64,000 nucleotides of DNA from Hymenobacter sp. DG01 (GTDB lineage: Bacteria > Bacteroidota > Bacteroidia > Cytophagales > Hymenobacteraceae): assembly GCF_006352025.1 (NCBI RefSeq), contig NZ_CP040936.1, forward strand, positions 3,660,001 through 3,724,000. Direction: 5' to 3'. Numbering within the stretch: position 1 is the first letter of the stretch; every line of letters starts with the position of its first letter. The notes under the pieces were generated by a model. The model saw only the letters and a program-made list of their open reading frames with translations. It was not told where the DNA came from and did no database searches. Below are positions 1 through 64,000 of the stretch, piece after piece. Both the position numbers and the translations under genes were made by a program.

Positions 1-403
1 TGCCTTCGGCATCAGAGCCGGCCTCGGGCTCCGCTGAGGGGGCTGGCGGAATGTGCAGGTCGCCGAAGACTTTATCCATGTGAGCGGCGTAGGCGGCCGA
101 GTCATCGAGGAAGAAAACCAGGTCGGGCACGATGCGCAGCTGCTGGCGCACGCGCTTGGCCAGGGCCTGCCGGATGGCCTTGAGGTTGTCCTGCACCAGG
201 GCCAGCTGCTGCTCACCGGCGGTGTTGCTCTGGGCCATCAGCAGGCTCAGATACACGCGGGCCACGCCCAGGTCGGGCGATACGCGCACCAAGCTGATAC
301 CGGGCGGCAGGCTCGGAAACAGGTGGGGCAGGTCGCGCTGGAATACGGCGGCCAACTCCTGCTGGAGCAGGCTGGCTACTTTTTGCTGTCGTTTGCTTTC
401 CAT
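1..403 (-). CDS. rbfA: Ribosome-binding factor A (partial, C-terminus cut by window edge)
   Basis: The minus strand is open from an ATG at 403 to base 1 (134 codons seen). It begins MESKRQQKVASLLQQELAAV and continues with the RbfA pattern: a basic N-terminal helix, then GISLVRVSPDLGVARVYLSL, a helix with repeated Gln, and RQQLRIVPDLVFFLDDS near residues 90-105. RbfA is a single KH-type domain that binds the 30S subunit and helps mature the 5' end of 16S rRNA, also during cold adaptation. The tail after about residue 115 is Pro/Glu/Ala rich and probably disordered; the stop codon lies outside the window. Assignment is by pattern recognition and is fairly sure. Confidence 0.85.
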   Translation of the reverse strand, partial: MESKRQQKVASLLQQELAAVFQRDLPHLFPSLPPGISLVRVSPDLGVARVYLSLLMAQSNTAGEQQLALVQDNLKAIRQALAKRVRQQLRIVPDLVFFLDDSAAYAAHMDKVFGDLHIPPAPSAEPEAGSDAEG

Positions 404-682
404 AAGAATCCGCAAAGATACCGGTTGAAGAGGATTAAGTAAGTAGGTAATTGGGGGTGAGGGAAGAAGAGTTCGAGAATACCCCTTGGCTGGTAGCCCG
501 CCGCTAACGTTGGGCCCCGCGGGTGGGGTAGCAGGCCAAACGGGCCGGAATAAGCCGGGAGCAAAAGCGGGTAGGCCGCCCCGGGCGGGACAGGGTGAGC
601 GGCACCCAGCCGGCGGCCGCTGGCTTTGGGGCGTCAGGGGCCCCAGCCGTCTGATCACGGGCGCCTTCGCAAAGGGGCCTAG

Positions 683-2173
683 ATGCTGTACTTTTACAAC
701 TGCCTGACGCCGGTTGTCGGCTGTTTCTCACTTGCTACTTCCTTGCTGCAATTTTTCAAAAGCTCCCTGCCCACCCGCCTGTTTGCGCTGCTGCTGTTGC
801 TGCTGGCCCTGCGGCTGCCGCTGCTGTGGCTAGGCATTGCCCTCACGCCGGTAGAGTTGCGGGCCCTGCTGGTGGGGGAGCGGCTCCACGAAGGCGCCCT
901 GCTCTACCGCGACCTGTACGACAGCACCGCGCCCTTGTCGGCGGCTTTATTTGGGGCCCTCGATGTGGCCGCCAGCCGACCGATCTGGCTCTACCGCATT
1001 CTGGCGCTGGTGCTGCTGGCGTTTCAGGCCCTGCGCTTCAACTTCGTGCTCAACCGGGCCGATGTGCACCCCGAGCGAGGCTACGTGGGGGCGCTTACGT
1101 TCCTGCTCATCGGTAGCCTCACCACCGACCTGGATACACTCTCGCCCCTGCTGCTGGGGCACACCTTCCTGATTGCGGCCCTCAGTGCCCTACTGCCTAC
1201 CTCCCGGGAGGGCTACGATAACCGCCGCCTATTCCGGGCCGGATTTCTGATAGGGGTAGGGGCCCTGTGCTATCTGCCGCTGGCTTTGTTTCTGCTGGTA
1301 GGGCTGTTTGCCGTGATTGTATTTGCGGCCAACTCCTTTCGCAGCTTTCTGCTACTGGTGTGCGGGTTTCTGTTTCCATATTCGGTGGTTATTACCTTCT
1401 TTCTCTATACGGAGTCGTTGCCTGGTTTTGCCCAGTTTCACCTGACGCCTACCCTGCAGGGCATTGTGAACGAAACCGACGGCCTGCCGCTGTGGGTGCT
1501 GCTACGGCTGCTGATTCTGCCGGGGGTACTGCTGCTGCTGGGCGTCGGGCGCAGCTTTACTACCTCCCTGGGACTGGTGTTTCAGGTGAAATTCCAGCAG
1601 CTGATGCTGGTGTGGGTGCTGGTGGCGGTAGGCATTGCGGCCGTAGGTCGGGGCATGGCCACCGGTACACTGGTACTGCTGCTACCCCCGCTCACGTATT
1701 TCAGTTTGTTTCTGTGGCAGAAAGCCCAGCGGGCCTGGGTACCCGAGGTGCTGCTGCTGCTGGTTATAGGGGCCGTAGTGGCGGTGCGCTACCGGGCCGT
1801 CCTGCACCTGGAGCAGGTACTCCAGATTCCGGCCGAGCATCATTACGCCGTGCAGCCCAACCCACGCTATGCCTTCCTGCAGGGGCAGCGTTTGCTGGTG
1901 CTGGGCCCCGATCAGCGCCCCTACCTGCACAATCGTCTGGCAACTCCCTACCTCGACTGGCGCCTAGCCGGAACCGATTTCGGCCACCTGCGGGAGTACA
2001 ACGCCGTGTTCCGGCTGGCCCAGAATTTCCGCGAGTCGCCGCCCCAATACCTCATCGACCAGGCCCGCCTGCTACCCGAGCTGCAATACAAAGTACCCGG
2101 CATCTTCGGCCGCTACCAACCCACCAATACGCCCGGCGTGTACAGGCTGAAAGGTAATGAGGTGATGGAGTGA
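683..2173 (+). CDS. Polytopic membrane protein, DUF6427-like
   Basis: A 496-residue protein with many hydrophobic segments rich in Leu, about 10-12 likely membrane spans, and a hydrophilic C-terminal tail of roughly 120 residues. The N-terminal stretch LLQFFKSSLPTRLFALLLL and the following ELRALLVGERLHEG resemble a Bacteroidota membrane family of unknown function (DUF6427); I cannot confirm this without a profile search. The ATG at 683 gives a 20-residue hydrophilic lead; an in-frame TTG at 743 would place the start directly before LQFFKSSLP, where this family usually begins. A near-consensus -7 element (TACTTTTA, 689-696) lies inside that lead and supports the later start. It stands alone and converges on rpiB. 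No enzymatic motif seen. Confidence 0.7.
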   Translation: MLYFYNCLTPVVGCFSLATSLLQFFKSSLPTRLFALLLLLLALRLPLLWLGIALTPVELRALLVGERLHEGALLYRDLYDSTAPLSAALFGALDVAASRPIWLYRILALVLLAFQALRFNFVLNRADVHPERGYVGALTFLLIGSLTTDLDTLSPLLLGHTFLIAALSALLPTSREGYDNRRLFRAGFLIGVGALCYLPLALFLLVGLFAVIVFAANSFRSFLLLVCGFLFPYSVVITFFLYTESLPGFAQFHLTPTLQGIVNETDGLPLWVLLRLLILPGVLLLLGVGRSFTTSLGLVFQVKFQQLMLVWVLVAVGIAAVGRGMATGTLVLLLPPLTYFSLFLWQKAQRAWVPEVLLLLVIGAVVAVRYRAVLHLEQVLQIPAEHHYAVQPNPRYAFLQGQRLLVLGPDQRPYLHNRLATPYLDWRLAGTDFGHLREYNAVFRLAQNFRESPPQYLIDQARLLPELQYKVPGIFGRYQPTNTPGVYRLKGNEVME

Positions 2174-2186
2174 AAAGGTAAAAGAT

Positions 2187-2235
2187 GAACTGGCGGCAGA
2201 CGCGGCGGCAAAGCCGCCGCGTCTGCCGCCAGTTC
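2187..2235. terminator. Perfect 23-bp hairpin between convergent genes
   Basis: Arms 2187-2209 and 2213-2235 are perfect complements with a 3-nt AAA loop. There is no clear U tract on either side. It sits between the convergent membrane-protein gene and rpiB, where it can serve as a bidirectional transcription stop or 3'-end stabiliser. Confidence 0.6.
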
Positions 2236-2288
2236 GCATGCATGGTGGGGGTAGGGGCTGCGGCTTACGTTCGTGCCGGCCGAACCGA

Positions 2289-2717
2289 CTACAGCTTGAT
2301 TTTATCGACGCGGGTTTGGTGGCGGCCGCCTTCGAAAGCCGTATTGAGGAATTGGCTGGTGATGGCGCGGGCGGATTCCTCATCCACGAAGCGGGCCGGA
2401 ATGCACAGCACGTTGGCATTGTTGTGCTGCCGGATCAGGGTGGCTACCTCCGGCTCCCAGGCCAGCCCGGCCCGGATGCCCTGGTGCTTGTTGGCCGTAA
2501 TGCACACCCCATTGGCCGAGCCGCAGAGCAGAATGCCCCGCTCAAACTCGCCCCGCTCTACGGCTGAGGCCAGCGGGTGCACGTAGTCGGGGTAATCGAC
2601 GGAAGCCGCGGAGGAGGTGCCGAAGTCCTGGACCTCGTAGCCATTGTCGCGCAGCCACTGCAGCAGCATTTGCTTCCGCTCAAAGCCCGCGTGGTCGGAG
2701 CCGATGGCAAGTTTCAT
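2289..2717 (-). CDS. rpiB: Ribose-5-phosphate isomerase B
   Basis: A 142-residue protein, the normal length for RpiB/LacAB sugar-phosphate isomerases. It has GSDHAGFERK at residues 6-15 (substrate-binding Asp8-His9) and CGSANGVCITANK at 65-77, where Cys65 is the expected catalytic base. It interconverts ribose-5-phosphate and ribulose-5-phosphate in the non-oxidative pentose phosphate pathway in the cytoplasm. It lies downstream of tatC on the same strand with a 188-nt gap that carries two copies of a short TAGTTGAATGA-containing repeat (around 2741 and 2776), so it may or may not be cotranscribed. Confidence 0.93.
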   Translation of the reverse strand: MKLAIGSDHAGFERKQMLLQWLRDNGYEVQDFGTSSAASVDYPDYVHPLASAVERGEFERGILLCGSANGVCITANKHQGIRAGLAWEPEVATLIRQHNNANVLCIPARFVDEESARAITSQFLNTAFEGGRHQTRVDKIKL

Positions 2718-2905
2718 AGGATCAAGGGTAATGGAGGTGGGTAGTTGAATGAGGGATTAAGGATGTAACTAGTAGGTAGTTGAATGAAGGATAGGTGGGT
2801 ATAGATGATGGATAATGGGGCGGTACGCCTTGCAGCTTTCCCTCATGTTACCTTATTCATTTCCCATTTCTCCTTTATTCTCAACTACCCACATCCAAAT
2901 TCTCT

Positions 2906-3763
2906 CTACGCTACGCCCTGGTTTTCGGCGAGGCGGGCATTGAGGTTGGCCGTGCGGGTGCGGCTGACCACGCGGGCAATATTGATGCTGAGCTCATAGA
3001 GCAGCATGATGGGTACCGTCACGATCAGCTGGGCCGAAATATCCGGGGGGGTGATGATGGCGGCTACAATCAGAATGACCACAATGGCGTGCTTGCGGTA
3101 CACGCGCATGATTTCGGGCGTAATCAGGCCGGCTTTAGCCAGGAAGAACACAATCATGGGCAGCTCAAACACGAAGGCGCACGAGAGCGTCATCGTGGTA
3201 AGGGTGCTGATGTAGCTCTGCATGTCAATCTGGTTTTCGATGGTGGGGTCCACCACGTAGCCGGCCAGAAAGTTGATGCTCATGGGGGCGGCAATGTAGT
3301 AGCCGAACAGCAGGCCGGCCACAAACAGCACCGAAACGAAAAACACGGCCCCGCGGGAGTTCTGCCGCTCGTGCGGGTACAGGCCCGGCTTGATAAAGCG
3401 CCACAGCTCCCAGAACAGGTAAGGAAAACCCAGCACCAGGCCCACGATAAAGGCTGAGCTCAGGTGCATGGAGAGCTGCCCGCTCATCTCGCGGTTCTGA
3501 ATCACAAACCCGATTTTATCAACGCACAGGCTTTCGGCATGCAGCAGGGCCCCGGCCCGGCACAGCATCCGGTAGGTCCAGAAATCGGGGCGGGAGGGAC
3601 CCAGAATCAGGTCGTGAAACAGAAAGTCTTTGGCAAAGAAGGCCCCCAGGGCAAACACTACCACCGCAATGGCCGCCCGGATGATGTGCCAGCGCAGGGC
3701 CTCCAGGTGGTCGATAAAAGACATTTCCTGCTGGTCGCCCAGCGCAGGTTGTTGTGAATCCAC
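2906..3763 (-). CDS. tatC: Sec-independent protein translocase TatC
   Basis: Multi-spanning membrane protein with the TatC hallmark MSFIDHLEALRWHIIRAAIA, followed by FPYLFWELWRFIKPGLYPHER and FVFELPMIVFFL, the conserved parts of the first cytoplasmic loop and the central helices. Six spans are expected. TatC recognises twin-arginine signal peptides and forms the Tat translocon with TatA. I choose the GTG at 3763 (VDSQQPALGDQQEMSF...), because Bacteroidota TatC proteins normally carry a short hydrophilic lead ending in QEMSF; the ATG at 3724 would start directly at MSFIDH. A longer in-frame extension to 3832 runs through low-complexity intergenic sequence and is unlikely. glyA lies upstream on the same strand. 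No tatA is seen in the window. Confidence 0.93.
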   Translation of the reverse strand: MDSQQPALGDQQEMSFIDHLEALRWHIIRAAIAVVVFALGAFFAKDFLFHDLILGPSRPDFWTYRMLCRAGALLHAESLCVDKIGFVIQNREMSGQLSMHLSSAFIVGLVLGFPYLFWELWRFIKPGLYPHERQNSRGAVFFVSVLFVAGLLFGYYIAAPMSINFLAGYVVDPTIENQIDMQSYISTLTTMTLSCAFVFELPMIVFFLAKAGLITPEIMRVYRKHAIVVILIVAAIITPPDISAQLIVTVPIMLLYELSINIARVVSRTRTANLNARLAENQGVA

Positions 3764-3861
3764 TGAGTGAAATGGTGAAATAGTGAAGTGGCGAAAAGGT
3801 GAGTAAACCAACCGGCCTGCAACAAGCGGCAAGAAACAAACGAAAAAATAGGGGAAGAAGA

Positions 3862-3894
3862 TGGGTTCGGCTTGCGGAAATCAAACCGAACCCA
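3862..3894 (-). terminator. Hairpin downstream of glyA
   Basis: Arms 3862-3874 and 3882-3894 pair over 13 bp with one G-U wobble around a 7-nt loop. On the minus strand a pyrimidine-rich tract with a run of T (complement of 3843-3848) follows some distance on. It lies just after the glyA stop codon. Confidence 0.55.
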
Positions 3895-3921
3895 CCAACT
3901 CACTATTTCACCAGTTCACCG

Positions 3922-5214
3922 TTAAGCGAAGAGCGGGTACTGCTGCATCCACTCATTGATTTCGCCGCGCACCCGGGCAATGCGGGCATCATCGGCGTTG
4001 TGGGTCAGTACCTCGTCAATAAAGTCCACGATGCGGGCCATGTCGGTTTCCTTCAGGCCGCGCGTGGTAACAGCGGCCGAGCCGATGCGCATGCCGCTGG
4101 TGATGAAAGGCGACTTGTCATCGAAGGGCACCATGTTCTTGTTGATGGTGATATCGGCCTTGATGAGGGTGTTTTCGGCCAGCTTGCCGGTGAGACCCTT
4201 GCTGCGCAGGTCAATCAGCATCAAGTGGTTATCGGTGCCGCCGGAAATAATCTGGTAGCCGCGCTCCACAAAGCCATTGGCCAGCGCCTGGGCGTTCCGG
4301 ATAACCTGGTGGGTGTAGTCAGTGTAGGCGTCGCTGAGAGCCTCGCCGAAAGCCACGGCCTTGGCCCCGATAACGTGCTCCAGGGGGCCACCCTGGGTGC
4401 CGGGGAACACGGCGCTGTCGAGCAGACTGCTCATCAGCCGGATTTCGCCCTTCGGGGTTTTCAGGCCGAAGGGGTTTTCGAAATCTTTACCCAGCATGAT
4501 CAGGCCGCCACGGGGGCCGCGCAGGGTTTTGTGGGTAGTGGTGGTTACAATGTGGCAGTGCTGGAAGGGGTTATTCAGCAGGCCCTTGGCAATAAGGCCG
4601 GAAGGGTGCGAAATATCAGCCAGCAACAGGGCCCCTACCTCGTCGGCAGCTTCGCGCAGGGCCTGGTAATTCCAGTCGCGGGAGTAGGCCGAGGCTCCGC
4701 AGATGATGAGCTTAGGCTGCTCGCGGCGGGCGGTTTCCTTTACTTTCTCCCAGTCGATGAGGCCAGTTTCCTGCTCTACACCGTAAAATGAAGGCTTGTA
4801 GAGCTTGCCTGAGAAGTTTACCGGCGAGCCGTGGGTCAGGTGGCCGCCGTGGCTCAGGTCGAAACCCAGAATTTTGTCGCCGGGGTTGAGCACGGCCAGC
4901 ATGACGGCCGCGTTGGCCTGGGCGCCAGAGTGCGGCTGCACGTTCACCCACTCTACCCCGAACAGCGCTTTGGCGCGGTCGATGGCCAACTGCTCAATCT
5001 GGTCCACGATTTCGCAGCCACCGTAGTAGCGCTTGCCGGGCAGGCCCTCGGCGTACTTATTGGTGAGGATGGAGCCCTGGGCCCGCATCACCTGCTCCGA
5101 AACGTAGTTCTCGGAGGCAATGAGTTCAATACCGTGGGTTTGCCGCTCTTGCTCTTTCTGAATCAGATCGAAGATGGCCGTGTCTTGGGCGAGGGTGGTG
5201 GCTTGCGTTTCCAT
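3922..5214 (-). CDS. glyA: Serine hydroxymethyltransferase
   Basis: A 430-residue PLP enzyme of the expected length. It contains [18 protein letters not shown] (31-48), [14 protein letters not shown] (53-66), the HGGHLTHG segment (122-129), and the PLP site [14 protein letters not shown] with Schiff-base Lys229. It converts serine and tetrahydrofolate into glycine and 5,10-methylene-tetrahydrofolate, the main source of one-carbon units. The ATG at 5214 is preceded within 6 nt by a perfect TACCTTTG -7 element, which suggests a very short or leaderless transcript. Followed by tatC and rpiB on the same strand, with a hairpin between glyA and tatC. Confidence 0.97.
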
Positions 5215-5219
5215 ATCGT

Positions 5220-5227
5220 CAAAGGTA
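5220..5227 (-). promoter_or_regulatory. Putative -7 element of glyA promoter
   Basis: TACCTTTG on the minus strand matches the Bacteroidota -7 consensus TAnnTTTG exactly, 5 nt before the glyA ATG. No convincing -33 TTG is seen at 17-23 nt, so a match by chance is possible. If real, transcription starts at or next to the start codon. Confidence 0.35.
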
Positions 5228-5696
5228 AGGGTAAAAGGGAATGAGGTAATCAGGGGTTGAGGTGAGGAAGTGAATGGTGACCGGATAAGAAGAAAAGACC
5301 CTAGCCGACTTACAAAATTTGGGGGTGCGGTGGTGTAATAGCTGGTTGGCAGCGTGTGCTTTAAGCGGGGGCGCCTACCCCCTGAATCGGCGTTAACCCT
5401 CCGGGGCCTTTGGCGGGGGTGTGCAGTAGCAGAAAAGGCCCGTGCGCAGCAGGTGTTTGGTAGGGGGATAGGGCCGAAAATTCCAGCTTTTTCTACCGGG
5501 TAAAAGTCACTTACATTGGCTATGTCCTATGGTTGCCGGCCTGTTCCGGCAGCCCCACTCTTCCTGCTGGGCCGCCTTGCTGGCTGGTCTGTTCCGCCGC
5601 TCCTCTTCTGCTCTTACACACCGACTTCGCACCTACCCCCGCCGGGGAAGCTGAAGCGGTGCGCCCTGTCCAATTCCCACCACAACCATTTCATCT
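5228..5696. other. Intergenic region between divergent glyA and the GH64 gene
   Basis: About 470 bases without a credible gene; short reading frames here lack coding character. It must hold the promoters of both neighbours. On the plus strand TACATTGG (7 of 8 matches to TAnnTTTG) lies near 5512, about 180 nt before the GH64 start codon. The rest is G/C-rich sequence with several CTACCCC/GGGGTAG-type heptamers. Confidence 0.4.
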
Positions 5697-7922
5697 ATGA
5701 AAAAGCTTACGCTGTTTTCACTGTTTACTCTGCTGCTAAGTGTGCTGCTACCCCTTTCGGGGTGGGCCCAGGGTAGCATCCCGTTCACCATTGCCAACAA
5801 CTCGCCCTACCCCGATTCAGACCTGTATGTGGCTATTGTAGGTAAGGATGAGGCCGGTAACCACCTCTGGATCAACGCCGCCAATAGCCAGGTGCTGCCC
5901 ATGTCCTCGGCGTACAATACCGTAACGGGGCCCACGTACAATGGCAATACCGGGCCGGGCCAAAACTCGAAGTACGCGGCCTGCTTCACGCGCCTGAGCA
6001 ACATCCCAAACAAGACGTTTACCCTGCCCTACATTGCGGGCTGCCGGGTGTTCATTGCCCAGGGCCAGCAGCTGTACCTGTACTTTTTCGGGGCATCCGG
6101 GGCACCCTCGGGCTACGCCGCCCCGGACTTTCAGAACCCCAACGACCCGAACAAGGGCATCCGCTACGAGTTCATTGAGTTGACCAACAACCAGTACGGC
6201 TTCTTTGGCAACCATACCCGCGTCGATTCCTACCACTACCCCATGGGCTTGGAGCTGTGGGGCAACGGCTACTACAAGCGCGCCGGCGAGCTGAAAAGCC
6301 ACGCCGATATTCTGGCCGCCTACCAGAGCTTTGCGCCTACGGCCTTCCAGAGTCTGCTGAACACCTCGGCTGGCACCATCACCTGCCCCGGTAAGTCGCC
6401 GGCTTTCCAAGCGGGCGGGGCCCAGGCCAACTACTTCGGCTCCTACATTGATGCCATTTGGAGCAAGTACGTGAACGAAGACCTGATTTTCAATGCTGGC
6501 GACGCTGGCGTATTCAAGGGCCGTATCACCAATGGGCAGTTGAAGGTAGTGGGTCAGTCGGGCGGTTTCGTGGGCCGCACGGGCATCATCTCGCGCAAGC
6601 CTACCACCCAGGAAGTGCTGGAAGGCAAGGGCGTGCTGGATCAGCGCGTGGTTGACGGTGACCTAGACCTGGTGATACAGTCGCAGCTGTGCGCGGCCAT
6701 CAACCGGCACGTAGTAAACACCACTACCCCCAACCCCGGCCAGCAGAACTGGTACAACGCCAGCCAGTACTACCTCACGGCTCCGGCCAACTACTACGCC
6801 CGCTTCTGGCACCAGGGCGGCATCAGCGTAGATAACCTGAACTACGGCTTTGCCTATGATGATGTAAATGACCAGTCCTCGTCACTGCACACGCCCCAAC
6901 CCACCAAAGTGGTGGCCACCTTCGGGGGCTTTGCCGGCCTGAGCACCACCCCGCCCCCCGCTACCGGCGTGGCTACCTTCTATAAAGACTGCAACTACAC
7001 CGGCACGGCTGTGAACCTGCCCGCCGGCGACTACACCCTGGCCGCCCTGCAAGCCCGGGGTATTCTGAACGACGACGTTTCCTCGCTGAAGGTGAACAGC
7101 GGCTACGAGGTAGTGCTCTACGAAAACGACAACTACAGTGGGGCTTCGCTCACGGTGGGCAGCGCCGGCAACGGGTGCCTGGTCAACAACCCTCTTGGTA
7201 CCGGCAACTGGAACGACAAAACGACCTCCCTGCGGGTGCGCACGGCTACTACCTCCACGCCGGCGTTCAGCCTGACCCTGCAGGCCGAAGCTGCCAACGT
7301 AAACAACGGCATGACAGTGGAAACCTGCTCGGAAGGCGGCCAGAACATGGGCTTCGTGGATGCCGGCGACTACCTGGTATGGAACGGCATCAACTTCCCC
7401 ACCTCGGGCACTTACACCATTGAGTACCGGGTAGCCAGCGGGGCCAGCGGCGGCACTATTTCCTCAGACCTGAACGCCGGCGCTATTCAGCTGGGCAACA
7501 GCACCATTCCGGGTACCGGCAGCTGGCAAACCTGGACCACCGTTTCCCGGACCGTGACCATCAACGCGGGCACTTACAACTTCGGCATCTATGCCCAGAC
7601 GGGCGGCTGGAACATCAACTGGGTGCGCATCAGCAAGTCTTCGGCGGCGGCGCGCACGGCCCTGGCTACCACCGCGCCCGAGGCGGCTACCCTGGGTACC
7701 CAGCTCTACCCTAACCCCGTGGTGGACCGCCTGCAGCTGAGTGGCGGAGAAGTAAACCTGGCGGGCAGCCGCTACCGGGTACTGGACCTACACGGCCGCA
7801 CCGTAGTCACCGGCCCCTTTGATCGGGGTACCGCAGAGGTAAGCACCCTGCCGGCCGGCATGTACCTGCTGCAGGTAACCACCCAAAATCAACAAACCAT
7901 TACCCACCGCTTCACGAAGTAA
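5697..7922 (+). CDS. Secreted GH64-like beta-1,3-glucanase with crystallin, CBM6 and T9SS domains
   Basis: A 741-residue exported protein. Residues 1-25 are a signal peptide ending in GWAQG. Residues about 28-415 resemble GH64/thaumatin-like beta-1,3-glucanases (NGYFN-like start SIPFTIANNSPYPDSDLYV, then YEFIELT, FGNHTRVDSYHYPMGLEL and a long Gly/Asn-rich catalytic part). Residues about 425-515 form a beta/gamma-crystallin-like module (VATFYKDCNYTGTAVNLPAG; VVLYENDNYSGASLTVG). Residues about 525-645 resemble CBM6 (LQAEAANVNNGMTVE; GFVDAGDYLVW; INWVRI). The last 75 residues are a type A T9SS sorting domain (LYPNPVVDRLQLSGG; STLPAGMYLLQVTT). It probably binds and degrades fungal or algal beta-1,3-glucan at the cell surface. 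Monocistronic, followed by a strong terminator. GH64 assignment is likely but not certain; the accessory modules are clearer. Confidence 0.85.
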   Translation: MKKLTLFSLFTLLLSVLLPLSGWAQGSIPFTIANNSPYPDSDLYVAIVGKDEAGNHLWINAANSQVLPMSSAYNTVTGPTYNGNTGPGQNSKYAACFTRLSNIPNKTFTLPYIAGCRVFIAQGQQLYLYFFGASGAPSGYAAPDFQNPNDPNKGIRYEFIELTNNQYGFFGNHTRVDSYHYPMGLELWGNGYYKRAGELKSHADILAAYQSFAPTAFQSLLNTSAGTITCPGKSPAFQAGGAQANYFGSYIDAIWSKYVNEDLIFNAGDAGVFKGRITNGQLKVVGQSGGFVGRTGIISRKPTTQEVLEGKGVLDQRVVDGDLDLVIQSQLCAAINRHVVNTTTPNPGQQNWYNASQYYLTAPANYYARFWHQGGISVDNLNYGFAYDDVNDQSSSLHTPQPTKVVATFGGFAGLSTTPPPATGVATFYKDCNYTGTAVNLPAGDYTLAALQARGILNDDVSSLKVNSGYEVVLYENDNYSGASLTVGSAGNGCLVNNPLGTGNWNDKTTSLRVRTATTSTPAFSLTLQAEAANVNNGMTVETCSEGGQNMGFVDAGDYLVWNGINFPTSGTYTIEYRVASGASGGTISSDLNAGAIQLGNSTIPGTGSWQTWTTVSRTVTINAGTYNFGIYAQTGGWNINWVRISKSSAAARTALATTAPEAATLGTQLYPNPVVDRLQLSGGEVNLAGSRYRVLDLHGRTVVTGPFDRGTAEVSTLPAGMYLLQVTTQNQQTITHRFTK

Positions 7923-7938
7923 ACGCGTTGCTGACTGG

Positions 7939-7984
7939 CACATACAAAGCAGGCTGCCCCACCGGGCAGCCTGCTTTGTATGTG
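7939..7984 (+). terminator. Strong hairpin after the GH64 gene
   Basis: Perfect 21-bp arms (7939-7959 and 7964-7984) with a 4-nt loop, 17 nt after the stop codon. No long U tract follows. Confidence 0.65.
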
Positions 7985-8213
7985 CGCAACGGCAGTTTAG
8001 CTTTTCGCGGACATGAGGCAAGGTAAGTCGGGAGGAGCTTCGGGCTCATCCGTAGATAACGCATAGTGTCGAGATTGATACGGAGTGGCGCTAGGTAAAA
8101 CCCCTTATTTGCTCGTTGAAAATGCGTATTTACAGGATGAAGCTACATCGATAGCATAGCAGTAGCGTAAAGGGAGCAAAACTGCCTTCTACTTCACTTT
8201 TTCCTTTTCTGTC

Positions 8214-8444
8214 ATGGCTACTACCCGCTCAACGAAATCGTCTGAAACACCTGCCACCAAGCGTCCCCGGGGCTTTGCGGCCATGGACCCCGCTACCCAG
8301 CGCCGCATTGCCAGCGAAGGCGGAAAAGCATCGCATGAAAGCGGCCGCGGCCACCGCTTTACTTCCGAAGAAGCCCGGGCAGCCGGCCGCAAAGGCGGCC
8401 AGGCCAGCCGGAGCCGCAACGGACAGGCCGGAGCTGCCAGCTAG
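8214..8444 (+). CDS. KGG-repeat stress protein (YciG/GsiB-like)
   Basis: A 76-residue hydrophilic basic protein. It contains RGFAAMDPATQRRIASEGGKA (about 19-39) and EEARAAGRKGGQASR (52-66), two copies of the stress-induced KGG motif found in Bacillus GsiB and E. coli YciG. Such proteins are natively disordered and rise under general stress or desiccation; their biochemical role is not settled. It stands alone, followed by a hairpin at 8474-8504. Confidence 0.85.
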   Translation: MATTRSTKSSETPATKRPRGFAAMDPATQRRIASEGGKASHESGRGHRFTSEEARAAGRKGGQASRSRNGQAGAAS

Positions 8445-8473
8445 CCAGTACTCACCGGTTTCGTTCTCCCCAG

Positions 8474-8504
8474 CAGAACTCTCTCAGACCCTGGGAGAGT
8501 TCTG
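8474..8504 (+). terminator. Hairpin after the KGG gene
   Basis: CAGAACTCTC (8474-8483) pairs with GAGAGTTCTG (8495-8504); an inner CAG/CTG pair extends the stem across one mismatch. It lies 30 nt after the stop codon, with only a weak T-rich tail. Confidence 0.5.
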
Positions 8505-8642
8505 TTGCGTTTCGGGCCTACCGGAGGGGTAGGGCACCGGATGGATGCGGACCGGTAGCGCATTGGTAAGCTGGTCAGTGAGTTGCACGCACAAGCAGGG
8601 GTAGGCACGTCGTAGCGCGGAGCTTTCGATGAGAAGTAGTGG

Positions 8643-8674
8643 GGCAAAAAGTGGGCGGCCGGCGCGTTTTTGCC
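8643..8674 (+). other. Hairpin in the leader of the sigma-factor gene
   Basis: GGCAAAAA (8643-8650) and TTTTTGCC (8667-8674) can pair around a GC-rich core that is itself partly palindromic. It ends with five T in the second arm and lies 44 nt before the sigma-factor ATG. It may be a leftover terminator or a leader structure; nothing in the sequence decides between these. Confidence 0.3.
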
Positions 8675-8717
8675 GTATGGGTTGCACCATGTGGCTACTT
8701 CCTCGTTACTTGCTGCT

Positions 8718-9233
8718 ATGAACTCCCCCCAACAGCTCGCCGAAGTCCTGACCAGTCTGCGCATCGGCAATCAGTCGTACCTGATTGCTTTCTATGAACA
8801 GAACCGCGACCTGTTTGCCCGCTGGGCCCGGCGGCAGCATCAGCTGGAGCCCGCGGCGGCCCACGCCTTGCTGCGCACGGTACTTGTTGATTTCTACGAC
8901 CAGGTAGCCGACGGCCGCCTGACCAAGCTGCCGCCCGATGTGCGCGCTTACGTGTACGGCCTGGCCGATGAGCAGCTGCGCGCGGCTTCTACCACCGAAA
9001 TCCTGCCCAAGGATGAGGCCGGCCGGCGCCAGCAGCTGCTACGGCTGTTCCGGCAGCTTGGCCTTGACTGCCAGAAGATTCTGATGTACTTCTACTTCCG
9101 GGGCTACAACTTCGAGAAGGTGGCCGGTAAAATGGGCTTTGCCAACGCCAACGTGGCCCGCCTGCAGAAGGCTACCTGCCTGCGCAAGCTCTATGAGCTG
9201 CGCATGCGTATGGGGGCCGGCAGCGCAGCCTGA
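8718..9233 (+). CDS. Divergent sigma-70-like factor (ECF type)
   Basis: A 171-residue protein from the ATG at 8718 (MNSPQQLAEVLTSLRIGN). The second half looks like sigma region 4: RQQLLRLFRQLGLDCQKILMYFYFRG followed by NFEKVAGKMGFANANVARLQKATCLRKLYEL, a helix-turn-helix of the kind that reads the -33 element. Region 2 is poorly conserved (SYLIAFYEQNRDLFARWARRQ). The next gene, 113 nt downstream, is a membrane TPR protein with an anti-sigma-like N-terminus, so the pair is probably a sigma/anti-sigma system. A longer in-frame start at 8670 (16 more residues) is less likely. Target genes unknown. Confidence 0.75.
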   Translation: MNSPQQLAEVLTSLRIGNQSYLIAFYEQNRDLFARWARRQHQLEPAAAHALLRTVLVDFYDQVADGRLTKLPPDVRAYVYGLADEQLRAASTTEILPKDEAGRRQQLLRLFRQLGLDCQKILMYFYFRGYNFEKVAGKMGFANANVARLQKATCLRKLYELRMRMGAGSAA

Positions 9234-9346
9234 CGCATAACCGGCTGCCCGCTTCTGCGTAGCTTAGCCTCCCAATTGTCTTTACTTTTCTTCTGCCTGC
9301 GCGCCGCTGGTTTTTCAGGCGCGTTTTTCCCTGGTTACTTTCTGCC

Positions 9347-10150
9347 ATGACGCCGCCCGCCTTCGACCTGCGCCCTTACCTGGAAGAGCTGGAACGCTTC
9401 GCCGATGGCCAGATGACCAGAGCCGAGCAGGCCGACTTTGAAACTCGTCTGGAGCAGGACGCCGGGCTCTACCAAGCTTATCAGGCTTACGAGCAGCTCA
9501 CGGCCGATCTGCGCTGGGTAGCTGGCCACGAAACCCTGCACCAGCGCCTGCTGGCCCTCGACCGCCGCCTCGACCAGCGGCAGGAGGCGCTTACCCGTAT
9601 TCGGCGACGCCAGCGTAAAACCCAGAAACAGTGGGGGGTAGTAGCCGCCGTAGTGGCGGGGGCACTGCTGGCTTTGTGGCTGATGGTGCGCCCCAATACC
9701 CCTACCCCTGAGGCTGCCTGGGCCCGCTACTACGTGCCCGATGCCGGCCTGCCCGATGATGCCGTGAATGAGAGCCGGCGGCCGTTGCTGGCCGAGGCCA
9801 TGCGCCAGTTCCGCGACGAGCACTATGCTAAGGCCCTGCAGAATCTGCGCCGGGTGCCCACCAGCAGCCTAGGCCAAGATACTTTGCTGTACTACAGCGG
9901 AATTATGTTGCTCAGCCAGGAAGAACCAGAGCAAATCAGGGCTTCGCAGCCGTTTCTGCGGCGCGTGGCCATGCAGTCGGCCTCGCCGTTGGCCGGAAGG
10001 GCGCGCTACCACCTCGGTATGGCCTACTGGCGCAATCAGCAGATTACGGCCGCCCGCAACACGCTACGCTCTGTCGCCAACGACGCCCGCAACCCCTATC
10101 AGGACGCCGCCCGCCAACTCCTGCGCTCCAACGCCCTGCCTCAAGAGTAG
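9347..10150 (+). CDS. Membrane-anchored TPR protein, probable anti-sigma partner
   Basis: A 267-residue protein. Residues 1-95 are a cytoplasmic-looking charged region that begins with an anti-sigma-like helix pair (YLEELERFADGQMTRAEQADFETRLEQD) and ends with a basic segment RIRRRQRKTQKQ. One membrane span follows (about 97-114, GVVAAVVAGALLALWLMV). The periplasmic part (about 150-262) has TPR-like helices: AMRQFRDEHYAKALQNLRRV, LLYYSGIMLLSQ, ARYHLGMAYWRNQQITAARNTL. The layout resembles Bacteroidota anti-sigma/TPR proteins encoded next to a sigma gene, as here. The role in holding or releasing the sigma factor is inferred from context. Confidence 0.75.
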   Translation: MTPPAFDLRPYLEELERFADGQMTRAEQADFETRLEQDAGLYQAYQAYEQLTADLRWVAGHETLHQRLLALDRRLDQRQEALTRIRRRQRKTQKQWGVVAAVVAGALLALWLMVRPNTPTPEAAWARYYVPDAGLPDDAVNESRRPLLAEAMRQFRDEHYAKALQNLRRVPTSSLGQDTLLYYSGIMLLSQEEPEQIRASQPFLRRVAMQSASPLAGRARYHLGMAYWRNQQITAARNTLRSVANDARNPYQDAARQLLRSNALPQE

Positions 10151-10155
10151 TAGTG

Positions 10156-10277
10156 AGTTGTGAGTTGCCGGCTACGAGTTGTCGGTTGTGAGTTGTTACT
10201 GGTAAGTCATCCCGCTGGCGCTATTTCTAGCAATCGGCAGCTCATCCTTATCAACTGACAATCGGCAACTCACAACT
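10156..10277. repeat. Inverted low-complexity GAGTTG repeats
   Basis: A 15-nt arm AGTTGTGAGTTGCCG (10156-10170) has its exact reverse complement at 10263-10277. Several extra GAGTTG or CAACTC units lie on either side. It separates the convergent TPR and phosphatase genes and could fold into a long hairpin. Confidence 0.6.
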
Positions 10278-10283
10278 GGCAAC

Positions 10284-10985
10284 TCAATATCTCATCCCAA
10301 TGGGGTAGTCGGGCTCGATGTTAGGCTGCAGGTACAGCTTGTTGGCATCGAGGTCCAAAGCGGCCAGATGGTGCAGCTCCGGGTTGTGGCGGTACACGCA
10401 GCCGGTATCCAGCCCGATGGAGCCTTTCTGAGCTTTCACCTGGGCCTCAACCTCTGAGGTGGGGGTAGGCACATGACCGTGCACCACGCGCCGGCCTCCC
10501 GTGCGCGAAGCGTCGAATACAAACTCTTTGATATTGAGCATGGTATGCCACTGCTGGCGCATTTCGGCGGGCGGCTGCCGGAAATCGTAGCCAGCATGTA
10601 CCAGCATAAAGCCCGGAATATCAAACTGATAGGGCAAGTCGTTGATCCAACGCAGGTAGCGCTCCGGAATGTCCTCGGGTCGTTCTACCCCGAAGCTATC
10701 CAGCGTAAGCCTGTAGTCGTCCACGGAGCCCCAGGTAAGGGTTATTTCGCCCTGGGCGGCGCGCAGCAGGTCATGGTCGTGGTTGCCGCGCAGGCACACT
10801 ATCTGGTAGCCGCGCTGATGCAGCTGCATGAGGTAGTCCAACACGCCCCGGCTGTCGGGACCTTTGTTTACGTAGTCGCCCAGTACATATAGCTCATCCT
10901 GGGGCTTGAGCTTGATCTTTTCCTCCAGTAAGTGCCTGAGGGAAAGCAGGCAACCGTGAATATCGGTGGTAGCGTAGCGGGCCAT
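10284..10985 (-). CDS. PPP-family metallophosphatase (ApaH/PrpE-like)
   Basis: A 233-residue protein of the serine/threonine phosphatase superfamily. Motifs: TDIHG (7-11, first metal-binding block), GDYVNKGPDS (36-45), RGNHDHD (66-72), LVHAGYDF, and VHGHVPT. In classical PPP enzymes the second block is GDxVDRG; here it is GDYVNKG, as in some Bacteroidota homologues. Likely a Mn/Fe-dependent phosphatase acting on phosphoproteins or dinucleoside tetraphosphates; the substrate cannot be read from the sequence. The last residues of the gene overlap the inverted GAGTTG repeat region. Confidence 0.85.
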   Translation of the reverse strand: MARYATTDIHGCLLSLRHLLEEKIKLKPQDELYVLGDYVNKGPDSRGVLDYLMQLHQRGYQIVCLRGNHDHDLLRAAQGEITLTWGSVDDYRLTLDSFGVERPEDIPERYLRWINDLPYQFDIPGFMLVHAGYDFRQPPAEMRQQWHTMLNIKEFVFDASRTGGRRVVHGHVPTPTSEVEAQVKAQKGSIGLDTGCVYRHNPELHHLAALDLDANKLYLQPNIEPDYPIGMRY

Positions 10986-11028
10986 GAGCGGCGGAAATCA
11001 GGGTGAAAGCAAACAGGTGGGCAAAGAA

Positions 11029-11055
11029 AAAGCACCTGCCCGAGGCAGGTGCTTT
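11029..11055 (-). terminator. Rho-independent terminator of the 71-residue gene
   Basis: A perfect 12-bp stem (11029-11040 with 11044-11055) has a 3-nt loop and, on the minus strand, a tail of TTTTTCTTT. It lies 22 nt after the small disordered-protein gene and upstream of the phosphatase gene on the same strand. Confidence 0.75.
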
Positions 11056-11076
11056 CCCTGGCGGGCATGGCCCGGC

Positions 11077-11292
11077 TTATGCGTACGGCGGCTTGCCGAT
11101 GTCCTGCTTTTCAAGGTTGCGGTTAGGATGGCGCTGGGGCGCGTCCTGCGCCTCTTGCTCCAAGCGGTCTTCCGTCTGGTCATCCCGGTCGTTTACCGGC
11201 AGGTCGCCGCTGCCTTTGGGCAGCTCCGATTGGGTAGGGCTGCCGTGGTTTTCCTTGGACTGCTGGTTGGTATTATTGCTTTTGTAGGGCAT
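11077..11292 (-). CDS. Small disordered hydrophilic protein
   Basis: A 71-residue protein almost without hydrophobic residues (MPYKSNNTNQQSKENHG..., then LPVNDRDDQTEDRLEQEAQ). No known domain recognised. Codon use is like the neighbours, and a clean terminator follows directly, which supports a real gene. It sits 78 nt downstream of another disordered protein gene on the same strand, so the two are likely cotranscribed. Function unknown; composition resembles stress or desiccation-type disordered proteins. Confidence 0.6.
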   Translation of the reverse strand: MPYKSNNTNQQSKENHGSPTQSELPKGSGDLPVNDRDDQTEDRLEQEAQDAPQRHPNRNLEKQDIGKPPYA

Positions 11293-11370
11293 GGCGTTCA
11301 GGAATCAAGCTTGTTTTCAGATAGATAGGGTGGTCAGGGCGAAAACCGGGCGGGGCCCGGGCCTACACGG

Positions 11371-11871
11371 CTACTGCACAATGGCCGAGTCGGAGGCGTT
11401 GGGGTCGGTGAGGTCGGCGTTGGTGCCCTGGCGGGCCAGCTCCTCATTATTGGGCTGAACTTGCTCCATCTGGCCCATGCCCACGCGGGAGTTAGGGTTG
11501 CGCATCTCGTCGCGGCCGGGGCGGTCATCGTCGGCGTCCAGCTCATCTACGGGGCGGCGGGGCTGCAAATCCGGGTCCCGCTCATCGGGCATATCCTGGT
11601 TCGGGAGGTCCTGGCGGCCTTCCTCGTTGCTGCGCAGGTTATCGGCCGGGCGGCCTACTTTATCGGCTTCCTCGTTTACGGAAAGCGAAGTAAGTCCGGT
11701 TTCACTGTCGGTGCCGTAGCCTTCCTTGCCGTCGCGGTTGCCAAAGCCGCCGCGGGCTGATTCATTTTTGGGTGGATCAGCACCCGGAATAATGTGTCCG
11801 GCGGCTAGTTCCTGGTCGGTGGTATCGTCGTTGATAACGCGGATGGGGCGGTTGTTGGGGTCAATGGCCAT
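11371..11871 (-). CDS. Acidic disordered hydrophilic protein
   Basis: A 166-residue protein rich in Asp, Glu, Asn, Arg, Gly and Pro (for example RRPVDELDADDDRPGRDEMR near 110), with no hydrophobic core, signal peptide or membrane span. No family recognised. Third-position G/C matches the neighbours. It precedes the 71-residue disordered protein in a probable two-gene unit. It lies close to the alcohol dehydrogenase gene on the other strand, in a region that also holds a KGG stress protein, so a stress role is a guess only. Confidence 0.65.
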   Translation of the reverse strand: MAIDPNNRPIRVINDDTTDQELAAGHIIPGADPPKNESARGGFGNRDGKEGYGTDSETGLTSLSVNEEADKVGRPADNLRSNEEGRQDLPNQDMPDERDPDLQPRRPVDELDADDDRPGRDEMRNPNSRVGMGQMEQVQPNNEELARQGTNADLTDPNASDSAIVQ

Positions 11872-12241
11872 GGGAAAGAGGGGTAGCGGTTTGGGAGAGT
11901 GTACAAGCCGTTGTACTGTGGTTTACGGATTTGGGTTTAGCAGATCTAGTGGAAGCCAAAAGCATATTCACACCGGCTTCTGGTGCCCCACTAACTGCCC
12001 CGAAAAAGTACGTCCGGCCGGTAGCAACTCATGGTGCTACGTATTTGTGCGGAGTTTTTGGCGGGTAAATACGGGTTTCAGCCTGATCGGCCGGGTGCTC
12101 GCAACCCTGACTATAAGACAGACAGTATAACAGGGGCCGCTACCCCGGTTGCTTGCCTAAGGCTCTGAGCCCGTTAGCAGGAGCAACGCGGGGCAGGGGC
12201 CGTAACCGTCCCACCACCCTGAACCTTAACGCAGGATTCTT
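11872..12241. other. Intergenic region between divergent genes
   Basis: About 370 bases with no gene seen. It must contain the promoters of the disordered-protein unit (minus) and the dehydrogenase (plus). I see no exact TAnnTTTG element. A partial palindrome (GTAGCAACTCATGGTGCTAC, near 12021-12040) is the only local symmetry noticed. Confidence 0.4.
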
Positions 12242-13399
12242 ATGCTAGCAATGGACTACCGGGGCCCTAAAAGGGTCCGTGCCACACAGAAACCCATGCC
12301 GGAAATCAAGCATCCGCAGGATGCCATTGTCCGGGTTACCCGTTCGTGCATTTGCGGCTCCGACCTGCACCTATACAATGGCAACGTGCCCGACACTCGG
12401 GTTGGCATGACCTTCGGCCACGAGTTCTGCGGAATTGTGGAGGAAGTAGGATCTGAAGTAACCAAAATCAAAGTAGGCGACCATGTGCTGGTGCCTTTCA
12501 ATGTGGCCTGCGGCGAATGTCACTTCTGTAAGCAGGGCATGTTCGGCAACTGTCACGAGTCCAACACCCAGGCCAGCGCCGTGGGCGGTATCTTCGGCTA
12601 CTCGCACACCGCCGGCGGCTACAACGGCGGCCAGGCCGAATATGCCCGGGTGCCTTATGCCAACGTGGGCCCCACGGTAATCCCGGAAGGCATGGACCCC
12701 GATGATGCCGTGCTGCTCACCGACGTAGTACCCACCGGTTACCAGGCCGCCGAAATGGCTGGTATTCAGAAGGGTGACACGGTAGTAGTATTCGGTGCCG
12801 GTCCGGTAGGCATTATGGCTGCCCGTTGCTCCTGGCTGTTTGGCGCCGGCCGCGTTATCATCATCGACAAGGAAGACTACCGCCTGGAGTTTGCCCGTAA
12901 CTATGCCAACTGCGAGGCTTACAACTTTGAGAAGGACATGGACGACCCGGTGGTGTTCATCAAGAAGCAAACCGACTTCATGGGTGCCGACTGTGTGATT
13001 GACGCCGTGGGCGCTGAGGCTGCCGGCAACGCCATGCAAACCATTACGGGCCGCAAGCTGCTGCTGCAGGCCGGCTCGGCCACGGCTATGCACTGGGCCA
13101 TCAACTCCGTGAAGAAGGGCGGGGTAGTGTCGGTAGTGGGTGTATATGGCCCCACCGACAACCTGATTCCGATGGGTAACGTGCTGAACAAAGGCCTGAC
13201 CATCCGGGGCAACCAGGCCTCGGTGAAGCGCCTGCTGCCGCGCCTGATTGAGCACGTGCAGAATGGCGTGATTAACCCCAAGGCGCTGATTACGCACCGG
13301 ATTCCGCTGGAAGAAGTAGCAGAGGGCTACCGCCTGTTCTCGGCCAAGCTCGACAACTGCATCAAGCCGCTGCTGGTTTTCCCTTCCTCCAACATTTAA
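12242..13399 (+). CDS. Zinc-dependent alcohol dehydrogenase (formaldehyde-dehydrogenase-like)
   Basis: A 385-residue medium-chain dehydrogenase. Catalytic zinc ligands: Cys38 in CICGSDLHLYNG and His60-Glu61 in FGHEFCG. The structural zinc site is complete: Cys90, Cys93, Cys96, Cys104 (CGECHFCKQGMFGNC). The NAD-binding Rossmann motif is VVVFGAGPVGIMAARCSWLFGAGRVI (about 182-207). The long insert and the phrase GADCVIDAVGAEA resemble the glutathione-independent formaldehyde dehydrogenase-like group, so small aldehydes or alcohols are likely substrates. It starts an apparent two-gene operon with the membrane protein 13 nt downstream. Confidence 0.9.
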   Translation: MLAMDYRGPKRVRATQKPMPEIKHPQDAIVRVTRSCICGSDLHLYNGNVPDTRVGMTFGHEFCGIVEEVGSEVTKIKVGDHVLVPFNVACGECHFCKQGMFGNCHESNTQASAVGGIFGYSHTAGGYNGGQAEYARVPYANVGPTVIPEGMDPDDAVLLTDVVPTGYQAAEMAGIQKGDTVVVFGAGPVGIMAARCSWLFGAGRVIIIDKEDYRLEFARNYANCEAYNFEKDMDDPVVFIKKQTDFMGADCVIDAVGAEAAGNAMQTITGRKLLLQAGSATAMHWAINSVKKGGVVSVVGVYGPTDNLIPMGNVLNKGLTIRGNQASVKRLLPRLIEHVQNGVINPKALITHRIPLEEVAEGYRLFSAKLDNCIKPLLVFPSSNI

Positions 13400-13412
13400 C
13401 CTCGCCTGACCC

Positions 13413-13925
13413 ATGGAAAATACTCTGAGAGACCCGCAGAAGCTACCCGGTTGGGGAATTGATGCGAACCCCGAAAACGACCCGACCTACCCCATGCGGG
13501 AGCCCCGCATGAACGTGTCGCAAGACCCCGACAGCAAGCACCGCCCGGCTTCCTTGCAGCCCGAGGATGTGGAAGTATTGAAGTCCATTGAGCGGCCCAA
13601 CGTATCGGCCGTGTTCGGTGAGTCGTCGCCGCCCGTGGGGCTGAGTGGCATGATCCGGCGCTTTGCCTTTAAGTACAGCGAATCGCACTACGGCCACTGG
13701 CTGCCCCTGCTGCTCGCCGACCGTGTGAACGTGGTAGAAGGCATTATTGAGGACCTAGGCCAGGGCAAAGTGCCCAACATCTTCGCCGAGAAAGGCTACG
13801 CAGCCGAGTGGAAGCACAACCGCACGGCCTTTGTGGCAAAAATGGCAACCATTGCCGCCGTTACCATCGGTAGCATCCTCATCCTGACCCGCGACAACGA
13901 CAAAAAGAACAAGTACCAGTACTAA
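13413..13925 (+). CDS. Hypothetical protein with C-terminal membrane anchor
   Basis: A 170-residue protein with no family that I recognise. The first 60 residues are polar and Pro-rich; the centre (about 75-135) is amphipathic; residues about 143-160 (MATIAAVTIGSILILT) form one membrane span followed by a charged tail DNDKKNKYQY. It begins 13 nt after the dehydrogenase stop codon and is followed by a strong terminator, so the two genes form one transcription unit. It may tether or accompany the dehydrogenase; this is inference from position. Confidence 0.7.
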   Translation: MENTLRDPQKLPGWGIDANPENDPTYPMREPRMNVSQDPDSKHRPASLQPEDVEVLKSIERPNVSAVFGESSPPVGLSGMIRRFAFKYSESHYGHWLPLLLADRVNVVEGIIEDLGQGKVPNIFAEKGYAAEWKHNRTAFVAKMATIAAVTIGSILILTRDNDKKNKYQY

Positions 13926-13960
13926 ATGCTGGTAGGCTTCTGCATTCAGCAGAAGCGCAG

Positions 13961-14013
13961 AACACAGAAAAGCCCCACCGTTGCTTTCCGCAACGGTGGG
14001 GCTTTTCTGTGTT
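13961..14013 (+). terminator. Perfect 24-bp hairpin terminator
   Basis: Arms 13961-13984 and 13990-14013 are exact complements around a 5-nt loop; the second arm includes GGGGCTTTTC. It sits between convergent genes and can stop transcription from both sides. Confidence 0.75.
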
Positions 14014-14082
14014 AGAGCTATGTTGACGTTGTGCGGCAAAAACAGTAGCTCGAAACAGATTTTCGCGCTACTGGTGTGCTTC

Positions 14083-15309
14083 TTAGTGCACTAACACCAC
14101 AGCATCCTCGGAGGCGGCTACAGGCTCCCCGATAACGCGGTGGCCGATGAGCTGAATGAGCAGAGCCAGCAGGGCGGTGGAGGCCATAATGGCTACCATA
14201 GGCACGGCCGTACGGGTGTTGAACATGCTGACCCCAAACGAGGCCAGCGCGCCCACACCCATTTGGGTGGCCCCCATGAGGGCAGCGGCGCTACCCGCGT
14301 TTTTCGAGAAAGGAGCAATGGACAAAGCCGACGCATTGGGGTTGGCGTAGCCCAGGCAGCACAAAAACAGGAATAGCATGACCACGGTGCCTACCACCCC
14401 GAACCAACCCTGCCAGGTCCCCACCAGAAACACCAGCCCAATAACCGACTGGCAGGCCATGGCCGCCAGCACAATTTGCTCGCTGCGGTAGTAGCGCAGT
14501 ACCCAACTGTTCACCTGGCTGGAGCCAATAAAGCCTACTGAGAGTAGGGCGAAAATCCAGCCGTAGGTTTTCTCACTGACCCCGAAGATGTCCATGAACA
14601 CCAGGGGCGAGCCTGATACGTAGGCCAGTAGCCCTCCGAACGTCATGGCGCCGGTGAGGGCGTAGGTGAAGAACTGCGGCTCCCGTAGCACCGACCAGAA
14701 GGTGGTGAGGATAGGTTTGGGGTGCAGGGAGTAGGTAGGGTCGGGCTGGTAGCTTTCGGGCAGCCAGAAGATGCTGGCCAGCAGCATCAGGGCCCCCATT
14801 AGAAACAGCACCAGAAACACCGACTGCCACCCGTAAGCCGATATCATATAGCTACCAATGGTAGGCGCCAGCATGGGCGATACGCTGATAACCAGCGTAA
14901 GCAGGGAAAACACCTTCGGCGCATCCTGCACCGGAAACAGGTCACGTACCATAGCTACGGCGGCCACGGTAGCCGCACAGCTCCCGATAGCCTGCAGAAA
15001 GCGCAGGGCTACCAGCGCATCAATGGAGTGGCAGAGGTAGCAGCCCACCGAAGCCGCCACGTAGAGCAGCAGGCCCACGTACAGCGGCTTCTTGCGCCCG
15101 AATCGGTCCAGCAGGGGCCCGTAGAGCAGCTGCCCGGCCGATACGCCCACAAAAAAGCTCGATAAGGACAGGGCTACTTTGGCAGGCGTGGTGTGCAGGT
15201 CCTGGGCAATGGCCGGAAAACCCGGCAAGTACATGTCAATGGAAAAAGGACCTAGCGCCGACAATGTGCCCAGGATCAGAATCAGAAAAAAGTAGCGTTG
15301 CTTGCTCAT
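14083..15309 (-). CDS. Bcr/CflA-family multidrug efflux MFS transporter
   Basis: A 408-residue protein with about 12 membrane spans, starting MSKQRYFFLILILGTLSALG at the ATG 15309. Family signs: SIDMYLPGFPAIAQDL in the first periplasmic loop, the MFS motif A GPLLDRFGRKKPLYVG between spans 2 and 3 (about 64-79), and RFLQAIGSCAATVAAVAMVRDLF around span 4. Bcr/CflA proteins export drugs such as bicyclomycin or chloramphenicol, or amino acids such as cysteine, by proton antiport. A longer in-frame start at 15354 adds a Pro-rich lead and is unlikely. Monocistronic; the terminator at 13961-14013 is shared. Confidence 0.92.
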   Translation of the reverse strand: MSKQRYFFLILILGTLSALGPFSIDMYLPGFPAIAQDLHTTPAKVALSLSSFFVGVSAGQLLYGPLLDRFGRKKPLYVGLLLYVAASVGCYLCHSIDALVALRFLQAIGSCAATVAAVAMVRDLFPVQDAPKVFSLLTLVISVSPMLAPTIGSYMISAYGWQSVFLVLFLMGALMLLASIFWLPESYQPDPTYSLHPKPILTTFWSVLREPQFFTYALTGAMTFGGLLAYVSGSPLVFMDIFGVSEKTYGWIFALLSVGFIGSSQVNSWVLRYYRSEQIVLAAMACQSVIGLVFLVGTWQGWFGVVGTVVMLFLFLCCLGYANPNASALSIAPFSKNAGSAAALMGATQMGVGALASFGVSMFNTRTAVPMVAIMASTALLALLIQLIGHRVIGEPVAASEDAVVLVH

Positions 15310-15476
15310 GCAGGGGTAGGAAATGCCGCCCGGCCACGGGTGGGTCGGGGGCATTTCGGAAAGAAAAACCGGGGGGTTGAAGTAGTTGGGGTTTTAAACC
15401 ACGAACGGCCCGAGAAGATTAGCTCGACAGGGAAATGTTTTTTTGCCAGCTGCTCCGTGGGGCGCCGCCGAAAGCA

Positions 15477-15484
15477 CAAAGGTA
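15477..15484 (-). promoter_or_regulatory. Putative -7 element of the Bcr/CflA gene
   Basis: TACCTTTG on the minus strand matches TAnnTTTG exactly, about 168 nt before the exporter start codon. No clear -33 TTG at the usual spacing, so confidence is low. Confidence 0.3.
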
Positions 15485-15599
15485 GAACCGGGGTAACGGT
15501 TGGCTGCTTGGTACTCGTTGCATGCCGGTCAGGGGGCCCGCATCGGTTTCCGAACTGCGAAGCCTACCTTGCGCTACCCCTTTCCAACCCCGCAACCCT

Positions 15600-15860
15600 A
15601 TGTGGACCCAGCAAGACAACGCCCTGACCCGCACCTTCCGCTTCAAAGATTTCAAGATGGCCTTCAGCTTCATGAGCGACGTAGCCGAGGAAGCTGAGTA
15701 CCAGGAGCATCACCCTTGGTGGAGCAACGAGTACAACGTGGTCAGCTTCCGCCTGCGCACCCACGACGCCGGTAACACCGTCACGGAGAAGGATCAGAAG
15801 CTCGCCGCCGCCATCGACCAGCTGGCCGCCGAGTATGGCGGCGTGGTGCAGGAGGGGTAG
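15600..15860 (+). CDS. Pterin-4a-carbinolamine dehydratase
   Basis: An 86-residue protein from the ATG at 15600. It shows the PhhB/DCoH signature: RTFRFKDFKMAFSFMSDVAEEAE, HHPWWSNEYNVVSFRLRTHDAG and DQKLAAAIDQLA. The His pair in HHP and the His in RTH are the catalytic positions that dehydrate the 4a-hydroxy-tetrahydropterin produced by aromatic amino-acid hydroxylases. No phenylalanine hydroxylase is in the window. Monocistronic, followed by a large inverted repeat. Confidence 0.93.
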   Translation: MWTQQDNALTRTFRFKDFKMAFSFMSDVAEEAEYQEHHPWWSNEYNVVSFRLRTHDAGNTVTEKDQKLAAAIDQLAAEYGGVVQEG

Positions 15861-15886
15861 GAGCTTTAAGAAGATCATCCTGATAG

Positions 15887-15985
15887 AACGTCATTCCGAG
15901 CTTGCCGAGGAATCTCGCGTGCTGATGTACGAGTACTACTACAACGTCAGCACGCGAGATTCCTCGGCAAGCTCGGAATGACGTT
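15887..15985. repeat. Dispersed inverted repeat, family A, copy 1
   Basis: Perfect 39-bp arms (15887-15925 and 15947-15985) with a 21-nt spacer. Each arm starts with ACGTCATTCCGAGCTTGC and goes on to GAGGAATCTCGCG. Related copies occur at 23511-23603 and 37295-37393. It lies between two plus-strand genes and encodes nothing. Confidence 0.9.
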
Positions 15986-16042
15986 TCAGTAAGCAGCGGT
16001 GCTATTCGTCTGATGTTCTGTTACCAACCAGCAACCTCCCGC

Positions 16043-16050
16043 TACCTTTG
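16043..16050 (+). promoter_or_regulatory. Putative -7 element of the rsmI-lnt operon
   Basis: TACCTTTG (exact TAnnTTTG) lies 6 nt before the rsmI ATG, the same geometry as at glyA. A weak TCTG at 16017-16020 is the only -33 candidate. A leaderless transcript would be implied. Confidence 0.35.
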
Positions 16051-16056
16051 CTTTCT

Positions 16057-16794
16057 ATGACAACTGCTACCCCCGCCCCTACGCTTTTGTACCTGGTGCC
16101 CACACCCATCGGTAACCTGGAGGATATTACCCTGCGGGCCATTCGGGTGCTGGGCGAAGTGGATACGGTGCTGGCCGAAGACACCCGCACCAGTGGCCGG
16201 CTGCTGCAGCACCTGAATATCAAGAAGCCCATGCTCAGCTACCACCTCCACAACGAGCACCAGCAAGTGCAGCGCCTGCTGGAGCGGCTGGAAAAGGGCG
16301 AAACCATGGCCCTGGTATCAGATGCCGGTACGCCCGGAATTTCCGACCCCGGCTTTTTGTTGGTGCGGGAGTGCCTAGCCCGGGGGCTGAAAGTGGAATG
16401 CCTGCCCGGGGCTACCGCCTTCGTGCCGGCCCTGCTAAAATCAGGATTCGGGGCCGAGCGGTTTACCTTCGAGGGCTTTCTGCCCGTGAAGAAAGGCCGG
16501 CAAACCCGCCTCAGGGAACTGGCCCAGGAAACCCGCACCATGATTTTCTACGAGTCGCCGCACCGGATTGTGAAGACCCTGGAGCAGCTCGCAGAAGTGC
16601 TGGGCCCCGGGCGCATGGCCTCCGTGAGCCGGGAGCTGACCAAGCTGTTCGAGGAAACCCTGACGGCCCCCCTTGCGGAGCTGGCTGCCAACTTCGCAGC
16701 CCGCTCGGCCATCAAGGGCGAAATTGTGCTGGTGGTGCAGGGCCACAAGGAAGAGCGCACCAAAGAAGACCGTTATACTGACGACGAACGATAG
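16057..16794 (+). CDS. rsmI: 16S rRNA (cytidine(1402)-2'-O)-methyltransferase
   Basis: A 245-residue protein of the tetrapyrrole methylase fold. It has LYLVPTPIGNLEDITLRAIRVL (about 10-31), LAEDTRTSGRLLQHL, LVSDAGTPGISDPG (about 84-97), the SAM-binding core, and EGFLPVKKGR. RsmI uses S-adenosylmethionine to methylate the ribose of C1402 in the decoding centre of 16S rRNA. The start MTTATPAP at 16057 is preferred over a start three codons earlier. Its stop codon TAG shares its G with the GTG start of lnt, so the two are translationally coupled. Confidence 0.95.
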   Translation: MTTATPAPTLLYLVPTPIGNLEDITLRAIRVLGEVDTVLAEDTRTSGRLLQHLNIKKPMLSYHLHNEHQQVQRLLERLEKGETMALVSDAGTPGISDPGFLLVRECLARGLKVECLPGATAFVPALLKSGFGAERFTFEGFLPVKKGRQTRLRELAQETRTMIFYESPHRIVKTLEQLAEVLGPGRMASVSRELTKLFEETLTAPLAELAANFAARSAIKGEIVLVVQGHKEERTKEDRYTDDER

Positions 16795-18488
16795 TGCTGA
16801 CACAAACTACTTCTGCTGCTGCCGCCGCGCCGGTGGCCGCTTCTGATAAGCTCGCGGCCTGGCAGCCGGCTTTGCTGGCCGTGCTGAGCGCGGTGCTCTT
16901 GTGGCTGGGCTGGCCGGTGCACCCCGCTGTACTGGCCTTGCTACTGCTGGTGGGCTGGGTTCCCTACCTCCGCATGGAGCAGCAACTCACTACGCGCGGT
17001 GCCAGCGGCTGGAAGGTGTGGCGCTACAGCTACTTGCTGCTGGTGCTCTGGAACCTGTTTACTACCTACTGGGTGAGCTACAGCACCTTGGGCGGTGGCA
17101 TTACGGCCGTGGTCTGCAATGCGTTGCTGATGAGCCTACCCCTCACGGCGTTCTACCACACCAAGAAGCGCTTCGGCCCGAAGCTGGGCTACCTCTCCCT
17201 CCCTATCTACTGGATTGCCTTCGAGCAAGTGCACCTGCACTGGTTCCTGACCTGGCCCTGGCTGACGCTGGGCAACGGCTTCGCCCAAGCCAACCAGTGG
17301 GTGCAGTGGTACGAGTACACCGGCTTCCTGGGCGGTTCCGTCTGGGTCTGGCTGGTGAACCTGCTGGTATTCCGGGCGTGGTTTGGCTTTCGGCAGCCTA
17401 GCCCTACCCCCCATCCTCAGGGCAAAGCCTCCGAGAGGAAGGTAAGCTGGCTGTGGCCCGTGCTGGCGGCCGTACTACCGATAGGGGCATCCTATCTCAT
17501 TGGGAGCCAGTATCAAGAGAAAGGCCCCACGGCCGAGGTGCTGGTGATTCAGCCCAACGTGGACCCGTTTAATGAGAAGTTCGAGGGCGGCGCCAACTTT
17601 ATTTCCCACGACTTGCAGCTGCAGCGCATGCTCACCCTCACCGAGCAGAACCTCACCCCCCAGACCAAGCTCGTGCTCTGGCCCGAAACCTCCCTCGATG
17701 AAACCTACTTCGAGTCGAATATCGACGGCTACCCCAAAATTCAGCACCTGCGCCAGTGGTTGGGCCAGCACCCGGGGGTAGAGCTGATTACGGGCCTGAC
17801 GACGGTGGAGCAGTACGGCCCGCAAAAGGAAAAAGCTAGCCCCACCGCCCGCTTCCGCGAAGACCTGGGCTACTACGACATTTTCAACGCCGCCCTGCAC
17901 CTGGGTAGCGCCACCGGCCCGGCCGAGTTCTACCATAAGTCGAGGCTGGTGCCGGGGGTAGAGGGCGTGCCGCCGTGGCTATCGGCCTTCGTGATTGACC
18001 TGGGCGGCACGGCCGGCGGCCTGGGCTCCCAGCCTGAGCGCACGGTGTACCGCACCGCTACTCCGGGCCTAAGCGTAGGGCCGGTTATCTGCTACGAATC
18101 GGTGTACGGCGACTTTGTGGGCGACTACGTGAAGAACGGGGCCTCCCTCATCGGCATCATCACCAACGACGGCTGGTGGTCCGATTCGCCGGGCCACAAC
18201 CAGCACCTGCAGTACGCAACCCTGCGCGCCATCGAAACCCGCCGCGACATTGCCCGCTCGGCCAATACCGGCATCTCGGCCTTCATCAACCAGAAAGGTG
18301 AAATTACCCAGCGCACCGGCTGGTGGGTGCAGGCAGCCAGCCGCGCCACCGTGCACCTGAACACGGAGCAAACCTTCTACGTCCGCTACGGCGAGCTGAT
18401 TGGCCCCGCCTGCCAAGTGCTGGCTGTGCTCTTGCTCGTGCTAACGGTGGTGCGGGCCGCGCAGAACCGAAAACAACTAGCGGCGTAA
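16794..18488 (+). CDS. lnt: Apolipoprotein N-acyltransferase
   Basis: A 564-residue protein: about 6-7 N-terminal membrane spans, a periplasmic nitrilase-like domain (about 245-525), and one C-terminal span. The catalytic triad is visible as Glu298 (LWPETSLDE), Lys382 (YHKSRLVPGVE) and Cys433 (VICYESVYGD). Lnt transfers an acyl chain from phospholipid to the N-terminal cysteine of lipoproteins, the last step of their maturation; several lipoproteins in this window would be substrates. The start is GTG at 16794-16796, overlapping the rsmI stop by one base. It is followed by an inverted repeat with a T run that can terminate transcription. Confidence 0.95.
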   Translation: MLTQTTSAAAAAPVAASDKLAAWQPALLAVLSAVLLWLGWPVHPAVLALLLLVGWVPYLRMEQQLTTRGASGWKVWRYSYLLLVLWNLFTTYWVSYSTLGGGITAVVCNALLMSLPLTAFYHTKKRFGPKLGYLSLPIYWIAFEQVHLHWFLTWPWLTLGNGFAQANQWVQWYEYTGFLGGSVWVWLVNLLVFRAWFGFRQPSPTPHPQGKASERKVSWLWPVLAAVLPIGASYLIGSQYQEKGPTAEVLVIQPNVDPFNEKFEGGANFISHDLQLQRMLTLTEQNLTPQTKLVLWPETSLDETYFESNIDGYPKIQHLRQWLGQHPGVELITGLTTVEQYGPQKEKASPTARFREDLGYYDIFNAALHLGSATGPAEFYHKSRLVPGVEGVPPWLSAFVIDLGGTAGGLGSQPERTVYRTATPGLSVGPVICYESVYGDFVGDYVKNGASLIGIITNDGWWSDSPGHNQHLQYATLRAIETRRDIARSANTGISAFINQKGEITQRTGWWVQAASRATVHLNTEQTFYVRYGELIGPACQVLAVLLLVLTVVRAAQNRKQLAA

Positions 18489-18497
18489 AGCCTGTTC

Positions 18498-18593
18498 TTG
18501 TCATCCTGAGCCCAAGCGAAGGACCTCTACCCCTGGTTAACTACACAAGAGTTACCTCCGGTAGAGGTCCTTCGCTTAGGCTCAGGATGACAA
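18498..18593. repeat. Dispersed inverted repeat, family B, copy 1
   Basis: 33-bp arms (18498-18530 and 18561-18593) with one mismatch; the arms contain GTCATCCTGAGC and GCGAAGGACCT. Six T follow the second arm on the plus strand, so it can also terminate the rsmI-lnt transcript. A second copy is at 40861-40952. Confidence 0.88.
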
Positions 18594-18622
18594 TTTTTTC
18601 CCGACGACACTACCTTCGCTTC

Positions 18623-19417
18623 ATGGATTACAACCAACTCAGCTTTCAACTCGCCGCCGTAACGCGCCACGCGGGCCAGTTTATTCGCCAGGAGGCGGCC
18701 ACCTTCGACCGGAGCCATATCGAAACCAAAGGCGTGCACGACCTGGTATCGTACGTGGACAAGGAAACCGAGAAGCTGCTAGTGGCTGGTTTGCGCGAGC
18801 TGCTGCCCGAGGCCGGCTTCATTACCGAAGAAGGCACTGAGGGAGCCGACCGCGCTGAGGAATACAACTGGATTATCGACCCCCTGGACGGCACCACCAA
18901 CTTTGTGCACGGCCTGCCGGTGTACTGTGTGAGCGTGGGCCTTATCCACCACCAGGAGCTGGTAGCTGGGGTAGTGTATGAGGTAGTGCGCGACGAGTGC
19001 TTCCGGGCCGCTAAAGGTGCCGGCGCCTTCTGCAACGAGGTGCCCATCCACGTTTCCGACGTGCCCGAGCTAAATAGCTCCCTAATTGCCACCGGCTTCC
19101 CCTACACCGATTTCACCCAGCTCACGGAGTATCTGCAGTTGCTGAGCGCCTTTATCCAACGCTCCCACGGCGTGCGCCGGGTAGGCTCCGCCGCCGCCGA
19201 CCTGGCCTACGTAGCCGCCGGCCGCTTCGAGGGCTTCTTCGAGTTCAATCTCAACTCCTATGACGTTGCCGCCGGCATCCTGCTGGTGCGCGAAGCCGGG
19301 GGCCGCGTCACCGCTTTCCTGGAAGAGGGCGACCCGCTATTCGGCCGCCAGGTAGTAGCCAGCAACGGCCACGTACACGAGGAAATGCAAGCCACCATCC
19401 GGGAAACCTGGAAGTAA
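18623..19417 (+). CDS. Inositol monophosphatase family protein
   Basis: A 264-residue protein starting MDYNQLSFQLAAVTRHAGQF at the ATG 18623. Metal-binding motifs of the family: EEGTEG (Glu of motif A), WIIDPLDGTTNFVHGLP (motif with DPLDGT) and SYDVAAGILLVREAGG near the C-terminus. The family removes phosphate from inositol-1-phosphate and similar small substrates with Mg2+; in bacteria SuhB also acts in rRNA transcription antitermination, while related CysQ acts on 3'-phosphoadenosine 5'-phosphate. I cannot separate these by eye. A longer open frame reaching back into lnt is not a real extension. Confidence 0.9.
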   Translation: MDYNQLSFQLAAVTRHAGQFIRQEAATFDRSHIETKGVHDLVSYVDKETEKLLVAGLRELLPEAGFITEEGTEGADRAEEYNWIIDPLDGTTNFVHGLPVYCVSVGLIHHQELVAGVVYEVVRDECFRAAKGAGAFCNEVPIHVSDVPELNSSLIATGFPYTDFTQLTEYLQLLSAFIQRSHGVRRVGSAAADLAYVAAGRFEGFFEFNLNSYDVAAGILLVREAGGRVTAFLEEGDPLFGRQVVASNGHVHEEMQATIRETWK

Positions 19418-19423
19418 TGTAAT

Positions 19424-19508
19424 GTAGCCCGGACTTTAGTCCGGCCCCACAACTGTCGCCTTTCTCAAGCCGGAATCGAAACGCCTACCGGACTAAAGTC
19501 CGGGCTAC
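19424..19508. repeat. Dispersed inverted repeat, family C, copy 1
   Basis: Perfect 21-bp arms (19424-19444 and 19488-19508) built around GTAGCCCGGACTTTAGTCCG, whose core GGACTTTAGTCC is itself almost palindromic. A second copy is at 38553-38722. Confidence 0.85.
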
Positions 19509-19531
19509 GGCAAACTTTTCCCGGTGCGGCG

Positions 19532-19539
19532 TAGTTTTG
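19532..19539 (+). promoter_or_regulatory. Putative -7 element of the FeoB-associated gene
   Basis: TAGTTTTG matches TAnnTTTG exactly, 8 nt before the ATG at 19548. No clear -33 element. Confidence 0.35.
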
Positions 19540-19547
19540 TGAGCATC

Positions 19548-19748
19548 ATGTGGATACAGTACCTCATCATCGCCTTGCTTTTTGCCGGAGCTGCCTTCTA
19601 CGTGGGGCGCATCTTCTGGCGGGCCTTCCTTTCCAAAGATCAGTCGGGCTGCGCCAAGGGGTGCGGCGGTGCCTGCTCTGTGATTGATGTGGATCGGCTG
19701 CAGCGCACCATTGAGCTGGCCGCTGCCCGCGAAGGGACCGGGCGCTAG
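19548..19748 (+). CDS. FeoB-associated Cys-rich membrane protein
   Basis: A 66-residue protein. One N-terminal membrane span (about 4-24, YLIIALLFAGAAFYVGRIFW) is followed by a short cytoplasmic tail with the Cys cluster CAKGCGGACS. Length and layout fit the FeoB-associated Cys-rich family, thought to assist ferrous iron uptake, but no feoA or feoB gene is in the window, so the name is by family only. A longer in-frame start at 19524 (8 more residues) is possible. Followed by a terminator hairpin. Confidence 0.75.
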   Translation: MWIQYLIIALLFAGAAFYVGRIFWRAFLSKDQSGCAKGCGGACSVIDVDRLQRTIELAAAREGTGR

Positions 19749-19780
19749 CTGCGCAATATTCTTGCTACGGGATATAACCT

Positions 19781-19816
19781 GCCCCCGCACTGGCTACGTA
19801 TAGCCGGTGCGGGGGC
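19781..19816 (+). terminator. Terminator after the Cys-rich protein gene
   Basis: 16-nt arms (19781-19796, 19801-19816) with one wobble and a CGTA loop, followed by a short TTTC; 32 nt after the stop codon. Confidence 0.65.
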
Positions 19817-19880
19817 TTTCCGTTGATGGCCTTGCCTACCCCCGGAACCTCTTCCAACCTCCCTTAAAACGCCCCTCATC

Positions 19881-20219
19881 ATGCAAGACAAAGAAGAAGA
19901 ACGCTCGCTGGTTAACGTAGAAAGAAAGCTTAACGAAGAAGGCTACACCGCTGATTTCAGCGTGCAGAATGGCCGCCTCTACGCCATGAGCGACGAGAAG
20001 AAAACCTACGGCCCCGAGGATGTAACTATTGTGGACTTCTACCGCTTCGAGGGCGAAAGCAACCCCGACGATATGTCTATCCTCTACGCTCTGGAAACCG
20101 CCGACGGCGTGCGCGGCACTATTTCCTCGGCCTACGGTACCTATGGCGAATCGGACTCGATTGAGTTCCTGAAGCAGGTAGAAGACCTGGGCAAGAACCT
20201 GAGCAAGAAGTTCAAGTAA
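19881..20219 (+). CDS. Small conserved Bacteroidota protein (often named phosphoribosylpyrophosphate synthetase)
   Basis: A 112-residue soluble protein: LNEEGYTADFSVQNGRLYAM, then PEDVTIVDFYRFEGESNPDDMSILYALETADGVRGTISSAYGTYG. This pattern recurs in a small Bacteroidota family that databases often label phosphoribosylpyrophosphate synthetase, although it is far too short to be that enzyme and lacks its PRPP loop. Function is therefore unknown. Flanked by terminators on both sides, so it is a single-gene unit. Confidence 0.75.
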   Translation: MQDKEEERSLVNVERKLNEEGYTADFSVQNGRLYAMSDEKKTYGPEDVTIVDFYRFEGESNPDDMSILYALETADGVRGTISSAYGTYGESDSIEFLKQVEDLGKNLSKKFK

Positions 20220-20250
20220 GCTCATCCGCCCTGCCCGTTCCTTTCCCACC

Positions 20251-20284
20251 AGAGTGCGCCGCAGCGAAAGTTGCGGCGCACTCT
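20251..20284 (+). terminator. Terminator after the 112-residue gene
   Basis: Perfect 13-bp arms (20251-20263 and 20272-20284) around an 8-nt loop, 32 nt after the stop codon. No U tract; it may act mainly in mRNA stability. Confidence 0.6.
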
Positions 20285-20314
20285 GCCATTTCTGCCCTAC
20301 CCAACCTCAACGCT

Positions 20315-21610
20315 ATGAAAACCCCGCTGCCTACCCACCCCCTCCGTTCCAGCCGCGACCTGGACCCGCTCATCGAAGCCATCGGCGACGCCCGCGTGGT
20401 ACTGCTGGGCGAGGCCTCCCACGGCACCTCCGAGTACTATACCTGGCGCGCGGCCCTTTCCAAGCGGCTCATTCAGGAGAAAGGCTTCCACTTCATTGCC
20501 GTGGAAGGCGACTGGCCCGACTGCTTTGAGGTAAACGCCGCCATCAAGCAGGATGAGCCCACCTACGGGACTGCAGCTAAGTTGCTGAGTACCTTCAACC
20601 GTTGGCCTACCTGGATGTGGGGCAACTGGGAAATTGCGGCCCTGGTGGAATGGCTACACCAGCACAACCGGCAGTTGCCGCGCGAGCAAAGGGTAGGCTT
20701 CTACGGGCTGGACGTGTACAGCCTCTGGGAGTCGTTGCAGGAGATTATGCACTACGTGGAAAAGCAGGGCGACGGAGCCGTGCAGGCCGCCCACCGGGCT
20801 TTCCAGTGCTTTGAGCCCTACGGCGACGACCCCCAGGAGTACGCCCATGCTGTGGCCTACGTCTCGGAAGATTGCGAGGATGAGGTAACCGAGATGCTGC
20901 GGGCCCTGCGCAAGCAGGTAGCCAGCCAGCAAACCGACGGCTTGCCGGACCGGGAGCAGAAATTCAATGCCGAGCAAAACGCCCTGGTAGCCGTGAATGC
21001 GGAGCGCTACTACCGGGCCATGATACAGGGCGGCTCGGCCTCCTGGAACGTGCGCGACACCCACATGATGGAAACCCTCACTCGCCTCCTGGACCTGCAC
21101 GGCCCCGATAGCAAGGCCATCATCTGGGAACACAACACCCACATCGGCGACGCCCGCTACACCGACATGCGCAGCGACGACATGGTGAACGTGGGCCAGC
21201 TCGCCCGCGAAGTATATGGCCGCAACAACGTGTTTGCCGTGGGCTTCGGCTCCTATCAGGGCTCCGTTATTGCCGGCCGCAAGTGGGGCGCTACCCCCGA
21301 GAAGATGACCGTACCCGAAGCCACCCGCGGCTCCTGGGAAAACCTGCTCCACCAGCAGCTCCAGGGCGAAAACGCCCTGCTGTTTTCCGAGGATCTGCGC
21401 GGCCACGATGCCCTGCGCCAGTCCATTGGCCACCGGGCCATTGGGGTGGTGTACCGCTCGGAGTTCGAGCGGTTCGGAAACTACGTGCCCTCCATCATTC
21501 CGGACCGCTACGACGCCTTCCTGTTCCTCGACCAAACCCAGGCCCTGCACCCGCTGCCTACCCACCACGACGAGCACACCCCACCGGATTTGTACCCCTG
21601 GGGAGAGTAA
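20315..21610 (+). CDS. Erythromycin esterase family protein
   Basis: A 431-residue soluble protein. Family motifs: VVLLGEASHGTSEYYTWRAALSKRLI (about 28-53, with the catalytic-type Glu and His), IAVEGDWPDC (61-70), FYGLDVYSLWESL, IIWEHNTHIGDAR (His pair) and VYRSEFERFGNYVPS near the end. EreA/EreB members hydrolyse the macrolide lactone, but most chromosomal relatives have unknown substrates and some belong to a broader hydrolase group, so resistance should not be assumed. No signal peptide. Single-gene unit. Confidence 0.88.
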   Translation: MKTPLPTHPLRSSRDLDPLIEAIGDARVVLLGEASHGTSEYYTWRAALSKRLIQEKGFHFIAVEGDWPDCFEVNAAIKQDEPTYGTAAKLLSTFNRWPTWMWGNWEIAALVEWLHQHNRQLPREQRVGFYGLDVYSLWESLQEIMHYVEKQGDGAVQAAHRAFQCFEPYGDDPQEYAHAVAYVSEDCEDEVTEMLRALRKQVASQQTDGLPDREQKFNAEQNALVAVNAERYYRAMIQGGSASWNVRDTHMMETLTRLLDLHGPDSKAIIWEHNTHIGDARYTDMRSDDMVNVGQLAREVYGRNNVFAVGFGSYQGSVIAGRKWGATPEKMTVPEATRGSWENLLHQQLQGENALLFSEDLRGHDALRQSIGHRAIGVVYRSEFERFGNYVPSIIPDRYDAFLFLDQTQALHPLPTHHDEHTPPDLYPWGE

Positions 21611-21711
21611 GGGTGAGAGGGTAGGAGGGTGTGCGTTCAGGAGGGAAAAGCGGGTTGATCCTGCGGCGGCTTCTGCGGCTTCCCGGCTTCATTCCAGAAG
21701 AGAGTGCGCTA

Positions 21712-22686
21712 CTACATCACCAGCCCAAAACGGCCGCCTTGGGTATCGAGGATGATGGTGCGCTCGGCGAAGGGCTCGTTGCCGAGCATACCGCCCATAC
21801 CCGAGAAGCGCATCAGCAGGCTCTCCTTCAGACTGGTGCCTTCAATGTAGGTCACCGTCCGGAAGGGGAGGGCTACCTGACCAAGCTGCATGGCCGTGGT
21901 GGTGGGGGCGGTGTAGGCGTGCAGCGTCCGGCCCAGAGAGTTAACGGCGGCATGCTGAACGTCGGCGCCGGGCTGGGTCATGGTCTGCCAAGTGTCCTGG
22001 CTGGTGAGCAGGGAAAAGGCGCTGCTGCCGGAGTCGAAGAGCAGCTGGCGGGGCTCGTCCTGCACGGTGGCATTAAGTAGCACCCGGCGGCCGGTGAATT
22101 GCAGGGGCACAAAGGCTGCCTGGCGGCTTAGGCTGGCCGGCACGGTAGCCTCCAGGGTAAAGTGCTGCCGGGCGTAGTCAAGCACCAGCACCCGGCCCTC
22201 CAGCACATCCGTCCCCAGCGTCCCGATGATGAAGGGCTGGGTGGTATCAGCGGGCAACTCCGTTTTGCCATAGTCGAAGACGCGCATGCGGCGGGCGGTT
22301 ACCTGGCCGCTGCCTAATCCAAACCGGAAGTTGCGCAGCGTATCAGCCTGAGCGGGCAAGCTCTGGGCCAGCGCCGGGTAGCTACCTCGCAGTGCTGCCA
22401 ATGCCTTGCCATACATGAGGGAGGTAGGCGCGCCCGTATCAAACTGGAAGTAGCAGGTGCGAGGGCAGCCGGGCAGGCGCACGGGCAGCAGCAGGGCGGC
22501 GTGGGGCATGGCGGGCTTGGCCGTAGTATCGGCCAGCCAGGTAAAGCGGCAGGTAGCAGGTAGGCCCGCAACGGCAAGCTGACTGGGGGCTGGCATAAAC
22601 TTCCGCTTCATGTAGAAGTAGCCGCCGATGCCACTAACAACAAGTAGAATCAGTACTCCGAGCAGAATTTTGAAGAGCGGTTTCAT
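21712..22686 (-). CDS. Membrane-anchored aspartyl protease-like protein with two DxG motifs
   Basis: A 324-residue protein with one N-terminal membrane span (about 5-25) and a periplasmic part. Two aspartyl-protease-type motifs occur: FQFDTGAPTSLMYG (about 81-94) and LLFDSGSSAFSLLTSQ (about 216-231), each followed by a hydrophobic segment with Gly (IIGTLGTDVLEGRVLVLDY; GMGGMLGNEPFAERTIILD). This is a two-lobed arrangement within one chain, like pepsin, rather than the usual single retropepsin-like domain that dimerises. Whether it is catalytic is unknown. It stands alone. Confidence 0.65.
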   Translation of the reverse strand: MKPLFKILLGVLILLVVSGIGGYFYMKRKFMPAPSQLAVAGLPATCRFTWLADTTAKPAMPHAALLLPVRLPGCPRTCYFQFDTGAPTSLMYGKALAALRGSYPALAQSLPAQADTLRNFRFGLGSGQVTARRMRVFDYGKTELPADTTQPFIIGTLGTDVLEGRVLVLDYARQHFTLEATVPASLSRQAAFVPLQFTGRRVLLNATVQDEPRQLLFDSGSSAFSLLTSQDTWQTMTQPGADVQHAAVNSLGRTLHAYTAPTTTAMQLGQVALPFRTVTYIEGTSLKESLLMRFSGMGGMLGNEPFAERTIILDTQGGRFGLVM

Positions 22687-22817
22687 GGGACGCGAGGCGT
22701 GGTGGTTAATGGCCTAAAAGTGCGGCAGCCAGCCCCTATGTCCGTGCGCCATTTCTACGTCATTTCACCGACGCAAAATATAAACACCTGGTAATTAAGG
22801 ATTTGATAAATGGCGCT

Positions 22818-23435
22818 CTACAGATGGATGGGATACACATTCAGGCTGCCCTGCCGTAACCGCCAGGCATTGTACCCAATTACCAAGACGTTGGTAGCGT
22901 AGGTAAACACCAGTACCACGAGGTACAGGCCCGGCATCAGGGAGCGGTGCGCGCCGGCCAGCAGCAGCTGCGCCATCACCACCACCAGAAAGGCGAGCGA
23001 GCTTCCTACCTGCCACAACACCTGAAAACCCAATACCCGCCGCCCCACTTCCGCCGCGTGCTGCACCTCCGCGCGATGCTTCCGCCAGAGCCACCACGGC
23101 ACCAGAATATTCAACAGGGGTAGCACCAGAAAGCTCAGGGCGCTTAGGTTGAGCAGCTGCAGAAAGTCGGGGTCGGGGCGCAGGGTGGGGGTAGGCGCGG
23201 CCAAGACAGGTGTAGTAGCAACGTGTTCCGGCAGAGGCTCCGGCTCCGCCCGAAAGGCCTCGAGTGGCACTTCAAGGGCTGCGGCTAGGGCTTGCAGGGT
23301 ATGGCCCCGGGGCACCGTCTCGCCCTGTTCTACCCGCTGAATCGTGCGCAAGCTCACCCCCGACTGCTCCGCCAATACTTCCTGCGAAAGACCTTTACTT
23401 TTCCGGAGTGTAGCAATGCGGGCAGCCGAGAACAT
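22818..23435 (-). CDS. XRE-type regulator fused to a DUF4870-like membrane domain
   Basis: A 205-residue protein from the ATG 23435 (MFSAARIATLRKSKGLSQEV). Residues about 4-62 are a Cro/C1-type helix-turn-helix (LSQEVLAEQSGVSLRTIQRVEQGETVPRGHTLQALAAAL). A Pro-rich linker follows, then four hydrophobic segments (about 95-195) with LSFLVLPLLNILVPWWLWRK, which resembles DUF4870. This DNA-binding plus membrane arrangement is seen in other bacteria and suggests a regulator held at the inner membrane. A start 9 codons upstream is possible. Target genes unknown. Confidence 0.75.
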   Translation of the reverse strand: MFSAARIATLRKSKGLSQEVLAEQSGVSLRTIQRVEQGETVPRGHTLQALAAALEVPLEAFRAEPEPLPEHVATTPVLAAPTPTLRPDPDFLQLLNLSALSFLVLPLLNILVPWWLWRKHRAEVQHAAEVGRRVLGFQVLWQVGSSLAFLVVVMAQLLLAGAHRSLMPGLYLVVLVFTYATNVLVIGYNAWRLRQGSLNVYPIHL

Positions 23436-23510
23436 AGGGATAGGGTAGAAGCGAGGACCCAAGATAGGCTTCTCGTTTCACCTAAAGAGTATGAACAGTA
23501 AGACAAGACC

Positions 23511-23603
23511 GTCATTCCGGGCTTGTTGAGGAATCTCGCGTGCTGACGTCTGATTACTACCACAACATCACCACGCGAGATTCCTTGACAAGCTCGGAAT
23601 GAC
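23511..23603. repeat. Dispersed inverted repeat, family A, copy 2
   Basis: Arms of about 36 nt (23511-23546 and 23568-23603) with a few mismatches; they share GTCATTCC...GAGGAATCTCGCGTG with copy 1 at 15887-15985. The two arms have diverged slightly, so this copy is older or decaying. Confidence 0.85.
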
Positions 23604-23676
23604 GTTCCTGGCAGGCGCAGGCAATAACCCTGTTTAAACTCCTGCCCTCACACCCTCACACCCTCCTACCCCACTC

Positions 23677-24699
23677 TTACCCCCACACCTTAGTGCCTTC
23701 GGTGCAGTTGCGGCACATGTCTATCTGGTCGCGGCCTTTGAGGAGGGAGGCGCGGAAGCGCTGGTACTTGGTGCCGTGCCAGAGCTGGCGGAAGGTTTGA
23801 GTTTTTAGGTCGCCGAGACGGTATTCGGCGTCTTTGTCGAAGCAGCAGGGCACCACCAGTCCATCCCAGGTGATGACGCAGCTGTGCCACATCTTCCAGC
23901 AGTGGTTCACCAGCTTGTTCTTAATACTCCAACTGCCATCCACGTTGTTCTCGTAGCGCGAGTAGTAGTCGATGGTAGGGATGAGGGGGGAGCCGTTCTG
24001 GTAATCGTAAATCTGGGCCGTTTTGAACCACACGTCATCTACTCCCAGCTCCTTAGCCAGGCGCTTGGCGTCTTCAATCTGGTGCTCGTTGGGGCGCACC
24101 ACCAGAAACTGAAACACTACCCGCGGCGTCTGCGACTTCAGCTCCCGGCGCCACTTAATCAGGTTGCGCGTACCCTCCAGCACCTTGTCGAGCTTGCCTC
24201 CTACCCGGTACTGCTGGTACACAGCCTGGGTGGTGCCATCCAAGGAAATAATCAGCCGGTCGAGCCCGCTCTCCACGGTGCGGCGCGCGTTTTGGTCGTT
24301 GAGGTAGTGGGCGTTGGTGCTGGTGGCGGTATAGATGCCCTTATCGGCTGCGTACTTCACCAGGTCCAGGAAGTTGGGGTGGAGGTAGGGCTCCCCCTGA
24401 AAGTAGAAAATCAGGTACCACAGCCGCGAAGCCACCTCGTCTATCGTCTTCCGAAACAGCTCATCGGGCAGCATGCCAGTGGGCCGCGTGAAGGAGCGCA
24501 GGCCGCTGGGGCACTCCGGGCAGCGCAGGTTGCAACTGGTCGTCGGCTCGAAACTCAGGGCTACCGGCAGGCCCCAGTGCCGGGCCTTGCCCGTGAGCTT
24601 GCTCAGCACGTACCCGCCCACTACCTGTGCCCCGTTCCAGAGGCGGCCGGGGGTAGCTTTCGAGAAGAAGTTGAGTCCGTCGGTGAGTAGGGAGGCCAT
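23677..24699 (-). CDS. Radical SAM/SPASM domain protein
   Basis: A 340-residue protein. The radical SAM cluster motif is CNLRCPEC with Cys56, Cys60, Cys63, which binds the 4Fe-4S cluster and S-adenosylmethionine. The barrel continues with IFYFQGEPYLHPNFLDLV and TSTNAHYLN. The C-terminal SPASM-like part has CWKMWHSCVITWDGLVVPCCFD and MCRNC, which bind extra clusters. Such enzymes often modify peptides or sugars; the nearby genes give no substrate. The aromatic start and the position between two inverted repeats mark a monocistronic gene. Confidence 0.9.
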   Translation of the reverse strand: MASLLTDGLNFFSKATPGRLWNGAQVVGGYVLSKLTGKARHWGLPVALSFEPTTSCNLRCPECPSGLRSFTRPTGMLPDELFRKTIDEVASRLWYLIFYFQGEPYLHPNFLDLVKYAADKGIYTATSTNAHYLNDQNARRTVESGLDRLIISLDGTTQAVYQQYRVGGKLDKVLEGTRNLIKWRRELKSQTPRVVFQFLVVRPNEHQIEDAKRLAKELGVDDVWFKTAQIYDYQNGSPLIPTIDYYSRYENNVDGSWSIKNKLVNHCWKMWHSCVITWDGLVVPCCFDKDAEYRLGDLKTQTFRQLWHGTKYQRFRASLLKGRDQIDMCRNCTEGTKVWG

Positions 24700-24723
24700 G
24701 CGAGGGTAAAGGTAGGCTATGAG

Positions 24724-24802
24724 CTGTCATTCCGACGCAGGAGAAATCTGGGCCCAACATCTAGGTGCTAACTCAGATTCCTCACTTCGTTCGGAATGAC
24801 AG
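24724..24802. repeat. Imperfect inverted repeat related to family A
   Basis: CTGTCATTCCGA (24724-24735) pairs with TCGGAATGACAG (24791-24802), and inner AATCTG/CAGATT also pair. The outer GTCATTCCGA is shared with family A, the rest is different, so this looks like a diverged member. Confidence 0.7.
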
Positions 24803-24815
24803 GGGTAACAAACAG

Positions 24816-24847
24816 AAACGCCTTTCGCCGCGCGGCGAAAGGCGTTT
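24816..24847 (-). terminator. Rho-independent terminator of the thioredoxin-fold gene
   Basis: 15-bp arms (24816-24830 and 24833-24847) with a 2-nt CG loop. The whole element is symmetric, with T runs on both strands, so it can work in either direction; it lies 24 nt after the minus-strand gene. Confidence 0.75.
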
Positions 24848-24870
24848 TTTGGTAACTGTCTGTATCAGGC

Positions 24871-26325
24871 TTACTTACCAGAAGGTAGAGTGCTGCTGTA
24901 GGTGTTTGCCTTGCCAAACGACTCCTTGATTTCGTCCACGGCGGCGCGGCTGCTCAGGCGCTTGGGCTTGGTGTTGAGGAAGGTCCCATCCTCGGCCAGC
25001 AGGAAGTAGCTGGGCACATCCTGCACGGCGTAGGCCCGGGCAATGGCCGAGCGCAGCCCACCGGAAGTCCGGACGTGCACGCCGGGCAGCTTCTTGCTAA
25101 CCACCAGCTGCTTCCAGGCGCCTTCGTTTTCGTCGAGGGCCACGTTCAGGAACACGATGTTTTTGCCATCAAACTTCTTGATCAGCTCGGCGGCGTAAGG
25201 CAGGTCGCGCAGGGCCAGGCCGCTGGTGGTGCGCCAGAAGTTGAGGTACACCAGCTTGCCGGCAAACTGCTTCAGGCTCACAGTGTCGCCCTTGGCCGAA
25301 ATCAGCTTAAAATCCGGAGCCGGGGCGCCAATGGCGAAGGCTTTGTGAGTGTCGAAATCCTGGCGGAGCAGGGGGAGGTACTGGTTTTTAGGGTCAACTG
25401 AGCGAAAGTCTTCCAGCATGGCCGCCGACTGCTTCACGTGCCCGAAGCGGAACGACTCCTTCAGCACCCGACCCATAATGATGGGCTGCACCGGGCCGCT
25501 GAGCTGCTTTTTGGCCATGTCGTAGCACACCTGGTAGAAATCGGGGTCGGTGCGCTGTTTGCCGCTGCTGGTAGCCAGGTAGTGGATGTAGTTGAGCAGA
25601 AACTCCTGGTACATCTCGCTCTGCACCGCCGCCGGGTTGTTAATCAGAGCTTTGTCGTTGAGGAAGTCGAAGTAGGTCGGCGACATCTTCAGGCGGCTCT
25701 CGGTGGCTACCACCTGTTCGCGCAGGTCGGGGAAGGTCAGCCGGTCGTTGGCGTAGCTGTAGGCAATTTCCGCCTTGATGTACTCCTTAAACGCCGGGCT
25801 CATGCCCTCCATGCCGCCTTCCATGAACTTCTGCTCCTCCTTGCGGCGGTAGTCCAGGAAGGAAATAAAGCCGGGCTCATAGAGCATGATGTTGTCGGGC
25901 AGCACCTGAAAACCATCATTCTCCACAAACTTCTCGTCCATCTCCGACATGAACGTATTGGCTTCCGCGCCCCGGCCTTTGTACCGCACCGAACTGGCCA
26001 GGTCCGAGCCCTTGAAGCGCACTTCCAACTGGTTGCCGGGCTCCAGAAACAGGTCGGCAACGTCGTCGCCGTACACCAAGTCGGCGCGGGTAGGGCCATT
26101 TACGGTCAGAGCCAGCCGAAACTCGCCTTTATCATCAAGGCGGGCGTAGGTAATCTGTTCTTTGATGTCGAGCGGATTTTCGCGTACCGATACGGCTACC
26201 GTATCGGAGGTGCGGCCGCTGACCTTACCGGTCAGAACCACGGTACCTTGGGCCCGGCCCAGCAGTGGGGCAGCCAGTAACCCGGCCCAGAGCAGGGCGG
26301 CGGCGAAGGTAGATCTAGAGGCCAT
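24871..26325 (-). CDS. Exported TlpA-like thioredoxin-fold protein lacking CxxC
   Basis: A 484-residue protein with a signal peptide (1-26). Residues about 30-110 are a DUF4369-like N-terminal domain (VVLTGKVSGRTSDTVAVSV), the middle is helical, and residues about 332-465 are a thioredoxin/AhpC-type domain (IGAPAPDFKLISAKGDTVSLKQFAGKLVYLNFW). In active family members the next residues are W-C-x-x-C; here they are WRTTS (364-368), so both cysteines are absent. It cannot act as a disulfide oxidoreductase through that site and may be a structural or binding protein. cis-Pro is kept (VQDVPSYFLLAEDG). Monocistronic. Confidence 0.85.
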   Translation of the reverse strand: MASRSTFAAALLWAGLLAAPLLGRAQGTVVLTGKVSGRTSDTVAVSVRENPLDIKEQITYARLDDKGEFRLALTVNGPTRADLVYGDDVADLFLEPGNQLEVRFKGSDLASSVRYKGRGAEANTFMSEMDEKFVENDGFQVLPDNIMLYEPGFISFLDYRRKEEQKFMEGGMEGMSPAFKEYIKAEIAYSYANDRLTFPDLREQVVATESRLKMSPTYFDFLNDKALINNPAAVQSEMYQEFLLNYIHYLATSSGKQRTDPDFYQVCYDMAKKQLSGPVQPIIMGRVLKESFRFGHVKQSAAMLEDFRSVDPKNQYLPLLRQDFDTHKAFAIGAPAPDFKLISAKGDTVSLKQFAGKLVYLNFWRTTSGLALRDLPYAAELIKKFDGKNIVFLNVALDENEGAWKQLVVSKKLPGVHVRTSGGLRSAIARAYAVQDVPSYFLLAEDGTFLNTKPKRLSSRAAVDEIKESFGKANTYSSTLPSGK

Positions 26326-26520
26326 CGGAAGAGGCTACGTCGGGGTGGGCAGTTGAAACCGACCAACACTCGGCCAGAACAGAATGTTTAGGTCAGGTAA
26401 TTCGCGGTAAAAGTCAATTCCTGCACCGAAGATACGTCTAAAAGGTCAAGAAAGTGCAATATGAAAGCCTACTTTTTTAGCAATCCGCAAACGGAACCCA
26501 AAGTTTTACACGCAGCAAAA

Positions 26521-26556
26521 AGCCCGACTACAGCCAAAAGGCTTTGTAGTCGGGCT
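26521..26556 (-). terminator. Terminator downstream of radA
   Basis: 12-bp arms (26521-26532 and 26545-26556), extended to the inner GCC/GGC. On the minus strand the stem is followed by TTTTTGC. It lies 47 nt after the radA stop codon. Confidence 0.7.
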
Positions 26557-26603
26557 TCATTCTGAGCAGGTTAGCCGCGCTGCTGTTGAGCTTGGGCCAC
26601 GCC

Positions 26604-27995
26604 CTACCCGAACAGGCCCGTCAGTACCTCATCGAGCCGCCCCGCCGGGTGCACCCGAATCCCGTACCGGGCCAGGTCGAGGCCCTTGGCGTTGAACTGC
26701 GAAATGTACATTTCGGCGAAGCCCAGCTTTTCCGATTCGCTCAGGCGCTGATCCAGGCGGCTTACCGCCCTGATTTCGCCGCTTAGGCCTACCTCCGCCG
26801 CCAGGCAGATTTCGTTCCGGATCGGCACGTCATTCAGGGAGCTAACTACTGCGGCGCACACGGCCAAGTCCAGGGCGGGATCTTCCAGGCGCAGGCCGCC
26901 GGCAATGTTCAGAAACACGTCGTGCTGTCCCAGGCGCAGGCCGCTCCGCTTTTCCAGTACAGCCAGCAGCATCTGCAGGCGCTTACTGTCGAAGCCCGTG
27001 GAGGAGCGCTGGGGGGTGCCGTATGTGGCCGGCGTTACCAGAGCCTGCACCTCCACCAGCAGGGGGCGGTTGCCTTCCAAAGTGGCCCCAATGGCAATAC
27101 CGCTGAGCTGCTCGGTGCGCTGGCTCAGCAGAATCTCGGAAGGATTGTTTACCTGCCGCAGCCCGGCACCCTGCATCTCATAAATGCCCAGCTCAGAAGT
27201 GGAGCCGAAGCGGTTCTTGATGGTGCGCAGAATGCGGTAGGTCAGGTGCCGGTCGCCCTCAAACTGCAGCACGGTATCTACCATGTGCTCCAGAATTTTG
27301 GGGCCGGCAATGGAGCCATCCTTGGTGATGTGGCCAATGAGCAGCACCGGCACACCCGTGTCCTTCGCGTACTTGAGCAGTTCGGTGGTGCACTCGCGCA
27401 CCTGGCTCACGGAGCCCGGCCCGGCCTCCACAATGGTGCTGTGCAGGGTCTGGATGGAATCGACGACTACTACGTTAGGCTGTAGCTGGTCGATCTGGCG
27501 GAAGATGTTCTGGGTATTGGTTTCGGTGAGGATGTAGAGGCCCTGGTGCTGCTGGCCCAGGCGCTCGGCTCGCATCTTGATCTGCTGCTCGCTTTCCTCA
27601 CCCGAAACGTAGAGGATGCGCAGGTTGCGCAGCTGCATAGCAATTTGAAGCATCAGGGTGCTTTTGCCAATGCCCGGCTCGCCCCCAATGAGCACCAGGG
27701 AGCCCGGCACCAGCCCGCCGCCCAGCACGCGGTTCAGCTCCGCGTCGTGAGTATTCAGGCGCGACTCTTCTTCATAAATAATGTCGCCGAGGGGCTTGGG
27801 CTTGGCCGCTTTATTGGTAGTTGAGCCCACGGAGGTGGAGGCCTTCCAGGCGTTGGCCGCCGGGTTGTTGTCAGCCTTCTCAATTACCTCTTCCACGTAG
27901 GTATTCCACTCGCCACAGCTGGGGCAGCGGCCAATCCATTTAGCCGATTGAGCGCCACAGTTCTGGCAGAAAAACAGGGTTTTTACTTTGGCCAT
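26604..27995 (-). CDS. radA: DNA repair protein RadA
   Basis: A 463-residue protein of standard length. N-terminal zinc finger with Cys10, Cys13, Cys24, Cys27 (FCQNCG... RCPSCGEW); Walker A GEPGIGKST (105-113); the RadA-specific KNRFG motif (IKNRFGSTSELGIYEM, about 262); C-terminal Lon-protease-like domain (LEKRSGLRLGQHDVFLNIAGGLRLEDPALDLAV). RadA is a DnaB-type helicase that drives branch migration in homologous recombination. The start MAKVKTLFF at 27995 matches the family. It is divergent from the histidine kinase. Confidence 0.97.
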   Translation of the reverse strand: MAKVKTLFFCQNCGAQSAKWIGRCPSCGEWNTYVEEVIEKADNNPAANAWKASTSVGSTTNKAAKPKPLGDIIYEEESRLNTHDAELNRVLGGGLVPGSLVLIGGEPGIGKSTLMLQIAMQLRNLRILYVSGEESEQQIKMRAERLGQQHQGLYILTETNTQNIFRQIDQLQPNVVVVDSIQTLHSTIVEAGPGSVSQVRECTTELLKYAKDTGVPVLLIGHITKDGSIAGPKILEHMVDTVLQFEGDRHLTYRILRTIKNRFGSTSELGIYEMQGAGLRQVNNPSEILLSQRTEQLSGIAIGATLEGNRPLLVEVQALVTPATYGTPQRSSTGFDSKRLQMLLAVLEKRSGLRLGQHDVFLNIAGGLRLEDPALDLAVCAAVVSSLNDVPIRNEICLAAEVGLSGEIRAVSRLDQRLSESEKLGFAEMYISQFNAKGLDLARYGIRVHPAGRLDEVLTGLFG

Positions 27996-28017
27996 GCCGG
28001 ATATGTAAGGAGCAGGG

Positions 28018-28047
28018 TAAAACTAATTAATGCAGCGCGAAGCCAAA
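28018..28047 (-). promoter_or_regulatory. Putative radA promoter
   Basis: On the minus strand TTTG (28044-28047), an 18-nt spacer, then TAGTTTTA (28018-28025), 7 of 8 matches to TAnnTTTG. Spacing fits Bacteroidota promoters; it lies 22 nt before the ATG. Confidence 0.4.
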
Positions 28048-28303
28048 AAGTTTGGCAAGAAACGGCTTTTTAGCTGGGTTGGGAAGCTTGCGCTACCTTG
28101 GGGTAGGGCCTCAATAGACAGTGGGTAAGAGCTTGATTATCAAAATAACATCGTTCTTTAAATGAATAGAGAACGGCGGTTGCCTGAACAGGAAAGTGAA
28201 AGGATAATCTTCTGCTTTGCTATCATACCAGCGCACTGTGCTATCTAGCCGCCCAGAGCTGAGCGGCCCGGGGTTGGCAGTACTACTTGTTGAAGGAAAA
28301 ACG

Positions 28304-29710
28304 ATGACAACTCCCGCACCTATTACACTCGCCGACCTCGCGCGCATTGCCGCCTTTGCCGAGTTGCCAACTGCCACCCTGCAGTGGCTGGCCGACCACG
28401 GAGAGCGGCGCACGTTTGCCCCCAACGAGGTTGTTCTGCAGCCCGGCGACGAAGCCGAGTTTATGGTGGCCCTGCTGCGCGGGAGCCTGCAGTTTTACCT
28501 CATGCGCAACGGCAACCGGGAGCCCGCGTTTCGTATTGAGGCCGGCCAGATCAGCGGGGTGCTGCCCTACTCGCGCCTGCGCATTATTCAGGCCCAGGGC
28601 GTGGCCGTAGGCGAAACCGAGACGTTTCTGCTCCACCGCAACCTGTTTCCGGAGCTGGAGCAGGTGAGCCCCGAGCTGGTACAGCACCTGGTAGGGCTGA
28701 TGAGCGACCGGGCCCGGCAAGAGGCCCGCATTCAGGAGCGCGACGACAAGCTGCGGGCCCTGGGCAAGCTTTCGGCCGGCCTGGCGCACGAGCTGAACAA
28801 CCCGGCCGCCGCCATTATGCGGGCCACCGAAAATCTGGCTACCCTGCTGCAGGCCAAGCCGGCCCTGTTGCTGGAGTTCGTGCGCCACTGCCCCAGCCCC
28901 GAGGTCCTGCAAGCGCTGGCCGGGCTGGCAACAGGCCCGGTAGCCGCCGTTCCGCCTACCCAGTCGGCGCTGGCGCGGGCCGACGCAGAAGATGAGCTGG
29001 CGGATTGGCTGGAAACTCAGGGCATTCCGGATGGCTACCAGCTGGCGGGCGGCTTGCTGGATGCGGGCCTGACCCTGAGCCAACTAGAGCCCGTAGTAGC
29101 CGACTTGCCGGAGCCGGCCCGCCCGGCGGCCCTCAACTGGCTGGAAGGCCAGCTGACTACCCGGCGGCTGGTGCTGGATGTGCAGGAGGCAGGCTCGCGT
29201 ATTACTACCCTCGTTGCCAACGTAAAGACCTACAGCCACATGGACCGCGGAAGCAACTTCGCGCCCCTGGATGTGCACGATGGTCTGGAGAGTACGCTCA
29301 ATATCATGAGCTATTGCCTGCGCGAAGAGAAGATCAGCGTGGTGCGGGACTACGCGCCCACCCTGCCGCCCGTGCGCGGCCAGGTCAGCAGCCTCAACCA
29401 GGTCTGGACCAACCTCCTCGACAATGCCATTGACGCCCTACCCCCCGGCGGCGAGATAACCGTGCGCACCCGGCAGGAAGGCGACTTTGTGCGCGTGTTC
29501 ATCATTGATAATGGTCCCGGTATTCCGCCCGAAGTGCTGCCGCGCATCATGGAGCCCTTTTACACCACCAAGCCCGCCGGCGAAGGCACCGGCCTGGGCC
29601 TCGATATAGCCCTGCGTATTGTGGAGCAGCACGGCGGCCGGCTGGAAGTGCAATCGGTGCCGGGCCGCACCGAGTTTGGCGTGTGGCTGCCGGTGATAGG
29701 GCGCAACTAA
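28304..29710 (+). CDS. Sensor histidine kinase with cyclic-nucleotide-binding-like domain
   Basis: A 468-residue soluble protein from ATG 28304. Residues about 12-125 resemble a CRP/cNMP-binding beta-roll (FAELPTATLQWLADHGERRTFAPNEVVLQPGDEAEFMVALLRGSLQFYL), residues about 140-180 are a DHp helix with phospho-acceptor His162 (LSAGLAHELNNPAAAIMRA), and the C-terminal ATPase has the N box (NLLDNAIDAL), G1 (IDNGPGI), F box (EPFYTTK) and G2 (GTGLGLDIA). A helical insert of about 130 residues lies between DHp and ATPase. No membrane span. It lies 105 nt upstream of a response-regulator/thioredoxin-reductase fusion, its likely partner. Confidence 0.88.
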   Translation: MTTPAPITLADLARIAAFAELPTATLQWLADHGERRTFAPNEVVLQPGDEAEFMVALLRGSLQFYLMRNGNREPAFRIEAGQISGVLPYSRLRIIQAQGVAVGETETFLLHRNLFPELEQVSPELVQHLVGLMSDRARQEARIQERDDKLRALGKLSAGLAHELNNPAAAIMRATENLATLLQAKPALLLEFVRHCPSPEVLQALAGLATGPVAAVPPTQSALARADAEDELADWLETQGIPDGYQLAGGLLDAGLTLSQLEPVVADLPEPARPAALNWLEGQLTTRRLVLDVQEAGSRITTLVANVKTYSHMDRGSNFAPLDVHDGLESTLNIMSYCLREEKISVVRDYAPTLPPVRGQVSSLNQVWTNLLDNAIDALPPGGEITVRTRQEGDFVRVFIIDNGPGIPPEVLPRIMEPFYTTKPAGEGTGLGLDIALRIVEQHGGRLEVQSVPGRTEFGVWLPVIGRN

Positions 29711-29815
29711 GCCAAGACCACAAAAGCCAGTGCTGCCCGATAGCGCATTTCAGTATTTCTTTGGACTGCTACCCCACCCGGCAGCAGTTGTATTGACCAG
29801 TCTCCCCTCCTTCCT

Positions 29816-31469
29816 ATGAAAAAGCCTGTATTGCTTTGCGTTGATGATGACCCTCAAGTGCTTAGCGCCATTGACCGGGACCTGCGCCAGGAGTTTCGGC
29901 GCGACTACCGGGTGCTGCGGGCCAGCTCGGGCCGCGGCCCTGGCTACCATTCAGGAGCTGAAGGAACGGGAAGAACCCCTGGCCCTGATTCTGGCCGACC
30001 AGCGCATGCCCGATCTGGAAGGTGTGGAGGTGCTTACCCAGGCCCGCCAGCTCTACCCCGATGCCAAGCGCGTGCTGCTCACGGCCTACGCCGACACGGA
30101 AGCCGCTATTCGGGCCATCAACTTGGCCCACCTCGACCATTACCTCATGAAGCCCTGGGACCCACCCCAGCAGCTGCTGTACCCTACCCTGCATGATCTG
30201 CTCAGGGCCTGGGAAATGACGTACAAGCCGCCTTTCCGGGGCGTACGCCTGATCGGGTTTCAATGGTCGCCCCGCTCCCACGACCTCAAAGATTTTCTGG
30301 CGGGCTACCTCATCGGCTACCAGTGGCTTGATTTCGAAACCGATTCGGAGGCGCAGGCCCTGCTGGCCCAGAAAGGATTGACGGCCAGCGACCTACCGGT
30401 GGTAGTGCTGGAAGACGGCACCGCCCTGCCCAACCCCACGGCCACGGAAGTTGCCACCCGCATTGGCTTGGTGGTGCAAGCTTCTCAGGAGCTGTACGAT
30501 GTAGTGGTTATTGGCGCCGGCCCGGCCGGGCTGGCCGCTGCGGTGTATGGCGCTTCGGAAGGACTAAAAACGCTGGTGATAGAGCGCCAGGCCCCCGGTG
30601 GGCAGGCCGGTACCAGCTCCCGCATCGAAAATTACCTGGGCTTCCCAACGGGGCTCAGCGGCAGCGAGTTGGCCCACCGCGCCTGGACCCAGGCCGTGCG
30701 CCTGGGCGCCGAGTTGCTGGCTCCGCAGGAGGTAGTAGATATGTGCGTGCAGGATGGCTATAAAGTGCTGACCCTGAGTGACGGGGCCAAAGTTCAGACG
30801 CGGGCCGTGGTGCTCACTACCGGGGTCAGCTACCGCACCCTGGCCGCGCCGGGCATGGACCGCCTGAGCGGAGCGGGCGTGTACTACGGGGCCGCCCGCA
30901 CCGAGGCCCGCACCTGCCAGGAGCAGGATGTGTACATCGTGGGTGGGGGCAACTCGGCGGGGCAGGCGGCTATGTACCTGGCTACCTATGCCCACCGGGT
31001 GTACATCGTGATTCGGGGCGCTAATCTGGCCGCGTCCATGTCGGCTTACCTCATTGAGCAGATTGGCCAGACGCCCAACATCGAGTTATTGCCTTTCACG
31101 GAGGTGGCCGAGGTGTGCGGCGACGACCACCTGGAAGAGGTAATACTTAGCCGCCAGGGGCAGCTGGAGCGGCGGCCGGCCCGAGCCCTTTTTGTGTTTA
31201 TTGGAGCCAAGCCCAGCACCGAGTGGGTTTGCAACACCATCGTGTGCGACGCGAAAGGCTTCGTGCTGACGGGCCGCGACCTGGTGACGGACCCGCGCTA
31301 CGCCACTTCCTGGAAACACCCGCGCCGGGAGCCCTACCTGCTCGAAACCTGCGTACCCGGCGTGTTTGCCGCCGGCGATAGTCGGGCGGGAGCCATGGCC
31401 CGGGTTGCCTCGGCGGTAGGCGAGGGCAGCATGGCCATCAAGTTCGTGCACCAGTATCTGGATGAGTAG
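29816..31469 (+). pseudogene. Response regulator fused to thioredoxin-reductase-like FAD oxidoreductase, frameshifted
   Basis: The receiver domain starts at 29816 (MKKPVLLCVDDDPQ, Asp10-12) in one frame; from about 29934 it continues in the next frame with AALATIQEL and the phospho-acceptor DQRMPD (Asp61 in joined numbering), TAYAD (Thr89) and MKPW (Lys112), and then a full FAD/NAD oxidoreductase (VVVIGAGPAGLAAAVYGASEG; VYIVGGGNSAGQAAMYL; PGVFAAGDSRAGAMARVASAVGEG) up to 31469. Skipping one base at 29933 joins them into one protein of about 550 residues, matching the known fused response regulator/thioredoxin-disulfide reductase family. The usual CxxC before the NAD motif is reduced to a single Cys (EARTCQEQD). 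The break may be a recent mutation, a sequencing error, or programmed frameshifting; everything after it is intact. Confidence 0.8.
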
Positions 31470-31715
31470 GGAAGGGTTGTTGTCGAGGAATTTCGCTGGA
31501 AACTGAGGCTTTCTAGGGCGCCGGACATTGGGCTGATTTTTGGCTGTCAAAGGCCGGTAAGGACGCTTTGCCCAGGAAACGCTTCAGATGAAAGCCTCCT
31601 TCGTGTGTCTGGGAATGGCCTTTCAAGCTCAACAAACCGTAGGCTTCGCTGGTATATAGTCACTGGGCTATCCCGTTGGGTAGCTCCTCTGATTGTTGTT
31701 TTTGTGCCGAGGCCT

Positions 31716-32543
31716 ATGCGCTCATTTTTCCGAACCTTCCCCTCCCGTGCGCTCCTGCCCGCCGCGGCCGCCCTGCTATTTGGCGGCTGCGAGATGCTGG
31801 AGTTTAGCCCCAACGACCACCGCGCGCCCGCCCGCCAGCAGGACCTGACGGCCAAAAACCTGGCCCGCCTTAACCAGAACCCGCTACCGGCCGGCGACAC
31901 CCTGCGCTTTGTGTTTACCGGTGATTCTCAGCGCTTCTATGATGAGGCCGAGGACCTGGTGAAAAGCGTAAACCAGCAGGCCGGTGTGCAGTTTCTGATT
32001 ATTGCCGGCGACATTTCCGACTTCGGCTTCGGCCGCGAGATGCGCTGGGTAGATGACCACCTGCGCAAGCTGAAAATCCCTTACGTCACCGTCATCGGCA
32101 ACCACGACTCGGTGGGCAACGGGCGCAAAGCCTACGAGGCCATTTTCGGGCCCCTGAACTACTCGTTTGCCTACGGCGACACGAAGTTTATCATGACCGA
32201 CACCAACGGGCGGGAGTATGACTTCGATGGCAAGATTCCGAACATGCCCTGGGTCAATCAGGAACTGAAGGATACCTCCACGCGCCGCCACGTCATCATT
32301 TCGCACGTACCGCCTCAGGATGAGGATTTTGACCCCGCCGTGCGCGACGCGTACGTAACGGCTCTGCGCAACGACCCGCGCCTGGCCTTCGAGATGAACG
32401 GCCACCGTCATGATTTCAGTATCGGGGAACCTTTCAACGATGGCGTTACCTACATCAACTCCTACGGCTTCGAGAAGCGCCAATACGTGATTGTGACCGT
32501 GTGGGGCGACAAGCAGTTCCGGCTGAAAAAAGTACAGTTCTAA
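31716..32543 (+). CDS. Metallophosphoesterase lipoprotein
   Basis: A 275-residue protein from ATG 31716. It has a lipoprotein signal (LLFGGC, lipid-modified Cys25). Calcineurin-type motifs: FVFTGDSQ (first metal-binding block), IIAGDISDFG, VIGNHDSVG, VIISHVPP and NGHRHDF. A dimetal phosphoesterase anchored in an envelope membrane; the substrate is not evident. Its TAA stop overlaps the ATG of the next gene by one base, so the two are cotranscribed and translationally coupled. Confidence 0.88.
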   Translation: MRSFFRTFPSRALLPAAAALLFGGCEMLEFSPNDHRAPARQQDLTAKNLARLNQNPLPAGDTLRFVFTGDSQRFYDEAEDLVKSVNQQAGVQFLIIAGDISDFGFGREMRWVDDHLRKLKIPYVTVIGNHDSVGNGRKAYEAIFGPLNYSFAYGDTKFIMTDTNGREYDFDGKIPNMPWVNQELKDTSTRRHVIISHVPPQDEDFDPAVRDAYVTALRNDPRLAFEMNGHRHDFSIGEPFNDGVTYINSYGFEKRQYVIVTVWGDKQFRLKKVQF

Positions 32544-33214
32544 TGGTACAGCGACTACTCCTGGCCGCCCTGGCGGCTGCTCCGCTGGCCGCCCTGGCGG
32601 GCCCCAACGGCCCTGCAACCCTCTTGCCCGACACCACCGGTGCTACCCCCCCGGCTGCCCTGAACCCGACTCAGGCTGCTCCGGCCGAGCCCCTGCCCTG
32701 GTACCGGCCACGCCACCTGGTAGCCCAAACGGGCGGGGGCCTGGGCATGGTGGCCGCAGGCGCCGGCTACTCGCTCAAGGACCGCCTTGATCTGGACATT
32801 CTGATCGGCTACGTGCCGCGCAAGTACGCGGGCTCCCGCCTATCTATTTACTCAGCCAAGCTGCTGTACTCGCCCTGGACGCTACCCCTGGGCAAGACCC
32901 AGAAGTGGGCGCTTAAGCCCCTGATGGTGGGCGGCTACTTCAGCTACACCCACGGCACCCTCAACGATGAGGAGCCCAACCAGTACTACCGCGGCTACTA
33001 CTGGTTCTCGACTGATACGCGGGTGGGGCCTCTGCTGGGCAGCCGCCTGAGCTACGCCCTGCCTCCCATGGCCAAAGGCCGCTCCCGTAACCTGTCGGCG
33101 TACTATGAGCTGGGCTCCAACGACTTGTACCTGATTAGCTACGTGCAAAACCTGAAGGGCCTGTCGCCGATTGATATCCTGACCCTGAGCCTGGGCCTGA
33201 AGCTGGACATCTAG
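32543..33214 (+). CDS. Exported protein of unknown function, coupled to metallophosphoesterase
   Basis: A 223-residue protein from ATG 32543 (MVQRLLLAALAAAPLAALAG), with a signal peptide and a Pro/Ala-rich linker up to about residue 50. The remainder has alternating aromatic and polar residues (HLVAQTGGGLGMVAAGAGYS; LDILIGYVPRKYAGSRLSIYSAKLLYSPW; ILTLSLGLKLDI) suggestive of an outer-membrane beta-barrel with 8-10 strands. I do not recognise a named family. Coupled to the preceding phosphoesterase and followed by a long hairpin. Confidence 0.75.
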   Translation: MVQRLLLAALAAAPLAALAGPNGPATLLPDTTGATPPAALNPTQAAPAEPLPWYRPRHLVAQTGGGLGMVAAGAGYSLKDRLDLDILIGYVPRKYAGSRLSIYSAKLLYSPWTLPLGKTQKWALKPLMVGGYFSYTHGTLNDEEPNQYYRGYYWFSTDTRVGPLLGSRLSYALPPMAKGRSRNLSAYYELGSNDLYLISYVQNLKGLSPIDILTLSLGLKLDI

Positions 33215-33240
33215 TCTGGGCCGCATCAGCCTTGGCAGGC

Positions 33241-33312
33241 CTACCCTATAGCAACGACAAACCCTTGAGCTCCGCTTTGGAAGCCAGGGGTTTGTCGTTG
33301 TTATAGGGGTAG
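33241..33312. terminator. Long hairpin between convergent genes
   Basis: The core CAACGACAAACCC (33252-33264) pairs exactly with 33288-33300, and the flanks CTACCC-TATA / TATAGGGGTAG lengthen the stem. Related hairpins with ACAAACCCTTG-like cores lie at 37217-37254 and 48981-49019. Confidence 0.65.
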
Positions 33313-33359
33313 GGAGCTACGAGCAGACAGACTCATGCCCATACCGACGCAATTGGAGC

Positions 33360-34730
33360 CTACCGCCGGGCCAGGTACGTTTCGCGGGCTTCACGTAGCA
33401 AATGCAGCAGCTCGGTGCGCTGCCGGAGCAGCTGCTCCATGCGGGGCCGCTGCTGCCGGAACAAGCGCAGGGCCCGCAGGCGCCGCAGTCGGCCAGCCAG
33501 GTTGCCCCAATAGCTCAGGGCGTAAAACCCCGACAGGGGCAGGCTTAGCAGATACAGCAGGGCCCACCCCCGGCTCTGGGTAAGGTGGTACACCAGAGCG
33601 GTTTGCCCCACATAGGCCAGCGTGAACGTGAGCATGCCCGTCACGAGCATGATGGGGGCCACAAATTCCGCATCCTGGGTGGCCCGCTTGGCCACCATCG
33701 ACGGGATGATGTAGGGCAGGTAGTTGTTCAGGGCTCCGTAGAGGTAGAACGGTGCCCCGGCCAGCAGCCGCAGGCTTGCCCCAAAGGCCCGGACCGCCCG
33801 GCTGCCGCCGCCGGGGCGCGCCTCCAGGGCTTCATCGGTCAGGCGCAGCTGGTGTAGCTGCTGGTGGTAGGCCCGCAGCTTCTCCTGGGCCTCGCCGAGG
33901 CGGTCGGCATCGTGCTCCTCAAAAAAGCGCACGGCCTTAAGTAGGGTACGGCTGAGCTGGAAGTTGTCGTAAAGCGTTTCCTCATCGTCCTGGATCAGGT
34001 GCTGGCCGAAGGTGCGCTCCACCTGCGTTACCAGCTCGTCTTCCTCATCGGTGCGCGTAATAACCAGGCGCGACTCCAGGCGGCGGCGAATTTCCTCGGT
34101 CAGCACGTCGGCGGCGGCCTCGGGGTTCTGGCGGTACTGCTCCGCGTAATCGGCTACCCGGATGGGCGGGGCCAAATCCATGAACACATCGGAGCGGAAG
34201 CGCTGCGGATCGAAGTAATTGATGCCCAGGGGCAGGATGTGCAGGCCCAGCTGAAAGTTGTGGCGGGCCTCAGCCCCCAGCGCAATGCGGGCCGCCCCGG
34301 TTTTCAGGGGCCGCAGCCGTCGCTCCGACACGCTGGTGCCCTCGGGAAAAATCATGATGGTACCACTGCGGTCAAAGTAGTCGTAGCAGCGCCCGAAAAT
34401 CTTCTCGTTGAGGGCTTCCAGCTGAGCCGGCGTCAGGGTTTCGGCCCCGGTTTCCACATCCTGGCGGCGGTAAATTGGAATGGAGTTGCCCGATTCCATG
34501 ATGGCCCGCAAGATGGGGTTCTTGAAAAACGTGCTCTTGGCCAGAAAGGCAATGGGCTGCCGCCGGTTCACGGCCGCCACCAGCGGGTCCATGAGGGTGT
34601 TGGGGTGGTTGCTGGCAATAAGCAGGGGCCCCGGCATGCGCAGCCGCTCCGGGTGGCGCACCTCCAGGCGACGAAAAAATACGCGCAGGGCCACCTGCAC
34701 GAGGGGCTTCATCACTGTGTAAAAGAGCAT
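33360..34730 (-). CDS. Lysophospholipid/glycerol-3-phosphate acyltransferase family protein
   Basis: A 456-residue protein from the ATG 34730 (MLFYTVMKPLVQVALRVFFRRLEV). Acyltransferase motif I reads LIASNHPNTLMDPLVAA, with the His and Asp separated by five residues instead of four, as in other Bacteroidota members; motif III is IMIFPEGTSVSERRLRPLKTGAARIAL. The second half has a helical segment and about 2-3 membrane spans (IMLVTGMLTFTLAYV; LLYLLSLPLSGFYALSYWG). It probably acylates lysophosphatidate or similar lipids at the inner membrane. A start at 34778 adds 16 residues and cannot be excluded. Confidence 0.85.
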   Translation of the reverse strand: MLFYTVMKPLVQVALRVFFRRLEVRHPERLRMPGPLLIASNHPNTLMDPLVAAVNRRQPIAFLAKSTFFKNPILRAIMESGNSIPIYRRQDVETGAETLTPAQLEALNEKIFGRCYDYFDRSGTIMIFPEGTSVSERRLRPLKTGAARIALGAEARHNFQLGLHILPLGINYFDPQRFRSDVFMDLAPPIRVADYAEQYRQNPEAAADVLTEEIRRRLESRLVITRTDEEDELVTQVERTFGQHLIQDDEETLYDNFQLSRTLLKAVRFFEEHDADRLGEAQEKLRAYHQQLHQLRLTDEALEARPGGGSRAVRAFGASLRLLAGAPFYLYGALNNYLPYIIPSMVAKRATQDAEFVAPIMLVTGMLTFTLAYVGQTALVYHLTQSRGWALLYLLSLPLSGFYALSYWGNLAGRLRRLRALRLFRQQRPRMEQLLRQRTELLHLLREARETYLARR

Positions 34731-35062
34731 GGCCGCAAGAAAGCTGTTTTTGGTGGGGTGGGAATTATACTCAACCATAGCCCCGGAGTTGCCGGGCACC
34801 TGCCGGCAACCTGCGCATTTTTCCGCCGGGCCCTTCCCCACAAGTTACCGGCTTCAGACTTTTCGGACCGGCAGAACCGGGGCCGCGAAACCGGCCCTGC
34901 GGACTGTGGCTGGGCTGCCTGGGTGCAGCAGGCCCGGCCGGCGGGACTTTTTGCTGGCCCGGGTGAAAGCGAAACCAGGCCGCCGGGGCCGACAAACCTT
35001 ACCGCCGTGCCGTAGAAGCCGGGCCGGGCAGGTCCGCGCAAATTCCCGCATCTTTGAAGCCC
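34731..35062. other. Intergenic region between divergent genes
   Basis: About 330 very GC-rich bases with several CCGGCC-type blocks that can form local hairpins. No gene, repeat family or clear promoter; CATCTTTG at 35049-35056 (7 of 8 matches to TAnnTTTG) lies just before the TPR gene. Confidence 0.35.
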
Positions 35063-35890
35063 ATGTTTGTTTTGCCCGTTATGCGCCTGCCCCTGCTTCT
35101 GCTGCTCCTGTTACTTGTGCCGGCGGTAGGATGGGCCCAAACAGCGCCGGCCACCGCCGATGCCGCCCAGGCTACGGCCCTGCGCCGGGCAAACCAGTTG
35201 GTGCTGGAGCGCAAGTACGAATCGGCGTGGAAGCTGCTGCGGCTGCTGGACCAGATGAACCTAGACCCGGCCGTGGCCCTGCAGAAAACCAGTCTGGCCC
35301 TCAACTACTACACTGCCACCGACGACCTGAAGCGCTTCGCCTTCCGCGACCTGAAGCTGCTGGACCTCTCCCCTGACAGCCTGCGCCAGCTGGGCGTCGA
35401 TACCCCGTACTACTCTTTTCCGGCCCGGCGGGTACTGGAAAAGCTCAAGAACAAGTACCCCGATAACTACAAGCTTAACCGCGCCCTCGGCGACTATTAT
35501 TTCACGGTGCAGCAGTGCGACTGCGCCGAGGAGGACTTGGGCGAGGACGAGGTGTTCCGGCGTACCATTCAGTATTACCAGCAGGCCCACGACCACGGCC
35601 AGGGCGACTACCTGTCGTATTTTGCCCTGGGCTACTCTTATCAGCGGCTGGGGCAGTTTCAGGAAAGCCTGGCGCCGTTCGTGCGCTCTATTCAGCTGCG
35701 CCCGAACTACGCCACGGCGCACCTGAATCTGGCCTTCGTGTATCTGGAGCTTAAGGACTTTGAAAAAGCCCAGACCCATGCCCGCCGCGCCGTAGAGCTG
35801 TTTCCCGATGACGCGCATAAGCAGGACGCCGCCTTCCTGCTCAGCCAGATTGAGGAGCGCATGAAGGCCACTGCTGCGAAACCGGAGTAG
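35063..35890 (+). CDS. Exported TPR protein
   Basis: A 275-residue protein. The signal peptide MRLPLLLLLLLLVPAVGWAQ (from Met7 of the chosen start) is followed by a helical region, then TPR-like repeats: YKLNRALGDYYFTVQQCDCAEED, GDYLSYFALGYSYQRLGQFQESLAPFVRSIQL, YATAHLNLAFVYLELKDFEKAQTHARRAVEL and DAAFLLSQIEERMK. Likely a periplasmic or outer-membrane scaffold protein. ATG 35063 is used; ATG 35081 would begin directly at the signal peptide. Partner unknown. Single-gene unit. Confidence 0.8.
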   Translation: MFVLPVMRLPLLLLLLLLVPAVGWAQTAPATADAAQATALRRANQLVLERKYESAWKLLRLLDQMNLDPAVALQKTSLALNYYTATDDLKRFAFRDLKLLDLSPDSLRQLGVDTPYYSFPARRVLEKLKNKYPDNYKLNRALGDYYFTVQQCDCAEEDLGEDEVFRRTIQYYQQAHDHGQGDYLSYFALGYSYQRLGQFQESLAPFVRSIQLRPNYATAHLNLAFVYLELKDFEKAQTHARRAVELFPDDAHKQDAAFLLSQIEERMKATAAKPE

Positions 35891-36029
35891 CCAGAGCGCA
35901 CCAGCCTCACGCACGGCCACAACAACTTGCTACCCTACCCCCGCCTGTCAACCTGAGCGGGAGCAAAGGATGAACAGGCGGAGGACACGTAATTAGTTTG
36001 TCTGGTAACCTCTCACTGGGCTTGGACTA

Positions 36030-37103
36030 CTACAGCGTAGTACCAGCCTTGAATGAGCCATCGTCCACGGATTTCAGGAAGCGGGTGAGGCCCCGGAAGT
36101 AGGTTTGCTGGTCGTCCCACATGCTCATGTGGCTGCCCTGGGGGCAAAGCAGGTAGTTGCCCTGCTTCACGCGGCGGCTCATTTCCTCCATGTCCTTGGG
36201 GTTCATGGTGTCAAACTGGCCACCAATCATGAGGGTGGGCACGGTAATCTGGCCCAGGTCGTTCCACCGGTCCCAGGTGAGCAGGCGGCCGGCGGTTTTG
36301 AACTCGTTGGGGCCCTGCATCAGCTCATACACATGCTGGTTGACGTGCTTAAAGGAGCGCGCCGCTGGTTCGGGCACTTCGGGCAGGCGCAGCAAGTGTT
36401 TGGAATAGTAGTTCTTGACTACCAGCGCCTCATAGGTGGGGTTGTGGTAGTCCTTCTTGGCCTCAAACTTCTCCAGCGAGTCCAGCAAGGTAGGGCGCAG
36501 CTGAGCCCGTAGGGTTTTGTTGTAGGCATCGTAGCGCGGAATGCTGGCTACCATATTCGAAATGACGAGGCCCGCCAGATGATCCTGGTGCTTAAGGGCG
36601 TACTCCAGGGCCAAGATGCCGCCCCAGGAGTGGCCCAGCACGTAAAACTTGTCAATGCCCAGGGCCTGGCGCACCTGTTCTACCTCATCCACAAACCGCT
36701 CGGTGCGCCACAGGTCGTCGTCCTTGGGCTGGTCGGAGTAATGGGAGCCGAGCTGGTCGTACTCGTAGAACTCGATGCCTTCCTGCGGAAAGAAGCTCTC
36801 GAAGCACTCAAAATACTCGTGGGTCATGGCCGGGCCGCCGTGTAGCAGCAGCACCTTGATCTTGCCCGTCCCGAACCGTTTGGTCCAGACGTTGAAGGCC
36901 CCCTTGGGCGTTTTGATGGGAATCATCTTCACGCCCCCATTGCGGACGCCCGATTCAAAGGGTTTCAGGTAAGCCGAGGGGGTAGCATTCGGGGCGGTGC
37001 TGCCAGGGGCCGAAGCCGCATCGGGCTTCTGCTGACAGCTGGTTATAAGCAGAGTAGCGGCCAGCAGTAGGCTGGCGGCGCGGGCGAGGGTAGGGATGGG
37101 CAT
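36030..37103 (-). CDS. Proline-iminopeptidase-family alpha/beta hydrolase, lipoprotein
   Basis: A 357-residue protein with a lipobox (LITSC, lipid Cys23), so it is envelope-anchored. Alpha/beta-hydrolase motifs: HGGPAMTHEY (oxyanion loop), GHSWGGILALEYALK (nucleophile Ser), GGQFDTMNP (Asp) and PQGSHMSMWDDQ (His). The family removes N-terminal proline or hydrolyses similar amides; exported members in Bacteroidota are common and their substrates are unknown. The first codons carry Pro/Ala-rich linker sequence. Single-gene unit. Confidence 0.9.
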   Translation of the reverse strand: MPIPTLARAASLLLAATLLITSCQQKPDAASAPGSTAPNATPSAYLKPFESGVRNGGVKMIPIKTPKGAFNVWTKRFGTGKIKVLLLHGGPAMTHEYFECFESFFPQEGIEFYEYDQLGSHYSDQPKDDDLWRTERFVDEVEQVRQALGIDKFYVLGHSWGGILALEYALKHQDHLAGLVISNMVASIPRYDAYNKTLRAQLRPTLLDSLEKFEAKKDYHNPTYEALVVKNYYSKHLLRLPEVPEPAARSFKHVNQHVYELMQGPNEFKTAGRLLTWDRWNDLGQITVPTLMIGGQFDTMNPKDMEEMSRRVKQGNYLLCPQGSHMSMWDDQQTYFRGLTRFLKSVDDGSFKAGTTL

Positions 37104-37216
37104 AGGGCGGGTTTAGTTGATTTCTTAATGATAGCAAGAACGAAGTAAACCTGCTGCCGTCATAGCGAGTACGGCGAAGCTATCCGCCCTGACCAACGTG
37201 CTACCCCCACTAACGC

Positions 37217-37254
37217 GGCAAACCCTTGACGGCTGGTAGCGCCAAGGGTTTGCC
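37217..37254. terminator. Hairpin upstream of the proline-iminopeptidase-like gene
   Basis: GGCAAACCCTTG (37217-37228) pairs exactly with CAAGGGTTTGCC (37243-37254), 14-nt loop. It belongs with the hairpins at 33241-33312 and 48981-49019. It also follows the aromatic operon and family A repeat on the minus strand. Confidence 0.55.
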
Positions 37255-37294
37255 AGGATGAAGTGCTATAAGGTGTGGAAAGCAGCAAAACCAA

Positions 37295-37393
37295 AACGTC
37301 ATGTCGAGCTTGCCGAGACATCTCGCATGCTGACGTAGGAATTACTACCCCAACGATTCGAGCGAGATGTCTCGGCAAGCTCGACATGACGTT
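37295..37393. repeat. Dispersed inverted repeat, family A, copy 3
   Basis: Perfect 32-bp arms (37295-37326 and 37362-37393) with a 35-nt spacer. The arm reads AACGTCATGTCGAGCTTGCC and GAGACATCTCGC, a variant of copies 1 and 2 in which changes in one arm are matched by changes in the other. It sits 21 nt after the DAHP synthase stop codon. Confidence 0.88.
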
Positions 37394-37414
37394 CTGGCTT
37401 TACCTTATCACCCA

Positions 37415-38521
37415 CTACTCCAGATTCTCGCGGTTCATCACGCGGTTCTGGCGGTTGATGGACTCCAGGTGCACGGCGTCGAAGTATTTGAGGATGAAGT
37501 CGCGGGTGAGGCCCAGCCGGTTACCCTGCTGAATGCCGCGCTCCAGAATCTCGTTCCAGCGGCTGGTTTGCAGAATGGTGATGCCGTTATCCTTCTTGTA
37601 CTGTCCGATGCTCTCGGCTACCTGCATGCGGCGGCCCAATAGGTGCAGAATCTCATCATCGAGCTGGTTGATTTGGGTACGCAGCTGATTGAGCTTGTTG
37701 AGAAACTCCTGCTGGTCGGTGGTTTCGTGGCGCCAGATCAGGCCGTCGAGCAGCTCCGCGAGGCGCTGGGGCGTTACCTGCTGCTTGGCGTCGCTCCAGG
37801 CATTGTCGGGGTCAATGTGCGACTCCAGCATCAGCCCGTCGAAGTCCAGGTCGATGCTTTTCTGGGCCACGCTGGCCAGGCCAGTGCGGTTGCCGCAGAT
37901 GTGGCTCGGGTCGCAGATGATGGGGAGGTCGGGCAGGCGGCGCTTCATCTCAATCGGCAGGTGCCACATGGGGGCGTTGCGGTACTCGGTGTTGCCGTAG
38001 CTGGCGAAGCCCCGGTGAATCAGCCCGATTTTCTGGTTGCCTACCTTGGCCAGGCGCTCCACGGCGCCCATCCACAGCTCCAGGTCGGGGTGCACGGGGT
38101 TCTTGATGAACACCGGAATATCTACGCCCCGCAGCGCATCGGCCAGGGCCTGCACCGAGAAGGGGTTTACCGTGGTGCGGGCCCCAATCCAGAGCACGTC
38201 CACATCGAAGGCCAAGGCGTCTTCTACGTGCTTGGGTGTAGCTACTTCCACGGTGGTGGGCAGGCCCGTCAGCTGCTTGGCGCGCTGCAGCCAGGGGAGG
38301 CCCTTGGTGCCAATGCCCTCGAACAGACCGGGTTTGGTGCGGGGCTTCCAGATGCCGGCCCGGAGCATATCTACCTTGCCGGTGGCGGCTAGCTGAGTGC
38401 AGGTGGCAATAAGCTGTTCCTCGGTTTCGGCCGAGCACGGCCCGGAAATGATAAGCGGCTTTTTGGCAAGGAATTTCGGGTGCTCAGCCGCGTCGGCAGG
38501 AGAGGTGAGTAGCTGTTCCAT
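37415..38521 (-). CDS. Bifunctional 3-deoxy-7-phosphoheptulonate synthase/chorismate mutase
   Basis: A 368-residue protein. Residues about 1-265 are a KDO8P-type DAHP synthase (IISGPCSAETEEQL; RAGIWKPRTKPGLFEGIGTKGL; IHRGFASYGNTEYRNAP; IICDPSHICGN; LMLESHIDPDNAWSDA). Residues about 275-368 are an AroQ-type chorismate mutase helix set (LNQLRTQINQLDDEILHLLGRRMQVAESIGQYKK). It condenses phosphoenolpyruvate and erythrose-4-phosphate, and rearranges chorismate to prephenate. It is the last gene of the pheA-aminotransferase-tyrA unit, though separated from tyrA by 209 nt holding a family C repeat. Confidence 0.95.
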   Translation of the reverse strand: MEQLLTSPADAAEHPKFLAKKPLIISGPCSAETEEQLIATCTQLAATGKVDMLRAGIWKPRTKPGLFEGIGTKGLPWLQRAKQLTGLPTTVEVATPKHVEDALAFDVDVLWIGARTTVNPFSVQALADALRGVDIPVFIKNPVHPDLELWMGAVERLAKVGNQKIGLIHRGFASYGNTEYRNAPMWHLPIEMKRRLPDLPIICDPSHICGNRTGLASVAQKSIDLDFDGLMLESHIDPDNAWSDAKQQVTPQRLAELLDGLIWRHETTDQQEFLNKLNQLRTQINQLDDEILHLLGRRMQVAESIGQYKKDNGITILQTSRWNEILERGIQQGNRLGLTRDFILKYFDAVHLESINRQNRVMNRENLE

Positions 38522-38552
38522 GAGTATGTTGAGGTTTTGTGTCTGCGATGGG

Positions 38553-38722
38553 GTAGCGCGGACTTTAGTCCGCTGCCAGCTTTTTAGCTGAATCGGAGCG
38601 GCAGATTAGCGCTAGAAGCTAGAAAGTTAGCTCCCCTCCTTTCTAAAGAAGGGAGTGTAGCTTAGCTCTAGTCCGCAACTTGAGTTACCTAAATCGGAGC
38701 GGCGGACTAAAGTCCGCGCTAC
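38553..38722. repeat. Dispersed inverted repeat, family C, copy 2
   Basis: Perfect 21-bp arms (38553-38573 and 38702-38722; GTAGCGCGGACTTTAGTCCG type) enclose 128 nt that hold smaller palindromes, such as a CTCCTTTCTAAAGAAGGGAG-like one near 38634-38655. It lies inside the aromatic operon between tyrA and the DAHP synthase gene. Confidence 0.85.
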
Positions 38723-38730
38723 ACGGGTTC

Positions 38731-39576
38731 CTACTTCAAAATCTTCCTGATCAAATTCGCCTGTTCGATTTGCTGATAAACAGCCGAGTAGTCTTCCTGA
38801 TGGATCAGCTCACGCAGATGCTGCAGCTGGTGAATGTGCTCGTCGAGCACGTCCAGCACGTTCACGCGGTTCTGGCGGAAGATGGGCACCCACATATCCG
38901 GCGAGCTTTTGGCCAGGCGCACCGTCGATTCAAAGCCGCCGCTGGCCAAAGCAAAGATTTGCTGTTCTTCCTTTTCCTTCTCTAACACCGTGAGGGCTAG
39001 CGCGAAAGAGGTAATGTGGGAAATATGCGAGATGTAGGCCGTGTGCAGGTCGTGGGCCGTGGCATCCATGTACACCAGCTGCATGGCCAGGCGGCCGAAT
39101 ACGGCCTCCACCCGGGCCACGGCGTCCTCGGCGCTGCGGGCCGCGTCGCAGATAACCAGGGTTTTGCCCTTAAACAAGCCCGGCACCGCCGCCGAAGGGC
39201 CGGAGTACTCAGTGCCGGCCATGGGGTGCACGGCCACAAACCGGGTGCGGTGGGGGTGGGCTTCCACGGCGGCCAGCAGGGTAGCCTTGGTCGAGCCCAC
39301 ATCGATGACCACCTGGCGGTCGGTGGCCGCGTCCAGTACTTGGGGTAGCACACCCAGCATGGCGTCCATGGGCACGGCCACCACTACCAGGTCGGCGCGC
39401 TGCACGGCTTCGGCTAAGTCGTTTGCTACCTCATCTACCAGCCCTAAAGCTATGGCTTGCCGCTGGTTTTCAGGGCTGTGGTCCACTCCAATGATGTGGT
39501 GGGCTAGGCCGGTTTCCTTGAGGCTAAGGGCCAGCGAGCCGCCAATCAGGCCTATTCCGATGATAGTAACTACCAT
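38731..39576 (-). CDS. tyrA: Prephenate dehydrogenase
   Basis: A 281-residue TyrA-type protein. NAD-binding start VVTIIGIGLIGGSLALSLKETG, then VVVAVPMDAMLGVLP, VIDVGSTKATLLAAV, FVAVHPMAGTEYSGPSAA and ATAHDLHTAYISHISHITSFALAL, the helical part that closes over prephenate. It oxidatively decarboxylates prephenate to 4-hydroxyphenylpyruvate for tyrosine synthesis. It follows the aminotransferase gene by 96 nt on the same strand; the DAHP synthase gene follows. No fused ACT or chorismate-mutase domain. Confidence 0.95.
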   Translation of the reverse strand: MVVTIIGIGLIGGSLALSLKETGLAHHIIGVDHSPENQRQAIALGLVDEVANDLAEAVQRADLVVVAVPMDAMLGVLPQVLDAATDRQVVIDVGSTKATLLAAVEAHPHRTRFVAVHPMAGTEYSGPSAAVPGLFKGKTLVICDAARSAEDAVARVEAVFGRLAMQLVYMDATAHDLHTAYISHISHITSFALALTVLEKEKEEQQIFALASGGFESTVRLAKSSPDMWVPIFRQNRVNVLDVLDEHIHQLQHLRELIHQEDYSAVYQQIEQANLIRKILK

Positions 39577-39672
39577 GTGGTGAGATAGTGAAATGGTGAG
39601 TTTGGATGATCTGCCGTCAGCACGACTCTGCGCCTTCTGCGAAACCCTCTGCGCCCTCTGCGGGCTAAAAAA

Positions 39673-40836
39673 TCAGGATACAGCCCGTACCCGCTCCAAT
39701 GCCGCCTGCAGCACCTCCGTGGTCTGGCACAAACTCACCCGGATAAACCCGTTGCCGTTGCTGCCAAAGATGCCGCCCGGCGTAATGAACACATTGGCGT
39801 TATAGAGCAGCTCGTCGCTGAGGGCGTAGCCATCGGCATACCCGGCCGGAATGGTGGCCCACACAAACAAGCCTACCTGGTTCCGGCTGTACGAGCACCC
39901 GATGACGTCGAGCAGCTCAAACACCAGTTCCCGGCGGGCGGCGTAGTGGGCGTTCAGCTCCTGGTACCAGGTAGCATCCAGGTTGAGGGCTTCCACGGCG
40001 GCCAGCTGCACCGGCAGAAACATCCCGGAGTCGAGGTTGCTCTTGAAGCGCAGCACCTCCTGCAGCAGATCGGCCCGGCCTGCCAGCATGCCCACGCGCC
40101 ACCCGGCCATGTTGTGCGACTTACTCAGAGAGTTCAGCTCCAGCACCACCTCCCGCGCGCCCGGCACGGCCAGCAGGCTCTGGGGCTGCTCCGTGTTCAG
40201 GATAAAGCTGTACGGGTTGTCGTGAACCAGCAGGATGTTATGCTCTGTGGCGAAGGTCACCAGCTTCGCGAAGAACGCGGTATCGGCGGCGGTACCAGTG
40301 GGCATGTGGGGGTAGTTTACCCACATCAGCTTCACCCGGCTCAGGTCGCGGCGGGCCAAAGTTTCCAGGTCGGGCAGCCAGTGGTTGCCGGCGGTTAGGT
40401 CGTACTCCACGGGGGTAGCGCCGCTCAGGTGGGCGGCAGCCCGATAGGCGGGGTAGCCTGGGTTGGGAATCAGCACCTCGTCGCCGGCCTCCAGAAATGT
40501 CATGCTCACATGAATAATGCCCTCCTTGGAACCCAGCAGGGGTAGGATTTCCGCTTCCGGGTCTAGCGTTACGCCGTACTGCCGCTGGTACCAGCCGGCC
40601 ATGGCCTGGCGCAGGGCGGGCACCCCCTTGTAGCTCTGGTAGGCGTGCGTATTGGGCTGCTCGGCCGCTTGCGTGAGAGCCGCTACTACCCTGGGGTGAG
40701 GCGGCAGATCAGGAGAGCCAATGCCCAGGTTGATGATCTGCTTGCCGGCTTTGTTGAGGCCGTCAATTTCCCGCAGCTTCTGCGAGAAGTAGTACTCCTG
40801 AGTATGCTGAAGGCGGCTGGCTACGGAAACGTGCAT
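39673..40836 (-). CDS. Class I/II PLP-dependent aminotransferase (aromatic pathway)
   Basis: A 387-residue aminotransferase from the ATG 40836 (MHVSVASRLQHTQEYYFSQK). Motifs: IINLGIGSPDLPPHP, AYQSYKGVPALRQAMAGWY, LLGSKEGIIHV, MWVNYPHMPTGTAA, and the PLP-lysine region LNSLSKSHNMAGWRVGMLAG. Between pheA and tyrA it most likely transaminates phenylpyruvate and 4-hydroxyphenylpyruvate (or prephenate) to phenylalanine and tyrosine. Open frame continues upstream through the repeat into pheA but without family similarity. Substrate is inferred from position. Confidence 0.92.
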   Translation of the reverse strand: MHVSVASRLQHTQEYYFSQKLREIDGLNKAGKQIINLGIGSPDLPPHPRVVAALTQAAEQPNTHAYQSYKGVPALRQAMAGWYQRQYGVTLDPEAEILPLLGSKEGIIHVSMTFLEAGDEVLIPNPGYPAYRAAAHLSGATPVEYDLTAGNHWLPDLETLARRDLSRVKLMWVNYPHMPTGTAADTAFFAKLVTFATEHNILLVHDNPYSFILNTEQPQSLLAVPGAREVVLELNSLSKSHNMAGWRVGMLAGRADLLQEVLRFKSNLDSGMFLPVQLAAVEALNLDATWYQELNAHYAARRELVFELLDVIGCSYSRNQVGLFVWATIPAGYADGYALSDELLYNANVFITPGGIFGSNGNGFIRVSLCQTTEVLQAALERVRAVS

Positions 40837-40860
40837 AGGGCTTTTTATGAGTTCTTTTCT

Positions 40861-40952
40861 GTCGTCCTGAATGAAGCGAAGGACCTTAACCGCTTCGTTG
40901 GGGGTAGGGAAAATGAGCTTCTTTAGAGGTCCTTCGCTCTGCTCAGGATGAC
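40861..40952. repeat. Dispersed inverted repeat, family B, copy 2
   Basis: Arms 40861-40886 and 40927-40952 pair imperfectly around the shared cores GTCNTCCTGA and GCGAAGGACCT, as in copy 1 at 18498-18593. It is located between pheA and the aminotransferase gene, inside the operon. Confidence 0.8.
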
Positions 40953-40975
40953 GGAGAAAGGCAGTTGCTGTATTC

Positions 40976-41806
40976 TTAATGCGTATCGCCCTTATGATAA
41001 ACTCCCAGCACTTCCAGACCCTCCGTAAGTGGAGTAATGGCCTGGATAGCAGCCTGCAGCTGTTCAGGCTGCTCGAATTCCAGGTCGGCGTGGAAGTAGT
41101 AGTGCCAGGTGCTGCCCGGCTTGGGGCATGACTGCAGCTTGGATAGGTTGATGCCCAGCTCGGCAATGCGCACCAGTACCCGCGCCAGACTGCCCTGAGC
41201 GTGAGCAGTATGGAAGTAGAGCGAGGCTTTGTTGGGCTGCTCCACCTCCCGGGCATTTTCGGGGCGGGCTACCACCAGAAAACGGGTGTAGTTCTTTTTC
41301 TCGGAGTGGATATCGGCCTGCAGAATGGGCAACCCGAACAGCTCTGAGGCCAGGGTGCCGGCCACGGCCGCCACGCCCGCGCGGCTACCCTCCCGGATGC
41401 GCTGGGCGCTCAGGGCCGTATCCTCCGTTTCCACCAGGCGCCAGTGTGGGTAGCGGCTGAGGTAGTCGGCGCACTGCAGCAGGGCCATGGGGTGGGAGTG
41501 CACTTCGGTAATATCCTCCAGTTGCTGTCCCGGCAGGGCCATCAGGTGCTGGCGGATGTGCAGATACGTCTCGCCCATCACCCGCAGCCCCGACTTGCGT
41601 AGCAAGGTGTAGTTGGGCAGAATGCTGCCGGCAATGGAGTTTTCGATGGCCAGTACCGCCGCCCCGGCCGTGCCCCGCACCACCGAATTCACTACCTCTC
41701 CAAACGTGGCGCAGGTCACTACCTCCACCGCCGGGCTAAAGAAGCGCCGGGCGGCTATCTGGTGGAAACTGCCTTCGAAACCCTGAATGGCAACGGCTGG
41801 GAGCAT
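40976..41806 (-). CDS. pheA: Prephenate dehydratase
   Basis: A 276-residue protein. Catalytic part: VAIQGFEGSFHQIAA, VLAIENSIAGSILPNYTLL, VHSHPMALLQCADYL, and TRFLVVARP, in the usual order. C-terminal ACT domain (about 185-270): ASLYFHTAHAQGSLARVLVRIAELGINLSKLQSCP, the allosteric phenylalanine-binding module. It converts prephenate to phenylpyruvate. It is the first structural gene of the aromatic unit, and its 5' leader (41807-42165) carries two Phe/Tyr leader peptides and two terminators, so both enzyme feedback and transcription attenuation are expected. Confidence 0.96.
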   Translation of the reverse strand: MLPAVAIQGFEGSFHQIAARRFFSPAVEVVTCATFGEVVNSVVRGTAGAAVLAIENSIAGSILPNYTLLRKSGLRVMGETYLHIRQHLMALPGQQLEDITEVHSHPMALLQCADYLSRYPHWRLVETEDTALSAQRIREGSRAGVAAVAGTLASELFGLPILQADIHSEKKNYTRFLVVARPENAREVEQPNKASLYFHTAHAQGSLARVLVRIAELGINLSKLQSCPKPGSTWHYYFHADLEFEQPEQLQAAIQAITPLTEGLEVLGVYHKGDTH

Positions 41807-41829
41807 GATATTGGTAGTGAAAGGGTACT

Positions 41830-41857
41830 AAAAAAGGCCTCCGGAGTGCGGGGCCTT
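41830..41857 (-). terminator. Attenuator terminator 2, before pheA
   Basis: On the minus strand AAGGCC-CCG (41849-41857) pairs with CGG-A-GGCCTT (41834-41843) with one bulged A, and six T follow (complement of 41830-41835). It lies 27 nt after leader peptide 2 and 24 nt before pheA. Region 41902-41908 (CCGGGCC) in leader 2 can pair with the left arm and could act as antiterminator. Confidence 0.8.
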
Positions 41858-41884
41858 GGGTTTGTGGTGAAGGCTGCTCGTAGG

Positions 41885-41965
41885 TCAGCTTCGGCAAACA
41901 GGGCCCGGCTTCTTTGTAAAAAAGAAGCGGTAATAGCCGTAATAAAAGAAAGCTGGGGTGAGCAT
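41885..41965 (-). CDS. Phe/Tyr-rich leader peptide 2 of the pheA operon
   Basis: A 26-residue ORF: ATG at 41965, TGA at 41885-41887. It begins MLTPA and continues FFYYGYYRFFF, i.e. nine Phe/Tyr codons in eleven, then a basic, Pro-containing tail. It lies between terminator 1 and terminator 2. Its Phe/Tyr run overlaps one arm (41921-41928) of a hairpin GCTTCTTT/AAAGAAGC (other arm 41908-41915), so a ribosome stalled for lack of charged tRNA would disturb that hairpin. Too short for a functional product; read as a regulatory leader peptide. Confidence 0.85.
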   Translation of the reverse strand: MLTPAFFYYGYYRFFFTKKPGPVCRS

Positions 41966-41986
41966 GAGAAGCTAGTGCGTAAGCGT

Positions 41987-42021
41987 AAAAAAAGCGCCTC
42001 CCGAGGTTGTCGAGAGGCGCT
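41987..42021 (-). terminator. Attenuator terminator 1
   Basis: A 12-bp stem with one G-U pair (41993-42004 with 42010-42021) and a 5-nt loop is followed by seven T on the minus strand (complement of 41987-41993). It lies 40 nt after leader peptide 1. Its left arm GCCTCTCGA (42010-42018) can pair with TCGAGCGGC (42053-42061) just after leader 1, the expected antiterminator. Confidence 0.85.
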
Positions 42022-42061
42022 GTATGGTTTCGGTTAAAAAAGCTACAGGAGGGCCGCTCGA

Positions 42062-42121
42062 CTACGTGGTGGCGTAGTAGAAGTAATAGCTAAAAAAGAA
42101 GCGGCCGGTGTGCTGACGCAT
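42062..42121 (-). CDS. Phe/Tyr-rich leader peptide 1 of the pheA operon
   Basis: A 19-residue ORF with ATG at 42121 and TAG at 42062-42064, translating MRQHTGRFFFSYYFYYATT: four Phe and four Tyr codons within nine residues (8-16). Genes downstream make exactly these two amino acids. Codons 6-8 (42100-42106, GGCCGCT) can pair with AGCGGCC (42052-42058), the 1:2 hairpin of a classical attenuator; a stalled ribosome would prevent this and free 42053-42061 to pair with terminator 1. No Shine-Dalgarno sequence, as usual in this phylum. Initiated from the promoter at 42172-42204. Confidence 0.9.
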   Translation of the reverse strand: MRQHTGRFFFSYYFYYATT

Positions 42122-42171
42122 GAAAATCAAGTGCTTTGTGCTGGCAAGGTGAAGCGCATCTGCGGCAATTC

Positions 42172-42204
42172 CAAATTAATTTTTCAGAGATATATACGAA
42201 CAAA
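42172..42204 (-). promoter_or_regulatory. Putative promoter of the aromatic operon
   Basis: On the minus strand TTTG (42201-42204), 21-nt spacer, then TTAATTTG (42172-42179), 7 of 8 matches to TAnnTTTG. A small palindrome CGAAC-AAAC-GTTCG (42197-42210) overlaps the -33 element and could be an operator. Transcription would start about 40-50 nt before leader peptide 1. Confidence 0.5.
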
Positions 42205-42460
42205 CGTTCGGGAGCAGCGGGCCACCAGCGCAAACAGCCCGGATAGCGGAGGGTCAAGTATCAACAATTATTTATGTAATCAAAGTGTTGTATATCAATA
42301 AATTGCAATGATAATAGGGGTAGGTTTCGGTCTTTGGGGCAGGCAGTACGAAGGTTAGTTCTGGAAATTGGCACGGTTTTGTAATACTACCTCTTCAGAA
42401 GCCGGTAGCCACCCGCTGCGCACCCTTGGTAGCCGGCCCTTCCTTCCAATCCTTCCTGCC

Positions 42461-43243
42461 ATGAATACGAAGCGACTTTTCGGCCGCCTGGCCGCTGCTG
42501 CCCTTTTTGTTACCGCATTTGCTACGGCCTCCGAGGCTCAGATCCAGCCCCACCGCGTACCGAAGTATACGGGTCCGGCTCAGGCCCGCCCGGTTCGCTC
42601 TACGCCATCTTATTCTTCCTCGTCTTCCGCTACCGATGGGGTCAAGTTCGGCATCCGGGCCGGTGTGAACGTAACCGACTGGTCGGGCGACGCGGTGAAC
42701 AGCGTGATGGACCTGGCCGACTACACCAACGGGGCCATAACCAAGGACATGAAGACCGGCTTCCATGCCGGCCTGTATGCTACGCTGCCCCTGGGCCCGC
42801 GCTTTGCCATTGAGCCGGGGGTAGGCTACTCCGAGAAAGGTACCGTGCTTACGGGCCGCATTCCGCTGGAGCAGTTCGACTTCCTGAACGCCAAGGTGAA
42901 AGCCACCGCCCGCATGGCTTACCTTGATATTCCGGTGCTGGCTAAAGCCTACCTCACCGATGGGTTCTACGTGTTTGCCGGTCCGCAGGCTTCGGTGCTG
43001 CTCTCAGGTAAGGCCCGCGTGAATGCCAGCGCCCTGGGTTTCTCGGCCTTCAATGAGAACTTCGACATCAAAGACCAGTTCCGCCCCGTGGACTTTAGCG
43101 TGACGGGTGGCCTGGGCTACCAGTTCCAGAACGGCCTGGGCCTGAGCGCCGGCTACGACTACGGGCTCTCTTCCCTGGACAAAAACAATAATTTCGACGC
43201 CCAGAACCGCGTGATTAAGGCCTCCGTCAACTACTCGTTCTAA
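42461..43243 (+). CDS. Outer-membrane beta-barrel (porin-family) protein
   Basis: A 260-residue protein from ATG 42461 with a signal peptide (LAAAALFVTAFATASEAQ). A Ser-rich linker (SYSSSSSATDG) is followed by a barrel typical of PF13568-type Bacteroidota proteins: FGIRAGVNVTDWSGD, FHAGLYATLPLGPRFAIEPGVGYSEKG, MAYLDIPVLAKAYLTDGFYVFAGPQASVLL and the end VIKASVNYSF, with a terminal Phe as in many outer-membrane proteins. Probably an 8-stranded outer-membrane barrel; function unknown. It is divergent from the pheA leader and followed by a terminator. Confidence 0.85.
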   Translation: MNTKRLFGRLAAAALFVTAFATASEAQIQPHRVPKYTGPAQARPVRSTPSYSSSSSATDGVKFGIRAGVNVTDWSGDAVNSVMDLADYTNGAITKDMKTGFHAGLYATLPLGPRFAIEPGVGYSEKGTVLTGRIPLEQFDFLNAKVKATARMAYLDIPVLAKAYLTDGFYVFAGPQASVLLSGKARVNASALGFSAFNENFDIKDQFRPVDFSVTGGLGYQFQNGLGLSAGYDYGLSSLDKNNNFDAQNRVIKASVNYSF

Positions 43244-43270
43244 TTCTCTCTCCAACTCCTATTCCCGCAC

Positions 43271-43301
43271 AAAGGCCCCACCGATTTTCGATGGGGCCTT
43301 T
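43271..43301 (+). terminator. Rho-independent terminator of the barrel gene
   Basis: AAAGGCCCCA (43271-43280) pairs with TGGGGCCTTT (43292-43301) around an 11-nt loop, followed by TTTC. Confidence 0.75.
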
Positions 43302-43355
43302 TTCATGCACAAGAAATACAAGCGTAAGAATAAAGCACGGCAATCAGCTGTAAAG

Positions 43356-43441
43356 CCGAAGTCGGCCCGGCGGCGCTTACGGCGGCGCGTCTGCAACCGG
43401 CGCTGCCCGGCCGCTGGTGCGTGGGGTTGGGCCGACTTCGG
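43356..43441. repeat. Large GC-rich stem-loop
   Basis: CCGAAGTCGGCCC (43356-43368) pairs exactly with GGGCCGACTTCGG (43429-43441); the 60-nt loop contains more GC-rich palindromes (GGCGGC and CGGCGCTGCC types). It lies between convergent genes and is not related to families A-C. Confidence 0.65.
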
Positions 43442-43576
43442 GGGGTAGGAAGAGCGGCAGCAAAACGCCCGAAACTACCCGCGTAAACGGATGGTGCTGG
43501 CAAGAGCCAATGAGGGCTTCATAGGTTGCAAGATCTTGACAGTAAGATTTTTAATGAGCTGTATCTGATGGGTTTA

Positions 43577-45538
43577 CTACCGCGCGCCTACCTCCGCCGG
43601 GGCCGGGCGCAGGCCTTCCGCCAGCTTCACCAGGCGTACCAGCTCGGCGCGGTAGCCATCGGGGTCGAAGCGCCGGGCACCTTCGGCCAGGCGGGCCGTT
43701 GATTCCCAGGTGGCCGAGCCGCGGTAGTCGCTCTGGCGCAGCAGCATCCCGAACTGGGCTACCGCCGCCGCGAAACGCAGGTTTTCACTGGCTTCGGTAA
43801 GGGGGCGAGGGGCACCGGTCAGGGCTTGTTCCAGGAGTTGGCTTTTGCTGCCCTGGGGCTCTTTGTAGCGCAGCTTCACGGTGAGCAGCTCAGCGGAGGC
43901 GCTACCCTTGGGTGCCGGCACCGACTGATACTTAAGTGGATCGACGGTGGAGCGGGCCCCCACGGGCACTACCTCGTAAAGGGCCGTAACGGTGTGGCCC
44001 GCGCCCAATTCGCCGGCATCTTTGCGGTCGTTGTTAAAGTCCTCGGCGGCCAGCAGGCGGTTTTCGTAGCCTACCAGGCGGTACTCCCGCACCCGGGCCG
44101 GATTGAACTCCACCTGCAGCTTTACGTCCTTGGCAATAGTAAATAGGGTGCCACCAAACTGCCGGACCAGCACCCGCCGGGCTTCGTCGAGGTTATCGAG
44201 GTAGGCATAGTTGCCATTGCCTTTGTCGGCGAGCAATTCCATTTTCTTATCCTGGTAGTTGCCCTGGCCTACCCCCAGCACCGTCAGGAAAACGCCGGTT
44301 TCCCGCTCCTGGGTGATAAGGTGTTCCATGGCCGCGTCGCTTTGCTCACCCACGTTGAAGTCGCCATCGGTGCAGAGAATGACGCGGTTGTTGCCCTCTT
44401 TATCAAAGTTCTGACGCGCTACCTGGTAAGCCAGGCGCAAGCCGGCCCCGCCGGCCGTGGAGCCGCCCGCCTGCAGCTGGTCGATGGCCGCCAGGATGTC
44501 GGCGCGACGGGAGCCGGGGGTAGGGGGTAGCACCAGCCCGGCGGCTCCGGCGTACACTACCAGCGCTACCTTGTCCTGGGGCCGCAACTCTTTGGTGAGC
44601 AGGCGCAAGCTTTGCTGCACCAGTCCCAACCGGTCCTCGCCCATCATGGAGCCCGACACATCAACCAGAAAGACCATATTGGCGGGTGGCAGCTTCTCGG
44701 TAGCCACCCGGCGGCCCTGCAACGCCACCTGCACCAGCTGGTGCTCGGGGTTCCAGGGGCACTCGGCCAGCTCCGTAAGTACCCGGAAAGGCTCAGAGGA
44801 GGTAGGGGCCGGGGCGGGGTAGTCGTACTGGAAGTAGTTGATCAGCTCTTCGGTGCGCACCGCGTCGGGCGGGGGCAGTTGGCCCTGCTGCAAGAAGCGG
44901 CGCACGTTGCTGTAGCTGGCCGCATCCACATCAATGCTGAAGGTGCTCAGCGGGTCTTTGGTAGCATTGTGGAAGCCGTTTTCAGCCAGCGAGGCGTAGG
45001 TTTCGCCCGCGCCGGGTTCAGGGCGGGGCATCATGTAGCCGCCGCTCGGGCTGATAGCCACTCCGGCTGCCCGGCCTTGCAGGGCAGTAGCGCGGCGCTT
45101 CTGCTTCTGTCCGTTGATGGGCGCGCCAGTAACGGTGGCTACGCTACCTGTCACCTCCCGATGCATAACGGGGGCACTACCCGTCACTACCACTTCGCTT
45201 AGCTGGGCAGCACTAGCTTTCAGCTGTACATTCAGTAGGCGCTGTGTGGTAAGCTTTATTTCTTTGGAGACAAAGCCAATGGCGCTGAAAACTAAAGTCT
45301 TGCTGCTGCCAGGAACACGCAGTTGGTAACGGCCCTCATGGTCGGTGCTGGTGCCAACGGAGGTGCCTTTTACCAAAACAGTGGTGCCTGGGAGGGGCTG
45401 GCCAGTTTCATCAGTAACTTGGCCCTGCACAGTATAGCTGGCGTGTACCTTGTTTATAGTTGCATTCTTTTGGGCGAAGCAGACGCCAGGTGCTGCCAGC
45501 AATCCGGCGGCCAGTAAACTGCACAGGAGAAGTTTCAT
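43577..45538 (-). CDS. Exported VWA-domain protein with CarboxypepD_reg-like N-terminus
   Basis: A 653-residue protein with a signal peptide (1-23). Residues about 36-120 form a CarboxypepD_reg-like/TonB-plug-type module (VQGQVTDETGQPLPGTTVLVKGTSVGTSTDHEGRYQLRV; QLSEVVVTGSAP). Residues about 195-245 are the VWA N-terminal region (LSTFSIDVDAASYSNVRRFL), and the VWA domain has a complete MIDAS start DVSGSM (293-298), GGSTAGG and CTDGDFNVG. The C-terminus resembles DUF3520. It is similar to E. coli YfbK with an added CarboxypepD domain. The likely role is binding of ligands in the envelope. It lies downstream of a decayed duplicate of the neighbouring genes. Confidence 0.88.
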   Translation of the reverse strand: MKLLLCSLLAAGLLAAPGVCFAQKNATINKVHASYTVQGQVTDETGQPLPGTTVLVKGTSVGTSTDHEGRYQLRVPGSSKTLVFSAIGFVSKEIKLTTQRLLNVQLKASAAQLSEVVVTGSAPVMHREVTGSVATVTGAPINGQKQKRRATALQGRAAGVAISPSGGYMMPRPEPGAGETYASLAENGFHNATKDPLSTFSIDVDAASYSNVRRFLQQGQLPPPDAVRTEELINYFQYDYPAPAPTSSEPFRVLTELAECPWNPEHQLVQVALQGRRVATEKLPPANMVFLVDVSGSMMGEDRLGLVQQSLRLLTKELRPQDKVALVVYAGAAGLVLPPTPGSRRADILAAIDQLQAGGSTAGGAGLRLAYQVARQNFDKEGNNRVILCTDGDFNVGEQSDAAMEHLITQERETGVFLTVLGVGQGNYQDKKMELLADKGNGNYAYLDNLDEARRVLVRQFGGTLFTIAKDVKLQVEFNPARVREYRLVGYENRLLAAEDFNNDRKDAGELGAGHTVTALYEVVPVGARSTVDPLKYQSVPAPKGSASAELLTVKLRYKEPQGSKSQLLEQALTGAPRPLTEASENLRFAAAVAQFGMLLRQSDYRGSATWESTARLAEGARRFDPDGYRAELVRLVKLAEGLRPAPAEVGAR

Positions 45539-45597
45539 CGGTTCAGAAGAATAGAGGTGGATAAGGCTGGCTTAGTAAATGGGTTCAGCACTAGGGC

Positions 45598-45857
45598 TTA
45601 GCAGTAGTCTGCAGCCCAGCGGTGCAGCCGCTTCTCCCGGCACGTAGTCCTGCCGGGACGCCGCACGGGCTTCTTCAGCCCGAAAACTGGCACGCTCTTG
45701 AGCGTTGGGCAGCCATCACGGCAGCACCGGTGAAGGGCGAGAGGCTGCCGACGCTGCTCCTGCGGCTACGGTATCGGGCGTTTAGGCGCAGGCCAGGGGT
45801 AGGGCGGCCAGATAGGCCAGTGCGCAGCAGCTGTAAACGAAAGAAGGAAGGCAGCAT
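45598..45857 (-). pseudogene. Decayed copy of the small exported protein gene at 46383-46673
   Basis: Alignment by eye with the intact gene at 46383-46673 shows matching blocks: PDTVAAGAASAASRPSPVLP versus PDTLNSSVLPPATASRPSPVLP, then WLPNAQERASFRAEEARAASRQ versus WLPNAQECAGIRAEEARTAPRQ, and REKRLHRWAA in both. In this copy a TAA precedes the first block, TGA stands for the first Trp of WWLPN, and one extra base after RQ shifts the frame. The start codon context (CATAAC-GAG-GGCG) is also shared. It is therefore a pseudogene left by tandem duplication. Confidence 0.75.
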
Positions 45858-45985
45858 AACGGAGGGCGCTGGGGGCTTTCCGTGTCAGATGCCATTGGCG
45901 GTTGGATTCCACACGCCCACCGAGGATTTTTTTTGAATCTTGAGGAAATAAACCTTGATATATGGCCGGTAACTACTACGCTTAG

Positions 45986-46339
45986 CTACCGCCGGTCCGA
46001 CTCGAGAGCAATAGTGGGCACTACAGTCTGGCCCGGACGCATGATAAGCTCCCGTGTTACGCAGCCAATGGAGCTGAAAACCAAGGTCTGATGCTCTGCT
46101 TTCAATTCCAGCTGGAAGTAGCCTTTCGACATAGAAGTAGCCCCGTTCCGGGTGCCTTTTACCAGCACTGTAACGCCGGGCAAGCCACGTTTGGTGCGGG
46201 CATTAATTACCTGGCCTTCTACAAAAGACTGCGCTGCAGGATTTTGTACGCGGTAGCGCGCGGGAGCCGGCTGCTGAGCCAGCGTTGGTGAACCAATGAG
46301 TAAGCCGGCTACTAAGGTGCAATACAGGAAACGGGGCAT
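45986..46339 (-). CDS. Small exported CarboxypepD_reg-like protein
   Basis: A 117-residue protein from the ATG 46339 (MPRFLYCTLVAGLLIGSPTLAQQ), with a signal peptide and one CarboxypepD_reg-like domain: VEGQVINARTKRGLPGVTVLVKGTRNGATSMSKGYFQLEL and LVFSSIGCVTRELIMRPGQ. The domain is close to the N-terminal domain of the VWA protein at 43577-45538 and to the domain in the anti-sigma fusion at 47480-48910. Here it stands free, without VWA or barrel. A start 10 codons earlier (46369) is possible. It follows the small secreted protein gene on the same strand and is likely cotranscribed. Confidence 0.75.
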   Translation of the reverse strand: MPRFLYCTLVAGLLIGSPTLAQQPAPARYRVQNPAAQSFVEGQVINARTKRGLPGVTVLVKGTRNGATSMSKGYFQLELKAEHQTLVFSSIGCVTRELIMRPGQTVVPTIALESDRR

Positions 46340-46382
46340 GGCAGATACCAGTAGAAGTGAAAGGATCAAATCGGTTACCTAT

Positions 46383-46673
46383 TCAGGGCTTGGCAGTGGT
46401 TGGCTCAGGCTGTTCTGCCGCCCAGCGGTGCAGCCGCTTTTCCCGGCGCTGGGCCTGCCGGGGCGCCGTGCGGGCTTCTTCGGCCCGAATGCCAGCACAC
46501 TCCTGGGCGTTGGGCAGCCACCATGGCAGCACCGGCGAAGGGCGAGAGGCTGTGGCTGGGGGCAAAACTGAAGAGTTCAGCGTATCGGGAGGGGTAGGGA
46601 GCTGGGCCTGCGCTGGCTGGGTAGCGACGAGGGCCAGGGCCGAACCGGCCAGCAGGAAGTAGAAAGGCGACAT
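46383..46673 (-). CDS. Small exported protein of unknown function
   Basis: A 96-residue protein with a signal peptide (LLAGSALALVATQPAQAQ), a Pro/Ser/Thr-rich middle, and a charged helical C-terminus (IRAEEARTAPRQAQRREKRLHRWAAEQ). No domain recognised. A broken second copy lies at 45598-45857, so gene and neighbour were duplicated. It stands in front of the CarboxypepD_reg-like gene on the minus strand, divergent from the ECF sigma factor. Confidence 0.65.
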   Translation of the reverse strand: MSPFYFLLAGSALALVATQPAQAQLPTPPDTLNSSVLPPATASRPSPVLPWWLPNAQECAGIRAEEARTAPRQAQRREKRLHRWAAEQPEPTTAKP

Positions 46674-46857
46674 AACCGAGGGCGTTAGGATAGTAGCTTG
46701 TATTTCAGATGCCCCCGGCCTGCAGATTCCACACGCGGCTCAAAAAATATTTTTACCAGTTTTTCTTTCGGGCTCTTACCGTATGCTTCTGGGCAATCAA
46801 CCCCATGCTTTTCCGGCCTGAAAGCGTAGCTTTCGGTTCTGGCCCTCTTGCCCTGGT

Positions 46858-47493
46858 ATGTTCTTTCGTCGCTCCCGCCGTCCTGCGCCTGCTGCCGAGC
46901 TCTCCGATGCGGAGCTGCTCCGGCGCTACCACGCCGAGGGCGACGTGCACGACCTGGGCGCGCTCTATGATCGGCACATGACGGAAGTGCTGGCTATCTG
47001 CCGGCGCTACCTCCGCGATGAGGAAGATGCCAAGGACGCCGTAATGCAACTCTTTGAGCAGTTGGTAAGTAAGTTGCGCCAGCACGAGGTAGAAAACTTC
47101 GCGCCCTGGCTGCACGCCACGGCTCGCAACCACTGCCTGATGGCCCTGCGGGCGCGGCAGCGGGCCGGGCCCGCGGCGGGAGGGGCGCTGGTGGTGCATT
47201 TTCCGGATGCCGCCGGTATGGAATCGGCGGCGGCCCGGCATCTGGCAGATGATGACCCCACCGAAGCCGACCTCCACGAACAGCAGCTTCAGCACCTGGA
47301 GCACGCCCTGGCTGAGCTACCTCCGGGCCAACGACGATGTCTGGAGCTGTTCTACCTCGAAAAGAAATGCTACCGCGACATTGCCGAGCTCACCGGCTTC
47401 GACCTGAACGCGGTGAAAAGTCACCTCCAAAACGGCAAGCGCAACCTGCGCCGCCACCTCGAAACTACTGCTGCTTCCAATGCTTCGCCCTAA
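46858..47493 (+). CDS. ECF-type RNA polymerase sigma factor
   Basis: A 211-residue sigma-70 factor. Region 2: ELLRRYHAEGDVHDLGALYDRHMTEVLAICRRYLRDEEDAKDAVMQLFEQL, with the DEEDAKDAVMQ core binding -10 type DNA. Region 4: ALAELPPGQRRCLELFYLEKKCYRDIAELTGFDLNAVKSHLQNGKRNLRRHL (helix-turn-helix). Its last codons overlap the start of the anti-sigma gene by 14 nt, typical of coupled sigma/anti-sigma pairs. Regulon unknown; the downstream TonB domain suggests an envelope signal. Confidence 0.93.
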   Translation: MFFRRSRRPAPAAELSDAELLRRYHAEGDVHDLGALYDRHMTEVLAICRRYLRDEEDAKDAVMQLFEQLVSKLRQHEVENFAPWLHATARNHCLMALRARQRAGPAAGGALVVHFPDAAGMESAAARHLADDDPTEADLHEQQLQHLEHALAELPPGQRRCLELFYLEKKCYRDIAELTGFDLNAVKSHLQNGKRNLRRHLETTAASNASP

Positions 47494-48910
47494 CCCTGCT
47501 TCTGCGCCTACCCCTCCCGCCAGCCGGCACCTGCCGGTGGAGGTGCTGCGCCAGTACGCAGCCGGGACGCTGACGCCCGCCGAGCAGCATAAGGTAGAAG
47601 CTCACACCCTCGACTGCCCCCACTGCGCCGATGTGCTGGAAGGCCTGGAGCTGCAGCCCGCCGCCGTTACCGATGCCAGCATGGCTGAGCTGCGCCAACG
47701 CCTGGGAGCCCGAGTAGAGGAACTGGCTACTGAATCGAAGCCCAAGCCAGCCCTGGGGCTGGCCTGGCAGCAGTTGGCGGCCGCGGCCGTGCTCTTGCTC
47801 ACGTTAGGTGCGGCCGCCGTGTGGTTTACTCTGCTGCGCCCCGCCCCACAGAATACGGCCGCGCGGCCTGCCGCTATGCGGCGCGAAGCCGTTGCTACGG
47901 TTCCTATTCCGCCGTCTGTGCCCGCACTGGTACTGCCGGAATCAGCGGACAGTGCCCCGGCAGTTGCCTCGGTTACACCTGCCCCTGCTTCCGCTCCTCG
48001 TCCTTCTCTGCTCCCGCGGCGTTCCGTCGGGCGCATGTCCCGGGGGCAGGCGCAGCCCATTGGGGCAGGCAACCCTGATGCGCCCCTTGAGGTAGCCGGC
48101 GCGGGAGCAAATCAAGGCTGGGCTGGGGAGAAGGAAAGGGCTGAAGTAGCGGCGGCCCCGGCTGCCATTACAGTCCCCGACTCCGCCGGCACTACCTCAG
48201 TTCGTGAAGCCAAAGCCTACACCATGGCTACTCCACCCGCCGCAGCCATGCCCATAGCGGCAGCCAGGCGGAAAATGGCGGCCGTAGCTTCGGCTACCGC
48301 CCCGATGGTGGCTGGTACCCGGCTGGTGCAGGGGCGTATCACGGACAAGTCTTCGGGAGAAGGTATGGCCGGGGCTACTGTTCTGGTTCAGGGCACTACT
48401 ACGGGCACCGTAACAGCCGCCGATGGCTCGTTTCATCTGGTGGTGCCCGCTACGGCAAAGCAGCTGGTCGTCAGCTCCGTGGGGTATGCGGCGCAGGCGG
48501 TGCCCGTTCCGGCTGAGCCTGCTAACCTGGCCCTGGCATTAGCCCCCGACTCTCGGCAGCTCAGCGAGGTAGTGGTCGTGCGCCGCGACGCTCCGCCGGC
48601 CCCTATGGCGGTAGGCGCCATGCCGGCCGGGGGCTACGCGGGCCTCAAAAAATATCTGCGCGACAGCCTCGCCTACCCCGAAAAAGCGCTCGAAGACCGC
48701 CGCGAAGGCAACGTGAAACTGCGCTTTGTAGTGGGCGTGGATGGCAAGCTCTCCGACATCAAAGTCGTAAAGAAGCTCTCCGAGGAGTGCGACGCCGAGG
48801 CCATTCGGCTGCTGCAGGAAGGCCCGGCTTGGTTCCCTGCCATCCAGAACGGCCGCCGCACCGCCCGTACCGTCGAAATTACAGTGCCTTTTAAGATAGA
48901 AGAGCGGTAA
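47480..48910 (+). CDS. Anti-sigma factor fused to CarboxypepD_reg-like and TonB C-terminal domains
   Basis: A 476-residue membrane protein. Residues about 20-65 are a zinc-binding anti-sigma domain (HLPVEVLRQYAAGTLTPAEQHKVEAHTLDCPHCADVLEGLE, with H-x3-C-x2-C). One membrane span lies at about 95-117 (LAAAAVLLLTLGAAAVWFTLL). A low-complexity Ala/Pro periplasmic stretch follows, then a CarboxypepD_reg-like domain (about 278-360: VQGRITDKSSGEGMAGATVLVQGTTTGTVTAADGSFHLVV) and a TonB C-terminal domain (about 385-472: DSLAYPEKALEDRREGNVKLRFVVGVDGKLSDIKVVKKL). It probably holds the sigma factor on the inside and reads an envelope state outside through the TonB fold. Domain order seen directly; role inferred. 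Confidence 0.88.
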   Translation: MLRPNPASAPTPPASRHLPVEVLRQYAAGTLTPAEQHKVEAHTLDCPHCADVLEGLELQPAAVTDASMAELRQRLGARVEELATESKPKPALGLAWQQLAAAAVLLLTLGAAAVWFTLLRPAPQNTAARPAAMRREAVATVPIPPSVPALVLPESADSAPAVASVTPAPASAPRPSLLPRRSVGRMSRGQAQPIGAGNPDAPLEVAGAGANQGWAGEKERAEVAAAPAAITVPDSAGTTSVREAKAYTMATPPAAAMPIAAARRKMAAVASATAPMVAGTRLVQGRITDKSSGEGMAGATVLVQGTTTGTVTAADGSFHLVVPATAKQLVVSSVGYAAQAVPVPAEPANLALALAPDSRQLSEVVVVRRDAPPAPMAVGAMPAGGYAGLKKYLRDSLAYPEKALEDRREGNVKLRFVVGVDGKLSDIKVVKKLSEECDAEAIRLLQEGPAWFPAIQNGRRTARTVEITVPFKIEER

Positions 48911-48980
48911 AAGCTGCGCATCATTGCGAGGAGGCACGACGAAGTAATTCATCCTAGCGATGTGCTACCCCCTATAACCT

Positions 48981-49019
48981 GACAAGCCCTTACTTCCAGC
49001 ACGGAGGCAAGGGCTTGTC
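48981..49019. terminator. Hairpin downstream of the anti-sigma gene
   Basis: GACAAGCCCTT (48981-48991) pairs exactly with AAGGGCTTGTC (49009-49019), loop 17 nt. It is preceded by GTGCTACCCCCTATAAC, also seen near the hairpin at 37217-37254 (GTGCTACCCCCACTAAC). Just before it (48920-48955) lies a half-copy of a REP-like CATTGCGAGGAG...GACGAAG sequence. Confidence 0.55.
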
Positions 49020-49093
49020 TGTTTACAAGGGCTGTCAGAAGAGAGGACGGATGGCTTCATCCTGCGTCCTCTCCTCAGTTACTCAGCTACTCT

Positions 49094-49384
49094 CTACCCA
49101 CTGTAGCCGCCGCCACTTTCGGGCTCGGTGGCGCTGCCGCCGGCTTTATCGGGGGTAGGGAGGTCGGGCTCGGTTTTCACGTCCACCTGGCTGTAGTCAG
49201 GGGCACCGTTGCCGGCTACGGGCACGGGCGTTTCATCCGTATTCGTGTTGATATCCTGGGCCGAAGGCGGGGTAGGGGCGGTGTTCTCCTGGGCGGGCGG
49301 TGTTACCGCGGAAGGCTGCGACGTGGTCGGCGTTTCTGGCTGCACGGACAGAGCGTCGGATTCAGATTCAAAGGTCTTGTTCAT
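49094..49384 (-). CDS. Disordered acidic protein
   Basis: A 96-residue protein (MNKTFESESDALSVQPETPTTS..., ending GGGYSG) rich in Pro, Thr, Asp and Glu, without hydrophobic core or signal peptide. No family recognised. Composition resembles the disordered proteins at 11077-11292 and 11371-11871. Codon bias fits the genome. Function unknown. Confidence 0.6.
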   Translation of the reverse strand: MNKTFESESDALSVQPETPTTSQPSAVTPPAQENTAPTPPSAQDINTNTDETPVPVAGNGAPDYSQVDVKTEPDLPTPDKAGGSATEPESGGGYSG

Positions 49385-49501
49385 GGCGTGGAGTAGCTAG
49401 GTAGAATGCTTGAGCTAGGCTATACGCAGCCCGCCGGTCCGGGGCCAAGCTAACCTGACGCAGAATTTTGGGGTAGGGGTGGCGGGCGGTAGGCTGTTGC
49501 G

Positions 49502-49509
49502 TACTTTTG
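49502..49509 (+). promoter_or_regulatory. Putative -7 element of fumC
   Basis: TACTTTTG is an exact TAnnTTTG, 61 nt before the fumC ATG. The upstream TTG at typical spacing is unclear. Confidence 0.35.
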
Positions 49510-49570
49510 CGCCGTGCCGGCTTGCCGCGCGCTTTCTTGTCACCTTATTCTCTTCTCACCCACTAGAAGC

Positions 49571-50977
49571 ATGACTCAGTTTCGCACCGAGAAAGACACC
49601 ATGGGCACCGTGCAGGTGCCGGCCGACGCCTACTACGGCGCCCAGACCCAGCGCTCCATCGATAACTTTCAGATTGCCCAGGACATCAACAAGATGCCCA
49701 AGGAAATCATCCGCGCCTTCGCCTACCTGAAGAAAGCCGCCGCCCTCACCAACCGCGACGCCGGCATTCTGTCGAACGAGAAAGCCGAGCTGATTGGCCG
49801 CGTCTGCGACGAAATCCTGGAAGGCAAGCTCGATGCGGAGTTTCCGCTGGTGGTGTGGCAAACCGGCTCGGGCACCCAGAGCAACATGAACGTGAACGAG
49901 GTAGTCGCCTACCGCGGCCACGTCCTGAACGGCGGTCAGCTTTCCGACGAGAAGAAGTTTCTGGCTCCCAACGACGACGTAAACAAGTCGCAGAGCTCGA
50001 ACGACACCTTCCCGACGGCCATGCACATTGCGGCCTACAAGATTCTGGTAGAGAAGACAATACCTGGCATTGAGAAGCTGCGCGATACGCTGAAGGCCAA
50101 GAGCGAGCAGTTCATGCACATCGTGAAAATCGGCCGCACCCACCTCATGGATGCTACCCCCCTCACGGTAGGGCAGGAGTTCAGCGGCTACGTGTCGCAG
50201 CTCGACCACGGTCTGCGCGCCATCAAAAACACCCTGGCTCACCTTTCGGAGCTGGCTTTGGGTGGCACGGCCGTGGGCACCGGCATCAACACGCCTCCCG
50301 GCTACTCCGAAAACGTAGCCAAGCACATTGCCGACCTCACCGGCCTACCCTTCATTACGGCTGAAAACAAGTTTGAGGCCCTGGCTGCCCACGACGCCAT
50401 CGTGGAAGCCCACGGCGCTCTGAAGACGGTTGCTGCCTCCTTGATGAAGATTGCCAACGACATCCGTTTGCTGGCTTCGGGCCCGCGCGCTGGCATCGGT
50501 GAGCTGCACATTCCCGATAACGAGCCCGGCTCCAGCATCATGCCCGGCAAAGTAAACCCCACCCAGTCGGAAGCCATGACCATGGTAGCGGCGCAAGTGA
50601 TGGGTAACGACGTAGCTATCAACATCGGCGGCATGAACGGCCACTTCGAGCTGAACGTGTTCAAGCCCCTGATGATCTACAACTTCCTGCACTCGGCCCG
50701 CCTTATTGGCGACGTGTGCGTGTCGTTCAACGACAAGTGCGCCGTGGGCATCGAGCCCCTGGAAGCCAACATCAAGAAGCACGTCGATTCGTCGTTGATG
50801 CTGGTAACGGCTCTGAACCCCCACATCGGCTACTACAAAGCCGCCGAAATTGCCCAGACGGCCCACAAAAACGGCTCAACCCTGAAGGAAACTGCCCTGC
50901 AGCTCGGCTACCTCACCGAGGAGCAGTTCAACGAGTGGCTCAAGCCCGAGGACATGGTAGGCGAGATTAAAAAGTAA
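49571..50977 (+). CDS. fumC: Class II fumarate hydratase
   Basis: A 468-residue protein starting [27 protein letters not shown] at 49571. Active-site regions: [58 protein letters not shown] and the signature [16 protein letters not shown]. It interconverts fumarate and malate in the citric acid cycle; class II enzymes need no iron-sulfur cluster. The sequence keeps the expected length and a normal C-terminus. A longer in-frame start at 49514 is unlikely. Followed by a terminator that touches the next gene. Confidence 0.97.
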
Positions 50978-51033
50978 GAAGTAAAGTTAGGGTTAGGCTC
51001 TGGGCCATAACCCAAGCGCAGTCCTTTACGAAC

Positions 51034-51067
51034 AACGGGCAGCCGGCTACCATGCGGGCTGCCCGTT
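51034..51067 (+). terminator. Terminator immediately before the DHH gene
   Basis: 11-bp arms (51034-51044 and 51057-51067) followed by TTTTC; the stem ends four bases before the ATG of the DHH gene at 51071. Either the start codon of that gene lies within the terminator tail, or the hairpin is regulatory. Confidence 0.7.
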
Positions 51068-51070
51068 TTC

Positions 51071-52135
51071 ATGCCTGCCTATCCGCAATTTGTAGCGCCC
51101 TTTCGTGCCTTCCTGGACAAGATTCCGGAAGGTGGCCGCGTGGCGGTCTTCTGCCATTTCGATGCCGATGGGCTGGCTGCCGGTGCCCTGTTCGGGCGCG
51201 GTCTGAACCGCATCAACCCCAGCTGGCAGGTGGAGGTAGTGCCTTCAGGCAAGGGCGAAAACGCCTTCCTGACCCCCGGTGCCCACGAGCGGCTGCTGGC
51301 CCTGAAGCCAGATGCCCTGATTGTGACAGACCTGGGTGTGCATGCCCATGGCACTCTGGAAGCCCACGGCATATCTGTGCTCTACGTGGACCACCACATT
51401 CCGGAAGGAGAGCCCCCGGCCGGCAGCACCGTGCTGACGGGTTACGGCCTGGAGCCGGTGCCCTGCTCGGCCTGGCTGGCCTACGAGCTGCTAGCTGCCG
51501 AAGCGGACATGACTGATCTGCAGTGGGTAGCGGCCATTGGTATTCTGTCGGACCTCGGTGACCAGGCAGCCTGGCCTCCGCTGGCCGCCGTGAAAAAGCA
51601 GCACACCGCCAAGTGGCTCAAGGAAGCCGTGGCCATGTGCAATGCTGCCCGCCGGGCCGGGGAGTTCGACCTCGACCGGCCCCTGCGCTACCTCCTCCAC
51701 GACGACAACCCCCGCGGCCTGGCCCAGGATGCGGTGCTGGCTGGCTACCGGGCCGAAGTAGCTGCCGCTTTGGCTGCGGCCCGCAAGCTACCTCCCAAGT
51801 TTCCGCCCAAAGGCCCCGATGCCGCGCCCGTGGCTATTGTCACCATCAACTCCCCCTGCCAGATTCACCCGCTTATTGCCCAGCAGTGGATTACGCGCCT
51901 CTCCGATAGGGTAGTGCTGTGCGCCAATCTGGGTTACCTGCCCGAGGGCATGGTTGCCATTTCCGGGCGGGCCGCGGGCAGCCTGCACATCCCGGATATG
52001 CTGCGGGCGGCCTTCGCCCGGGTAGGTGCTACCCCGCCAGCCAACTTCGCCCACGGTCACCCCCAGGCCAGCGGCGGCCACCTCTCCCTGGCCGACTACG
52101 CCCTGCTCCTGCGGGGCCTGGGCTTCGAGGCATAG
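51071..52135 (+). CDS. DHH-family phosphoesterase
   Basis: A 354-residue protein. DHH motifs: VFCHFDADGLAAGALFGRGL (motif I type HFDADG), IVTDLG, and LYVDHHIPEGE. The C-terminal DHHA1-like part has VAISGRAAGSLHIPDMLRAAF and FAHGHPQASGGHLSLADY with the GGH motif. Members include RecJ-type nucleases and nanoRNases/cyclic-dinucleotide phosphodiesterases; sequence alone does not decide the substrate. Starts at the edge of the fumC terminator. Confidence 0.85.
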   Translation: MPAYPQFVAPFRAFLDKIPEGGRVAVFCHFDADGLAAGALFGRGLNRINPSWQVEVVPSGKGENAFLTPGAHERLLALKPDALIVTDLGVHAHGTLEAHGISVLYVDHHIPEGEPPAGSTVLTGYGLEPVPCSAWLAYELLAAEADMTDLQWVAAIGILSDLGDQAAWPPLAAVKKQHTAKWLKEAVAMCNAARRAGEFDLDRPLRYLLHDDNPRGLAQDAVLAGYRAEVAAALAAARKLPPKFPPKGPDAAPVAIVTINSPCQIHPLIAQQWITRLSDRVVLCANLGYLPEGMVAISGRAAGSLHIPDMLRAAFARVGATPPANFAHGHPQASGGHLSLADYALLLRGLGFEA

Positions 52136-52294
52136 CCCCCGGTACTACGCCGGCGGCATCCGCCCAGCTGCCGCCCCGCCCGCCTACCCCCTCAACCGGC
52201 CCAAACCCGGTCGGGCACCCGTCAGCCGTGCGGGTCGTGCCAGTGAGGCCGTATGAATCTGCGAAATCATGTAAATCAGCGTGAATCTGTGCTT

Positions 52295-52302
52295 TATCTT
52301 TG
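52295..52302 (+). promoter_or_regulatory. Putative -7 element of the GNAT-dgkA unit
   Basis: TATCTTTG matches TAnnTTTG exactly, 27 nt before the GNAT start codon at 52330. No clear -33 element. Confidence 0.3.
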
Positions 52303-52329
52303 GCGCCTCTTCCCCTCGCCCGCCTGCTT

Positions 52330-52926
52330 ATGGATTTCGCCCGCTGCATCACCTTAGAGAATAGCCGCGTCCGCCTGCGCCCTCTGGAGCTCACCGACTT
52401 CGATGACCTGAAGGAGGTAGCCTTCGATCCGGCCATCTGGCAGTACACCACCACCCCCATGCCCCAGAACAGCGTGGAGCTAGCCGCCTGGCTTACCCAG
52501 AGCGTGCGCGACCGGGAAGCGGGTCGGCGCTACCCCTTTGCTATAGTGGATCGGCAGAGTGGGCGCGTGGTAGGCAGCACCAGCTACGGCAACATTGCCC
52601 TGGATGAGTGCCGTCTGGAAATTGGCTGGACCTGGCTGGGCCGGCCCTACCAGCGCACTGGCCTCAACCGGGCCGCCAAGCACCTGCTGCTGAAGTACGC
52701 CTTCGGAGAATTGGGCTGCGAGCGGGTAGAGTTGAAAACCGACGCCCGCAACTGGCAGAGCCGCGAGGCCATGCGCCGCATGGGCGCCACCGAGGAAGGC
52801 ATTCTGCGCAGCCACATGAAAACCCAAGGCGGCCTGCGCCGCGACTCCGTGTATTTCAGCATCCTGAAGCCTGAGTGGGACCAGCTGCGCCACACCGTGT
52901 TCCAGCAATTCGACGCCCGTGGCTGA
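52330..52926 (+). CDS. GNAT-family N-acetyltransferase (RimJ/RimL-like)
   Basis: A 198-residue protein from ATG 52330 (MDFARCITLENSRVRLRPLELTD). The acetyl-CoA fold signs are VRLRPLELTDFDDLKEVAFD at the N-terminus, PFAIVDRQSGRVVGSTSYGNI, RLEIGWTWLGRPYQRTGLNRAAKHLLLKYAF (motif A equivalent) and RVELKTDARNWQSREAMRRMGATEEGILRSHM. It probably acetylates an N-terminal amine of a protein or small molecule. The gene overlaps the start of dgkA by 8 nt. Confidence 0.9.
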   Translation: MDFARCITLENSRVRLRPLELTDFDDLKEVAFDPAIWQYTTTPMPQNSVELAAWLTQSVRDREAGRRYPFAIVDRQSGRVVGSTSYGNIALDECRLEIGWTWLGRPYQRTGLNRAAKHLLLKYAFGELGCERVELKTDARNWQSREAMRRMGATEEGILRSHMKTQGGLRRDSVYFSILKPEWDQLRHTVFQQFDARG

Positions 52927-53326
52927 GCCTCAGGTTCCTACCCCCCGCCGGACTCCAAACCTGCTGCGCCGCCGGGCTGCTAGTTTCGGCTACGCGTTTC
53001 GGGGCGTGTGGGCTGCCCTGCGCACCGAGGTGCACCTGTGGTTTCATGCCGCCGCTACGGTGGTAGTGGTGGGACTAGGGTTATACTGCGGGTTGGCGCG
53101 CTGGGAGTGGGTAGCGGTGGCCCTGGCCGTGGGCGCCGTGTGGTGCGCCGAGCTGGTGAATACGGCTATTGAAGCCGTCGTGAACCTGGTGTCGCCGGAG
53201 TATCACCCGCTGGCGGGCCGGGCCAAGGACGTAGCGGCGGGGGCGGTGCTGGTGATGGCCCTGGCGGCCCTGGCCGTAGGACTGCTGATTTTCGGGCCGC
53301 GCTTGTGGGTTTTGTTTGGCGGGTAG
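52919..53326 (+). CDS. dgkA: Diacylglycerol kinase family protein
   Basis: A 135-residue membrane protein with a GTG start (52919-52921) overlapping the GNAT stop. Three membrane spans; DgkA signature AELVNTAIEAVVNLVSPEYHPLAGRAKDVAAGAVL, with the conserved Glu-x3-Asn-Thr-Ala-Ile-Glu and Lys-Asp-x-Ala-Ala-Gly. It phosphorylates diacylglycerol or undecaprenol for lipid recycling. N-terminus is basic (RRTPNLLRRRAASFGYAFRG). Confidence 0.92.
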   Translation: MAEPQVPTPRRTPNLLRRRAASFGYAFRGVWAALRTEVHLWFHAAATVVVVGLGLYCGLARWEWVAVALAVGAVWCAELVNTAIEAVVNLVSPEYHPLAGRAKDVAAGAVLVMALAALAVGLLIFGPRLWVLFGG

Positions 53327-53436
53327 GGGCGGAGGCAGCCGAACTACTGACGACGGGCTGCGTAACCAAGCTTTGTGTGCATATTTGCCGCCCCTTCAGC
53401 CCTTCGGCGCGGGGAGAGTTTCAACCCTGCTCGCTT

Positions 53437-53904
53437 ATGCGTTCTTCCCTGCTTCTCGTCCCGACCCTGGCAATGCTGCTGCACCTGGCGGCCTGCCAAC
53501 GCAACGTGGCCGTTACTACCCCCACCGATGCGCCCCAGACCGGCATGGCTGGCAGCGTATCGACCCCGGCGCCTACCTCGGCTAATACCATTGAGCCTAC
53601 CCCCCGGCCCGATGCCGTGTTCGATGCCGCCCGGCGCCCCAAGTGGCTGGCCGACCGCATTCAGCAGCACCTCAACAACGAGAAGCAGAACCCGCCCATT
53701 CATATTTACAGCTACCAGTACAATGGGGCCACGGTGTACTACGAAAGCAGCCCTTGCTGCGACCAGTTCACCAACCTCTATGCCGCTGATGGTAAGCTGC
53801 TCTGCCACCCCGATGGCGGCCTGACTGGTCGCGGCGACGGTAACTGCCCGGACTTCACCAAAACCCGAACCGACGAGAAGCTGGTTTGGCAAGACCCTCG
53901 CTAA
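53437..53904 (+). CDS. DUF6970-like lipoprotein
   Basis: A 155-residue protein from ATG 53437 with a lipobox (LAACQRN, Cys20). A Thr/Pro-rich linker is followed by WLADRIQQHLNNEKQNPPIHIYSYQYNGATVYYESSPCCDQFTNLYAADGKLLCHPDGGLTGRGDGNCPDF, a compact Cys-rich domain (vicinal CysCys and two more Cys) that recurs in Bacteroidota as DUF6970. Function unknown. Starts directly after dgkA. Confidence 0.75.
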   Translation: MRSSLLLVPTLAMLLHLAACQRNVAVTTPTDAPQTGMAGSVSTPAPTSANTIEPTPRPDAVFDAARRPKWLADRIQQHLNNEKQNPPIHIYSYQYNGATVYYESSPCCDQFTNLYAADGKLLCHPDGGLTGRGDGNCPDFTKTRTDEKLVWQDPR

Positions 53905-53985
53905 AAGGAAAGCGGTAATGAAGTGACAGGGCATCAGACTTCATTACCCCCTCACTTTATTACCCCATTACCTTCTTTCTTACCC

Positions 53986-54489
53986 ATGATTAACACCATT
54001 GAAAAGCTGGGGGCCTACACCGTGTGGGCCAACGAAACGCTCCTCCACCACCTCGATGGGCTGGTGACCCAGGGCGCTGCCATTCCGGCCGGAGCCCTGC
54101 GCCTGTTCAGCCACGTACTCAATGCCCAGGCCATCTGGCTGGGCCGCATGACCAACACGCCCAGCCCCGTGAAGGTGTGGCAGGAGCACGATCTGGCTAC
54201 CCTGCACCATTGGCACGAGCAGACCTCGGAGCGCTTTCATCAGTATGGCATTCAGGCCGATGACACGGAGATGCAGCGCCTGATTACCTATACCAACTCC
54301 ATCGGGGAGGGCTACACCAGCCAGATTTCCGACATTCTGACCCATGTGCCCGTGCACGGCAACTACCACCGCGCCCAGGTAGCCAAAGAACTGCGCGCCG
54401 CCGGCCTGGAGCCCATCAACACCGACTTTATCACCTACTGCCGCGAGCTGTCGGTTAAGGCCGAGGCCGCCGACGTGCCCAGCCTGTAA
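53986..54489 (+). CDS. DinB-family protein
   Basis: A 167-residue four-helix protein from ATG 53986 (MINTIEKLGAYTVWANETLL). Metal-binding His residues of the DinB/YfiT fold are visible in LFSHVLNAQAIWLGRM and HVPVHGNYHRAQVAKELRAAG. DinB-like proteins are induced by DNA damage in Bacillus, and others act as thiol-dependent transferases, so the exact role is unclear. Single-gene unit, followed by a very strong terminator. Confidence 0.88.
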   Translation: MINTIEKLGAYTVWANETLLHHLDGLVTQGAAIPAGALRLFSHVLNAQAIWLGRMTNTPSPVKVWQEHDLATLHHWHEQTSERFHQYGIQADDTEMQRLITYTNSIGEGYTSQISDILTHVPVHGNYHRAQVAKELRAAGLEPINTDFITYCRELSVKAEAADVPSL

Positions 54490-54511
54490 CTTCAGGCAGC
54501 GCTGCTGGTTA

Positions 54512-54551
54512 AACCCTTCCGGATGGTGGCATGTCACCATCCGGAAGGGTT
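54512..54551 (+). terminator. Terminator after the DinB gene
   Basis: Perfect 17-bp arms (54512-54528 and 54535-54551), 6-nt loop, followed by TTTCC. Confidence 0.75.
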
Positions 54552-54608
54552 TTCCGTTGATATACCCATACCCTCAGACCACTTACCAGCCCTGTTTCTC
54601 TTTGTTTT

Positions 54609-55232
54609 ATGACAACTTCCGCCCCCCAGCCTGCCGTGCTCAGCCAGGAACGCCTGAACGGCGCCTACTCCTACGCCGCCTACCGCCGCCTCATTGATGA
54701 GCTGCTGGCCCAGGGCAAAACCACCGGCCCCAACCAGTCGGAGATGCTCACCAACTATACCCGCCTGAATGTGCAGCGCATGGAGCGCCTCGATAAAAAG
54801 GCGGAGTTGCTGCCTGAGCTGCAGGAGGCGTTGAGCAAGCTGCAGCAGCAGTACGTGTGGGTTATTATCACGGAAGGCTGGTGCGGCGACGCGGCCCAGA
54901 TTGTGCCCGTACTCGAGAAGGTAGCCCAGGCCAGCCACGGCCACCTGACTACCCACTACCTGCTGCGCGACGAAAATCCGGACCTGATGGACCGGTACCT
55001 GACCAACGGCGGCCGCTCCATTCCGAAACTCGTGGTGCTGTACGCCGACACCCTCACGGAAGTAACCCAGTGGGGGCCGCGCCCCGCACCCGCGCAGGAT
55101 TTGTTTCTGGAAATGAAAGCAGCCGGCGCCACTCACGAGGAGTTTGCCGAGCGGCTGCACGGCTGGTACGCCCAGGATAAAACCCGCCACACCCAGCAGG
55201 AGCTGCTGCACCTGCTGACCGGCCTGGTTTAG
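54609..55232 (+). CDS. Thioredoxin-family protein (WCGDA type)
   Basis: A 207-residue soluble protein. The motif VIITEGWCGDAAQIVPVLEKVAQ keeps the first Cys of a thioredoxin site but the second is replaced (WCGDA), the pattern of the Bacteroidota/Bacillus Thioredoxin_9-type family; cis-Pro is kept (SIPKLVVLYADT). Probably a monothiol redox or binding protein. C-terminal helix is long. Followed by a strong terminator. Confidence 0.85.
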   Translation: MTTSAPQPAVLSQERLNGAYSYAAYRRLIDELLAQGKTTGPNQSEMLTNYTRLNVQRMERLDKKAELLPELQEALSKLQQQYVWVIITEGWCGDAAQIVPVLEKVAQASHGHLTTHYLLRDENPDLMDRYLTNGGRSIPKLVVLYADTLTEVTQWGPRPAPAQDLFLEMKAAGATHEEFAERLHGWYAQDKTRHTQQELLHLLTGLV

Positions 55233-55254
55233 TCCGGTCCCGGTTCAATTCATT

Positions 55255-55318
55255 ATCCGCTCAGCGCCCATTGGCTTTACCTCTTGGTAAAATAAAATGG
55301 GCGCTGAGCGGATTTTTT
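55255..55318 (+). terminator. Rho-independent terminator of the thioredoxin gene
   Basis: Perfect 18-bp arms (55255-55272 and 55296-55313) with a 23-nt loop and a T6 tail. Confidence 0.8.
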
Positions 55319-55629
55319 GTTGAATTAAGTATTATTTGAAAAGTTCAATAAGTGATAAAATACTGACTATATATTGAAGGGTGCTTGTCCCATGGAAGGA
55401 AAAGCCAAGTATTTGCTGATTCATATCGGGATATAATTCTAAATTATGGAAAATATGGCTTAAATATTTGCACAAACATCATTTATAGCTACTTGTGCTT
55501 TTGATGCCAGGCAGTCATTAAAGTTGTCTAAAGTGGAAAAGTTATATATCCTGCAGTAAGTTTGTATAAACTCTTGCCCGGGTGAGCGTGCCGGGTAGGC
55601 AGCAGGTTCTTTCCTTTTTACAACTTTCT
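55319..55629. other. AT-rich intergenic region before the giant exported protein
   Basis: About 310 bases, clearly more A/T-rich than the rest of the window, with no gene. It holds a candidate promoter (55467-55497) and another exact -7 element TAAGTTTG (55557-55564) without a -33 partner. A/T enrichment may mark horizontally acquired regulatory DNA or simply a strong promoter region. Confidence 0.5.
55467..55497 (+). promoter_or_regulatory. Putative promoter of the giant T9SS protein
   Basis: TTTG (55467-55470), exactly 19 nt, then TACTTGTG (55490-55497), 7 of 8 matches to TAnnTTTG; spacing fits Bacteroidota promoters. Confidence 0.4.
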
Positions 55630-58600
55630 ATGAAAACACATTTCCGCAATGCACCTTGGGGAATCGCGTCGGGTAAGCGTCGGTTGCGCCGAGTTGGTGG
55701 CATAGCTGGTGTGCTGGTAGCCCTGCCCGGCTTGGCCTGGGCCGTGGCGCCGGTAACCCGCAACGATGCCGTAGTGATGCTAAGCACAACTACCTCGGCC
55801 ACCATTGAGGTGCTAAGTAATGATACCCGGGGCGGCCTAGGTGTGGGTAGTGATGCCATCGACCCGACCACTGTAACCCTGCTCAGCGCTTCCGGGGCGA
55901 GCAGCACGACTACCATGGCCGGCAGCAACGGCGGCACTTTCTCGGTGAATCCTACTACAGGTGTCGTAACGTTTTCCTTACCTGTCAATCCTCAGCCGGG
56001 CAGCCGGTTCCAGACTACCGTGCGCTACACGGTAAAGAGTGTAGGTGGTTTTCTGAACGGCGTAGCTACCTCTGACCCCGCCACCATTACCGTAACGGTC
56101 AGCACTCCGCCCACGGCCGCCAACATCCGCACCGGGGTCATGCTGAGCAGCGCTGCGGCCACGGCCATTACCAGCCTTGCGGCCACTGCGGCCCCTAACA
56201 CCACGGTTACCGGCTTCAGCCTGAAAACCCTGCCCCAGGGTGGTACCCTGTTCCTGAATACTACCCCCGTTACGGCGACCCGCCTCTTCACCACCGAAGA
56301 AGCCAAACAGCTGTACTTCGACCCGACTGGCAATACGTCCGGGGAGTTTACCTTCACCTACACCGGCATCAACAACGATGGTCTGGAGTCGGCCCCGGCT
56401 ATCTATACCCTGCCGGTGGCCAACACGCCCCCCGTGGCCGTGAACGATCCTACCGTGATTGTGGCCCGCAACACCATTGCCACTATTGCCGTGCTCAACA
56501 ACGACTCGGACGCCGATGGGCAGTTGGCCCCGGCTACCGTGGACCTGAACCCCGAGCAGGCCGGCATTCAGGCCGAGCGGACCGTGGTTGGTCAGGGAAA
56601 ATTCACGGTGTCGGCCCAGGGCATTGTTTCCTTTACGCCCGTGCAGGACTTTGCTGGCACCAGCACCATTACCTACACCGTGCAGGACGATAAGGGCCTG
56701 ACCTCGAACCCGGCTTCCATCCGGGTTATTGTCAATAGCGTGACCTCGGCCTTCGACGATAGCAACGAGGTAGAGAAAAACACCACTGTTTCGGGCAACG
56801 TTATTCTCAACGATACCGACCCGCAGAACACCGGCTTTACCGTGACGCTGCTTACCAACGTCAAGCACGGCAGCCTGACCCTGGACCCCGACGGCTCCTA
56901 TACCTACACCCCACAATCGGGCTTCTTGGGCGAGGACAGCTTTGTATACCAGGCCTGCGACCGGGCTGCTACGCCCCAGTGCGCTACCGCTACGGTGCAC
57001 CTGAACGTGTACGACCCGGCCGTGCAGTGCATCGCGGCCACCGGCCCGAACCAGCTGGTCAACCCGGGCTTCGCCAGTGGCAACGTGGGCTTCAACACCA
57101 ACTACGAGTACCAAGCCGACGACCCAACGAGAGCCAATGAACTGACGCCGGAAAACACCTACGCCATTGGGCCCGATGCCAGCAAGTACCACGGCAGCTT
57201 CCGGGGCAACGGCTTTGGTGGAGCCAACGACAACTTCCTGATGATCAACGCTACGTCGGCCATCCGGACGCTGTACAGTCAGACGTTTAAGGTGCAGCCC
57301 AACCGCTACTACACCTTCTCGGCTCACTTCAACAACCTGATTCCGCCGACCACGAACATTGCCGACCCGATTGTGGGCTTTGTTATCAATGGGGCCTCTA
57401 CCTCCGGCACGATTACGGTACCGGAGTCGCCGGACCAGTGGGTGAAATACTCCGACGTGTGGTACTCAGGCAATAACACTACGGCCACTTTCGAAATCCG
57501 CAACCTTACCCTGGACCTACTGGGCAACGACATCGGGATTGATGAGCTGTACTTCGGTACCTGCAACGCCGTGCCCGTAGCCAACAACACGGCCACCGGC
57601 TCTCTGCCGACCACGGCTCCCGCCACGGCCATTGTGCCCATGGAAGCCACCGACCCCGACGGTACTATTGTATCCTATACCATCACCTCCCTACCCCAGC
57701 CCGGCGCCGGTACGCTCTACGTGAATGGCCTGCCGGCCACGCTCAACCAGGTAGTGCTGCCCGCCGACAACGCCCGTCTGTCGTTTGACCCGAGCGGCAC
57801 CCAGAACGGCAACATCACCTTCACGTTCCTGGCAACGGACAACAACGGCTCCACCAGCAATACGGCTACCTATACCATTCCGGTTGGCCAAACGGCCCCC
57901 CTGGCCGAAAACGTGCTGATGGCTCCCGCCATTCCGAATACGGCGGCGGCCACCACCCTGAAGCCAATGGTAGCCACCGACGGCGACGGCACGATTGTAA
58001 AGTATGTAATTACCAGCCTGCCCAATGCTCAGGCAGGTACGCTGCTGCTCAACAACCTGGCGGTGAAGGCGGTACCCCAGGAGGTACAGCCCAGCCAGCT
58101 GAGCCAACTGGCCTACGACCCCTCGGGCAGCTACGCCGGCACGGTAACGTTCAACTACTACGCCGTTGATAATCAGGGTAACATCTCGAACTCGGCCATC
58201 TACACCATCCCGATTGGCAACCAGATGCCGGTAGCGCACGACAAGAACGCGCCGGCCCTGCGCAACACCAGCGGCGTAACCCCGCTCAGCGCCCTGGAAT
58301 CGACGGATGCTGATGGCTGGATTGCCTCCTACACCATCGCGGCCCTGCCCGCGAAGGGTACCCTCACCCTGAACGGCGTACGGGTACAGGCCGGACAAAC
58401 CATCCGGCCTGAGCAGGCCAGTGAGCTGTCGTACGCGCCGCCTCAGACGGAAACGGGTCAATACTCCTTCGCTTACTACGCTACCGATAACCTGGGTGGC
58501 CCCTCCAACATGGCTACCTACGTGGTGCCCGTAACGGGGCCGCTACCGGTTACCCTGGTCAGCTTCACGGCCAAGGCCGTGGGCACTACCGCCCGCCTCA

Positions 58601-59100
58601 CCTGGAGCACATCCGCCGAGCTGCACAACGACCGGTTTGAGGTAGAGCGCAGCACCGATGGGCAGCAGTTCCGCCGCATCGGGCAGGTGCGGGGCCAGGG
58701 CACCACGGCCACCGGAGCTACCTACCAGTTCACAGACGCCGCCATGCCTAGCCCAGGCGCTGCCGGGCTGGTGTACTACCGCCTCCGGCAGGTAGATACG
58801 GACGGGTCAGCAACCCACAGCCAAGTATGCACGCTGTCCTTCTCGCGCCCCGAAGCGCAGGCTACCGTTGTGGTGGCCCCAAACCCCTTCCGGACCCACG
58901 CCAGCCTGAACCTGGCCTCTCTGCCGGCCGGTACCTACCAGGTAACCGTTATTGACGGTGCCGGCCGGGTAATGTACCAGGGTGCCCTAGGCGGCGGCCA
59001 GGTACATTCCCTGCAGGTGCAGAACTGGCCGGCCGGCCTGTACACCGTGCTGGTGCGTGGCAACAACGCCAAGTTCAGCCAGCGCATCGTGAAAGAATAA
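55630..59100 (+). CDS. Giant exported adhesin-like protein with cadherin/Ig-type repeats and T9SS sorting domain
   Basis: A 1156-residue protein from ATG 55630 (MKTHFRNAPWGIASGK), with a long signal (RRVGGIAGVLVALPGLAWAV). Repeated beta-sandwich units of the cadherin-like/VCBS type start with motifs such as PVAVNDPTVIVARNTIATIAVLNNDSD and end in YTIPVGQ-like strands (repeats near 35-120, 290-380, 385-475, 690-770, 775-860, 865-950). A central part (about 485-660) is a DUF-like carbohydrate-binding beta-sandwich. The C-terminal 170 residues carry a fibronectin-like unit (VTLVSFTAKAVGTTARLTWSTSAELHNDRFEVERS) and a T9SS type A sorting domain (VVVAPNPFRTHASLNL; LPAGTYQVTVIDG). It is a surface-exposed structural or adhesion protein. 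Confidence 0.88.
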   Translation: MKTHFRNAPWGIASGKRRLRRVGGIAGVLVALPGLAWAVAPVTRNDAVVMLSTTTSATIEVLSNDTRGGLGVGSDAIDPTTVTLLSASGASSTTTMAGSNGGTFSVNPTTGVVTFSLPVNPQPGSRFQTTVRYTVKSVGGFLNGVATSDPATITVTVSTPPTAANIRTGVMLSSAAATAITSLAATAAPNTTVTGFSLKTLPQGGTLFLNTTPVTATRLFTTEEAKQLYFDPTGNTSGEFTFTYTGINNDGLESAPAIYTLPVANTPPVAVNDPTVIVARNTIATIAVLNNDSDADGQLAPATVDLNPEQAGIQAERTVVGQGKFTVSAQGIVSFTPVQDFAGTSTITYTVQDDKGLTSNPASIRVIVNSVTSAFDDSNEVEKNTTVSGNVILNDTDPQNTGFTVTLLTNVKHGSLTLDPDGSYTYTPQSGFLGEDSFVYQACDRAATPQCATATVHLNVYDPAVQCIAATGPNQLVNPGFASGNVGFNTNYEYQADDPTRANELTPENTYAIGPDASKYHGSFRGNGFGGANDNFLMINATSAIRTLYSQTFKVQPNRYYTFSAHFNNLIPPTTNIADPIVGFVINGASTSGTITVPESPDQWVKYSDVWYSGNNTTATFEIRNLTLDLLGNDIGIDELYFGTCNAVPVANNTATGSLPTTAPATAIVPMEATDPDGTIVSYTITSLPQPGAGTLYVNGLPATLNQVVLPADNARLSFDPSGTQNGNITFTFLATDNNGSTSNTATYTIPVGQTAPLAENVLMAPAIPNTAAATTLKPMVATDGDGTIVKYVITSLPNAQAGTLLLNNLAVKAVPQEVQPSQLSQLAYDPSGSYAGTVTFNYYAVDNQGNISNSAIYTIPIGNQMPVAHDKNAPALRNTSGVTPLSALESTDADGWIASYTIAALPAKGTLTLNGVRVQAGQTIRPEQASELSYAPPQTETGQYSFAYYATDNLGGPSNMATYVVPVTGPLPVTLVSFTAKAVGTTARLTWSTSAELHNDRFEVERSTDGQQFRRIGQVRGQGTTATGATYQFTDAAMPSPGAAGLVYYRLRQVDTDGSATHSQVCTLSFSRPEAQATVVVAPNPFRTHASLNLASLPAGTYQVTVIDGAGRVMYQGALGGGQVHSLQVQNWPAGLYTVLVRGNNAKFSQRIVKE

Positions 59101-59125
59101 GTGGCGCCCCCTGATTAACAAAAAG

Positions 59126-59147
59126 GCCCTGGCTATACAGCCAGGGC
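59126..59147. terminator. Bidirectional terminator
   Basis: GCCCTGGCT (59126-59134) pairs with AGCCAGGGC (59139-59147); A runs on one side and T runs on the other flank the stem, so it can end both convergent genes. Confidence 0.75.
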
Positions 59148-59172
59148 TTTTTTGTTGCCAGAGACGGAACCG

Positions 59173-60012
59173 TTAGTTCAAAGAAGTTGCCCCGAGCTCC
59201 GTTACTTGGTTGTTGGTGACGGTAATGCCCGGGCGCACTACCAACTTGTAGGCAGGCTGCCCGCTGGGGGCCGTGGTGCTGGGATAGATGCGTACTTGGT
59301 AGGTGCCGGCCGGAAGGCCACTGAACTGATAGCCCCCCGAGGCATCGGCGGCGGTGCTGAACGTATCGGGCACGGTTACCGCGGAGCGAATAGCCAGGAT
59401 CTGGGGTAGGGCTGCGGCGGGCGTAACGGTGCCGCGCAGGCCACCGGCTAGCTCCTGGGTTACTACCCTAATCACAGGCTTGAGCAGGTACCGCTCCTTT
59501 TTATCGTTGCCGGGCTTCCAGTTACCGCGCTCTACAATGGATTTGGCTACATCAAAGTCGAGCAGCAGCTGAAACGTTTCCCGCTCCCGCAGCGTGGTTT
59601 TATCCAGCTTCAGCTTTACGCCGGCACTCTGGCCGCTGGGCGTTTTCAGGTCGTAGCGCTGGCCGTCGCGCCCTATTACGTAGCTGTCGGGACCCAGCAG
59701 CATCCGGACTTCTTTCAGGTCGCCGGGCTCGAAATCGGTGCTTACCAGCAGGGCCGATTTGCCGTTCACGTAGTCCAGCACATTAATGTTCTGAGCCTGG
59801 AAGGGCAGCAGCTGCCAGCCGTCGGGGTTGGCTTCATCCTTTAGGTGCACCTCCAGCTGGCGCACGTCCAGCACCACGTTGCGGAAGTCGCCGGGGGCAT
59901 CCATCAGGCGGATTTCCAGCTTTGCGGCTTCAGAGTCATTGTCTTTGCTGCAGCTGGCCAGCGCCAGCGGAGCGGCCAGTAGGGCCAAGGGGAGTAGGCG
60001 GGTTAGGTTCAT
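59173..60012 (-). CDS. DUF4382-domain lipoprotein
   Basis: A 279-residue protein from ATG 60012 with a lipobox (LALASC, Cys21). The DUF4382 part runs from KLEIRLMDAPGDFRNVVLDVRQLEVHL to about LLLDFDVAKSIV; a C-terminal carboxypeptidase-regulatory-like unit (GGYQFSGLPAGTYQVRIYPST) follows. It is a common Bacteroidota outer-membrane or surface lipoprotein of unknown role. A longer in-frame start at 60120 runs through the terminator hairpin and is rejected. Confidence 0.85.
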   Translation of the reverse strand: MNLTRLLPLALLAAPLALASCSKDNDSEAAKLEIRLMDAPGDFRNVVLDVRQLEVHLKDEANPDGWQLLPFQAQNINVLDYVNGKSALLVSTDFEPGDLKEVRMLLGPDSYVIGRDGQRYDLKTPSGQSAGVKLKLDKTTLRERETFQLLLDFDVAKSIVERGNWKPGNDKKERYLLKPVIRVVTQELAGGLRGTVTPAAALPQILAIRSAVTVPDTFSTAADASGGYQFSGLPAGTYQVRIYPSTTAPSGQPAYKLVVRPGITVTNNQVTELGATSLN

Positions 60013-60037
60013 GTGGGGGAGAAGGTGGGAAATGAAA

Positions 60038-60080
60038 AACGGAGCCGTTGGCTTACTACGCGCAAGCCAACGGCTCCGTT
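60038..60080 (-). terminator. Terminator of the AsmA-like gene
   Basis: Perfect 17-bp arms (60038-60054 and 60064-60080), 9-nt loop, followed on the minus strand by a T5 tract; located after the AsmA-like stop codon and before the lipoprotein gene. Confidence 0.75.
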
Positions 60081-60127
60081 CGGGCAAGAAGTTAGCCAAC
60101 TTTTGCCGGGAGCAAAACAAAAAAGTG

Positions 60128-63100
60128 CTATTGCCCCGCCTTCGTGCTATCGGAGGGGGTAGGGGCCGGTTCTGCTGGCTTAGGCTGCTCCGGGGCAGGT
60201 TTGGTGGGCTGTGCCTTAGGCTTGCCGAAGAGGATGTTATTGAGGCCCTGCTTGGCCTTGTCCTGCAGCTTGGCCTGGGCTTCGAGACGCTTCTTTTCCA
60301 GCTCCAGCCGGGCCTTGTCGGCTAGCTCCTGCTGCTTGCGCTGCAATTCCCGCTGCAGGCTGTCCTGGGCTACCTTGGCCTGAGCCTGCAGCTTCAGCTT
60401 GGCATCATCCACCTTGGCCTGTACAATGTTGCTCACCAGGTCTTTGGCCTGGGCTTTCACGCTGCCGCTGGAAAGCTTTACCTGCGGGTTCGTGACGGTG
60501 CCTCCAATGGTCAGGCCCAGCGTTACCCGGTCGGTGCCCTGCAGATTCTGCACGCCCGTCAGGCGGGTAAGCTGGGAGTTGAGCTGGTTGCCAAGCTTGC
60601 CGGTGGGCACGTTCAGGGCCGTTACGTACTCCAGACCGCCGGTACTCACGTTGTTGGAGCCGCCCACCGTCATCTTGATCTGGCCCACGGTCAGGTCGAA
60701 GGGTTTCACCACAAAGTTGCCATTGATAATTTCAGCGGCTACGTCCTTGTTGTCCACAGCAAACTTCTTCAGTTCCTGAAACTGAGTGAGTGAGCTGATT
60801 TTGTTGAGCACGGCCGAGTTGGTCACGGCGGCCCGCACCACCTCAAACAGGCCCTTGCCCGTGAGCGTGCTGTACTTCGGCATCATGTCGGGGCCCATTT
60901 CGCCGCTCACATTGAAGTTGGTGGAGAACACACCCTCCAGGCTGCTGGCCAGCGGTACCATGGCCTTCACCGAGTTGAAGGCCTGGAAGGCACTCTGGAA
61001 GTTCAGGTTCTTGATGTTCAGGCCCAGGTTGAACTTGGGGTGCGCCAGGTCCTTGCTGCTGTAAGAGCCGCTGGTAGAAAAGGCGCCGCCCAGGGTGTTA
61101 AAGGTCAGGCCGTTCAGGATAGCAGCCTGGTCGCGCACGGTTACTACCCCCTTCACGTTGTCCAGCTTCAGGTTGTCGTACACCACCTGGTTCACGTTGG
61201 TATTCAGCACCAGGTCAAACTCCTTCGGAATCTGGAGCACGCCTTCGGCCTTGGCCGGCGCCTGACCGGTAGCGGCTACCGTGGGCTTCTGCGACACCTC
61301 ATCTACCATCCACTCGTTCACGTTGAAGCGGTTGCTGTTCACCGTCAGGTTGCCGCGCAGGGGTTGGCCCGGCACGAAGAGGTAGCCCATGTAGTTGCTG
61401 ATGGTGCCCGAGGCGGCAATGTCGGAGGAGCCTACCGAGCCAGCCATGTTCTGGAGCACAATCTTGTCGTTGTTGAACGTGGCCGTGGCCCGCGTCACCT
61501 TCATGCCCTGGGGCAGGTCAGTGCTCTTATACGTAATGTTCTGGGCATTCACGGTGCCCGAGGCTACCACAGTCTGGTAGCGGCCGGCCTCAATATCGGC
61601 CATGTTGCCTTTGGCAGCCACGTTGCCGTTCAGGCGGCCCGTTACTGTCATGCCCTGCAGCGGGAAGATCTTCGTGAGCTTGGTCAGGTCGATGACGCCT
61701 TGCACGTCGGTATCGAAGCGCAGCTTGTCCACGCCCTGCGTTGCCACGCGGCCCTGCAACGGCTCGCCATCCAGCAGCATCCGGAACTGCGGAATATCCA
61801 CGCGGGTATCGTTTAGCTGGCCCGTGGGGTTGGTGACGGTGCCGTTCATGGTCAGGTTCTCGATGGGGGCCGGAAACTGCTTGCTCTTCACGTAGCCGTT
61901 GGTCAGGTTCAGCTTGGCCTGTACTACCGGCATCTGGGTGCTGGAGTACGTGCCCTTGGCCGTGCCATCCACGAACAGCTTGCCGCGCAGCAGCAGATCC
62001 TGCACTGGGTACACCTTCATCATTTCGGCCAAGTCCACGTTAGCTTTCACGCGGCCGTTCACCTTCATCGGCTCCAGTCCATCAATGGCCACGTTGCCAT
62101 CAATGGGGTTCGAGCCCAGGTCGAGGTGAAACTGTTTCACGTTCACCTTCACATTGTTCGTGAAGCCCGAGGGGTTATCCACGGCCAGGTCCACGTTGAT
62201 GTTGCGGGCCCGCTGGGGCAGGTCGGGGTACTTGAAGCTGCCGCCCTTTACCTGCAGGTTCAGGCCGTAGCCGGGCATTTTCACGGCGTTCTGTACACCC
62301 TTGAAGTAGCCGTCAAACGCTACCTTGCCCGTGGCCTCCATGTCCTTGAACTGGTCGGTATAGGCGCCAGGCACCAAGCTCAGAATGTTCTTGAAGTCGG
62401 TTTCGAGAGCCTTGAAAGTCAGGTCGTAGGTAATGTCGGTGGCGTTGGGCAGGCCAATAGTGCCCTGAAACGTCGCTGGGAAATCGTTCAGCTTCACCTT
62501 GTTGTCTTTGAAGGTGAAAAGCATCTTCTCCAGGTTCATGGCCAGGGTCACGTCAGCATCGAGCTTCTTGTTGGTGATGTACTCCGTGCCGGCGTACTGC
62601 ATGGAAATGCCTTCGGCCGTGGTCTGGCTTACCATGTCGAACACGTTCTGCTCAAAGTCGCCGGAGCCGGAGTGGTTTATGCCCCGCAGCTGCATCCCGA
62701 ACGGAATGGTCAGGTCCTCGTAGCGCAGCCGTCCGTTATTGATCTGCCAGCCCTGAATGGCCAGGCTCACGGCCGTAGTATCCTGCCCTCTGGAGGCCGC
62801 CGCCGAGTCGGATACGTACACGTCCCAGTTGGCACGCCCGCTCTTCAGAACCCGCAGGCTCAGGTCGGGCTGCTCCAGGGTCACATTCTTGATCTTGATC
62901 TGGCCGCCCCCGAGTACGCTCATCAAATCCAGCCCTACCCGTACCCGGGGCAGATAGGCCAGCGTATCGCGGGCAAACGAGTCCTGCCCAATCACGCGCA
63001 GCTGGTCCAGCTGCAGGGCCAGGTCGGGGAAGGAGCGCAGCAGGGTCACGTCCACGTTGGCCGGGTCGTACTGTACTGTCGCCTTCACGCGCTGGGCCAG

Positions 63101-63211
63101 CTGCTGGTCGAAGGCGGCCTTTATTTTATCCTTAAACAGCAGCGGAGCCAAGGCCAGAGCGGCTATCAGTACCACCAGAAAAATCAGGAGCCCGACAAAA
63201 AATTTACGCAT
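60128..63211 (-). CDS. AsmA-family envelope protein
   Basis: A 1027-residue protein from ATG 63211 (MRKFFVGLLIFLVVLIAALALAPLLF), with one N-terminal membrane anchor and a long periplasmic beta-rich part. It contains the AsmA-type start FPDLALQLDQLRVIGQDSF, repeated strands, and the AsmA C-terminal region (LTGKGLFEVVRAAVTNSAVLNKISSLTQFQELKKFAVDNKDVAAEIINGNFVVKPFDLTVGQIKMTVGGSN). The last 120 residues are a Lys/Gln/Ala coiled coil with a Pro-rich tail. AsmA relatives are bridge-like proteins thought to carry phospholipid between inner and outer membranes. A 79-codon longer open frame is noncoding. Single-gene unit with its own promoter and terminator. Confidence 0.9.
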   Translation of the reverse strand: MRKFFVGLLIFLVVLIAALALAPLLFKDKIKAAFDQQLAQRVKATVQYDPANVDVTLLRSFPDLALQLDQLRVIGQDSFARDTLAYLPRVRVGLDLMSVLGGGQIKIKNVTLEQPDLSLRVLKSGRANWDVYVSDSAAASRGQDTTAVSLAIQGWQINNGRLRYEDLTIPFGMQLRGINHSGSGDFEQNVFDMVSQTTAEGISMQYAGTEYITNKKLDADVTLAMNLEKMLFTFKDNKVKLNDFPATFQGTIGLPNATDITYDLTFKALETDFKNILSLVPGAYTDQFKDMEATGKVAFDGYFKGVQNAVKMPGYGLNLQVKGGSFKYPDLPQRARNINVDLAVDNPSGFTNNVKVNVKQFHLDLGSNPIDGNVAIDGLEPMKVNGRVKANVDLAEMMKVYPVQDLLLRGKLFVDGTAKGTYSSTQMPVVQAKLNLTNGYVKSKQFPAPIENLTMNGTVTNPTGQLNDTRVDIPQFRMLLDGEPLQGRVATQGVDKLRFDTDVQGVIDLTKLTKIFPLQGMTVTGRLNGNVAAKGNMADIEAGRYQTVVASGTVNAQNITYKSTDLPQGMKVTRATATFNNDKIVLQNMAGSVGSSDIAASGTISNYMGYLFVPGQPLRGNLTVNSNRFNVNEWMVDEVSQKPTVAATGQAPAKAEGVLQIPKEFDLVLNTNVNQVVYDNLKLDNVKGVVTVRDQAAILNGLTFNTLGGAFSTSGSYSSKDLAHPKFNLGLNIKNLNFQSAFQAFNSVKAMVPLASSLEGVFSTNFNVSGEMGPDMMPKYSTLTGKGLFEVVRAAVTNSAVLNKISSLTQFQELKKFAVDNKDVAAEIINGNFVVKPFDLTVGQIKMTVGGSNNVSTGGLEYVTALNVPTGKLGNQLNSQLTRLTGVQNLQGTDRVTLGLTIGGTVTNPQVKLSSGSVKAQAKDLVSNIVQAKVDDAKLKLQAQAKVAQDSLQRELQRKQQELADKARLELEKKRLEAQAKLQDKAKQGLNNILFGKPKAQPTKPAPEQPKPAEPAPTPSDSTKAGQ

Positions 63212-63282
63212 AGCTAAAGAGGAGAAAGGAAAGCGGAAAAAGCCCTTGGCAGCGCCCTGGCGCAAGCCGGCAAGGTACCGGG

Positions 63283-63290
63283 CAAAAGTA
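63283..63290 (-). promoter_or_regulatory. Putative -7 element of the AsmA-like gene
   Basis: TACTTTTG on the minus strand is an exact TAnnTTTG, 71 nt before the ATG. It lies in the loop of a weak hairpin (GCCGGCAAGG at 63266-63275 with 63299-63308). No clear -33. Confidence 0.4.
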
Positions 63291-63465
63291 GTGCGAAACC
63301 TTGCCGGCCCGGGAAAGAGCCCGAAAAAAACGTCCGGGTTGAATAGGCTAACGTTCGGCTCCCGGCCTCTGGTGCCGGCAGTCAGGAAAGAAAATCCCAT
63401 TTTAGGCCCGCGGCCGGGGCTGGCGCGTACCAAATTGCTGGTTTTCACCGTTAGGTTGTGTGCGT

Positions 63466-64000
63466 ATGATGATGCTTGGCTACCCTTGTTTGTCCCGTCA
63501 TCGGGGTTTCCGTGCCGGGCGGCGGTGGGCCCTGGTCGCCAGTCTGGGGGTAGGAGCGGTAGGGGCCGGCCACGCCCAGGACCTGTACTTCGCCCAGCCC
63601 TACGCCAACCGCCTGCAGCTCAATCCGGCCTACGCCGGCCTGCTCGACGACTACAGCCTCACGCTCAGCTACCGCAACCAGTTCCCCACCCTGGCCGGCA
63701 CCTTTCAGAGCAGCCAGTTGGCCGCCGACTACCGCCTGCGCGACCAGCGCAGCGCCGTGGGCCTGCTGGTAAACTACGACCGGACCGGGGGCATCGGCTA
63801 CACTCGCTTTCAGGCCGGCGGCGTGTATGCCTACCACCTGCGCCTGAATGAGCAGTTGAGCCTGAGTGGCGGGGCCTCGGTCAGCTACGGCCTGCAGCGC
63901 GTAAGCTACGGCAACCTGGTTTTCGGCGACCAGCTTTCCGACGAGGGCGTCACGCGTGATTTTAGTTTAGAGGTAGCAGACTATAAGCCAGTGCACTACG
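63466..64000 (+). CDS. PorP/SprF-family T9SS outer-membrane protein (partial, C-terminus cut by window edge)
   Basis: Open from ATG 63466 to the window end (178 codons). After the signal peptide (WALVASLGVGAVGAGHAQ) comes DLYFAQPYANRLQLNPAYAGLLDDYSLTLSYRNQFPTLAGTFQSSQLAADYRL and GLLVNYDRTGGIGYTRFQAGGVYAYHLRL, the pattern of the PorP/SprF family. These outer-membrane barrels pair with PorK/PorN or adhesins in type IX secretion and gliding. The two T9SS-sorted proteins in this window would use that system. Three ATG codons in a row stand at the start; any may be used. Confidence 0.92.
   Translation, partial: MMMLGYPCLSRHRGFRAGRRWALVASLGVGAVGAGHAQDLYFAQPYANRLQLNPAYAGLLDDYSLTLSYRNQFPTLAGTFQSSQLAADYRLRDQRSAVGLLVNYDRTGGIGYTRFQAGGVYAYHLRLNEQLSLSGGASVSYGLQRVSYGNLVFGDQLSDEGVTRDFSLEVADYKPVHY

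Follow-up and report, generated by a model that had tools for sequence, protein, structure and literature searches.

The window, that is, the 64-kb stretch of Hymenobacter sp. DG01 DNA analysed here, carries an operon formed by pheA, an aminotransferase gene, tyrA and a gene for DAHP synthase fused to chorismate mutase, with both phenylalanine (Phe) and tyrosine (Tyr) as products. The domain matches of the four genes agree with the Phe and Tyr synthesis operon proposed in an initial annotation, made from the sequence alone. Two leader ORFs rich in Phe and Tyr lie within the 315 nt before pheA; a hairpin and a T run come after each of them (hereafter, each such unit is a cassette), and the second terminator ends 24 nt from the start of pheA (Table 1). 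For the two leader ORFs, the coordinates and peptides given in the initial annotation were correct, and both hairpins, with T runs of seven and six, were found again by folding at the positions it had reported. Hairpin 1 was also listed by a simple consensus terminator scan, from which hairpin 2, a bulged stem, was absent. A dispersed repeat, palindromic in part and matched 39 times in the genome, has a copy in the gap between pheA and the aminotransferase gene (40838-40975).

Table 1. Features of the pheA operon and of the region upstream of it (window coordinates; folds are predictions)
Feature	Position	Strand	Basis or remark
Promoter-like motif: -33 TTTG (42172-42175), 20 nt, -7 CACCTTGC (42144-42151)	42144-42175	-	
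Leader ORF 1, MRQHTGRFFFSYYFYYATT	42062-42121	-	Counterpart as first cassette in 82/105 Hymenobacter loci
Cassette 1 region 1 (GGCCGCTT), within leader 1	42099-42106	-	Predicted fold, partner 42052-42059
Cassette 1 region 2 (GAGCGGCC)	42052-42059	-	Predicted fold
Cassette 1 antiterminator, regions 2:3	42009-42062	-	Predicted with ribosome stalled on Phe/Tyr codons
Hairpin 1 (terminator 1), -21.5 kcal/mol	41993-42021	-	
Terminator 1 with T7 (first T closes the stem)	41987-42021	-	Covariation
Leader ORF 2, MLTPAFFYYGYYRFFFTKKPGPVCRS, with FFYYGYYRFFF inside	41885-41965	-	
Cassette 2 hairpin 1:2, within leader 2	41905-41930	-	Arg-Phe-Phe-Phe codons against Lys-Lys-Pro codons
Cassette 2 antiterminator, regions 2:3	41848-41909	-	Folding and covariation
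Hairpin 2 (terminator 2), -12.7 kcal/mol	41834-41857	-	
Terminator 2 with T6 (first two T in the stem)	41830-41857	-	Covariation
pheA, prephenate dehydratase	40976-41806	-	PF00800, E 1e-55
Aminotransferase class I/II	39673-40839	-	PF00155; start approximate, listed ORF extends back into pheA
tyrA, prephenate dehydrogenase	38731-39576	-	PF02153/PF20463; NF006307 above cut-off
DAHP synthase fused to chorismate mutase	37415-38521	-	PF00793 and PF01817

The presence of a pair of Phe/Tyr leaders before pheA is not due to chance. Phe and Tyr codons account for 42% of leader 1 and 34% of leader 2, as compared with 5.7% of the operon genes. When leaders were defined by an ATG start, a length of 8-45 aa and at least six Phe or Tyr within eight residues, both strands of the 64 kb yielded such ORFs at these two places only, and 20 Markov-1 simulated windows yielded none. 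Runs of five Phe/Tyr codons are found at 33 sites in the whole genome from which the window was taken; 30 of the sites were given as loci, and among these only the pheA site combines a short ORF with a terminator.

A PheA match was detected in 107 of 120 Hymenobacter genomes, and the upstream region was usable at 105 loci (we excluded G107, whose locus L106 is at a contig edge, and G114, whose match spans 25 aa, and dropped a second fragment in G099, L107). The initial annotation had named conserved Phe/Tyr runs in relatives as support, and these were indeed found, in both cassettes, at 82 of the 105 loci, six of which (L012, L020, L022, L023, L103 and L104) were assigned to the tandem class by hand; the other 23 loci have a single cassette. 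Within the tandem set, at least two Phe and two Tyr codons are present in 81 of the 82 leader 1 ORFs and in all 82 leader 2 ORFs. The similarity between cassettes 1 and 2 within a genome reaches z values of 11-13 in L020, L022 and L023 with a median of 2.9 overall, these scores being inflated by low complexity, so that we do not claim that the two cassettes are, in general, recent duplicates. Wherever a locus extended far enough to tell, the operon genes stood in the same order whether one or two cassettes were present; a difference in operon content between the two classes was rejected.

The loss of one cassette has occurred in two Hymenobacter clades, which comprise the 23 single loci. In all 23 the remaining cassette is nearer to cassette 1 than to cassette 2, so that the cassette proximal to pheA appears to be the one lost in those clades. 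In addition, leader 2 of L104 is devoid of the usual stop codon, with terminator 2 retained, and leader 2 has fewer Phe/Tyr residues in L012 and L103. These three loci, and the 23 that live with a single cassette before the same operon, would be expected if only one gate were regulatory and the other a redundant duplicate, slowly decaying, whose duplication and loss are nearly neutral. We regard this as improbable: both cassettes are kept in the 82 tandem loci down to a PheA identity to the window of 55-58%, with at least eight terminator pairs for both cassettes in every one of the 82, and in two genomes that have lost pheA (L319 and L320; see below) both leaders were altered while both terminators stayed intact.

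A promoter-like motif lies upstream of leader 1. Of the 105 Hymenobacter loci, 82 had the pattern TnTG-N17..22-[TC]AnnTTG before leader 1, as compared with 2.1 for shuffles, this being a post hoc pattern, set in its final form only after the sequences had been inspected; a stricter pattern, set earlier, was present in 20 of 105 loci against 0.6 in shuffles. The -7 part was found in 79 of the 105 loci, at a median of 28 nt before the first ATG (ATG1). Neither a sigma-70 scan of the window nor a search for the exact Bacteroides-type motif was informative. Over the 82 tandem loci, the distance from the end of terminator 1 to the ATG of leader 2 (ATG2) is 10-28 nt (median 23), not enough to house a promoter outside terminator 1, and one locus of the 82 has a -7-like element in the interval that runs from terminator 1 (less 30 nt) to ATG2. 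Judging from this spacing and from the one promoter-like motif before leader 1, the two cassettes are likely to be carried on one transcript. Cassette 1 could instead end a separate small transcript, such as a small RNA or a peptide gene, with cassette 2 attenuating pheA from a promoter of its own. The strength of terminator 1 would suit such an arrangement, as would the matches of Rfam small RNAs around hairpin 1, all of them sub-threshold. The Rfam search, of positions 41500-42500 and up to E 1, returned three matches, none of which reached the gathering score or was to a T-box or riboswitch. We consider a separate small transcript very unlikely, however, since the gap before ATG2 is too short for a promoter and almost always devoid of a -7-like element, and since the cassette that precedes pheA in the 23 single loci is invariably of type 1.

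In both cassettes, a segment at or after the end of the leader is able to pair with either the leader interior or the 5′ arm of the terminator. We placed a ribosome on the transcript and folded the RNA up to the terminator loop, with the 3′ terminator arm absent. In these folds the predicted sequestration of the 5′ arm of cassette 1 was 0.79 when the ribosome was stalled on the Phe/Tyr codons and 0.26 when it had reached the stop codon (shuffled spacer, 0.54); for cassette 2 the values were 0.72 and 0.26 (shuffled spacer, 0.55). The difference between stall and stop exceeded 0.2 in 82 of 82 loci for cassette 1 and in 73 of 82 for cassette 2; the two cassettes lay above their own shuffled mean in 82 and 77 loci, respectively, and were matched by at most one of 20 shuffles in 62 and 28 loci. 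Over the 82 loci, regions 2 and 3 form a median of 12 pairs in cassette 1 (minimum 6) and of 8 in cassette 2 (minimum 5). Equilibrium folding with the full terminator favoured termination almost wherever the ribosome was placed, with one codon as the exception in cassette 1 and a terminator value of at least 0.80 in cassette 2. Because the terminator wins at equilibrium, antitermination would have to be kinetic; folding of this kind, in which no antitermination was seen, was rejected as a test of it and replaced by folding to the terminator loop. With no ribosome on the RNA, the 5′ arm was still sequestered (0.69 for cassette 1 and 0.64 for cassette 2), that is, the free RNA favours the antiterminator while the 3′ arm is absent, and the state of the RNA without translation is uncertain in these models.

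Covariation was examined on MAFFT alignments against 300 column shuffles. For all six helices, the numbers of paired cells and of two-sided cells were above those of all 300 shuffles, which ignore relatedness; with the same reservation, the number of pairs with two-sided changes and of extra pair types was barely above the shuffles. The compensatory changes in both hairpins that the initial annotation had named as support are thus present, in terminators and antiterminators alike, insofar as shuffles that disregard relatedness can tell. Matching changes among lineages involve regions 2, 3 and 4; by eye, regions 2 and 3 read GUCGAG/CUCGAC in L001, GAACGAGC/GCUCGUUC in L070 and CCGAGGC/GCCUUCGG in L042. 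The 1:2 hairpin is paired in 87.6% of cells in cassette 2 and in 59.7% in cassette 1, a weak conservation. This, together with the sequestration of the 5′ arm in the free RNA, leaves the classical protector step poorly supported for cassette 1. On the folding models, then, competing antiterminator and terminator hairpins can form in both cassettes, and the case is the stronger for cassette 1.

Attenuation is a textbook single-gate mechanism, of which trpL, hisL and pheL are examples. The pheA locus of Hymenobacter resembles these in having, before the first gene, a short leader ORF with many codons for the product, a competing antiterminator and an intrinsic terminator, and differs from them in having two complete cassettes in series for the same signals. 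The ORFs, their codons, the terminators, the pairing potential, the promoter-like motif, the conserved layout and the codon change described below are the sequence evidence on which we propose, with considerable confidence, that the two cassettes are classical ribosome-mediated transcription attenuators in series, both sensing Phe and Tyr. Translation of the leaders, stalling, antitermination and termination are the inferred steps. When Phe- or Tyr-tRNA is scarce, a ribosome would stall in the FFFSYYFYY run of leader 1; the segment just 3′ of the ORF would then be free to capture the 5′ arm of terminator 1, RNA polymerase would pass the blocked terminator and leader 2 would be transcribed. A second ribosome, on leader 2, would submit the polymerase to the same Phe/Tyr decision at gate 2. 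As passage of both gates is the product of two probabilities, the response and the shut-off are expected to be steeper than with one gate, and a multiplicative response is what the analogy with other serial gates leads us to infer.

Genomes that have lost pheA offer an evolutionary test of product sensing by the leader codons, with no need of engineering. A PF00800 search of 14 Hymenobacter genomes, the 13 without a PheA match and G114, was negative in all 14 (G001, G003, G006, G021, G022, G043, G057, G060, G067, G087, G096, G097, G114 and G117) and positive in 14 of 14 controls. tyrA was sought in 12 of the 14 (G096 and G097 fell outside the search), with strong matches in five. Five pheA-less genomes (L316-L320) retain the aminotransferase, tyrA and DAHP synthase/chorismate mutase genes, and in all five the operon is still preceded by leaders with intact terminators. 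In the four of these with tandem cassettes, the leaders contain 3-4 Phe codons in total, fewer than in any of the 82 tandem genomes with pheA (5-13, mean 8.62), and 8-10 Tyr codons, for which the 82 average 8.05 and have no fewer than 6. Two of the four are devoid of Phe codons in leader 1, which has four Tyr codons. The leader 1 peptides of L319 and L320 are MLQSRALLSYYYLYATA and MLHSRIQLSYYYLYATA, respectively, and that of a pheA-bearing relative is MLQTRYFFGYYYFYATA. Leader 2 reads VASYY or ALSYY at a place where, among the 27 leaders listed for the pheA-bearing set, 24 have a pair of adjacent Phe codons at some point of the run. The Phe codons of the YFFPKK sequence in leader 2 of L319 and L320 lie in an arm able to pair with the Lys-Lys codons, and may have been retained because of this pairing. 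L316, which has a single cassette and in which fragments of pheA remain, shows no reduction: its four Phe codons fall within the range of 3-6 seen in the 23 single-cassette pheA-bearing loci. An unreduced number is to be expected if the loss is recent; it also counts against codon sensing. A tree of the aminotransferase and TyrA indicates three events of pheA loss (L317; L318-L320; L316), with Phe codons reduced in two of the three lineages, so that the correlation rests on few events. Overall, the pheA-less genomes support codon sensing, in that the codon content of the leaders appears to follow the products of the operon.

The same genomes bear on the idea that the leader peptides work as small proteins or in trans and that the terminators are constitutive. 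Trans-acting leader peptides are known, as peTrpL of Sinorhizobium illustrates (PMC7298713, excerpt). For the pheA leaders, this is hardly credible, as the peptides of the genus loci vary freely outside the Phe/Tyr run, the codon change that follows the loss of pheA tracks the amino acid produced and not the peptide sequence, and the antiterminator pairing is conserved.

Several known systems share part of this organization; the comparisons that follow draw on excerpts of the papers cited. Attenuation by the trp leader is described in PMC3641672, as is the Salmonella mgtCBR operon, in which two leader ORFs in one leader mRNA likewise control elongation into the operon; there, however, the signals differ (ATP and proline) and intrinsic terminators are absent, whereas both pheA leaders carry Phe and Tyr codons and both have intrinsic terminators. 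Closer in logic are the pseudo-cooperative tandem riboswitches for TPP, also two complete and independent gates in series for one signal, for which a steeper, more digital response is expected (PMC9481103, excerpt); our argument for a multiplicative response is that given for these same-ligand tandems. As far as sequence can tell, the pheA leader has the layout of such a pseudo-cooperative gate, with two complete gates for the same signals on one presumed transcript, but TPP aptamers bind their ligand directly, with no leader ORF (PMC9481103, excerpt). Tandem T-boxes before trp, ilv-leu and thrS in the Bacillota are serial gates for tRNA charging as well; they bind uncharged tRNA directly, again with no leader ORF, and belong to another phylum (PMC12452182, excerpt). 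Two leader peptides also precede ErmB, which unlike pheA is under translational attenuation in answer to erythromycin (PMC8274638, excerpt), and two terminators in series occur in the rimP leader of some Gammaproteobacteria, which concerns another gene and for which the excerpt names no Phe/Tyr leader peptides (PMC2965389). Single pheA leader elements have already been reported in Bacteroidota: in Flavobacterium psychrophilum, pheA is preceded by a structured 5′ element that is conserved across Flavobacteriaceae and has no Rfam hit, and strong signs of attenuation by leader peptides are reported upstream of amino acid operons (PMC9723704, excerpt). That excerpt mentions no tandem, whereas the Hymenobacter locus is tandem. 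A same-signal tandem leader-peptide attenuator was not found in searches of an open-access library, from which most subscription journals are absent, and excerpts of PMC4833913, PMC7366714, PMC1183508 and PMC1262725 contain no tandem amino acid leader. A conserved pair of gates answering to the same amino acids would demonstrate that regulation coupled to translation, like that by tandem riboswitches, can be arranged as a cascade that sharpens control.

In 13 of 13 Hymenobacter genomes examined (loci L261-L266, L268, L269-L273, L275 and L276), a single His-rich ORF (for example, QHHHHHGHHSSF) lies some 430-620 nt before a hisG match. The His operon was rejected as a second tandem case, because it has one His-rich ORF, with a terminator recognised at just one locus.

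Outside Hymenobacter, our script assigned 22 of 126 loci to the tandem form, to which L240, with two leaders and two terminators, was added by eye. By script, tandem loci make up 4 of 4 in the group designated g6, 0 of 8 in g2, 7 of 28 in g4/g5 and 11 of 20 Chitinophagaceae-type loci, all 11 of them Chitinophaga; the other class loci (n = 66) include no tandem, 47 single and 19 without a cassette. A leader without a recognised terminator is found in L193, L199 and L235. The sample comprised 40 of 61 family matches from outside the genus and 70 of 122 class matches, four of which repeat Hymenobacter, and some species occur twice across the collections (L190 resembles L144). Single Phe/Tyr leaders in front of pheA are thus widespread across the class, with tandem ones at scattered places. 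A FastTree PheA tree of 228 rows, built without 29 repeats or fragments and proteins shorter than 200 aa, and labelled by hand as tandem for L240 and as single for L147, L193, L199, L235, L245 and L246, requires eight changes between tandem and other, with weak branch support in places; on this tree the tandem loci may have one origin or several.

We lean, by a narrow measure, towards the broader view that Bacteroidota have repeatedly built same-signal two-stage attenuators, whose modules were gained, swapped and lost and whose codons were retuned to the products of the operon. If so, Phe codons would go and Tyr codons stay where pheA is lost, the amino acid output of an operon would be readable from its leaders, and these would be a translation-based counterpart of tandem riboswitches. 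Hymenobacter provides a ready comparison, with tandem, single and pheA-less genomes for the same operon.

Seven g5 loci (L166, L167, L170, L171, L180, L183 and L189) have a PheA that groups in the tree with L240 and L259 of another family, apart from the 29 other single-cassette loci of their family; on this placement, horizontal transfer of PheA is possible for the seven. The PheA of Hymenobacter itself (L001) matches those of Chitinophaga and Flavisolibacter at 56-62%, versus about 38-45% for those of g2, g4 and g5 within its own family.
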